From Chloroflexota bacterium (lineage in GTDB: Bacteria > Chloroflexota > Limnocylindria > Limnocylindrales > CSP1-4), in NCBI GenBank assembly GCA_003141245.1, contig PLLE01000043.1, positions 114,531 to 147,380 on the forward strand: 32,850 nucleotides of DNA. The letters run 5' to 3'. The notes under the pieces are model-generated. The model made no database searches and had not been told where the DNA came from. It saw only the letters and a program-made list of their open reading frames with translations. Position 1 is the first letter of the stretch, and every line of letters starts with the position of its first letter. Made by a program: the position numbers and the translations under genes. This document shows, piece by piece, positions 1 through 32,850 of this stretch.

Positions 1-1008
1 GACGTTCGGGTTGACCCGCGCTTCAAGTGGGTTCCCGGCTTCGACCAGTCGCAGTTCACGTCGATGCTCTCGGTGCCGCTGCCCTGGAACGACTCGGTCA
101 TCGGCGTCATCAACCTCCAGGCAATCGAGACTCGCCTCTTCTCGCCCGAAGAGGTGGAGTTCCTGGTCACGATCGGTGCGCTCCTGGGCGGGATCGTCGA
201 GAAGGGACGCCTGCAGGCCGAGGCGGAGGAGCAGCTCGAGACTCTGACCGCCCTGGACGGCGCCCGGGCCGAGCTGCTTGCGGTCGTCACGCACGAGCTG
301 CGGACGCCGCTCGCGGTCGTGCGGGCGTACCTGGACCTGCTCGCCGACGCGGCGATCGACGCGGCGGGCGCCACCCGCCCGGACCTGAGCCTCGTCACCG
401 AGTGGCGGGAACAGGCCATCGGCCAGGTCACGCGCCTGGACCGACTCGTGGACTCGATCCTGGCCTCTGTCCGCGGCGAGGGGCTGGCGGCCGGGCTGGC
501 ACGCCTCCCATTCGACGTCGCCCGCGCCGTGAACGACACGATCGGCGAGATGGCCCCGCTGCTGCGCGAGCACCCGCTTCGTCGCGCCGGAACCTGGGAA
601 TCGCTCGTGGGCATAGGCGACGAGGGACGCTTCCGCCAGGTCCTGGAGCATCTCCTGGAGAACGAGGTGAAGTACTCACCCGAGGGTGGCGCTGTCAGCG
701 TCGGCGCGTGGCGCCACGACGGCGAGATCCAGGTCTACGTCACCGACGACGGACCGGGCATTCCCGAGGCCGAATGGGAGTCCGTCTTCGAGGCGTACGT
801 TCGGACGGCGAACCGACCGCGCGGTTCCGGAATCGGCCTGTACGCGGCCCGGCGGCTCATGAACGCCATGGGTGGACGTGTCTGGTTGGAATCAAATGGG
901 TACGGTGGGAGTCGTTTTATGGTTGCGGTGCCCGAGATGAGCGAAACTCTCGGTGACGCCGGCGGCCCAGAAGCCGGCGTGATGTCCGAGGCAGGCTCGG
1001 ACGGGTAA
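1..1008 (+). CDS. GAF-domain sensor histidine kinase, 5'-truncated by the window edge
   Basis: The reading frame is open from base 1, so the N-terminus lies outside the window. The first ~65 residues look like the end of a GAF domain (VIGVINLQA, then a region ending in GGIVEKGRL). A short coiled linker leads to the dimerisation/phosphoacceptor helix with the H-box THELRTPL; the histidine codon is at 292-294. The C-terminal ATPase domain shows an N-box (HLLENEVKYSPEGG), a DDGPGIP G1 box and a GSGIGLYAARRL G2 box. No membrane segment is visible in this part, so it may be cytosolic. It should autophosphorylate and pass phosphate to the response regulator that starts 50 bases downstream. The signal is unknown; GAF domains bind small ligands. 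Family assignment is firm, ligand is not. Confidence 0.93.
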   Translation, partial: DVRVDPRFKWVPGFDQSQFTSMLSVPLPWNDSVIGVINLQAIETRLFSPEEVEFLVTIGALLGGIVEKGRLQAEAEEQLETLTALDGARAELLAVVTHELRTPLAVVRAYLDLLADAAIDAAGATRPDLSLVTEWREQAIGQVTRLDRLVDSILASVRGEGLAAGLARLPFDVARAVNDTIGEMAPLLREHPLRRAGTWESLVGIGDEGRFRQVLEHLLENEVKYSPEGGAVSVGAWRHDGEIQVYVTDDGPGIPEAEWESVFEAYVRTANRPRGSGIGLYAARRLMNAMGGRVWLESNGYGGSRFMVAVPEMSETLGDAGGPEAGVMSEAGSDG

Positions 1009-1058
1009 CGAATCAGTAGAAAAGCGCACGAGCGCAGCCTGAGTGGAGGCCACAGAAG

Positions 1059-1772
1059 TTGAGCGCGATGGGTCCGGTAACGGAGGCGAGCCTGCTGATC
1101 CTCGTCGTGGACGACGAGCCGGCGATGGTAGGCGCCGTTTCGGCTCTGGTGGGCCGGGCAGGCCACCGCGTGGTCACCGCGTACGACGGCAACACGGCCC
1201 TGCGTCGTTTTTCTGAGGAACGCCCGGATCTCGTTCTCCTGGATCTGGCCATGCCGGGCCTCGACGGCGTCGAGGTCTGTCGGGCCATCCGCCGCATGTC
1301 CCAGACGCCGATCATCGTCCTCACCGGCGAGGCCGACGAGCGCGCCAAAGTCGAGGCGCTCGATACCGGCGCAGACGACTACGTGGTCAAGCCGTTCGGC
1401 AAGCAGGAGCTGCTGGCACGCATTCGCGCCGTCATGCGGCGCCGTAGCAACGACGCCGAGCCCCGAGGCGCCGGAGAGCTGCGCTGGGGCTCGATCGTCC
1501 TGGACCGCGGCCGGCACACCGCTTCAGTGGCCGGCGAGGAGCTGGTCCTGACGCGGACCGAGTACAGCCTGCTCGCCTCGCTGGTCGCGGCCGCCGGCCA
1601 CGTGGTCTCGCACAGTGCGCTGCTCTCGGCGGGCTGGCCGGGCGAGCCGAACCCCGACCCGCAGTGGCTCAAACCCCACCTGGCCCGCCTTCGCTCCAAA
1701 CTGGAGGGGTCCGGAGCGCCCGCGCCAGCCTCGGTCCGCGGCGTCGGCTACCGCCTGGAGGAAACCGGCTAA
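1059..1772 (+). CDS. OmpR/PhoB-family response regulator (receiver + winged helix)
   Basis: The protein has 237 residues. The receiver domain (residues ~12-125) has the acidic pair D18-D19, phospho-acceptor D62 in LVLLDLAMPGLDG, a conserved threonine in IIVLTGEA and the lysine in VVKPFG. Residues ~140-235 form a winged-helix DNA-binding domain (LTRTEYSLLASLVAAAGHVVS, ending VRGVGYRLEE). I chose the TTG at 1059 because a GGAGG-like site lies about 9 bases upstream; an in-frame ATG at 1068 is the alternative. It is almost certainly cotranscribed with the preceding kinase. OmpR-family regulators typically bind direct repeats spaced 11 bp apart. Exactly such arrays sit in front of the next three genes (2205-2253, 3689-3737, 5218-5266), so this protein is a reasonable candidate for their activator; that link is inference. 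Confidence 0.94.
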   Translation: MSAMGPVTEASLLILVVDDEPAMVGAVSALVGRAGHRVVTAYDGNTALRRFSEERPDLVLLDLAMPGLDGVEVCRAIRRMSQTPIIVLTGEADERAKVEALDTGADDYVVKPFGKQELLARIRAVMRRRSNDAEPRGAGELRWGSIVLDRGRHTASVAGEELVLTRTEYSLLASLVAAAGHVVSHSALLSAGWPGEPNPDPQWLKPHLARLRSKLEGSGAPAPASVRGVGYRLEETG

Positions 1773-1909
1773 TCGCGGAGGGACCAGGGCGCACGCCCGG
1801 GGCAAGGCGGCATTAGGGACAAATGAGGCCTCGACCGGCGATGCTTCGCTCGAGGTCGTGCCCCGCTTGTCCAGCATCCGTATGGCTGACTGAGGCCGGA
1901 AAACACGAA

Positions 1910-1940
1910 GCCCGCGCAACCTGCCGAAAGGTGCGCGGGC
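1910..1940 (-). terminator. Intrinsic terminator-like hairpin for the small minus-strand transcript
   Basis: A perfect 9-bp stem, GCCCGCGCA (1910-1918) against TGCGCGGGC (1932-1940), can be extended by CCT/AGG inside the loop. Read on the minus strand it is followed by a T-rich stretch (TTCGTGTTTTC), while the plus-strand side has none, so it most likely ends transcription coming from the small gene at 2041-2121. Nothing else coding is seen in 1773-2040. Confidence 0.6.
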
Positions 1941-2040
1941 CGGCGTGCGGCTTGGATTTGTATCGGTGGCGCGTCAAGAGGCGAGGCGCCGAGCGGACCG
2001 GCGCTGACGCCGATCGAGGGAGTCTGGAAGTGACCGCGGG

Positions 2041-2121
2041 CTACTTGACGTCCGCGCGAGACGGAGCCACGAACCAACCGACGACCAGAACGCCAAAGCT
2101 GATGAAAGCGGCTGCGATCAC
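2041..2121 (-). CDS. 26-residue single-span membrane protein in the ammonium-transport block
   Basis: This tiny gene starts with GTG at 2121 and stops with TAG at 2041. A strong AAGGAG ribosome-binding site lies at 2129-2134, seven bases before the start, the same SD type seen in front of both amt genes. The product begins with one hydrophobic segment (AAAFISFGVLVVGWFVA, residues ~3-19) followed by a short polar tail (PSRADVK). The predicted promoter at 2177-2253 is built exactly like those of the two ammonium transporters, and a terminator-like hairpin follows at 1910-1940, so it seems to have its own transcript of roughly 270 bases. I do not recognise a family. By size it resembles KdpF-type small subunits or other small proteins that bind membrane transporters. 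A role with Amt proteins is inferred only from location and promoter. Confidence 0.62.
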   Translation of the reverse strand: MIAAAFISFGVLVVGWFVAPSRADVK

Positions 2122-2176
2122 TTCTTGGCTCCTTCGGCTGAACCAGAGGGACTCACGTCCCGTTTCAATGGTTGGA

Positions 2177-2253
2177 AGTCTAGGGAGGGTACCGGCGATA
2201 ATCAGTAGCGCGCGGGTAGACCTTTGGTGACGAGCCGGTGACGCGACGGTTGC
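2177..2253 (-). promoter_or_regulatory. Promoter with five 11-bp-spaced GNNAC boxes, upstream of the small membrane protein
   Basis: Read on the minus strand from 2253 downward: GCAAC-N6-GTCAC-N6-GTCAC-N6-TCTAC-N6-GCTAC, with box positions starting at 2249, 2238, 2227, 2216 and 2205 on the plus strand. TGATT follows at once (2200-2204) and a TAGACT -10 box lies at 2177-2182, 22 bases from the first T of TGATT. The fourth box (TCTAC) departs from the G at position 1. The expected transcription start is near 2170, leaving a leader of about 50 bases. Confidence 0.72.
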
Positions 2254-2375
2254 GCTTCGGGACGTTCGGGCCCTCGAGCATCCCGCCCACTCGCGGCGAC
2301 GACCCCCGGAAATCGAAACGGCACTGGTCCCCTTCTGGGGGCCGGCGGCGTGCGGTGCGGCCGAGCCGCCGTCGC

Positions 2376-3599
2376 TCAGGACTGCCAGGCCACCTCGCCG
2401 TGCTGGGAGGCGTCCAGGCCGGCTTCTTCTTCGGCCTCGTCGACTCGGAGCCCGACCAGCGCGTCCACGACCTTGAGGATCACCAGGGTGGCGACCGCGC
2501 TGTAGATCCAGGTCGCGGCGATGGCGACCAGCTGCGTGCCGACCTGGCCGGCGTTGCCGTCGATGAGGCCCCGGCCCGCGACGTTCACGGCCGTCACTGC
2601 GAAGACGCCGGTCAGCAGGATGCCGAGCGTGCCGCCAACGCCGTGGACGGCCCAGACATCGAGCGCGTCGTCGACCTTCATACGCTCGCGCAGCAGGATC
2701 GCGCCGTAGCAGACCGCGCCCGCGAGGAAGCCGATGACGATGGCGGAGCTCGGATCGACGAAGCCCGAGGCCGGGGTGATGGCGACCTCGCCCGCGATCG
2801 CGCCCGAGACGGCACCGATGACGCTGGGCGAGCCCTTGTGCAGCCAGCTCATGGTCAGCCAGGTGAGCGCGCCCATGCCGGCCGCGGTGTTGGTCACCAG
2901 CACTGCGTTGACGGCCAGGCCGTTGGCCGCAAGAGCGGAGCCGCCGTTGAAGCCGAACCAGCCGAACCACAGGATGCCCGCCCCGATGACCGTCAGGCGG
3001 ACGTCGTGCGGCTCGAAGCGCTCCGACTCGCGCCGGACACGCGGGCCCAGCACCAGGGCCGCGACAAGGGCGGCGACACCGGAGCTGATGTGGACGACCG
3101 TTCCGCCCGCGTAGTCGAGCACGCCCATCTTGTTGAGCCAGCCGCCCTGGCCCCAGACCCAGTGGCAGATCGGCGAGTAGACGAGCAGGCTCCACAGCAG
3201 GGTGAAGAGGACGAAGGCCTTGAAGCGCTTGCGCTCGGCGAAGGCCCCGATGATCAGGGCCGGAGTGATGATGGCGAACATCATCTGGAAGAGCGCGAAG
3301 GCCGTGGCGGGGATGTGGGCGGAATAGGGGCCGGGATCGACGCCGACGCCCTTGAGGCCAAGGTTATCGAGCCCGCCGATGATGCCCCAGCCCTGCACGT
3401 CCGGGCCGAAGGCCAACGTGTACCCGACGAGGACCCAGGTCACGCTCACCAGGCCCAGGATGAACATGCACTGCATCAGGATGCTGAGCACGTTCTTGCG
3501 GCGAACCAGGCCGCCGTAGAAGAGCGCCAGGCCGGGCGTCATCAGCATGACGAGCGCCGTCGCGGTCAGTACCCAGGCGGTGGCGCCACTGTCGATCAC
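2376..3599 (-). CDS. amt: Ammonium transporter (Amt/MEP/Rh family), first copy
   Basis: The product has about 407 residues and the many hydrophobic spans expected of Amt channels. Family signatures include TPGLALFYGGLVRRKNVLS near the N-terminus, DYAGGTVVHISSG with the first pore histidine, GFNGGSALAANG, and WAVHGVGGTLG with the second pore histidine. The C-terminal tail EEEAGLDASQHGE is the cytoplasmic segment that in other bacteria contacts GlnK. I chose the GTG at 3599 because AAGGAG precedes it by eight bases and the longer frame adds nothing Amt-like. It moves NH4+/NH3 into the cell. It is a tandem paralogue of the gene at 3871-5109, with near-identical tails, and has its own promoter array. 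No PII (glnK) gene lies beside it. Confidence 0.95.
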   Translation of the reverse strand: MIDSGATAWVLTATALVMLMTPGLALFYGGLVRRKNVLSILMQCMFILGLVSVTWVLVGYTLAFGPDVQGWGIIGGLDNLGLKGVGVDPGPYSAHIPATAFALFQMMFAIITPALIIGAFAERKRFKAFVLFTLLWSLLVYSPICHWVWGQGGWLNKMGVLDYAGGTVVHISSGVAALVAALVLGPRVRRESERFEPHDVRLTVIGAGILWFGWFGFNGGSALAANGLAVNAVLVTNTAAGMGALTWLTMSWLHKGSPSVIGAVSGAIAGEVAITPASGFVDPSSAIVIGFLAGAVCYGAILLRERMKVDDALDVWAVHGVGGTLGILLTGVFAVTAVNVAGRGLIDGNAGQVGTQLVAIAATWIYSAVATLVILKVVDALVGLRVDEAEEEAGLDASQHGEVAWQS

Positions 3600-3660
3600 G
3601 CTCGAGACTCCTTCGCATCCAGATCGCAACGAGACGGTCGCCGCGGTTGCGGCCCGGGGA

Positions 3661-3737
3661 AGCGTATGGAGGCAGGAGCTCGGAATCAGTAACGACCGAG
3701 TGACCCTCAGGTGGCGCTGTGGTAGCGCGAGGGTTGT
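3661..3737 (-). promoter_or_regulatory. Promoter with five 11-bp-spaced GNNAC boxes, upstream of the first amt
   Basis: Minus-strand order from 3737: ACAAC-N6-GCTAC-N6-GCCAC-N6-GTCAC-N6-GTTAC, starting on the plus strand at 3733, 3722, 3711, 3700 and 3689. TGATT follows directly (3684-3688), and a TACGCT -10 box sits at 3661-3666, again 22 bases from the first T of TGATT. The leader to the GTG start would be about 55 bases. Confidence 0.78.
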
Positions 3738-3790
3738 CGTTCGGGACGTGCTGCGACGACCGGGCCCGCTGGCTCGGCTGGCGGTTCTCG

Positions 3791-3813
3791 GGGGCCCGTT
3801 TGGCCGGGACCCC
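3791..3813 (-). terminator. Possible hairpin terminator after the second amt
   Basis: GGGGCCCG (3791-3798) can pair with CGGGACCCC (3805-3813) with one bulged base, giving an 8-bp GC-rich stem downstream of the amt gene that ends at 3871. No T-run follows on the minus strand, so this is weak as an intrinsic terminator. Confidence 0.3.
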
Positions 3814-3870
3814 AGGCGTTGAAGGTTGCCGGTCGGTGCCGGTCGGCCCTGCCGTCGACCCGTTCGATCG

Positions 3871-5109
3871 CTAGCTCTGCCAGGCCACCTCGCCGTGCTG
3901 CGAGGAGTCGAGACCGGCCTCTTCCTCGGCCTCGCCGACGCGGAGCCCGACGAAGAAGTCGACGACTTTGAGGATGATGAAAGTAGCGACGCCGCTGTAG
4001 ATCCAGGTCGCGCCGACGGCCACCAGCTGCTTGAGGACCTGACTGCCGTTGCCCTCGACCAGACCGGACGCCCCGTTGACGGCCGCGATCGCGAAGACGC
4101 CGGTCAGGATCGCGCCGAGCGTGCCGCCAACCCCGTGGACGGCCCAGACGTCGAGTGCGTCGTCGACCTTGAGTCGCTCGCGCAGCAGGATCGCGCCGTA
4201 GCAGGTCACGCCCGCGGCAAAGCCGATGATGATGGCCGCGCTGGCATCGACGTAGCCAGAGGCGGGAGTGATGGCCACGAGGCCCGCCACGCCACCCACC
4301 ACCGCGCCCACTACGCTCGGCGTGCCCTTGTGCAGCCAGCTCACGGTGACCCACGTCAGCGCCGCCATGCCGGCGGCCGTATTGGTGACCACGAACGCGT
4401 TGGCCGCAAGGCCGTTCGCGGCCAGGGCTGAGCCACCGTTGAAGCCGAACCAGCCGAACCAGAGCAGGCCTGCACCGATGACCGTCAGGCGGACGTCGTG
4501 CGGCTCAAAACGGTCGGACTCGCGCTTGACTCTCGGGCCCAGGACGAGCGCGGCGACCAGCGCCGCGACGCCCGAGCTGACGTGGACGACGGTGCCGCCG
4601 GCGAAGTCGATGGCGCCCATCTTGTTGAGCCATCCGCCCTGACCCCAGACCCAGTGGGCAATCGGCGAGTAGACGAGGAGAGTCCACAGCAGCGAGAACA
4701 GCACGAACGCCTTGAAGCGCTTACGTTCCGCGAACGCCCCCGTGATGAGGGCCGGCGTGATGACGGCGAACATCATCTGGAAGGCCATGTAGGCGGAGCC
4801 GGGAATGGTCGGCGCGTACTGGGTAAGGGGATCCTTGCCCACGCCGTGGAGTCCGATGTAGTCGAGCCCGCCGATGATCCCCCAGCCGTTGACGTCCTTG
4901 CCGAACGCCAGGGTGAACCCAATGAGAACCCACGTGACGCTGACCAGGGCGAGGATGAAGACGCTGTGCATGATCGTGCTCAGCACGTTCTTGCGGCGAA
5001 CCAGGCCACCGTAGAAGAGCGCCAGGCCGGGCGTCATGAGCATGACGAGCGCAGCCGATGTCAGCACCCAGGCGGTGTCGCCGGAATTGATCCCGCCAGC
5101 GGTGGGCAC
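3871..5109 (-). CDS. amt: Ammonium transporter (Amt/MEP/Rh family), second copy
   Basis: The product has about 412 residues and is closely similar to the downstream copy through most of its length. It shares TPGLALFYGGLVRRKNVLS, DFAGGTVVHVSSG and WAVHGVGGTLG with both pore histidines, and the tail EEEAGLDSSQHGEVAWQS. The main differences are the first ~15 residues and the extracellular loop after GGLDYIGLHGVGKDP. I prefer the GTG at 5109, eight bases after AAGGAG; the in-frame GTG at 5118 overlaps that site. It has its own promoter array at 5190-5266, so the two copies can be transcribed separately. Two copies may differ in affinity or expression, but the sequence alone does not say. Confidence 0.95.
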   Translation of the reverse strand: MPTAGGINSGDTAWVLTSAALVMLMTPGLALFYGGLVRRKNVLSTIMHSVFILALVSVTWVLIGFTLAFGKDVNGWGIIGGLDYIGLHGVGKDPLTQYAPTIPGSAYMAFQMMFAVITPALITGAFAERKRFKAFVLFSLLWTLLVYSPIAHWVWGQGGWLNKMGAIDFAGGTVVHVSSGVAALVAALVLGPRVKRESDRFEPHDVRLTVIGAGLLWFGWFGFNGGSALAANGLAANAFVVTNTAAGMAALTWVTVSWLHKGTPSVVGAVVGGVAGLVAITPASGYVDASAAIIIGFAAGVTCYGAILLRERLKVDDALDVWAVHGVGGTLGAILTGVFAIAAVNGASGLVEGNGSQVLKQLVAVGATWIYSGVATFIILKVVDFFVGLRVGEAEEEAGLDSSQHGEVAWQS

Positions 5110-5189
5110 GAGTGGCACTCCTTCGCAAAGTCGGTCGATGGCGGCGGGGCAGTTCCTTCACGGCGGCAGGGCCGCCCCGCTCGGACCGA

Positions 5190-5266
5190 AGAATACGGAT
5201 GCGGTTCGGCGGAATCAGTGGCCGTCGGGTGACCTTTGCGTCACGGTCCGGTGGCGCCCGGGTTGC
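5190..5266 (-). promoter_or_regulatory. Promoter with five 11-bp-spaced GNNAC boxes, upstream of the second amt
   Basis: Minus-strand order from 5266: GCAAC-N6-GCCAC-N6-GTGAC-N6-GTCAC-N6-GCCAC, starting on the plus strand at 5262, 5251, 5240, 5229 and 5218. TGATT follows directly (5213-5217) and TATTCT at 5190-5195 is the -10 box, 22 bases from the first T of TGATT. The arrangement is identical in geometry to the other two arrays, although the spacer bases differ. Confidence 0.78.
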
Positions 5267-5312
5267 CGTTCAGGACGGGGTGCGGCGCGGTCCGGTGGGC
5301 GCGGCGCTCGCA

Positions 5313-5354
5313 TGTGCAGGCGAGGCGCCCGCGTGTGCAGGCGAGGCGCCCGAT
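5313..5354. repeat. 21-bp tandem repeat, two copies
   Basis: The unit starting TGTGCAGGCGAGGCGCCCG occurs at 5313-5333 and again at 5334-5354, almost identical. Each copy contains the palindrome GGCGCC. It lies just upstream of the amt promoter array. Confidence 0.8.
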
Positions 5355-5575
5355 ACCTCTCGCCTACCCGCCTGAGGAGTGGTATCGACCGGAGCGACGC
5401 GTCCTTGCCGCTCGTGCACCACAGGCGAGCCCCGCGAGTCGACGGTTCACGCTCAATATCGGGTCCGTGGCGGCAGCCCGCATGGCTCCAAGCATCTGTC
5501 ACGTCGCCGGTACCTGGATAGCACTTCTCGGGCGAGTGACAGAGAGAAACGCATGGCACTGGGGCTGCCCACCGC

Positions 5576-5640
5576 ACGAGCGGCCGCGACACGAGCGGCC
5601 GCGACACGAGCGGCCGCGACACGAGCGGCCGCGACACGGC
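5576..5640. repeat. 15-bp tandem repeat, just over four copies
   Basis: ACGAGCGGCCGCGAC is repeated perfectly at 5576-5590, 5591-5605, 5606-5620 and 5621-5635, followed by a partial copy. Each unit contains the 8-bp palindrome GCGGCCGC. There are no spacers between units, so this is a simple tandem repeat rather than a CRISPR array. Confidence 0.9.
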
Positions 5641-5708
5641 GATCCTCATGCCGATCCAGAAGTGGCCATCCTCGGTAACGAGCAGCCGGTGGGCCCTGGC
5701 CCCCTGGG

Positions 5709-5972
5709 CTAGGAAGCGAGCTGTTCCACCTGTGCAATGCGGTGCGGGCGATCCACGCACTTGACACGGCAGCCGCGAGCATCGGTGTCCCAGGTGTTGC
5801 CGTGGTAATGCCGCCAGGCGGCATCCGGTCCGTAGCAACCGCCGTCGGGCAAAGATTCTCGGGCGATGAGGCGGCAGCCGCAGGCAGCGCAGGTCAGCAC
5901 GGACGAGCCCTCGCGGTGCACTGCGCGGGGTTTGGACTGCTCCCCGGTCGGCTCGTACTCGTGCAGCTTCAT
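5709..5972 (-). CDS. Small Cys/His-rich protein, probably zinc-binding, unknown function
   Basis: The product has 87 residues if it starts at the ATG at 5972, which follows an AGGTGG site by about five bases; a GTG at 5981 is the alternative. Five or six cysteines and several histidines are clustered: LTCAACGCRL, then GGCYG, WRHYHGNTW, and GCRVKCVDRPH. This suggests one or two metal sites or a disulphide-stabilised fold. There is no signal peptide or membrane segment. Composition (mixed charge, Trp, His) is that of a real protein rather than a chance GC-rich frame. I do not recognise the family. It is transcribed in the same direction as argH upstream, with a gap of about 130 bases. Confidence 0.6.
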   Translation of the reverse strand: MKLHEYEPTGEQSKPRAVHREGSSVLTCAACGCRLIARESLPDGGCYGPDAAWRHYHGNTWDTDARGCRVKCVDRPHRIAQVEQLAS

Positions 5973-6109
5973 TCGGTCCACCTGGTTAGCGGAGCGTGCC
6001 TCCGCGCCAGATCAGCCTACGCCGTCGCCGGCGCCATGGCGGCATCAGCCGCGTGCCAATTTGGTGCCGGATCGGGGCGCAGCGGCATGGCCCGGCTCGG
6101 GCCGTCACG

Positions 6110-7525
6110 CTACATCCCCAGGCGCGCCTTCGCGGCGGCCAGGGCCGCGGCCACGCGGCGAGGCGCGGTGCCGCCGACAACGTCGCAGCTGGCGAGGGCG
6201 CCCTCCAGCGCGGCGGCCGCACGCAGCTCCCCGGGGAGCGCACCGTCGCCAACGAGAGCGATCGCGACGGAATCATCCGACGTGGCAAGGGCCGCGGCGA
6301 TCGTGGCGTCGTCCAGCGCGTCGAGCCCAATCCCGGCCCGCTCCGCTTCGGCGACGAACGTTCCCACGATGTGGTGAGCGGCCCTGAACGCCACTCCCCG
6401 CCGGACGAGGGCGTCGGCGACGGCCGTGGCGGTGATGTACCCCTCCCCCGCCGCCGCGCGCATCCGCTCGCGATCCACCCGGAGCGTCTCGACCATGCCG
6501 GCCATGACGGTGAGTGAGGACTCCAGAATCGCCGCCGCCTCGAAGAGCGGCGGCTTGTCCTCCTGCAAATCGCGCTGATACGCGAGCGGCAGACCCTTGA
6601 GCAGCGCCAGCATCCCCGTCAGCGATCCGATCACGCGCGCTGCCCGACCGCGCACCAGCTCGGCCGGGTCGGGGTTCTTCTTGTTCGGCATCATCGACGA
6701 GCCCGTCGAGAATGAGTCGGCCACCCGGACGAAGCCGAACCGTGGATTCGACCACCAGGCGATCTCCTCGGCCAGCCGCGACAGGTGGACCATGGACAGC
6801 GCGAAGGCGGCCAGCGCCTCGACGACGAAGTCGCGATCGCTGACGGCGTCGAGCGAGTTGGCGGTTACGCCGTCGAATCCGAGCTCCCTGGCAGTCGCCT
6901 CGCGGTCGAGGGGATAGCCGGCTCCCGCAAGCGCGCCCGAGCCCAGCGGCGAGAAGTTCGCCCGCCGCCGGCAGTCGGCCAGTCGCCCCCGGTCGCGCTC
7001 GAGCATCTCGACGTACGCCAGGAAGTGGTGAGCCAGCAGCACCGGCTGGGCCGGCTGGATATGCGTGGTGCCGGGCAGGACGGCCTCGCCGTCGCGGACC
7101 GCCACCCGAACGAGCGCCCGCTCCATGCCAACGATAGCCTCGTCCAGGCCGTCGATCGTGCGGCGCAGCCACAGCCGCAGGTCCGTGGCGACCTGGTCGT
7201 TGCGCGATCGCCCGGTGTGGAGGCGTCCGGCTAACGGCCCGATCCGCTCCCGCAGCGCCGACTCGAGGTTCATGTGGACGTCTTCGAGTGCCGGATCCCA
7301 CTGGATCGTTCCGGCCTCCACATCGCGGCGCAGCTCCTCCAGGCCTGCGACGAGCACGTCCACTTCGTCGTCCGCGAGGAGACCGGCTCGACCCAATCCG
7401 TGCACGTGAGCTATCGACCCGGCGATGTCGTCTGCCGCGAGCGCGCAGTCGAGCTCGACCGAGCGGGTGAAGTCGGCTACCCGTTCGTCCGTCGTGCCCT
7501 CGAATCGACCGCCCCAGAGCCGCAT
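6110..7525 (-). CDS. argH: Argininosuccinate lyase
   Basis: The product has 471 residues, the normal length. It cleaves argininosuccinate to arginine and fumarate, the last step of arginine synthesis, in the cytosol as a homotetramer. The start MRLWGGRFEG is typical and follows a GGAGG site by about six bases, so the longer upstream frame is not used. Visible signatures are HMNLESALRERIG with LHTGRSRNDQVATDLRLW, the TTHIQPAQP segment with the catalytic histidine, and the fumarase/lyase signature GSSMMPNKKNPD. The C-terminus (LAAAKARLGM) is also normal. No other arginine gene lies in the window, so it is separated from the rest of its pathway. Confidence 0.97.
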   Translation of the reverse strand: MRLWGGRFEGTTDERVADFTRSVELDCALAADDIAGSIAHVHGLGRAGLLADDEVDVLVAGLEELRRDVEAGTIQWDPALEDVHMNLESALRERIGPLAGRLHTGRSRNDQVATDLRLWLRRTIDGLDEAIVGMERALVRVAVRDGEAVLPGTTHIQPAQPVLLAHHFLAYVEMLERDRGRLADCRRRANFSPLGSGALAGAGYPLDREATARELGFDGVTANSLDAVSDRDFVVEALAAFALSMVHLSRLAEEIAWWSNPRFGFVRVADSFSTGSSMMPNKKNPDPAELVRGRAARVIGSLTGMLALLKGLPLAYQRDLQEDKPPLFEAAAILESSLTVMAGMVETLRVDRERMRAAAGEGYITATAVADALVRRGVAFRAAHHIVGTFVAEAERAGIGLDALDDATIAAALATSDDSVAIALVGDGALPGELRAAAALEGALASCDVVGGTAPRRVAAALAAAKARLGM

Positions 7526-7595
7526 GGATCCTCCTGCATCGCGCCGCTGGAGGCATGGTACCGGGTCTGGGGGCGGAAACGCTCGCCGCCGACCC

Positions 7596-8819
7596 TCAGT
7601 GGCCGAGCGGCATCGGCTCCGGGACCGGCGGCGTCCGGGCCGTGAGGACCTCCGGCAGCGCCAGGAAGCCGAGCGCCCCGCCTGCCAGAACGCAGGCCGC
7701 CCCGCCCCCAAAGACGCCGAGCGGCCCCGCCACCGAGTACAGGATTCCACCAAGCAGGTTGGCGAGCACGGCGGCGATCCCGAAAGCAACCGCCTGGAAC
7801 AACGTCTGACCGGTCGCCTGCAGGCGCCATGGCAGCAGCTGGGCCATCGTCAGCACGAACGTGACCAGGATGCCGCCGAAGAAGACACCCGAGAGAAGAC
7901 GCGTGAACAGGATCGGCCCGGCGTCGACCAAGACGATCCAGCTGGCCAGGCAGACGGCGAACCCGGCGGCCGACACCGCCAGGACGGGCCGCAGGCCAAC
8001 CCTGGAAACGAGCCAACCGGCCAGGACGAGCCCCGGCACTTCGGCGCCCCAGGCAAGACCGTTGGAGAGGCCGATCTCCACCGCATCGCCGCCCAGGTCG
8101 GCAATGCGCACCGAGATGTAGGTCGCCGCCGCCATGACTCCAATGAAGACGAGCAGCACCGAGGCCAGAACCGCCAGCAAACGCGGTCGGCCCGACAGCG
8201 CCTCCCCCACCGAGCCGAACCGCCCCCGCGCCGGCGTCGAAGGCGCCCGTCCTTCGAACGCGCCGCGGGCCTTCCGATGGCGTTCGCTGTCGCGGCCGAG
8301 CGGCACCATCTGGGCCGAGAAGAGCATTATCCCCAGCGTAAACAGGTAGATGACCGGGGCCGCCAGGTACCCGGTCCGGCTGTAAAGCAGGCCGCAGACG
8401 ATGCCCATGCTGGCTGCCCCGAAGCTCGAAAGCAGCCGCAACCGGGAATATTCGCGCGACGCGTTGGCGAGAACGGGCATTGCCATGGCGTCGGTCAGCG
8501 CCGATGTCGGACCGGCGCCCGCGCTGATGACTATCTGGCAGACGATCACCGCCACGACGGGGAGTGGCGCGCTCAGGCCCAGGGCGAAGACCGCTGCGGG
8601 AATGCAGGCGAGCTGCAGCGCACGCCTGGGCCCCGTCAAGATGTCGCTGACGTGACCCCAGGCGGGCAAGGCGAACGAGTAGGCGAGCGAACCGAGGCTC
8701 GTCGTCAAGCCGATCAGGGCCGGGTCGAAGCCCTTGGATAGGAGCAGCACGGGCACGAAGCCGTACAGCGCGCCGATGGCGAATCCGTTGGACAGGTATA
8801 GCATCCGCAACCAGCGCAT
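7596..8819 (-). CDS. MFS transporter
   Basis: The product has about 407 residues and an alternation of hydrophobic spans consistent with 12 membrane segments. The first begins MRWLRMLYLSNGFAIGALYG, and the loop after segment 2 (PAWGHVSDILTGPRRAL) is the MFS motif A region. A charged, Arg-rich cytoplasmic loop (RHRKARGAFEGRAPSTPARGRF) separates the two halves. I prefer the ATG at 8819, which starts right before segment 1 and follows a TAGAAT box by eight bases. An in-frame ATG at 8885 would add 22 non-hydrophobic residues and would leave only six bases to the divergent gene. The overall pattern resembles the LacY/nucleoside-permease-like branch, but the substrate cannot be told. Confidence 0.85.
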   Translation of the reverse strand: MRWLRMLYLSNGFAIGALYGFVPVLLLSKGFDPALIGLTTSLGSLAYSFALPAWGHVSDILTGPRRALQLACIPAAVFALGLSAPLPVVAVIVCQIVISAGAGPTSALTDAMAMPVLANASREYSRLRLLSSFGAASMGIVCGLLYSRTGYLAAPVIYLFTLGIMLFSAQMVPLGRDSERHRKARGAFEGRAPSTPARGRFGSVGEALSGRPRLLAVLASVLLVFIGVMAAATYISVRIADLGGDAVEIGLSNGLAWGAEVPGLVLAGWLVSRVGLRPVLAVSAAGFAVCLASWIVLVDAGPILFTRLLSGVFFGGILVTFVLTMAQLLPWRLQATGQTLFQAVAFGIAAVLANLLGGILYSVAGPLGVFGGGAACVLAGGALGFLALPEVLTARTPPVPEPMPLGH

Positions 8820-8827
8820 CGAGATCG

Positions 8828-8833
8828 ATTCTA
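8828..8833 (-). promoter_or_regulatory. -10 box (TAGAAT) of the MFS gene
   Basis: TAGAAT on the minus strand lies eight bases before the ATG at 8819, which would give a leaderless or nearly leaderless message. No clear Shine-Dalgarno sequence is present. Confidence 0.45.
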
Positions 8834-8879
8834 GCGGCCGGCCGCCGATCGCGGCCTCGTCGCCCTGACGTACCGGGCG

Positions 8880-8885
8880 TACCAT
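8880..8885 (+). promoter_or_regulatory. -10 box (TACCAT) of the ligase-like gene
   Basis: TACCAT is followed by six bases (CGCGGC) and then the GTG start at 8892. This is the spacing expected of a leaderless transcript. It overlaps the beginning of the longer alternative MFS frame. Confidence 0.45.
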
Positions 8886-8891
8886 CGCGGC

Positions 8892-9620
8892 GTGTCCGAC
8901 CAGCTCTCGCTAAGCCTCACAGGCGATATCGCGCGGCTGCCGCGATCCATGCGGCCGATGATGCCCCGGTCGGCGGAGGCGCCGTTCGATTCCGACGAGC
9001 ACGTCTTCGAGCCGAATTGGGGTGGCCGGCGCGCCCTCGCCTTCATCGAGCCCGACAGACCCGGCAGACCCCGCCTTCGACTGCTCGACGAGTTCGGCCG
9101 CGACCTTGCCGCCCATCTGCCCGAGCTGGCCTGTATCGCCGATCTCGTGAGCGAGTTGCCCGCGATCCTGGACGGCGAACTGGTCGTTCCCGACCGCGCC
9201 GGCCGAATGGACGCGGAGGGGCTGGCGGGCCGGCTGGCGGACGGCCAGACAACCGGCCTCAGCCCGGTCTACCTCGTCTTCGATCTGCTGTGGGCCGGTG
9301 GCCGACCGCTCGTCGCCCAACCGCTGGTCAAGAGGCGCGAGCGCCTCGTCAGGATCGTCACGCCGAGCGCCGAGCTTGTCCTGGTGCCCGGGGTGGTGGG
9401 CGACGGTCTGGATCTCCATTTCGCCGTGGCGCAGCAGGGCCTCGGCGGAGTCATGGCCCGCCATCTGCGCAGCCCCTATCTGCCGGGCCGCCACAGCGAC
9501 CTGTGGCGCTGGATCCCGACTCGGTCCGGGGAGGTGCCGCTGCATCTGCTGCCCGACCCGGTCGCGGCCCCGCCGCGCCCCATCCTGGCGCTGATACAGC
9601 GGCTCCCGTTCGAGGACTGA
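8892..9620 (+). CDS. Degenerate ATP-dependent DNA ligase adenylation-domain protein, probably inactive
   Basis: The product has 242 residues and aligns by eye with the nucleotidyltransferase domain of LigD-type ATP-dependent ligases. Visible are FEPNWGGRRALAFIE (motif I region, residues 39-53), ILDGELVV (motif III, 92-99), YLVFDLLW (IIIa, 127-134), GGVMARHLRSPYLPGR (IV, 185-200) and LWRWIP (V, 204-209). Active enzymes have K-x-D-G at motif I, EGVMAK at IV and a K-x-K at V. Here the nucleotide-accepting lysine is N42, the motif-I aspartate is G44, the motif-IV glutamate is G185 and the motif-V lysines are lost. No OB-fold follows. The frame is intact and of normal composition, so it is likely a maintained pseudoenzyme. 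GTG start; no Shine-Dalgarno seen. Confidence 0.8.
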   Translation: MSDQLSLSLTGDIARLPRSMRPMMPRSAEAPFDSDEHVFEPNWGGRRALAFIEPDRPGRPRLRLLDEFGRDLAAHLPELACIADLVSELPAILDGELVVPDRAGRMDAEGLAGRLADGQTTGLSPVYLVFDLLWAGGRPLVAQPLVKRRERLVRIVTPSAELVLVPGVVGDGLDLHFAVAQQGLGGVMARHLRSPYLPGRHSDLWRWIPTRSGEVPLHLLPDPVAAPPRPILALIQRLPFED

Positions 9621-9634
9621 GGGCGGCCTCCGGG

Positions 9635-9726
9635 CTCAGCGCGAGACGCGCGCCGCTCTCTTAGCGCGAGACTCGCGCCGCTCAGCGCGAGACGCGCGCC
9701 GCTCTCTTAGCGCGAGACGCGCGCCG
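9635..9726. repeat. 46-bp tandem duplication containing four hairpins at the convergent gene ends
   Basis: A 46-bp unit (21-bp part starting CTCAGCGCGAGACG plus 25-bp part starting CTCTCTTAGCGCGAGA) occurs at 9635-9680 and 9681-9726 with one mismatch. Each half contains a self-complementary GCGCG/CGCGC core, so four GC-rich hairpins stand in a row between the ligase-like gene and the ABC permease. The last part overlaps the permease end; each half carries a copy of the ARVSR-stop coding end. It may act as a two-way terminator. Confidence 0.75.
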
Positions 9727-11020
9727 CCCGCAGGACCTGGCGCAGCCCGACGCGCTGCCCGTAGAGCAGCACCCCGGCGCTGTAGATCCGGGCGGCCACG
9801 ACCAGCGCGATAGCAATGGCAACCGCCAGCAAGGCGATCGCCAGAGCGAATTCCCAGACTTCCACGTGGCCCATCGAGACCCGAGCCAGCATCAGGTACG
9901 GGCTGAAGAAGGGCACAAGCGAAGCGACCTTGACCCAGGTCTCGTCGATCGCCTGAAGTCCGAAGATCGACATGAAATAGCCGATCATGATGAGCATCAT
10001 CAGCGGCGAGGTCGCGCTCTGGACGTCTTCCTGACGGCTCACAAGCGAGCCGAGGGCCGCGTACAGGAGCGAGTAGAACACGAAGCCGAGCACGAACAGC
10101 GCCACGAAGGCGGCCAGCACGGTCGGGTTGAGCCCGCCGAAGGGAGCGCCGGCGCTGGAACTCCCGACAGCGGCCTGGTGAATCGGGCCCTGGGCCACCA
10201 GCCCGCCGACCACCGCCGCCAGGATGATCCCGTACTGCGTCAGTCCCGCGGCCCCGTTCCCGATCACCTTGCCGGTGAGCATCTGGAGCGGCGTCGTGGC
10301 GTTGAGCATCAGTTCCATCACGCGACTGCCCTTCTCCTCTGCAACGCTCATCGCCACCCACGTGCCGTAGGTGATGATGGCCATGAAGATGAGCACGATC
10401 AGCCCGGTCGACAGCAGGTTGACTGAGATTTCCTGGCTGATGCTGTTGGCCTTCGAGGCGGAGGAATTGACCGGAACCACCTGCAGCGTGTACGGCGCCA
10501 GGACGGCGCCGGTGGAGGTGCCCGCCCGAACCAGCCGGTCCTCGATCTCCAAGTTGGTCAGCGCGGAGGAGATCGCCTTCACCGCCCCGCCATCCTGAGT
10601 CAGGTCTGTTCGCAGGAGGAACGAGAGATCCTGAGTCGTGGGATCGCGATCCACGATCAGGAGAGCGTCGAACTTGCCCTGCTCCAACTCCCGTTGGGCA
10701 GCCGTCACATCGCCTCCTGGGAGCCAGCTCAGGACGTAGGTCTCGTGGGCGTTGGGGTCGGAGGCCTGCGGGCCGTTGAGGCCCTGATTCAAGACGCTCA
10801 GAGAGTCGGATGGAACGCCGGAGGCGCGGACGACGACCTCCATCCGCGTCTGGCTGGAGCCCACGGCGTAGTCGATGAGGACGGGAGTCTGCGTCGCCAC
10901 GAACGCGATCGCCGCCAGCAGGATGGTGCCGATGACGAAACTGCGGCTCCTGGCCCGGCTGCGGTATTCGCGGACGGCGACGTACCAGGCGTTGGGCAGG
11001 AGAGTGCGCCAGCCGTTCAT
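9707..11020 (-). CDS. ABC-2 type exporter permease (NatB-like)
   Basis: The product has 437 residues. An N-terminal membrane span (SFVIGTILLAAIAFVATQTPVLI) is followed by a large extracytoplasmic domain of ~170 residues. At least five further spans begin at LLSTGLIVLIFMAIITYGTW. The coupling segment VAEEKGSRVMELMLNATTPLQMLTGKVIG is characteristic of the ABC2_membrane_3/NatB family. The start ATG overlaps the stop of the ATPase gene (ATGA), so the two are translationally coupled. NatAB exports sodium in Bacillus; relatives export other substrates, so the substrate here is open. The 3' end lies in the 46-bp tandem duplication and the last residues (ARVSR) are encoded by it. Confidence 0.9.
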   Translation of the reverse strand: MNGWRTLLPNAWYVAVREYRSRARSRSFVIGTILLAAIAFVATQTPVLIDYAVGSSQTRMEVVVRASGVPSDSLSVLNQGLNGPQASDPNAHETYVLSWLPGGDVTAAQRELEQGKFDALLIVDRDPTTQDLSFLLRTDLTQDGGAVKAISSALTNLEIEDRLVRAGTSTGAVLAPYTLQVVPVNSSASKANSISQEISVNLLSTGLIVLIFMAIITYGTWVAMSVAEEKGSRVMELMLNATTPLQMLTGKVIGNGAAGLTQYGIILAAVVGGLVAQGPIHQAAVGSSSAGAPFGGLNPTVLAAFVALFVLGFVFYSLLYAALGSLVSRQEDVQSATSPLMMLIMIGYFMSIFGLQAIDETWVKVASLVPFFSPYLMLARVSMGHVEVWEFALAIALLAVAIAIALVVAARIYSAGVLLYGQRVGLRQVLRAARVSR

Positions 11021-11961
11021 GCGTACGCCGCCTTGGGAGCGAGCGTTCGTTCGCTCGTGTCGATCTGGCCCACGTGCTCGATGAATATCTCCTCGAGCGA
11101 CGGGTCCGTGATTTCGAAGTGGAGGACCCTGCAGCCACGCTCGAGTGCCGATTGCAGCACCAGCTCCGGGTCGTGGCCCGGGGCTACCTCCGCCTCCGTG
11201 TAGTCCTGGCGGCGCCGGGAGACGCGCACTCCGTCCAGCGTGCCCAGCCAAGCGATCTCGGGATCTCCGTCGACGGCAAGCCGCACCACCTGACGCCCGG
11301 TGGAGCGGCGCACGTCGCGGACGGTGCCCCCGACGACCACCCGGCCCCGGTCCAGGATGGCTATCGATTGGCACAGCTCCTCGACCGTCTCCATCTGGTG
11401 GGTCGAGAAGACGAGCGTCTTGCCCCGATCCTTCATCTCCTGGAAGGCCTCCTTGAGCAGCCCCGCGTTGACCGGATCCAGGCCGGTGAACGGCTCGTCC
11501 ATCAGCAGCACCTGCGGGTTGTGGAGGATCGCCGCGATGAACTGGATCTTCTGCTGGTTGCCCTTGGAAAGCTGCTCGGCGCGTCGGTCGGCATACTCGG
11601 GAATGCGGAAGCGCTCCAGCCATTCCCTGGTCTCGCGAACGGCCTCCTTGGGTTTCACACCGTGGAGCTTGGCGAAGAAGACGAGCTGGTCGAGGACCTT
11701 CATCTTGGCGTAGAGGCCGCGCTCCTCCGGCAGGTAGCCCCAGGTATCGCGCGAGACCTCCGTGTTGGGCCGGCCGTTCCAGGTGACCGTCCCCGAGTCG
11801 GGCCGGAGGATGTCGAGGACGATCCGCATCGCCGTCGTCTTGCCAGCGCCGTTGGCGCCCAGGAAACCGAAAACCTCGCCCGGCTCGATCTCGAGCGAAA
11901 CGTCGTCGAGGGCCTGCACCTCGCCGAAGCACTTGGATATCGAGTCGATGATGAGGGACAT
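11017..11961 (-). CDS. ABC transporter ATP-binding protein (NatA-like)
   Basis: The product has 314 residues. The Walker A motif is GANGAGKTT (residues ~34-42), the Q-loop region contains YLPEERGLYAKM, the signature is LSKGNQQKIQF, Walker B is VLLMDEPFTGLDP and the H-loop is FSTHQME. A C-terminal extension of ~90 residues (RVSRRRQDYTEAEV to LEEIFIEHVG) is the DUF4162-type domain typical of ABC-2 exporter ATPases. The ATG at 11961 has a GGAG about five bases upstream. It powers the permease encoded directly after it. A possible -10 box (GATAAT) lies at 12022-12027. Confidence 0.93.
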   Translation of the reverse strand: MSLIIDSISKCFGEVQALDDVSLEIEPGEVFGFLGANGAGKTTAMRIVLDILRPDSGTVTWNGRPNTEVSRDTWGYLPEERGLYAKMKVLDQLVFFAKLHGVKPKEAVRETREWLERFRIPEYADRRAEQLSKGNQQKIQFIAAILHNPQVLLMDEPFTGLDPVNAGLLKEAFQEMKDRGKTLVFSTHQMETVEELCQSIAILDRGRVVVGGTVRDVRRSTGRQVVRLAVDGDPEIAWLGTLDGVRVSRRRQDYTEAEVAPGHDPELVLQSALERGCRVLHFEITDPSLEEIFIEHVGQIDTSERTLAPKAAYA

Positions 11962-12021
11962 GTGGTCTCCGGTTGGCCGGTCGATTCACTCGGTAGGCCG
12001 AGTCTTCGACCGGTTTGTTCG

Positions 12022-12027
12022 ATTATC
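12022..12027 (-). promoter_or_regulatory. Possible -10 box for the ABC exporter genes
   Basis: GATAAT on the minus strand about 60 bases before the ATPase start is the best -10 match in the gap; no good -35 accompanies it. Confidence 0.3.
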
Positions 12028-12114
12028 AGGGTAAGGGCCGATCCGGCCCGGATCTGGGCCACGGCCGGTTCAAGACCGGAACCCCGCACGGCGAGCCGAA
12101 ACGGGTCACGCGCA

Positions 12115-12522
12115 TCAGAGACGGCGCCGGAACCAGACGATCCCGGCCAGGTAGCTGAGGCCGACCACGATGGCCATCAGAGCGAACTGCCAGTTGTCCC
12201 GACCCGCGAACTCGGTGATTAGGTAGCCCGCGACCGCAGCAACTGCCGCGCAGGTTGCCGCGAACTCCATGGCCCGCGAATGAATCAGACCCCAGCGTTC
12301 ATCCACCGGGTTGCCGGCCAGGGTGCCGATCGTTTCGTTCCGAGCCTGAAAGACGAAGAGCAGCGCCGCGTAGCCAGCGAGAATCGCGAAGCCCAACGCC
12401 GCGCTCCAGATCGGAGCGCCCTGTTTGAGCACCGCGACCATGATCAGAAGGCCCCCCGCCAGGCCGGCCACCACCGTGGACAGGGCGCGGCGCCGCGGGG
12501 GCTTAGTTCTTGTCGTCGTCAT
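12115..12522 (-). CDS. Small four-span membrane protein, DUF2178-like
   Basis: The product has 135 residues. A basic N-terminus (MTTTRTKPPRRR) is followed by four hydrophobic spans: VVAGLAGGLLIMVAVL, SAALGFAILAGYAALLFVF, MEFAATCAAVAAVAGYLI and FALMAIVVGLSYLAGIVWF. Between spans 2 and 3 lies QARNETIGTLAGNPVDERWGLIHSRAMEF, which resembles the ERxxxI..KA type loop of DUF2178-like proteins. An AGGAGG site stands five to six bases before the ATG at 12522, and the gene overlaps the end of the XRE regulator by 20 bases, so they form one unit. XRE plus small DUF2178-like membrane protein is a common gene pair of unknown purpose. Confidence 0.8.
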   Translation of the reverse strand: MTTTRTKPPRRRALSTVVAGLAGGLLIMVAVLKQGAPIWSAALGFAILAGYAALLFVFQARNETIGTLAGNPVDERWGLIHSRAMEFAATCAAVAAVAGYLITEFAGRDNWQFALMAIVVGLSYLAGIVWFRRRL

Positions 12523-12703
12523 GGAAGACCTCCTCGACCGGCTTCTCGAAGTAGCGCCCGATGGCCAAGGCAAGCGGCAGCGATGGCAGGTACCGACCGG
12601 TCTCGATTGCATTCACCGTCTGGCGTGATACGCCGAGGTCCTTCGCCAGATCGCCCTGGCTGAGGGCTCGATCCTCGCGGAGCTTTCGAACGTCGTTGGT
12701 CAT
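12503..12703 (-). CDS. XRE-family transcriptional regulator, single-domain
   Basis: The product has 66 residues, essentially only a helix-turn-helix domain: KLREDRALSQGDLAKDLGVSRQTVNAIETGRYLPSLPLALAIGRYF, then VEEVFHDDD. This is the YozG/Cro-like small XRE type often found with DUF2178-like membrane proteins. It lies upstream of and overlaps the membrane gene. The ATG at 12703 has no Shine-Dalgarno but stands seven bases after a -10 box, so it may be leaderless. The promoter lies inside a double palindrome (12706-12753), which suggests autoregulation. Confidence 0.9.
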   Translation of the reverse strand: MTNDVRKLREDRALSQGDLAKDLGVSRQTVNAIETGRYLPSLPLALAIGRYFEKPVEEVFHDDDKN

Positions 12704-12705
12704 GC

Positions 12706-12753
12706 CTGTAAAGTTAGCTTGACAGCACCCAACCTGTCAAGTCAGCTTTACAG
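12706..12753 (-). promoter_or_regulatory. Double palindromic operator over the XRE promoter
   Basis: Two 20-bp near-palindromes of the form CTGTMAAG-N4-CTTKACAG lie at 12706-12725 and 12734-12753, separated by eight bases (28 bp centre to centre). The two arms are also inverted repeats of each other with 17 of 20 matches. A minus-strand promoter is embedded: -35 TTGACA at 12735-12740, 18-bp spacer, -10 TAACTT at 12711-12716, then seven bases to the XRE start. Confidence 0.75.
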
Positions 12754-12807
12754 TGACGGCCCGCGCGGCAAAACCCGGTCTGCCGGCCGAGCGGCGGCAG
12801 GCCGCAA

Positions 12808-15321
12808 TCAGGCGACCCAGGGCCGATGGCGGATGGCCCGATACGCTTCCGCGAAGAGCGCCGGCGCGAGGGCGACGATCGCGACCAGCAGCCAGTCGAG
12901 CGCGTCGAGAGGCGTCGCCTGGAACGCCTCGGAGAGGCCCGGAACGTACGGGATCACGACCTGGATAACCACGCAGGCGATTCCGCCTGCCAACAGAAGG
13001 GCGTTGGGACGCCGCAACAGCACCGGATACGCGAGGCTCCGGTTGGCGTTGGCGCGCACCACCTGCCCGACCACGAGGGCTGTGTAGGCCAGCCATCGGG
13101 CGTGCTCGAAGTTCGGGCTGTGCTGTTCGATCAGGGCCAGCGCGGCGAAGGCGCTAAAGCCGCCGGCCAGGCAGATTCGAAGCAGGATCGACCAGTCGAG
13201 CAGGGGCCTGGTTCGAGGTCGCGGGGGGCGGCTCATCGAGCCCGGCTCCTCGGCCTCGCCCTCGAAGGAGACGGCCGTGAGCATGTCGATGAAGACCTCG
13301 AGCCAGAGGATCTGGATCGGCAGGAGCGGCTGGCTGAAGCCGGCGATGGTGGCGATAAGGATGAAGCCGAGCATCGCCACATGCGTCGAAACCAGGAAGA
13401 CGAGCCCCTTCTGCACGTTGGCCACCAGGCGGCGTCCTTCCTGCAGGCCGTGCATGAGGGTCACGAACGAGTCGTCTCCGAGGACCAGGTCCGAAGCTTC
13501 GCGGGCGACGGCGGTGCCGCTCCCCATGGCGACGGCCACGTCGGCGTGGTGCAGGGCGGGAGCGTCGTTCACCCCGTCTCCGGTGACCGCCACGGTCCGG
13601 TTGCAGGACCGGGCCACGTCCACGATTCGGAGCTTCTGTTCGGGGATTGCCCGGGCCACGATGTTCAGGGTCGGCAGCTCCGCGGCAAGACGCTCGTCGT
13701 CCCACCCGGCCAGTTCTGTGCCGGTCACGACCCGCTCATTGGGCAGGCCGGCGTCGGCGGCGATCGCGGCCGCGGTTGCGGGGTGGTCTCCCGTGACGAC
13801 GAGCGGCTGGATCCCGGCCGCTCTCGCGAGAGCCATGGCTTCGCGGATGCCCGGCCGGATGCGATCGGCGAAGGCGAGAACGCCCAGCGGCAGCCAGTCC
13901 TCGCCGTCGAGGCAGCGGGCGAGCAGCAGCAGCCGCTCGCCCGCTTCGGCGCCGCTCTCCACGAGATCTCGCCAGGCGTCGCGCTCAGTGGACGACAGCG
14001 ACTCGCACATCGCGAGGACCGCCTCCGGCGCGCCCAGGGCCAGCTCCTCGACCGCCGCGGCCCCGCCGGAGGTCCGCCTCCGCGCCCGGGTGCGCGAATA
14101 GGGGCGCTCATCGGTGACCGGGTCGGCGTCGAGAAGGTCGGCCGGATCGAGGTCGATGACGATCGCCTGCTCGGACAGGAAGCCGAAGAGCGACCGACTG
14201 AAGGAGCCGGGCTTGCTGCCGGTCGCGACGCTCCAGGCGTCCTCCTCCGCTCGAACTGCCAGGATCGCCAGCTCCGCCGCTCGAGCGCGATCTTCGACCA
14301 CGCCGGCCGGCGTCCGAATCGCGGCCAGGGCCAGGCGATTCTCGGTGAGCGTGCCGGTCTTGTCGGTCACGATCAGGTCGACCGAGCCCAGCGTCTCCTG
14401 GGCCGAGAGGCGCCGCACGAGGACCTTCATCCGCAGCAGCCGGTATGCGCCGAGCCCCAGGACAACCGCCACCAAGGCGGGCGGCTCCTCGGGGATCGCC
14501 GCGATCGCCGCCGAGACGCCTGCCAGCACGTTCTTGCCAGCCTCGTTGCCACGCAGGAAGCCCAGGGTCACCACGATGGCGATGAGCCCGATGGCGACGA
14601 CCAGCAGGATTCGGACCAGCCTGTCCAACTCGCGCTGGAGTGGTGAGCGGCGGCGTTCGCGGCCGGCCAGGGCCGCGGAGATGCGGCCGAATTCCGTCGT
14701 CAGGCCGGTCGCCACGACCACGCCCTCGCCCCGACCGCCGACGACCGCCGTCCCGGCGTATGCGATGGAGTGGCAGTCGGCCAGCGCCGCGCCCTCCGGG
14801 TCCGGCTCGGTCGATGCCGGCTCCGGCAGCGACTCGCCCGTCAGAGCACTCCGGTCGAAGGTCAGGGCCTCGGCGCGAATCAGCCGTAGATCGGCCGGCA
14901 CGACGTCGCCGGTTCGGAGCAGCACCAGATCGCCGCGGACGAGAGCGCGCGTCGGCACGTCCTCGACCCGGCCGCCGCGTCTGACCCGAGCGGACGGTGC
15001 CGCGGCCTCACGCAGCGCGTCCAGCGCCTTCTCGCCGCGGTACTCGGTGATCACGCCCGCGCCGACGATCGGGGCCAGGATCACCAGCACGAGGATGCCG
15101 TCGCGCACCTCGTTGAGCGCGATCGCCAGACAGCCGGCCACGAACAGCAGGACGACGAAGGGCTCGCGGGCGCCATCCCAGCAGAGCCGCAGCAGCGACG
15201 TCTTGCGGGCAGATTCGAGCTCATTTGGACCGAACTCGGCGAGCCGCGAGGAAATCTGATCTGGTGTGAGACCCACAGCCCGGTCGGTTCCGAGCCGCTG
15301 GAGGACGGCCTCCGACGTCAT
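12808..15321 (-). CDS. P-type cation-transporting ATPase
   Basis: The product has about 837 residues. It starts with a cation-ATPase N-domain (MTSEAVLQRLGTD to FGPNELE), then two spans. The actuator domain carries LTGESLPE, and a second span pair has IPEEPPALVAVVLGLGAYR. The phosphorylation site is DKTGTLTEN, the ATP-domain motifs are VTGDHPATA and TGDGVNDAPAL, and a C-terminal bundle of about six spans follows. The PEEPP sequence at the M4 ion-binding position differs from the PEGLP of classical Ca2+ pumps and resembles PEEFP-type pumps, so ion specificity is uncertain. I place the start at the ATG at 15321; GTG codons further upstream are possible, but the frame beyond 15483 would overlap the divergent DUF971 gene. 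Confidence 0.92.
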   Translation of the reverse strand: MTSEAVLQRLGTDRAVGLTPDQISSRLAEFGPNELESARKTSLLRLCWDGAREPFVVLLFVAGCLAIALNEVRDGILVLVILAPIVGAGVITEYRGEKALDALREAAAPSARVRRGGRVEDVPTRALVRGDLVLLRTGDVVPADLRLIRAEALTFDRSALTGESLPEPASTEPDPEGAALADCHSIAYAGTAVVGGRGEGVVVATGLTTEFGRISAALAGRERRRSPLQRELDRLVRILLVVAIGLIAIVVTLGFLRGNEAGKNVLAGVSAAIAAIPEEPPALVAVVLGLGAYRLLRMKVLVRRLSAQETLGSVDLIVTDKTGTLTENRLALAAIRTPAGVVEDRARAAELAILAVRAEEDAWSVATGSKPGSFSRSLFGFLSEQAIVIDLDPADLLDADPVTDERPYSRTRARRRTSGGAAAVEELALGAPEAVLAMCESLSSTERDAWRDLVESGAEAGERLLLLARCLDGEDWLPLGVLAFADRIRPGIREAMALARAAGIQPLVVTGDHPATAAAIAADAGLPNERVVTGTELAGWDDERLAAELPTLNIVARAIPEQKLRIVDVARSCNRTVAVTGDGVNDAPALHHADVAVAMGSGTAVAREASDLVLGDDSFVTLMHGLQEGRRLVANVQKGLVFLVSTHVAMLGFILIATIAGFSQPLLPIQILWLEVFIDMLTAVSFEGEAEEPGSMSRPPRPRTRPLLDWSILLRICLAGGFSAFAALALIEQHSPNFEHARWLAYTALVVGQVVRANANRSLAYPVLLRRPNALLLAGGIACVVIQVVIPYVPGLSEAFQATPLDALDWLLVAIVALAPALFAEAYRAIRHRPWVA

Positions 15322-15471
15322 CTGCGCGGAGCCACCGGCCACGTCGGAAGAAGGAACGGCGGAGCTCGCGGCGGCGCGCTCGCGGGCGGCAGGGTTCACG
15401 GCAACCCACACGATCGAGCCGGGTCCGCTGCTCGGTGTCACGCTCCTGGGCGTCCGCCCCGACGCCACGCC

Positions 15472-15477
15472 TAGAAT
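15472..15477 (+). promoter_or_regulatory. -10 box (TAGAAT) of the DUF971 gene
   Basis: TAGAAT stands five bases before the ATG at 15483, again suggesting a leaderless message; no -35 element is clear. Confidence 0.45.
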
Positions 15478-15482
15478 GAGGC

Positions 15483-15833
15483 ATGAGTCAGAGTCCCGCA
15501 AACAAGCCCGTCAACATCAGGGCCGACCGCCAGGCCGGCCTGCTCACGCTCGAATGGGCCGACGGCCACCGCAGCGAATTCGACGCGGTGACGCTGCGCC
15601 GGCTCTGTCCGTGCGCCTTCTGCCAGGGCGAAGCCGGGCGGCCGGGCTGGCTGGACACCGACCCGACCCTCACCTCGATCCAGACCCAGCTCGTAGACCT
15701 GCGGCTGATCGGTGCGTACGCGCTCGCGCCCGTCTGGGCCGACGGCCATGACACCGGCTACTACACGTTCGAATCGCTCCGCGAGAACTGCCCCTGTCCC
15801 GAATGCACCGCAGCCCGTCGCCGGCCGTCCTAG
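15483..15833 (+). CDS. DUF971-domain protein (gamma-butyrobetaine hydroxylase-like N-terminal domain)
   Basis: The product has 116 residues and is a single DUF971 domain. Visible are LTLEWADGHRSEFDAVTLRRLCPCAFCQGE, then LVDLRLIGAYALAPVWADGHDTGYYTFESLRENCPCPEC. The two cysteine clusters (CPCAFC and CPCPEC) could bind metal. In other bacteria this domain is fused to or adjacent to Mrp/ApbC-type iron-sulfur carriers; neither occurs here. It is divergent from the P-type ATPase, and a YbjQ-family gene follows 51 bases later. Confidence 0.9.
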   Translation: MSQSPANKPVNIRADRQAGLLTLEWADGHRSEFDAVTLRRLCPCAFCQGEAGRPGWLDTDPTLTSIQTQLVDLRLIGAYALAPVWADGHDTGYYTFESLRENCPCPECTAARRRPS

Positions 15834-15884
15834 GCTAGCGACGACGCAGAATCGCCAGTCCAACCACTCGTCGAAGGAGATCGC

Positions 15885-16229
15885 ATGATCGTCGCCACCA
15901 CCCCCTACCTGGCCGCTTACCGGGTCACCGAGGTCAAGGGCCAGGTCTTCGGCCTCGTCGTTCGAAGCCGCGGCTTCGCCGGCAACTTCGCGGCAAGCCT
16001 CCGCTCACTCGTGGGTGGCGAGATCCACGAGTACACCCAGCTACTCGAGGACACCCGACGCCAGGCGCTCGACCGAATGGTCCAGAACGCGACCCTGATG
16101 GGCGCCAACGCGGTCCTCTCGATGCGCTTCGACTCGTCCGAGATCGGGAAATCCATGTCCGAGATCGTGGCCTATGGGACGGCCGTCATCGTCGTCCCCG
16201 ATGCCACCGCCACGCCGGTCGTCGAATAG
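15885..16229 (+). CDS. YbjQ/UPF0145-family protein
   Basis: The product has 114 residues with the family pattern: an N-terminal strand (ATTPYLAAYRVTEVKGQVFGLVVRSRG), the helix LLEDTRRQALDRMVQNATLMGANAVLSMRFD, and the final strand EIVAYGTAVIVVP. Members form beta-barrel-like pentamers; the old name heavy-metal-binding domain has little functional support. An AAGGAG site precedes the ATG by about five bases, so unlike its neighbour it has a normal leader. Confidence 0.93.
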   Translation: MIVATTPYLAAYRVTEVKGQVFGLVVRSRGFAGNFAASLRSLVGGEIHEYTQLLEDTRRQALDRMVQNATLMGANAVLSMRFDSSEIGKSMSEIVAYGTAVIVVPDATATPVVE

Positions 16230-16344
16230 GCGGCGCAGCTCCCCGCAGTGCGCGCGGGGGGGCAGGTCCCTATTGCGCTCTGGACGAGCGTGACGAAAAT
16301 GGGCCGATACGCGGCGCCGGCCGGCCGGTCAGGCGCTCTTGCGC

Positions 16345-18540
16345 ATGCAGCGCTTCGAGGCGCACAGGGTTGAAGTGACAGCGATCGTTCGCAGGACTCC
16401 AGAGCCACACGACCCAGCCTCGCACGAGGCGAGTTCCAAGTTCCCCTACATCAACCGCGAGCTCAGCTCGCTGGAGTTCAACCGGCGCGTCCTGTACGAG
16501 GCCGGCGACGAGCGCAACCCGCTCCTGGAACGCGTCAAGTTCCTGGCGATCTTCGCCAGCAACATGGACGAGTTCTTCCAGATCCGCGTCTCGGGGCTGA
16601 TGGAGCAGGCCCAGGCCGGGGCGGTGCCGACGACCCCGGACGAGAAGCCGGCCGCCGAACAGCTGGCTGCGATCCGCACCCGCTTCCGCGAACTCCTGGT
16701 CGAGCAGGGCGAGATCTTCGAGCAGGTCTGCTCGGCCCTCGGCAAGGCCGGCATCTCGCTCGTGGAGTACGACGAGGTGCCCGAGCACCACGCCGCGCTG
16801 AGGCAGCGCTTCACCGACGAGATCTATCCCGTCCTCACCCCCCTGGCGGTGGACCCGGGCCACCCGTTCCCCTACATCAGCACCCTCAGCCTGTCGCTCG
16901 CGATCCGCATCGAAGACCCCGACGACGGCGAGGAACGGTTCGCCCGGGTCAAGGTGCCGCCGCTCCTGCCACGCCTTCTCCAGATCGAGCCGAGCAAGTT
17001 CGTCCTGGTCGAGCAGGTCATCGCCGCGAACCTCGACATGCTCTTCTCGGGCATGACGATCCGCGAGACGCATCTCTTCCGGGTGACCCGCAACGCGGAC
17101 CTGGAGCTGGAAGAGGACGAGGCCGACGACCTGCTCCTGGCGATCGAAGAGGAGCTTCGGCGAAGGCGTTTCGGCGAGGCCGTTAGGCTCGAGGTGGATC
17201 GGGCCATGCCCGCCTCGATGCGCAAGATCCTCGAGCGCGGCGTGGGCGTCGACCCGGAAGACTGCTACGAGATCGCCGGCATGCTCGACCACACCGGCCT
17301 GTGGCAACTCGCCGGCCTGGACCGGCCGGACCTCAAGCTGCCGCCGTTCACGCCTGTCGTGCCCGCGCGTCTGGCACCGCCCGACGAGGACGAGCCGAGC
17401 GACGTATTCGCGGCCATTCGGGCCGGCGACATCCTGGTCCACCATCCTTACGAGAGCTTCGCCGCCTCCGTGCAGCGATTCATCTCCCAGGCCGCGCTGG
17501 ACGCGGACGTGCTCTCGATCAAGATGACGCTCTATCGCACCAGCGGCGACTCACCCATAGTGCGCGACCTGATCTCCGCCGCGGAACGCGGCAAACAGGT
17601 CGTGGTCCTGGTGGAGATCAAGGCCCGCTTCGACGAGCAGGCGAACATCGTCTGGGCTCGGAAGCTGGAGCAGGCCGGGGCCCACGTCGTCTACGGTCTG
17701 GTCGGCCTCAAGACCCACTCCAAGACATCGCTCGTGGTCCGGCGCGAGGGCGCGAACCTGCGCCGCTACGTCCACATCGGTACCGGCAACTACAACCCCG
17801 GAACGGCGCGGCTCTACACCGACCTTGGTCTGCTTTCCTGCCGTCCGGAGCTCGGCGCAGACGTCAGCGATCTCTTCAACGTCCTGACCGGCCTCTCCCG
17901 CCAGCGCGATTTCCGGCGCCTGATCGTGGCCCCGATGAACCTCCGCAGCTGGATCCTCGAGATGATCGAGCGCGAGACGGCGCACGCCCGGGCCGGCCGG
18001 CCGGCCCGGATCGTGCTCAAGCTCAACTCCCTGGTGGATCCGGCATGCGTGGCCGCCCTCTACGCCGCGGCCCAGGCCGGCGTGCAGGTCGATCTGCTCA
18101 TCCGCGGCATCTGCTCCCTGTGGCCCGGCGTTCCCGGCGTAAGCGAGGGTATCAAGGTCCGATCCATCGTCGGACAGTACCTGGAGCACTCGCGCGTCTT
18201 CCACTTCGCCAACGACGGGCGGCCGGAGTGGTACATCGGCTCGGCCGATCTGATGGAACGCAACCTGGACCGGCGCGTCGAGGCAATCGTCCCGGTCGAG
18301 GATCCCGAGGCGCGGCAGAGGATCGCCGCCTTCGTCGAAATCATGTTCACCGACGATCGTCGCTCGTGGCAGCTCGGGGCGGACGGCGCCTACCACCGCA
18401 CCGAAGAGCTGACCGGCATACCGGGTACCATCGACACGTTCGAGGTGCTCCAGGCGCGCGAGACGGCATCGGTTGCCGCGGATGTCGTCGGGCCGCGGCG
18501 GCCTCATGCCGGGGCCGGCTCTCTCGATCCGAGGGCATAA
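16345..18540 (+). CDS. ppk1: Polyphosphate kinase 1
   Basis: The product has about 731 residues, normal for PPK1. It makes polyphosphate from ATP, reversibly. The N-terminal segment FPYINRELSSLEFNRRVLYEA and FASNMDEFFQIRVSGL are signatures. The catalytic region has SIKMTLYRTSGDS, GLKTHSKTSLVV with H458 and YVHIGTGNYNPGTARLYTD with H477. These sit 19 residues apart as in the E. coli enzyme, where the first histidine is the phospho-acceptor. The start is uncertain: ATG at 16345, TTG at 16339 or GTG at 16375, none with a good ribosome-binding site. It is followed after 24 bases by a CYTH-CHAD gene, and they very likely form an operon. Confidence 0.96.
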   Translation: MQRFEAHRVEVTAIVRRTPEPHDPASHEASSKFPYINRELSSLEFNRRVLYEAGDERNPLLERVKFLAIFASNMDEFFQIRVSGLMEQAQAGAVPTTPDEKPAAEQLAAIRTRFRELLVEQGEIFEQVCSALGKAGISLVEYDEVPEHHAALRQRFTDEIYPVLTPLAVDPGHPFPYISTLSLSLAIRIEDPDDGEERFARVKVPPLLPRLLQIEPSKFVLVEQVIAANLDMLFSGMTIRETHLFRVTRNADLELEEDEADDLLLAIEEELRRRRFGEAVRLEVDRAMPASMRKILERGVGVDPEDCYEIAGMLDHTGLWQLAGLDRPDLKLPPFTPVVPARLAPPDEDEPSDVFAAIRAGDILVHHPYESFAASVQRFISQAALDADVLSIKMTLYRTSGDSPIVRDLISAAERGKQVVVLVEIKARFDEQANIVWARKLEQAGAHVVYGLVGLKTHSKTSLVVRREGANLRRYVHIGTGNYNPGTARLYTDLGLLSCRPELGADVSDLFNVLTGLSRQRDFRRLIVAPMNLRSWILEMIERETAHARAGRPARIVLKLNSLVDPACVAALYAAAQAGVQVDLLIRGICSLWPGVPGVSEGIKVRSIVGQYLEHSRVFHFANDGRPEWYIGSADLMERNLDRRVEAIVPVEDPEARQRIAAFVEIMFTDDRRSWQLGADGAYHRTEELTGIPGTIDTFEVLQARETASVAADVVGPRRPHAGAGSLDPRA

Positions 18541-18564
18541 CGACAGTCGGCGGAGACACGGCGA

Positions 18565-20349
18565 ATGGCGACGGGACGCAAGGTCGAGATCGAGCTGAAG
18601 TACGAGGTCGCCGTCTCCGGCGGCGCGGACCGCTACCTTGTGGCGCCGGACCTGGGCCCCTTCACGCCGCTCGGCCACGTCCGCTCCACGCGGGTCGAAG
18701 ACTGCTACGTCGACTCGGCCGACTGGGCTCTCTCCCGAGCGGGCTTCGCCGCGCGGCTGCGCCGGACCGCGCGCGGAACGCAGATCGGCCTCAAGCGCCA
18801 GGCCACCGCCGAGGGTCGACTGCAGCGCCGCGAAGAACTGGAAGGCCCGGCCGATTCCGAGTCCGCTCCGGCCGACTGGCCGGCCTCCCCCGCGCGCTCC
18901 GCGATCCTGGAGCTGTGCGGCGACGCGCCCCTCGTCGTACTCCTGACGATCCGCCAGCTGCGGCGCGTTCGCCGGCTCCAGAGCGGCGAGACACGCGCCG
19001 AGCTGAGCGTCGACGAGGTCGAGGTCCTGGGCGACGAGCGGACCCTCGACCGCTTCGAGGAGCTGGAGGTGGAGCTGACGACCGGCCCGGAGGAGCCGCT
19101 CCACTCGCTCGGCGAGGTGCTCGATCGCGATGACGGCCTCCGCCACGCGTCGCGATCCAAGCTCGACCGGGCGGTGGGGGCCGTTCGCGCCGCCCTGCCG
19201 ACGATGCCCGACGATCTGCAGAAGCGTTGGTCCGAGGCGCCGCCCGAGCTGCTCGTTCGCAGGCCGCCGCGCTCCCAAACCGAACGCGCGGGTCGTGCCG
19301 GTCCGCCGGACGAGACGAAGGACGGCTCGTCGGAGCCGGCCCCCGAAGCGGCCCCGGGCGCCCTCCCGACATCGCCTCAGCTCGAGCGAGTCCCAGCTGG
19401 GACGCGCCTGAACGGGCCGCGAGCCCTTGGTGTGCTGCCCGACGACAGCCTGCCGGAGGCGGCCCGCAAGGTCCTGCGTTACCACTTTGCCCGGATGCGG
19501 ACCAAGGAGGCCGGCTCGCGCAGCGGCTCCGATGTGGAGGATCTCCACGACATGCGCGTCGCCATGCGCCGGATGCGCGCCGCCTGGCGCGTCTTCGACG
19601 GGGCCTTCAAGCCGGGCCACACCAGGAAGCTGCGCCGCCGGCTCGAGACCCTGTCGGATCACCTGGGAGCCGTGCGCGACCTGGACGTCCTGATCGAAGG
19701 CCTGGAAGCCTACCGCGCGGGATTGGACGCGGACGATCGCCCCGGGCTCGACCCGCTCCTGGTCCTGTGGCGTCGCCAGCGCGCCTCGGCTCGCGACCTG
19801 CTGATCCACGAGCTCGACTCGGCCCGCTATGCCCGCTTCGGCGCGGAAATGGAAGAGTTCCTGGAAGCCGGCGTCAACGAGGCGGCGACGGTCGCGACCC
19901 CGACCCTGCCCCACCGCGTCAAGGACCGCGTGCCGTCGCAGATCTGGTCCGCGTACGAGGCGGTCCGCGCCTACGAGATGGTCCTGCCCTGGGCCGACGT
20001 CGAGACTCTGCACGACCTGCGGATCGCGGCCAAGTGGCTGCGATACACGCTGGAGTTCTTCGGCGAGACGCTCGGCCCGGACTCGACGCGGCTGATGGGC
20101 CGAGTAATGGCCCTGCAGGACTTCCTGGGCTGCCTGCACGACGCCGACGTGGCGGCCAAGCTCGCCCGGGACGTGCTGGTGGCCCGTGCCGGGGAGCTGA
20201 CGCACCTGGAGACGGAGACGATCGGGGCATACTTGCATTCGCGCGAGCGCGAGGTCGCGCGGCGTCGGCGGGCCCTTGGGCCGGTCTGGCGCGCCGTTGT
20301 CGGCGCCCCGTTCCGTCGCGCCCTGGGGCGAGCCACCGCCGCCCTGTAG
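18565..20349 (+). CDS. CYTH and CHAD domain protein (triphosphatase plus polyphosphate-binding domain)
   Basis: The product has 594 residues. The CYTH domain (residues ~5-205) has the E-x-E-x-K motif at E8, E10, K12, and strands such as RTARGTQIGLKRQ and ELSVDEVEVLG. A proline-, alanine- and charge-rich linker (~225-290) leads to the CHAD domain (~295-590). This shows paired histidine helices: DLHDMRVAMRRMRAAWRVFDGAF, LSDHLGAVRDLDVLIEGLEAY, LHDLRIAAKWLRYTLEFF and ALQDFLGCLHDADVAAKLARD. CYTH enzymes hydrolyse triphosphates, and CHAD binds polyphosphate through basic helices. Lying 24 bases after ppk1, it is probably the polyphosphate-binding or -degrading partner. Confidence 0.94.
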   Translation: MATGRKVEIELKYEVAVSGGADRYLVAPDLGPFTPLGHVRSTRVEDCYVDSADWALSRAGFAARLRRTARGTQIGLKRQATAEGRLQRREELEGPADSESAPADWPASPARSAILELCGDAPLVVLLTIRQLRRVRRLQSGETRAELSVDEVEVLGDERTLDRFEELEVELTTGPEEPLHSLGEVLDRDDGLRHASRSKLDRAVGAVRAALPTMPDDLQKRWSEAPPELLVRRPPRSQTERAGRAGPPDETKDGSSEPAPEAAPGALPTSPQLERVPAGTRLNGPRALGVLPDDSLPEAARKVLRYHFARMRTKEAGSRSGSDVEDLHDMRVAMRRMRAAWRVFDGAFKPGHTRKLRRRLETLSDHLGAVRDLDVLIEGLEAYRAGLDADDRPGLDPLLVLWRRQRASARDLLIHELDSARYARFGAEMEEFLEAGVNEAATVATPTLPHRVKDRVPSQIWSAYEAVRAYEMVLPWADVETLHDLRIAAKWLRYTLEFFGETLGPDSTRLMGRVMALQDFLGCLHDADVAAKLARDVLVARAGELTHLETETIGAYLHSREREVARRRRALGPVWRAVVGAPFRRALGRATAAL

Positions 20350-20408
20350 ATTGGCCTCAACCCGTAGTAGCGCTCGCGCGGAACGGCGACGGGTGCGATG
20401 ATCGCGGC

Positions 20409-20909
20409 GTGAACGCCCGCTCCGAAGTCCAGCTCCACCTGCTGCGCCACGCCCACGCCGGCGACCCGATGAAGTGGCGCGGGCCGGACGACGTGCGCCC
20501 GCTCTCGGAGAAGGGCCGCCTCCAGGCCGAGCGGCTCGGCCACTTCCTCGCGGAAACGGGTTTCGAGCCGGACGCGATCGTGAGCTCGCCCAAGACCCGA
20601 GCCCTGGAGACCGCACGTATGGTGGCCACGCCGCTCGGTCTCCCCGTCAGGGTCGACGATGCGCTGGCCGGGCCTCTCGACATCGACGCGTTGGAGGCGT
20701 TGCTGGACTCGTTGGGCGATCCGCGGCGGCCGCTGCTCGTCGGCCACGACCCCGATTTCAGCGCGCTCGCGGCTGACCTGACAGGCGTGGCCGAGCTCCC
20801 CGTCCGCAAGGGAGCGCTCGTCCGGATCGACCTGGTGCGCCCGATCGAAGCCGGCGCCGGCCTTCTTCGATGGCTCCTCCCACCAGACCTCCTGGCGGTC
20901 CCCGACTGA
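20409..20909 (+). CDS. SixA-like phosphohistidine phosphatase / histidine phosphatase family
   Basis: The product has 166 residues. The histidine-phosphatase signature RHA (LHLLRHAHAGDP) has the nucleophile H14. The second half has VSSPKTRALETARMV with a conserved arginine and LLVGHDPDFSALAADL with the second active-site histidine. The length and the RHAxA form fit SixA rather than phosphoglycerate mutase. The GTG at 20409 follows 59 bases after the CYTH-CHAD gene, with no Shine-Dalgarno. The bases before it (ATCGCGGC then GTG) are the same as before the ligase-like gene at 8892. SixA next to CHAD and PPK is a recurring combination; its target here is unknown. Confidence 0.92.
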   Translation: MNARSEVQLHLLRHAHAGDPMKWRGPDDVRPLSEKGRLQAERLGHFLAETGFEPDAIVSSPKTRALETARMVATPLGLPVRVDDALAGPLDIDALEALLDSLGDPRRPLLVGHDPDFSALAADLTGVAELPVRKGALVRIDLVRPIEAGAGLLRWLLPPDLLAVPD

Positions 20910-20937
20910 TCGCCCGGCCCAGGAGGCGCGTCGCGTA

Positions 20938-20965
20938 TTGACGTCCGATCAGGCAGCGCTATGCT
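20938..20965 (+). promoter_or_regulatory. Sigma-70-type promoter for the DUF5679-like gene
   Basis: TTGACG at 20938-20943 and TATGCT at 20960-20965 are separated by 16 bases, the best housekeeping-type promoter in the window. It drives the gene at 21041. Confidence 0.6.
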
Positions 20966-21040
20966 CTGCCACCGTCGCAGGTGCACCGGGGTCGGGAGTG
21001 CGCGCCGCCGCCGCGACAGTCAACGCGGAAGAGGTTCTCG

Positions 21041-21532
21041 ATGACCAAGGGTCGCAAAGGCAAGCCGGGCAAGTCCAAGCCGGAGGTTCCCGTCGCCAAG
21101 GCAACAGCCAAGGCGGCAGCCAAGGCGGACCGCGGGTTACGCAAGCACTTGAAGCGACTCCAGCGGCAGCTCGCCGACGCGGCCAGGACCGAGGCCAGGC
21201 GCGTCCGCAAGCTCGAGCGGGCGCGCTGGCGCCGGCAGCGTCTCGAGTCGGAGGTGGACGATGCCAGGACGGCCTCCACGGTCGGGCCCGACGAGGCAGC
21301 CTCGAAGTCGAAGTCGAAGCCAAAGGCGGCCCCGGCTCCGAAAGCCGCGCCGGTCGATCCGGCAACCTCCAAGGGGCAGGCCGTCGAGGCCTACTGTCGG
21401 CGTGAGAAGCGGCGCGTCCAGATGGTCGATCCCAGGCCGGTCGTCACCGCCAACGGCCGATCCGCGCTCTCCGGCACCTGCCCGAGCTGCGGGGCCTCGC
21501 TGCACAAGCTGGTCAGCCGGACCGCCCGCTAG
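21041..21532 (+). CDS. Lysine/alanine-rich protein with a C-terminal DUF5679-like zinc-ribbon
   Basis: The product has 163 residues, starting at the ATG at 21041 after a GAGG site. Residues 1-35 are a Lys/Ala/Pro-rich basic tail (KGRKGKPGKSKPEVP and KATAKAAAKADR), like histone H1 tails. Residues ~35-75 are a very basic helix or coiled coil (LKRLQRQLADAARTEARR). A second SKSKSKPKAAPAPKAAP linker leads to AYCRREKRRVQMVDPRPVVTANGRSALSGTCPSCGASLHKL. The last part matches DUF5679 zinc-finger proteins in layout. The usual first C-x-x-C has only one cysteine here, so the metal site is incomplete or altered. Nucleic-acid or polyphosphate binding is plausible from charge and from its place after the polyphosphate genes. 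The stop overlaps the convergent kinase gene at a shared CTAG. Confidence 0.8.
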   Translation: MTKGRKGKPGKSKPEVPVAKATAKAAAKADRGLRKHLKRLQRQLADAARTEARRVRKLERARWRRQRLESEVDDARTASTVGPDEAASKSKSKPKAAPAPKAAPVDPATSKGQAVEAYCRREKRRVQMVDPRPVVTANGRSALSGTCPSCGASLHKLVSRTAR

Positions 21533-22755
21533 CTCGCGGCGGCTCCCGCCGGCGCGAGTGGAATCGTGAAGATGAAGGTCGAACCCTCGCCTTCCTCAGA
21601 TTCCGCCCAGATGCGCCCGCCATGGGATTCCACGACGTGCCGTGCGATCGAGAGTCCAAGGCCCGTCCCGCCGCGGCCGCGGACCCGAGCCCGGTCCACC
21701 TTGTAGAAGCGCTCGAAGATGCGGGCCAGGTCGGCCGCCGGTACCCCGATGCCCGGGTCGCGGACCCAGACTCGGATTTCGCCTTCGTCCTCACGTACGC
21801 CCAAGACGACCTCACCGCCGTCGGGGCTGAACTTGACGGCGTTGTGGAGCAGGTTGATCAGCACCTGTCCGAGCCGGTCGCCGTCCCCGCGAACCGGCGA
21901 GACTCTCTCCGGCAAGTCCAACACGATCCTCAGCCCCTGCCGCTCGGCGAACAGCTTGAGCCGCTCGGCGCTGGACCGAGCGACCTTGACCAGATCCACG
22001 TCGTCAAGCAGCAGCTGCGGGGAGCCGCTCTCGATGCGCGACAAGTCCAGCAGCTCGTTGACCATCTGCGTCAGGTGGCCCGTCTCCACCTCGATCTTGG
22101 CGATGCGGTCGCGCAGGCGGGGCGAGGCGGATTCGGCCTCCCGGGCGGCGGTCTCGGCCAGCAGGCTGATCGTCGTCAGCGGCGTCCGCAGCTCGTGCGA
22201 GAGGTTGTCGATGAACTCCGCCCTGATCCGCTGCAATCGCCTCAGCTCGGAGACGTCTTCCAGAACCAGCCACACGCCCGCGACCGGCGAGCGGCGAGCG
22301 CGGACCGTGACCGTGGGCCCACCGCTGGAACGGACGGTGAGCTCGCCATTGGCCGAGCCGAACTCCATCGCGGTCCGGGCGATCCCCTCGATTCGGGCGT
22401 CGACGAAGGCCTCCAGCGCGGAGCGGCCGGTCATGGTGCCGGGGCGGCGTTCCAGCATGACGTGAGCCGCACCATTGGCGAACTCGACGGTCAGGTCGTC
22501 CCGAAGGCGCACGACCCCGGCCGTCAGCAGCTCGGTCAGATAGCCGGTGTCGTGGCCCGTCTGCTCGGCCTGCCAACGGGCGTCGTCGGCCTGCTCGAGG
22601 GCGTCGCGGACCCGCCGCTCGACATCGTCCGCGTCGGTCGCGCCGGTGGCGTCGCGCAGACGATCGATGGCGCGACCGCGGGAGATCGCCACCGCCAGAG
22701 CCCAGCCCAGCAACGTGGCCAGGGCCCCGATGAACAGGACCTCGACGACATCCAT
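21529..22755 (-). CDS. phoR: PhoR-like sensor histidine kinase with one membrane span and a PAS domain
   Basis: The product has 408 residues. A single N-terminal span (residues ~4-25, VEVLFIGALATLLGWALAVAI) is followed by a coiled linker, then a PAS domain (~70-170, RLRDDLTVEFANGAAHVMLERRPG to GVWLVLEDVSEL). The H-box NLSHELRTPLTTISLLAE lies near residue 190. The ATPase domain has NLLHNAVKFSPDGG, RDPGIGVP and GGTGLGLSIARHVVESHGG. Short single-span PhoR proteins with PAS usually sense Pst/PhoU status rather than an outside ligand. It stands divergent from a DUF47 gene and next to the pst operon, which supports phosphate sensing. No response regulator lies beside it. I start at the ATG at 22755; a longer in-frame start at 22797 lacks support. 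Confidence 0.88.
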   Translation of the reverse strand: MDVVEVLFIGALATLLGWALAVAISRGRAIDRLRDATGATDADDVERRVRDALEQADDARWQAEQTGHDTGYLTELLTAGVVRLRDDLTVEFANGAAHVMLERRPGTMTGRSALEAFVDARIEGIARTAMEFGSANGELTVRSSGGPTVTVRARRSPVAGVWLVLEDVSELRRLQRIRAEFIDNLSHELRTPLTTISLLAETAAREAESASPRLRDRIAKIEVETGHLTQMVNELLDLSRIESGSPQLLLDDVDLVKVARSSAERLKLFAERQGLRIVLDLPERVSPVRGDGDRLGQVLINLLHNAVKFSPDGGEVVLGVREDEGEIRVWVRDPGIGVPAADLARIFERFYKVDRARVRGRGGTGLGLSIARHVVESHGGRIWAESEEGEGSTFIFTIPLAPAGAAAS

Positions 22756-22886
22756 GCGTCGAGCATGGCACACCCTCGTCGGTTCGGCAGCCGGCATTCG
22801 ACCGGCCAGCAGCCGGACCCGCCTACCGCTACCCTAGGGGTGTCAAAGCAGGTGCGTCCGTACGTGTGACGCTCCCGGAGGTACAG

Positions 22887-23507
22887 GTGCCGTCTTTTCG
22901 ACTGATCCCGCGTGAAGAGCGCTTCTTCGACCTCTTCATCCAGGACGCCGCAAACCTCCTCGACGGCGCCCGCCAGCTCGAGGCGATGCTTCGCTCGTAC
23001 GACAATGTCGACAAGACCGCCAAGAAGATCCGCGAGACAGAGCACCGCGGCGATGAGATCAGCCACGACATCGGCCGCCGCCTGGAAGCGACTTTCATCA
23101 CCCCGTTCGACCGCGAGGAGATCCACGCCCTGATCGCCGGCCTGGACGACATCCTCGACCTGATCGAGGAAGTTGCGGACACGTTCGTCCTGTACCGGAT
23201 CGAGGCGCCGACCAAGACCTCGGTGAAGCAGGCTGCGTTGATCGTCCAGGCGTGCGAGACGATTCACCTGGCGCTCAGCAATCTGCGCGGCTTCAAGGGC
23301 CTCGACCCTTTCATCGTCGAGATCCACCGCCTGGAGAACGAGGGCGACCGCCTCGCCCGGACCGCGATCGCGGGGCTCTTCGACGACGGCACCAAGACGA
23401 TCGACGTCCTCAAGTGGAAGGACGTCTACGCCCTCCTCGAAGACACGATCGACAAGTGCGAGGACGTGGCGGACCTGATCGAGCGGATCGTCGTCAAGCA
23501 CGCCTGA
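22887..23507 (+). CDS. DUF47 family protein (PhoU-like phosphate regulator)
   Basis: The product has 206 residues, mostly helical, with the DUF47 pattern: FRLIPREERFFDLFIQDAANLLDGA, then KIRETEHRGDEISHDIGRRLEATFITPFDREEIHALIAGLDDILDLIEE, and VYALLEDTIDKCEDVADLIERIVVKHA. The start is the GTG at 22887, five bases after CGGAGG; an upstream GTG at 22866 lacks a ribosome-binding site. DUF47 proteins usually accompany PitA-type low-affinity phosphate permeases. Here no pit gene is present and pstS follows 176 bases later, so this protein may work with Pst or with a Pit encoded elsewhere. Confidence 0.94.
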   Translation: MPSFRLIPREERFFDLFIQDAANLLDGARQLEAMLRSYDNVDKTAKKIRETEHRGDEISHDIGRRLEATFITPFDREEIHALIAGLDDILDLIEEVADTFVLYRIEAPTKTSVKQAALIVQACETIHLALSNLRGFKGLDPFIVEIHRLENEGDRLARTAIAGLFDDGTKTIDVLKWKDVYALLEDTIDKCEDVADLIERIVVKHA

Positions 23508-23574
23508 GCCGAGCCAGCGTCGGACTCAGCGTAGCCGGAAGCCGCGGCCCGCACCCACCGCCAGCGGCCCGAAC

Positions 23575-23602
23575 GTTAACGAAGCGCCAACACGCCGTTA
23601 AG
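23575..23602 (+). promoter_or_regulatory. Pho-box-like direct repeat upstream of pstS
   Basis: GTTAAC (23575), GCCAAC (23586) and GTTAAG (23597) stand exactly 11 bases apart. This is the arrangement bound by PhoB/PhoP-type regulators, about 80-110 bases before the pstS start. A -10 element is not clear. Confidence 0.6.
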
Positions 23603-23683
23603 CGCGCCCTTCGACCATCTCCTCGGAACCTGGGATCAGGCTGAACAGGCCCAAGCTGCCCCAGGCGAAGAGGAGAGACAGAG

Positions 23684-24571
23684 TTGCTAAACGGAATCCG
23701 TCGCATCAGCGCACTGGCCGTCGCGGCCACAGTGGTGCTTTCCGCGTGCTCATCCTCGGGCTCGACACAGAGCGCGGCCCCCAGCTCGGCCACCGTCAAC
23801 TGCGTCGCCGGCTCCATCACCACCGCCGGCTCCACCGCCCTCCAGCCGCTCATCGACGCGGCCGCCAAGCAGTACGTCGCCGCCTGCACCGGCGCGACGA
23901 TCAACGTCCAGGGCGGCGGTTCGGGCACCGGCCTGAGCCAGATCGCCCAGGGCACCGTTCAGATCGGCGCCTCCGACGTCCTCGCCAACTCGAAGCTCGC
24001 CACGCCGGACGCCGACAAGCTCGTCGACCATATCGTCGCCAAGCAGGGCTGGATCATGGTCACCAACAAGGACGTGACCGGGGTCACCAACCTGACGACC
24101 GCGCAGGCAACCGACATCTGGACCGGCAAGGTCACCAACTGGAAGGGCGTTGGCGGTCCCGACCTGGCGATCGTCCTGATCCTCCGCCCCGCCTCCTCCG
24201 GCACCCGCGCCACCTTCAAGAAGCTCGTCCTGGACGGCGCGAACGAGGCGACCGGCAACACCCTGACAGAAGACTCGAACGGCGCCGTCACCACGGCAAT
24301 CGGCACGACCGACGGCTCGACCAGTGTCATCGGCTTCGCCTACTACCAGGATCCCGCGAACGCGGGCAAGTTGAACGGCCTCCAGCTCGACGGTATCGAC
24401 GCCACGACGGCCAACATGTCCAACGGCACCTACAAGCTGTCCGCCGACGGCCACCTGTACACCCTCGGCCAGCCCTCGGGTCTGACCGCCGCCTTCCTCG
24501 ACTACATGATGAGCCCGGCGATCCAGAACACGCTCATCCCGGCCAAGGGCTACGGCCCCGTCGTCCATTAG
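23684..24571 (+). CDS. pstS: Phosphate ABC transporter substrate-binding lipoprotein
   Basis: The product has 295 residues. It starts with TTG eight bases after AGGAG. The N-terminus is a lipoprotein signal (RRISALAVAATVVLSAC, lipobox LSAC, cysteine ~24). Phosphate-binding segments are TAGSTALQPLI, GGGSGTGLSQIAQGTVQIGASD and RPASSGTRATFKKLV. The protein sits outside the membrane and hands phosphate to PstC/PstA. It is the first gene of pstSCAB-phoU, behind a Pho-box-like repeat. The mature N-terminus is a Ser/Thr-rich linker as usual. It is of the shorter PstS type. Confidence 0.97.
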   Translation: MLNGIRRISALAVAATVVLSACSSSGSTQSAAPSSATVNCVAGSITTAGSTALQPLIDAAAKQYVAACTGATINVQGGGSGTGLSQIAQGTVQIGASDVLANSKLATPDADKLVDHIVAKQGWIMVTNKDVTGVTNLTTAQATDIWTGKVTNWKGVGGPDLAIVLILRPASSGTRATFKKLVLDGANEATGNTLTEDSNGAVTTAIGTTDGSTSVIGFAYYQDPANAGKLNGLQLDGIDATTANMSNGTYKLSADGHLYTLGQPSGLTAAFLDYMMSPAIQNTLIPAKGYGPVVH

Positions 24572-24583
24572 CTCCGCCGCTCG

Positions 24584-25567
24584 ATGGTCCAATTGACCAC
24601 CGCCAACCGGCTGGCCAGCCTACGAACCGCGCCCGGACTTCGCGAACGATTGGATCTCCCACGTCGCGTGGTCTTCCTGGCCGCGGTGTCGATGATCGGG
24701 ATCGTGACACTGCTGCTCGGCTTCATCGCCTGGCAGGGCATCCAGCTCTTCGTCAAAGACGGCGTGCCGGTCGGTCAGGTGTTCAGTGCCACCTGGCAGC
24801 CTGACGCGACGAGCGGACCGACCAACTACGGCCTGCTGCCCTTCATCCTGGGCACGATCGCCGTCACCGCCCTGGCCCTGCTGATCTCCACTCCCCTCTC
24901 CGTGGGCCTGGCCCTGTTCCTCTCCGAGGTGGCGCCGCGCTGGGCACGGGCAATCGTTCAGCCGGCCCTCGAGATCTTCGTCGGCATCCCGAGCGTGGTG
25001 TGGGGCTGGCTCGGCTTGACGATCCTGGTCCCGTTCCTGCACGACACCTTCCGCCACGACTTCGTGATATCGCTGCCCGTGCTGGGCGACGTCTTCCGCG
25101 TTCCGGGCTTCCTGACCGGGTTCTCGTGGCTGGCCGGCGCGCTGGTCCTTTCGATCATGATCCTGCCGACGATCACGAGCGTTTCCTTCGACGCTTTCAG
25201 GGCAATTCCCCAGGAACTGCGAACGGGCTCGCTCGCGCTCGGGACGACTCGCTGGCAGACGATCCGGCACATCCTGATACCGGCTGCGCTGCCGGGTGTC
25301 CTGACCGCCATCGTGCTCGGCATGACGCGTGCGGCAGGCGAGGCGCTGGCCGTCCAGATGGTCATCGGCAGCCAGCCCGTCCTGCCCCGCGCAGTGACTC
25401 AGCCCATCGAGACGCTGACGGCGGCTATCACCCTCGACATGGGGAACACCGTCTTCGGTGAGCCCTGGCAGGACGCGCTGTGGACGATGAGTCTGGTCCT
25501 GCTGATCATCTCCGTGGCCTCGGTCGTCCTGGTCCGGCTCATCAACAAGCGAAGGATGGCCCTGTGA
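24584..25567 (+). CDS. pstC: Phosphate ABC transporter permease PstC
   Basis: The product has 327 residues with six main spans; the first is [22 protein letters not shown]. The ATPase-coupling loop reads [35 protein letters not shown], the classic EAA motif. [18 protein letters not shown] is also typical of PstC. It starts 12 bases after the pstS stop, and its own stop overlaps the pstA start (GTGA). Confidence 0.96.
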
Positions 25568-26490
25568 GCGCCTCCACGACCCCCAGCCTCCATCTCCGCG
25601 GTTCACGGCGGAGCATCCTGGCCGACCGGGCGGCGACCGTCGTGCTGTGGGGCACCGGCGCGTTCGTTCTGCTCCTGCTCGGATCGATCATCGTCCACTT
25701 CGGGATCGCAGCCTGGGGCGTCGTCTCGCCGAGCTTCGTGCTGAGCGACCCCAGCGACACCGCTCTCGGCGGCATCCTGCCGATACTCTGGAACTCGATC
25801 TACATGCTCGGCCTGACGATGCTCATCGCCGTGCCCGTCGGCATCCTGGGCGGCATCTACATGTCCGAGTACGCCGGCGACAACAAGCTGACCGAGGCAA
25901 TCCGCTTTGCCGAGGAGGCCATCAGCTCGGTGCCCTCCATCGTGGTCGGGCTGTTCGGACTGATCCTGTTCGTCGACAACTTCCACATGGGCTTCACGGC
26001 GCTAGGTGGGGCCCTGGCGTTGACCATGTTCAACCTGCCGCTGATGACGCGGCTCTCGGAGCAGGCCCTGCGGGCGGTGCCGCAGGACGAGAGGAGCGCC
26101 AGCCTAGCCCTGGGCGCCACCAAGTGGCAGACGATCCAACACGTGGTCGTGCCACTGGCGATCCCCGGGCTCGTCACCTCGATCATCCTGACCGCCGGCC
26201 GGGTCTTCGGCGAAGCCGCGGTGCTTCTCTTCACTGCCGGCCTGGCGACGCCCGCCCACTACGACTTCACCAACTTCAACCTGGGCGATCCGGCCTCACC
26301 GTGGAGCCCGTTGCGGCCCTGCACGACGATGGCTGTCTATATCTACAAGCTTCAATCCGAGGGCCTCGGCATCTATGTCAGCAAGGTGGTGGACGGCTCC
26401 GCCGCGATCCTGATCTCGATGGTTTTGGCCTTCAACCTGGGAGCGCGCCTCGTCGGCCGCCTCCTGACCAGACGGCTGACTGCCGCATGA
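25564..26490 (+). CDS. pstA: Phosphate ABC transporter permease PstA
   Basis: The product has 308 residues from a GTG that overlaps the pstC stop. It has six main spans. Signatures are [40 protein letters not shown] and the EAA loop [35 protein letters not shown]. It pairs with PstC to form the channel. The stop overlaps the pstB start (ATGA). Confidence 0.96.
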
Positions 26491-27377
26491 GCATCGGAGA
26501 CGAGATGCACGCAACCGCTACCTACCCCGAGCCCGTTCTGAGGCGCGTCAAGGTGCCCGCGCCGATTGCACTCCTCGGCGCCGCCGAAGCGCCGCTCGAC
26601 GAATCCACGACCAAGATCGCCACCGAGCACGTCTCGATCCGGTACGGCCGCTTTGTCGCCGTGAGAGACGTCTCTCTGCAGATCCGAGAGCGCTCCATCA
26701 TGGCGCTGATCGGCCCGTCCGGCAGTGGCAAGAGCACCTTTCTACGCTGCTTCAACCGCATGAACGACCTGATCCCGGGGGCGAAGGTGGAGGGCCAGGT
26801 CTGCCTGGACGGCGAGAACGTGACCGACCCGGACGTGAGCGTCGTGGAGCTCCGGCGCAGGGTGGGGATGGTCTTCCAGCGGCCCAATCCGTTCCCGATG
26901 TCGATCTACGAGAACGTCGCCTACGGACCTCGCCGGCGGGGCATGAACGGCCGCCGGCAGCTCGACGAGCTCGTCGAGACGAGCCTGAAGCGCGCCGCCC
27001 TCTGGGACGAGGTGAAGGACGACCTGCGGCGCAAGTCGGGCCTGGCCCTCTCCGGCGGACAGCAGCAGCGGTTGTGCATCGCCCGCGTCCTGGCGACCGA
27101 GCCCGAGGTCATCCTGATGGACGAGCCCGCATCGGCCCTGGACCCGGTCTCTACACTGCGCATCGAGGAATTGATGCGCGAGCTTCGCAAGGCCTACACC
27201 ATCGTCATCGTGACCCACAACATGCAGCAGGCCGCCCGCGTGAGCGACGTCACGGCCTTCTTCACGATGGCCGAGGACCGCGCCGGCTACCTCGTCGAGG
27301 TCGGGCCCACGGGCCGCATCTTCACCCGGCCGACTGAGCGGCTGACCGAGGACTACATCTCCGGACGGTTCGGATGA
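26487..27377 (+). CDS. pstB: Phosphate ABC transporter ATP-binding protein PstB
   Basis: The product has 296 residues, slightly longer than usual because of a ~45-residue N-terminal extension before the ABC fold ([20 protein letters not shown]). Walker A is GPSGSGKST, the Q-loop is [19 protein letters not shown], the signature is [15 protein letters not shown], Walker B is [13 protein letters not shown] and the H-loop is VTHNMQQA. I use the ATG at 26487 that overlaps pstA; an in-frame ATG at 26505 follows a GGAGACGAG and would be equally workable. Confidence 0.96.
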
Positions 27378-28147
27378 GCGCCCCCGAGAACGAGGAATCG
27401 CCGATGAAATCCCTGGAGGAGGCGACAGCCGCACCCGCCGTGGAATTGGCCGCACCCGCCGACGACGGCAGCGCCGAGCGCCGCGCCACCCGCATCCGCG
27501 AGAGCCTCGACATCGAGATGGGCGACGTCAAGGACGGCGTGCTGCGCATGGGCAGCCTGGTCGAAGATCAGATCCTGGCGGCCCACGACGCCCTGCTGAA
27601 CCGCGACGCAGCGCTGGCCCAGAAGGTCATCACCTCGGACGGGCGGATCAACGAGGTCCAGCGCGCCGTCACCGCACTGGTGGCGATGACGATCGCGACG
27701 CAGGCGCCCGTCGCCAGCGACCTGCGCTTCCTGCTCGCCCTGGACCGGGTCACCTACGAGCTCGAGCGGATCGGCGACCATGCCGGCTCCGTGGCCAAGC
27801 AGGCTCGCAAGCTCGCCGGCGTGACGAGCATGGTCACCTACGACGAGCTGACCCCGATGGCAAATCTGGCGGCCCGCCAGGTCCGAGACGTGGTGATGGC
27901 CCTGGTCGACATCGACGAGGCACGAGCGCGAGTCGTGGCCGGCCGCGACGACGAGATCGACAGGCTCTACCACCAGGTCTTCGACGACGTCCTGGCCGAG
28001 ATGCGGACCGATCCCGCCAGGGTCGACCCGGGGACGCGAATCCTCTTCGCGGCCCATTACCTGGAGCGCATCGGCGATCGCGTAACGAACATCGCCGAGG
28101 ACGTGGTCTTCCTGGCGACCGGCGAGGTCGAAGACCTGAACCCGTAG
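27374..28147 (+). CDS. phoU: Phosphate signalling protein PhoU
   Basis: The product has 257 residues. After a ~35-residue acidic, alanine-rich extension, two PhoU repeats follow, each a three-helix bundle. The metal-binding signatures are [21 protein letters not shown] and [26 protein letters not shown]. It links the state of the Pst transporter to the PhoR kinase and lowers Pho signalling when phosphate is plentiful. The start overlaps the pstB stop (ATGA), so it is the last gene of the operon. Confidence 0.96.
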
Positions 28148-28317
28148 CGCCGCCCGGGCTCCAGGCGCTTCCTTCGGGGCCTCTCAGCCGGCGGAGGTCA
28201 TCTCAAAAGCCTCGAGCATATTCAGCCCCTCGGCCATGGGCAGGTCGACCTGGTGATCGCGAGCTCCGACGAGAGCCTGACCGCCGTGGAGCGAACCGCG
28301 AGCTGAACGACGGGATC

Positions 28318-28347
28318 TGGTCGGAGGTTCAAATCCTCTCGCCCCGA
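28318..28347 (+). pseudogene. 3' fragment of a tRNA (T-arm and acceptor strand), likely att site
   Basis: The T-arm GGAGG-TTCAAAT-CCTCT (28323-28339) is followed by the 3' acceptor strand CGCCCCG and discriminator A (28340-28347). No matching 5' acceptor (CGGGGCG), D-arm or anticodon arm is found in the 80 bases upstream. The 3' end of a tRNA without its body is typical of the duplicated attachment site left by a tyrosine-recombinase-driven integration. A recombinase remnant lies about 1 kb further on. The rest of 28148-28440 shows no gene; a short imperfect duplicate of GAGGGCATCGTCG follows the fragment. Confidence 0.65.
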
Positions 28348-28440
28348 GGGCATCGTCGACAGAGGGCATCGTCGCCGGCGGTCCCCTGCTAACCTTCCGG
28401 GCAGCGGCGTCTATCTTCGGGGCCTACCATCTGCCCACCG

Positions 28441-29121
28441 ATGCTTACCAATGCCCGCCAGGTCGATGTGCGCCCACGGGGCGTGGTTGCCGTGGACCTG
28501 GACGGCACCCTGCTCCCCGACACGACTGTGTCGAGCCTGCTCGGAGTTCGTTTCGGCGATGCGGCCCAGATACGAGAACTCGAGCGTGCCTACGCCGCAG
28601 GTGAGATCGGCAACGACGTCTTTGCGGCGCGGTCGGCTCGCGGATTGCGCGGCGTCAGGCTCCGCGACGTCGCGGATGCCCTTACCGATGCCTGCTGGCT
28701 CGATGGCATCCGACCGGCGGTCGAATCCCTTCACCAATCTGGCTTGGAGGTGGTGCTGGCTTCGATAACCTGGGCCTTCGCCGTCCGGATTGTCGCCGAT
28801 CAGTTCGGCCTCGACGGTGCGTGCGGCTGCGAGATGGGCGTGGTGGACGGCATCCTCACGGGCGAGCTGCTGAGAGTTTGCCTGCCAGCCGACAAGGCTG
28901 CCTTTGCTGCTGATCGCTGCCGACTCGCGGGCCGTCCGTCGAGCCGTCTGGTGGCGCTCGGTGACTCGTCGGGCGATCTGCCACTCTTTGCAGCGGCCGG
29001 CTTCTCGGTCGCGGTCAACGGCAGTCAACCAGCGGTCGCGGCGGCGCGTGCCTCCATCGTTACCCGCGACTTGCGCGACGTCGTCCCGATCGTCCTCTCC
29101 TACTTCTCGTCTCTGGGGTAG
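28441..29121 (+). CDS. HAD-superfamily phosphatase, subclass IB (SerB-like)
   Basis: The product has 226 residues. HAD motif I is VVAVDLDGTLLPDT (nucleophile D19, acid D21), motif II is VVLASITWAF (serine), motif III lysine is in LPADKAAFAA and motif IV is GDSSGDLPLF. The helical cap between motifs I and II (VSSLLGVRFGDAAQIRELERAYAAGEIGNDVFAARSA) is the C1 type of phosphoserine phosphatases and related enzymes. The substrate is unknown; relatives dephosphorylate phosphoserine and other small phosphomonoesters. A TACCAT -10-like box lies 10 bases before the ATG, and no clear ribosome-binding site is seen. It stands between the tRNA fragment and the recombinase remnant, so it is likely cargo. 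Confidence 0.85.
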   Translation: MLTNARQVDVRPRGVVAVDLDGTLLPDTTVSSLLGVRFGDAAQIRELERAYAAGEIGNDVFAARSARGLRGVRLRDVADALTDACWLDGIRPAVESLHQSGLEVVLASITWAFAVRIVADQFGLDGACGCEMGVVDGILTGELLRVCLPADKAAFAADRCRLAGRPSSRLVALGDSSGDLPLFAAAGFSVAVNGSQPAVAAARASIVTRDLRDVVPIVLSYFSSLG

Positions 29122-29261
29122 CTCGGGAGTCGGTTGGCGAGCATCGGCATCGCCCCGGGGGTGCGTTCGCGTACTGGCTGCGGGCTTCAAGCACCACGAG
29201 TACATCTGCAGGTCCACGCCGGTTGGTAGCGGGGTCTCCAGCCCTCAGCGGCTTACCATCC

Positions 29262-29303
29262 ATTACCTTTGGTAATCAGCGCCCGCTCGCAGTCGTTGGT
29301 AAT
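29262..29303. repeat. Palindrome and extra half-site in front of the recombinase remnant
   Basis: ATTACC-TTT-GGTAAT (29262-29276) is a perfect 6-bp-arm inverted repeat, and TTGGTAATC recurs 27 bases later (29298-29303 for GGTAAT). It may be a protein-binding site or a leftover recombinase arm site. The rest of 29122-29369 shows no intact gene. Confidence 0.4.
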
Positions 29304-29369
29304 CCGGCACCAACACCCGATCGTGGTCGGGGCGAGAGGGCTTGAGGCCGTCTGGCGCGGGCTGGGCCC

Positions 29370-29619
29370 ATGACGCCGAACGGCGTGGCCGACGTTGTCC
29401 GACGCCGTGGCGCCGCAGCCGGCATCGGCCGACGTCCACCCGCACCGCTTCCGCCACACGTACGCCCTTCAGTGGCTCGCCGCAGGTGGCAACGAGGGCG
29501 ATCTCATGCGTCTGGCCGGCTGGCGGAGCCGGACGATGCTCACCCGCTACGGTGCCTCGGCCGCTGACGAGCGAGCCCGCGAGGCGCACCGTCGGCTGGG
29601 TCCTGGCGATCGGTACTGA
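29370..29619 (+). pseudogene. Tyrosine recombinase (integrase) remnant, truncated and frameshifted
   Basis: Only the C-terminal part of a phage-type integrase is left. One frame reads [20 protein letters not shown] shift near 29425 then leads into [20 protein letters not shown] and [17 protein letters not shown]. These carry the H-x-x-R-H box, the GW (usually GH) and the nucleophile tyrosine of the catalytic domain. The N-terminal arm- and core-binding domains and the first catalytic arginine are absent upstream, so it cannot be functional. It supports the view that this end of the window was once a mobile element. Confidence 0.8.
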
Positions 29620-29742
29620 TCCTCCCGGCTGGTCGACTCGGGTTGCAGGCGAGCCCAGGTTTGACGACTCGTATTCCCGGCACAGGTCTCTGGAACAAGG
29701 ACTCGCGCCACAGCGCTTTCCTTGAGCCACCCGGCGTCCTTC

Positions 29743-30849
29743 CTATCGAAGTCTTAGTTCCCCTTCTTCGAAGATGACGCCCACTGGCTCAAGGACGACG
29801 CTGCGTGGGCCTTCCTGCACATGACCGCTGAGGCATGCCTTGTAGCCCTGCTCTGTGGCAACCGCGACCGCGCCCTCTCCCTCGCCCCGAGGGCAGAACA
29901 GCGCGAAGCCGGCGCCCATGTTGAGGGTTCCGTAGGCCTCGGCAGGGGAAAGAGCGAGCACGTCGGTGATGTAGGAGAAGACCTCCGGCACCGGTGGCAA
30001 CCGCTTCACCCGGTAGGTCAGCTGCCGGTCCGCACGCATCAGCTTGCGCAGGCCGTGCCCGGTAATGGGGGTGGCGTACGACAAGGGAGTGCCGGCGGCA
30101 TAGAGAGCCTCGACGAGCCTCACGTAGATGGCGCTAGGGGTCAGCAGTGCATCGCCTAGCGTCTGCCCGCTCGGCAGCTTCTGCTCCAAGCCCCCGGCCC
30201 GCCGCGCCGCCTCGCGAGCCAGAGAAGCTCCGTTGGTGTGCAGGCCGGTGCTTGCCACCAGGACGATGTCGTCGCCCGGCTGCAAACGGTCTCCAAGCAG
30301 CGGTGGCCGGCCGGCTGGGATGATCCCCACCGCGCAGCCCGCCAGGTCGATCTCACCGGGCTCCACCACGCCGCTGAGCATCGGCGATTCGCCACCGCCC
30401 CAAACGGCACCGGAGTCCTCGCAGCCACGGCGCCACCCACTCACCAGGGCATCGAACCGACCTGGGGCGGCATACCAGTCGGGCGAGCCTGTGGCGAAGT
30501 AGGCGCTCATCATGAGCGGCAGAGCTCCGACGGCACACAAGTCGTTGACGATAGCGGCGACGGTGTCGTAGCCGATCCAGTCGAAGCGGTTGACGCCAGT
30601 GGCCGCCTCGTACTCACGGGCGAGGATCGACTTGGTCCCCAGGCATTCGATGACTAGGGCGAGTTGTTGCCCTCCGAGGCTCATCACGAAGGCGGGCTCG
30701 CCGCGGGAAGCGTCCACCGCCTCGGCGCCGCGGGCGGCGGCAAGCGCCGACGTGCCGAGAGCGGCCATGATGGCCTGTCGTTTGCTAGCGTCGAGCAGGT
30801 CGTAGTCCACGCCGACGGACCGGTAAGTGGTGGTGTCGTGCTCAGTCAT
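29743..30849 (-). CDS. Divergent PurM/AIR-synthase-like protein
   Basis: The product has 368 residues, close to PurM length. PurM-like features are YRSVGVDYDLLDASKRQ at the N-terminus, LGTKS (70-74), GYDTVAAIVNDLCAVGALPLMMSAYFATG (93-121), GGGESPMLSGVVEPGEIDLAGCAVGII and TGLHTNGASLAREA, then ITGHGLRKLMR. The usual DGVGTK is changed to ECLGTK and AHITGGG to PITGHG, so it differs at nucleotide-binding positions from housekeeping PurM. It may be a paralogue with a changed substrate. No other purine gene is nearby; the neighbours are HAD phosphatases and a recombinase remnant. The ATG at 30849 has no obvious ribosome-binding site. Confidence 0.82.
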   Translation of the reverse strand: MTEHDTTTYRSVGVDYDLLDASKRQAIMAALGTSALAAARGAEAVDASRGEPAFVMSLGGQQLALVIECLGTKSILAREYEAATGVNRFDWIGYDTVAAIVNDLCAVGALPLMMSAYFATGSPDWYAAPGRFDALVSGWRRGCEDSGAVWGGGESPMLSGVVEPGEIDLAGCAVGIIPAGRPPLLGDRLQPGDDIVLVASTGLHTNGASLAREAARRAGGLEQKLPSGQTLGDALLTPSAIYVRLVEALYAAGTPLSYATPITGHGLRKLMRADRQLTYRVKRLPPVPEVFSYITDVLALSPAEAYGTLNMGAGFALFCPRGEGEGAVAVATEQGYKACLSGHVQEGPRSVVLEPVGVIFEEGELRLR

Positions 30850-31819
30850 GCGGGAGTCACCGCGGTCCGGGCACTGGCAGGCGGGCGGCGCATATGCGTC
30901 ATCAGAAATCCTTCAGTCCAACGGTGTGGGCACTCGTCGGTTGCCATTGTTACGCATCAGGGCTGTCAGCAAGGGTCGGATCTTGCTCGCAGTGGTGCTG
31001 CACGAGAAGCACACCCAGAAGACCCCGAAACCCGTGATCGATCTGGCGAAGGATCGGCCTGACAGGTGGCGCGCCCAGTGACGCTTGTGCGCCACAGCCG
31101 GTTGGTTAACTCGCCTCCGATCGGAAGGAATCGGACGATGAGCTCGTCCTGGCACGCTGCATAGACCACGGGCGCGTCGTCTGGCTCCCACGCCCGCAGC
31201 CTCACCACACCATCGGTCAGCACCACCGGCTGTTCGCCCACAATCGCCCCTCCCGCACGGTCCCGCTTGCTGCGGCTCTGGTCCCACTGTGGGCGAGCTC
31301 GCCGACTAGCGCAAGTCCTGTCAACCCCCAGCGTCTCATAACCTTGCCCGCAGCTCGTGGCCCACCATGGTCCCTTCCGCGGTCAGTCCTGGGAGCAGGA
31401 ATAGCGAGAATACAGAGAAGATGGGCGAGACGATGACCACGTCGTGGCGCTCTAGAGACAGCACGCTCGCCAACGCCGGTGCCATCTCATCGGGTCGGGG
31501 CGAGAGGACTCAGCCCGACACTATGCGGGTGAAGGTCCGAGTCACGACGGCGGATACCCTGGAGCGGCGGACGTCCGGTCGACGGGTCAGTTAGCCCAAC
31601 CGAGGCACGGAGGATACCGTGCGCGCTCGGCTGGCGGAGCGCCGCTTTACAACTACCAGGCTGCTGGCACTTCCGCTCGTTGAGACGTCGCCTGTCTAGG
31701 GCCTGCGCACCAGCGCGTTCGGCCATTACCCTCGAGTAGGCTGAGCTGGGTCGGCCCGCACACCATGAGCAGGTAGTGACAAGCCTGGCACAGGAGACAT
31801 CGACCTCCGCTGACCCAGT
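30850..31819. other. Gene-poor stretch in the accessory region
   Basis: Apart from the acetyltransferase fragment at 31120-31241, I find no convincing coding region in this ~970-base stretch. Short open frames lack family features and ribosome-binding sites. It looks like decayed island DNA. Confidence 0.5.
31120..31241 (-). pseudogene. GNAT acetyltransferase N-terminal fragment
   Basis: From a GTG at 31241, with GGGAGG eight to ten bases upstream, the frame reads LTDGVVRLRAWEPDDAPVVY and AACQDELIVRFLPI. This is the typical first strand and helix of RimJ/RimL-type acetyltransferases. After about 40 residues the similarity ends and the frame continues as Arg/Ser-rich nonsense to a stop at 30966. 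The acetyl-CoA-binding part is missing from the surroundings, so this is a remnant. Confidence 0.55.
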
Positions 31820-32707
31820 TCAGGCCCTACGTCGCCGGTTGGCCGGAGCCCGAACTACGTCGCCTGACAGGTAGGAAGCCAACCACTCCGCGACGCCTTC
31901 AGCCGAGTTCGCACCAATCACCTCCGTCGCGGCCTGCTTCACCTCGGGAGCGGCGTTTGCCACGGCGAGGGATATGTCTGCAACGGCGAACATCGGGAGG
32001 TCACCGTGGTTGTCTCCAAAGCAGACCAGCCGATCGGCGCCGACCTCCTGGCGCACCGTGTCCAGCGCGACGCCCTTGGTGCCTTTCAAGGAGGTCAGTT
32101 CAAGCCAGTACTCGCCTGGCGTGTAGACATCCTCGCCGAACACTGCGTGGCAGTCGGCCAGATCAGCCGCGAGGCCGTCGCGAAACGTCTGCAACGCACC
32201 AGGCTCACCGATGACGGAGATGCAGAAGACGTTGGCGGGGTCGATCTGGGTCCATTCACCGAGCGGGAATAGCCGCGGGTCGTTGCTCCAGCGCTCGACT
32301 GGCCCGGGGCCGCGGCGGGCGAGCCAGCAAACCCGGTCCCGGCCGGCGTGGATGGCGTAGAGGATCAGATGGAGCGACCCCTCAGGTGCCGCCGCGTGTT
32401 GTACGGCGTCGACCACCTTGGTGGGAAGCGTGGCAGCAGCACGAGGTGTCCCGGAACCGGGGTCGACGATGATCGCCCCGCCGTACGTTATGACTGGTAG
32501 TTCAAGGTCAAGGCGGGCGGTCACCGGAGACGACCGGGTGTAGGACCGGGCGGTGGCGTAGGTGAAGAGGCCGCCCATGGAGATCAGTTCGTTGACTACG
32601 CGAACCGTCCTGTCGCCCAACGAGCCGTCAGGGCGTAGCAGCGTCCCATCAAGGTCAGAAACAAACAGGGTGCGCGAGATTGAGGCCTTCAACCCGGACA
32701 CGTTCAA
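31820..32707 (-). CDS. HAD-superfamily hydrolase, subclass IIB (Cof-type)
   Basis: The product has 295 residues from a TTG at 32707; a GTG at 32701 is also possible. Motif I is LFVSDLDGTLLRPDG (D18, D20), motif II is FTYATARSY (threonine), the lysine lies in SLKGTKGVALDTV and motif IV is CFGDNHGDLPMFAVAD. The large cap between motifs II and III is the C2B type of Cof/YbiV sugar-phosphate phosphatases. It has an unusual stretch LYAIHAGRDRVCWLARRGPGPVERW. It is the second HAD phosphatase in this accessory block, but of a different subclass from the one at 28441. Confidence 0.88.
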   Translation of the reverse strand: MNVSGLKASISRTLFVSDLDGTLLRPDGSLGDRTVRVVNELISMGGLFTYATARSYTRSSPVTARLDLELPVITYGGAIIVDPGSGTPRAAATLPTKVVDAVQHAAAPEGSLHLILYAIHAGRDRVCWLARRGPGPVERWSNDPRLFPLGEWTQIDPANVFCISVIGEPGALQTFRDGLAADLADCHAVFGEDVYTPGEYWLELTSLKGTKGVALDTVRQEVGADRLVCFGDNHGDLPMFAVADISLAVANAAPEVKQAATEVIGANSAEGVAEWLASYLSGDVVRAPANRRRRA

Positions 32708-32850
32708 TACGGCATCTGAACGCCCATAGGGTATCTGAACCTGGCAGATTATCTTGCTGTCGCCCGCCAGCTTGATGGGATCGCCCGAGGCTGTAGTAGC
32801 CGTAGGTGAAGCCGTGAGTATTGCCGTGGGCCGGCTGCTCCGCGCCGTGT
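32708..32850. other. Upstream region of the last HAD gene
   Basis: On the minus strand TTCAGAT occurs twice, 18 bases apart, and TATTGA lies close to the start codons; these may belong to the promoter. No gene is visible up to the window edge. Confidence 0.3.

Follow-up and report, generated by a model that had tools for sequence, protein, structure and literature searches.

What acts at three similar promoters that precede two ammonium transporter (amt) genes and a gene for a 26-amino-acid peptide, and in response to what? The promoters lie in a 32,850-nucleotide stretch of DNA from an uncultivated member of the Chloroflexota (the window), and each carries an array of 5-bp boxes. We analysed these arrays in the window and in related genomes. 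We suggest that they probably mark an undescribed nitrogen-response regulon run by the neighbouring two-component regulator. We found no known nitrogen regulon for this lineage in the open-licence PMC papers searched, and the proposed regulon would come with a precise site grammar for an uncultivated class of the Chloroflexota.

Six-unit arrays at three promoters

On the minus strand, the arrays have five boxes each, at 2205-2253, 3689-3737 and 5218-5266. TGATT adjoins each array, and the -10 boxes (TAGACT, TACGCT and TATTCT, respectively) start exactly 22 bases past the first T of TGATT. A first-pass annotation of this DNA had reported these positions, and all were as described. It had also called the boxes mostly GNNAC, and 13/15 have this form. 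Five AC dinucleotides at 11-bp steps occurred three times in the window, compared to a mean of 0.03 and a maximum of 1 in 300 first-order Markov simulations. The array and promoter part together were found in none of the simulations (0/300).

We found that each array has a sixth unit. The earlier count of five boxes at 11-bp spacing was right as far as it went, but CGTCC is present 11 bp upstream of box 1 in all three arrays (first bases at 5277, 3748 and 2264). The amt gene at 3871-5118 (minus strand; Pfam PF00909) is preceded by an array at 5218-5277, in which the cap CGTCC (5277-5273) is followed every 11 bp by GCAAC, GCCAC, GTGAC, GTCAC and GCCAC. The C of the last box is shared with the -35 element CTGATT (5213-5218), and the -10 element TATTCT is at 5190-5195. 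The second amt gene (2376-3629, minus strand; PF00909) is preceded by an array at 3689-3748 (CGTCC, then ACAAC, GCTAC, GCCAC, GTCAC and GTTAC), with CTGATT at 3684-3689 and TACGCT at 3661-3666. The third array, at 2205-2264 (CGTCC, then GCAAC, GTCAC, GTCAC, TCTAC and GCTAC), precedes the peptide gene, with CTGATT at 2200-2205 and TAGACT at 2177-2182. The two amt genes are tandem paralogs with 80% protein identity.

Pairwise identity among the arrays is only 56-60/90, so they are not recent copies, in agreement with the first-pass annotation. Its statement that such arrays exceed the usual two or three units needs qualification. According to PMC5826061 and PMC10704036, the amtB promoter of Streptomyces coelicolor has three GlnR boxes, equivalent to six sites, and a more prompt response. 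The long arrays of the window are therefore not unprecedented.

The same arrangement is rigid within the genus. In a gap-free alignment of 45 arrays from 19 genomes, a sixth unit, CGTMC, caps each array 11 bp further out (C 98%, G 98%, T 100%, C 76% or A 18%, C 98%), and conservation has a sharp edge there. An AA between the cap and box 1 is invariant, and TGATT is conserved at 91-100% per base. In this grammar, a CGTMC cap is followed by GNNAC units at 11-bp intervals; the final unit abuts a CTGATT -35 element, and TANNCT comes after a further 17 bp, with no variation in spacing. The units are GCAAC followed by GYYAC.

Within the genus, conservation of the -35/-10 part and of its distance is as high as that of the boxes. 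This might indicate that the block is mainly a core promoter of unusual type, recognised by one particular sigma factor, and that the GNNAC periodicity serves as extended promoter recognition. We consider this very improbable: box number differs from target to target although the core is constant, and the 11-bp direct repeats span 55 bp, far more than any sigma contact known to us. All five AC boxes are present in 44/45 genus arrays, and 2-4 are present in 52 other sites, which were anchored using a score with a built-in preference for boxes. The six-unit arrays of the genus look like an expansion of an ancestral operator of three or four units.

Targets of the arrays in related genomes

We searched related genomes with two models. 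R1 was built only from the 45 genus arrays. It gave 51 strong matches (E≤1.3e-11; Infernal E-values are approximate here, and related genomes do not count as independent) in 21/21 genus genomes, and all precede amt (30) or the peptide gene (21, one per genome). Of these matches, 45 are in the model and six are not. Among the matches listed, 86 were weaker matches outside the genus; 15 of these have an ortholog of the response regulator encoded at 1059-1772 within 1 kb, compared to a chance expectation of ~0.09 (by arithmetic), and seven have amt within 1 kb, for 21 distinct matches. One match near amt (G083) sits downstream of the gene, and one near the regulator (G031) precedes no recognisable target. 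Two weak matches in the window's own genome (C20 and C46) were dropped, as they are in or at the ends of coding regions.

R2 was built from 21 sites (13 before genes for a Cys-rich protein, 5 before amt and 3 before a permease gene), 18 from outside the genus and three the permease sites of the genus, with no six-unit arrays. Across 177 genomes of the class, it gave 96 matches (E≤1e-4), with shorter arrays in the same phase. These precede genes for the Cys-rich protein (41), amt (20), the peptide (17), gltB (9), an APC permease (6) and glnA (2), and one is at a contig end; the target class of 16/96 was settled by reading the output. The R2 training sites were picked partly for nearness to the regulator or amt, so the clean tests are R1 and the non-training R2 sites only. 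gltB, glnA and the peptide gene (28 matches) are target classes outside the training set. A weak R2 match in the own genome (C25) is inside a long reading frame.

These results bear out the earlier proposal of a nitrogen regulon, as arrays precede amt, gltB, glnA and permease genes across genera. The arrays are not scattered at random genes: 95/96 matches precede a few recurrent gene classes. The pattern is found upstream of orthologous amt genes throughout the genus and, as shorter arrays, in several other genera, but amt genes of several further genera have weak or no arrays by a fixed-phase score. Among the targets that had been expected, glnA was found (2/96 matches), but glnK and glnB were not and are inapplicable, because we found no P-II gene in the own genome. 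In that genome, gltB has no clear array and the APC permease gene only a degenerate one.

R2 gave no strong match in 80 amt loci, most of them from other phyla (best E 0.0022), and we therefore used these loci as a negative set. Three GNNAC units are too short alone, since they matched 20 times in the own genome (six inside the three arrays) and 12 times in the reversed control. A loose array scan (4/6 AC steps) gave much noise and was dropped.

The candidate regulator

The gene at 1059-1772 (plus strand) encodes an OmpR/PhoB-family response regulator (PF00072, E 2.9e-32; PF00486, E 2.9e-14), the proposed array-binding activator. Upstream, at 1-1008 on the same strand, is a histidine kinase gene (HisKA and HATPase_c) whose 5' end falls in an N-run at the left edge of the window and is lost. 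The phospho-acceptor Asp, acidic pair and Lys (D18, D19, D62 and K111) are invariant in 24 aligned orthologs of the regulator, as is the recognition helix, WLKPH..R.R.K. In 13/20 related loci, a kinase motif lies up to 1.8 kb upstream in the same orientation; one of the 20 loci holds only 0.6 kb of upstream sequence.

The regulator had been singled out in the first-pass annotation, and arrays outside the genus do cluster beside its orthologs. Of 53 R2 matches in the family outside the genus, at least 26 are within 1.5 kb of a regulator of this type (regulator places among the matches listed), and 13 of the 26 are non-training sites. None (0/53) is near a paralogous regulator type of 43-47% identity (46 places among the matches listed). 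Alternatively, a conserved cluster of nitrogen genes, and not recognition of the sites by the regulator, could account for this linkage. These comparisons give good support to the view that the arrays form a nitrogen regulon controlled by an OmpR-family protein.

Is the regulator a GlnR? PDB entries 8hih and 8hig, which we take to be GlnR, were absent from the best 60 of 180 PDB sequences for the regulator, and a GlnR model was absent from the best 25 of 98 NCBIfam matches. GlnR is described in part of PMC10704036 as an orphan regulator with a non-canonical phosphorylation pocket. In contrast, the window regulator has a canonical Asp/Asp/Asp/Lys pocket (24/24 orthologs) and a kinase gene that often adjoins. 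Because of these two features, the term GlnR-like, used earlier, is not supported in its strict sense. The operators resemble each other in spacing and targets. According to PMC10704036 and PMC5826061, GlnR sites are 5-bp sites with an 11-bp repeat, gTnAc-n6-GaAAc, before amtB and glnA, and the arrays described here likewise consist of 5-bp sites repeated every 11 bp, with amt and glnA targets (20 amt, 9 gltB and 2 glnA of 96). The window and genus arrays, however, lack the a/b alternation (GTnAC/GaAAC) and have the CGTMC cap.

The arrays might be nitrogen operators bound by a different OmpR-family protein. The own genome has 14 Trans_reg_C matches, so other candidate regulators exist, and linkage was examined for a minority of them. 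One is an atypical OmpR-type regulator (G000:C26:143792-144505) that matches 8hih/8hig and has a degenerate receiver without the usual lysine, as in GlnR. We regard this alternative as unlikely. The atypical regulator (E≤1e-40) is present in 39/107 family genomes and only 12/21 genus genomes, although arrays are in 21/21, whereas the window regulator type (≥200 bits) is in 97/107 and 21/21, respectively. Furthermore, none of the 53 matches is within 1.5 kb of the atypical type at its 37 listed places outside the genus.

The closest solved relatives of the window regulator (best 60 of 180 PDB sequences) are RegX3, then MtrA, PrrA, PhoP and KdpE. The arrays might then be PHO-type boxes of a PhoP/RegX3-like phosphate system, with control of amt an instance of the nitrogen/phosphate cross-talk known from Streptomyces. 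PHO boxes consist of direct repeats of 11 nt with a Streptomyces core, GTTCACC (PMC4415409, in part), close to GYYACC here, and are bound by a phosphorylated OmpR-family regulator, like the one proposed here. However, there were no phosphate genes among the 96 classified R2 matches; the targets are amt, gltB, glnA, the permease and the two small-protein genes. We therefore think a phosphate system improbable.

Proposed control and the small-protein targets

Based on these results we suggest, with a probability of roughly 0.7, that the arrays are the operator-promoters of a nitrogen-scarcity regulon and that the activator is the regulator at 1059-1772, phosphorylated by the adjoining kinase. 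The phosphorylated regulator would bind the units as dimers in head-to-tail order, with three dimers per six-unit array, and the unit touching the -35 element would contact sigma region 4. Nitrogen shortage would then increase transcription of the two amt genes, the peptide gene and, more weakly, the Cys-rich gene. We propose activation rather than repression from the geometry alone. In a review (PMC10704036), the GlnR transcription activation complex is described as having four sites beside RNA polymerase, occupied head to tail by four GlnR DNA-binding domains; the arrays described here have six units. By analogy with the extra boxes at Streptomyces amtB, the response would be strongest or fastest with six-unit arrays. 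Natural variation in box number at one promoter geometry offers a handle on how the length of an activator array sets promoter response.

P-II, the customary sensor of nitrogen status, was not found in 120/126 genomes of the order. If our reading is true, this mostly P-II-free lineage has a separate OmpR-family solution to nitrogen control. More tentatively, a canonical two-component OmpR-type regulator with target-tuned array length (six units at amt in the genus, compared to 2-4 AC boxes elsewhere) might induce the peptide, and in many genera a Cys-rich protein of ~75 aa, as substitutes for GlnK that target the ammonium transporter or ammonium assimilation. The arrays provide a context for both of these unstudied families, the first in 21/21 genus genomes and the second at 41/96 array matches.

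The 26-aa membrane-type peptide (MIAAAFISFGVLVVGWFVAPSRADVK) is encoded at 2041-2121 (minus strand, GTG start) and is 26-27 aa in 17/17 aligned genus loci. A homolog follows an array in another family (G143). The transcript probably ends at an intrinsic terminator at 1910-1940 (minus strand), a hairpin (-27.4 kcal/mol for a 56-nt stretch, z -2.5) that is well conserved in the genus. The sequence between the stop codon and the terminator is poorly conserved, so we dropped the idea of a small RNA from the third promoter. A small protein of Methanosarcina mazei, sP36, acts on an ammonium transporter in a manner that depends on nitrogen supply; as described in part of PMC10714827, it is 61 aa, cytoplasmic and then recruited to the membrane, and works with GlnK1. 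In contrast, the window peptide is 26 aa and of membrane type, in a genome where P-II was not found.

The Cys-rich protein of the window (87 aa, 5709-5972, minus strand; CxxCGCRL...H[FY]...DARGC...C...H) belongs with the commonest target class in related genomes. It had no match in Pfam or NCBIfam, and its AlphaFold model is weak (mean pLDDT 66), with no fold match below E 1. We aligned 54 of 55 such proteins, leaving out a short copy and giving one a later start, and viewed every second row. Upstream of the gene, at 6053-6079 (minus strand), is a degenerate short array that neither R1 nor R2 matched, with a cap-like CGCCC followed by GGCAC and GGCAC at 11-bp steps. TAGGCT is found at 6019-6014, in the expected phase as counted by eye.

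Promoter arrays in the window and the genus

We found three minus-strand promoter arrays, at 2205-2253, 3689-3737 and 5218-5266, precisely where the first-pass annotation had placed them. In each, 5-bp units recur every 11 bp, the last of them abutting a -35 element. Two arrays are upstream of ammonium transporter genes (amt; PF00909; 2376-3629 and 3871-5118, both minus strand), and the third is upstream of a 26-codon ORF (2041-2121, minus strand). This ORF has a good ribosome-binding site, and its probable terminator lies at 1910-1940. Among named sequences, the closest amt is that of a 'Chloroflexi bacterium' MAG (71%). AC dinucleotides spaced 11 bp apart formed runs of five at three places in the window (GC content, 68.4%), every time with the TGATT and TANNCT parts. 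The chance expectation was a mean of 0.03 (300 first-order Markov simulations of the window), and the promoter part accompanied five AC steps in 0/300 simulations.

We took amt surroundings from 18 further genomes of the genus (20 stretches). Together with the window, these 19 genomes gave 45 arrays that aligned without gaps across 99 columns. Conservation has a sharp left edge at -60 relative to the T of TGATT. It begins with a cap unit, CGTMC (C 98%, G 98%, T 100%, C 76% or A 18%, C 98%), located 11 bp above the first box annotated previously. The array therefore comprises six units rather than the five described in the first-pass annotation. Positions -53/-52 are invariably AA, and the next base is C in 84%. 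Box 1 reads G 84%, C 96%, A 100%, A 100%, C 100%, and AC continues at 11-bp steps in 98-100% as far as the last box. TGATT (96, 100, 100, 91 and 96%) is followed by TA at +22/+23 (100%) and CT at +26/+27 (98 and 100%). The core promoter is therefore CTGATT-N17-TANNCT, and the C of the -35 element is shared with the last box. The distance from array to core promoter was constant in 45/45 arrays, collected with a script that required T at +22. All five AC boxes were present in 44/45 genus arrays, versus two to four in the 52 other sites counted.

We searched 107 genomes of the family with R1, a sequence-only model built from the 45 arrays. The 51 matches at E<=1.3e-11, of which 45 had built R1, were confined to the genus (21 genomes). 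The six new arrays included one before amt, in G041, with degenerate last boxes. The downstream genes were amt in 30 cases (one assigned by reading) and the peptide gene in 21, one per genome. Subsequent matches had E-values of 4.6e-6 and weaker. In the genome containing the window (2.54 Mb), strong R1 scores were confined to the three window arrays; two other matches had E-values of 0.02 or above.

Related sites outside the genus

The weaker R1 matches are not random. Among the 86 non-genus matches listed, 15 were within 1 kb of an ortholog of the window's OmpR/PhoB-family response regulator (1059-1772, plus strand), compared to about 0.09 expected by chance. Seven were within 1 kb of amt, making 21 distinct matches with the regulator-near ones. 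The targets of the 15 were a small Cys-rich protein (13), amt (one, in G062) and nothing recognisable (one, in G031). Non-genus sites mostly hold the box phase to the -35 and -10 elements, with fewer boxes. Two further weak matches, L266 and L268, are upstream of gltB (Pfam check for L268) and, judged by eye, are out of phase by a base or so.

A second model, R2, was made from 21 sites (13 Cys-rich, five amt and three genus permease), excluding six-unit arrays, and was searched against the family and against 177 genomes of the class. At E<=1e-4 there were 96 matches in 66/177 class genomes, 76 of them non-training sites; E-values are rough and sequence relatedness inflates the counts. By motif, plus reading of translations that motifs missed, the genes that follow are Cys-rich (41), amt (20), 26-aa-type peptide (17), gltB (nine), APC-type permease (six) and glnA (two), with one contig end. 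The glnA genes, one in G002 and one in G151, are presumably type I-like and type II-like, respectively. The nitrogen regulon proposed previously is well supported, as R2 matches precede amt, gltB and glnA; gltB, glnA and the peptide gene were absent from R2 training. In the window's own genome, gltB had no clear array and the permease had only a degenerate one. No phosphate gene was among the targets of the 96 matches, so this is not a Pho regulon.

The candidate binding protein

Gene association makes the window regulator the candidate array binder. In the family outside the genus, 26/53 R2 matches were within 1.5 kb of its ortholog; 13 of these were training sites partly picked for that position and 13 were not. 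By contrast, 0/53 were near the 46 listed places of a paralog type (43-47% identity), and 0/53 were near the 37 listed places of an atypical OmpR-type protein. Linkage was compared for part of the OmpR-type proteins of the window's genome, which has 14 Trans_reg_C matches. Matches of at least 200 bits to the window regulator were present in 97/107 family genomes, including 21/21 of the genus (104/107 had some match at E<=1e-45, partly paralogs). The atypical protein was in 39/107, and in just 12/21 array-bearing genus genomes. This patchily occurring regulator (G000:C26:143792-144505) has a degenerate receiver lacking the canonical Lys and is kin to PDB 8hih/8hig.

Among 24 window-regulator orthologs that share 53-96% identity with the first, the recognition-helix residues W203, L204, K205, P206, H207, R210, R212 and K214 never vary, and neither do the phosphorylation residues D18, D19, D62 and K111. 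A kinase gene is upstream of the regulator in the window, as is a same-strand kinase motif in 13/20 related loci. A 12-base N-run in the assembly (L355 4020-4031), just left of window position 1, truncates the kinase gene at its 5' end. The gene ~1.6-2.1 kb further upstream we take to be ArgR-like.

By architecture, the arrays resemble a PhoB/GlnR-type activator site set against the -35 element. The first-pass annotation had suggested a GlnR-like activator. The architecture agrees, but the regulator is not classed as GlnR because it has a canonical pocket and an adjacent kinase, and the arrays lack alternating a/b sites. Five units had also been considered more than usual. This is tempered by the Streptomyces coelicolor amtB promoter, where three GlnR boxes make six sites and the extra box gives prompter activation (PMC5826061); extended arrays upstream of amt may therefore have more than one origin.

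P-II, the peptide and the Cys-rich protein

PF00543 (P-II) was found in 6/126 genomes of the order; 120/126 had no match, including 21/21 of the genus. Search controls were found in 13/14. In 4/6 P-II-bearing genomes, P-II is beside an amt of another, 47-50% identical type. MAG incompleteness weakens this absence but does not explain it, because 33/37 of the best genomes also lacked P-II. The array-bearing amt genes therefore mostly seem to work without GlnK. This would make the co-regulated 26-aa membrane-type peptide and Cys-rich protein candidates, as speculation, for control of the transporter or of assimilation. A precedent is sP36 of M. mazei, a small protein that acts on an ammonium transporter (PMC10714827).

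The Cys-rich protein, the most frequent array target, has a relative in the window (5709-5972, minus strand). Its 54 aligned relatives are ~70-95 aa, with invariant CxxCGCRL, H, DA.G and additional C/H residues, and the protein probably binds metal. Members scanned had no Pfam or NCBIfam match. Between amt and this gene, a short sequence repeats in tandem every 15 bases (5579-5638; 45/45 bases agree at that shift).

The peptide gene was aligned in 17 genus genomes, and the peptide was seen in the other four too. It is not peculiar to the genus, since in G143, from another family of the class, an R2 match (L337) is followed by a 42-aa protein, the core of which aligns with the window peptide (local score 71; 2000 shuffles, <=41). 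The peptide gene's ribosome-binding region, TCAGCCGAAGGAG (2129-2141, minus strand), is invariant at 13 bases in 17 genomes, which exceeds Shine-Dalgarno needs.
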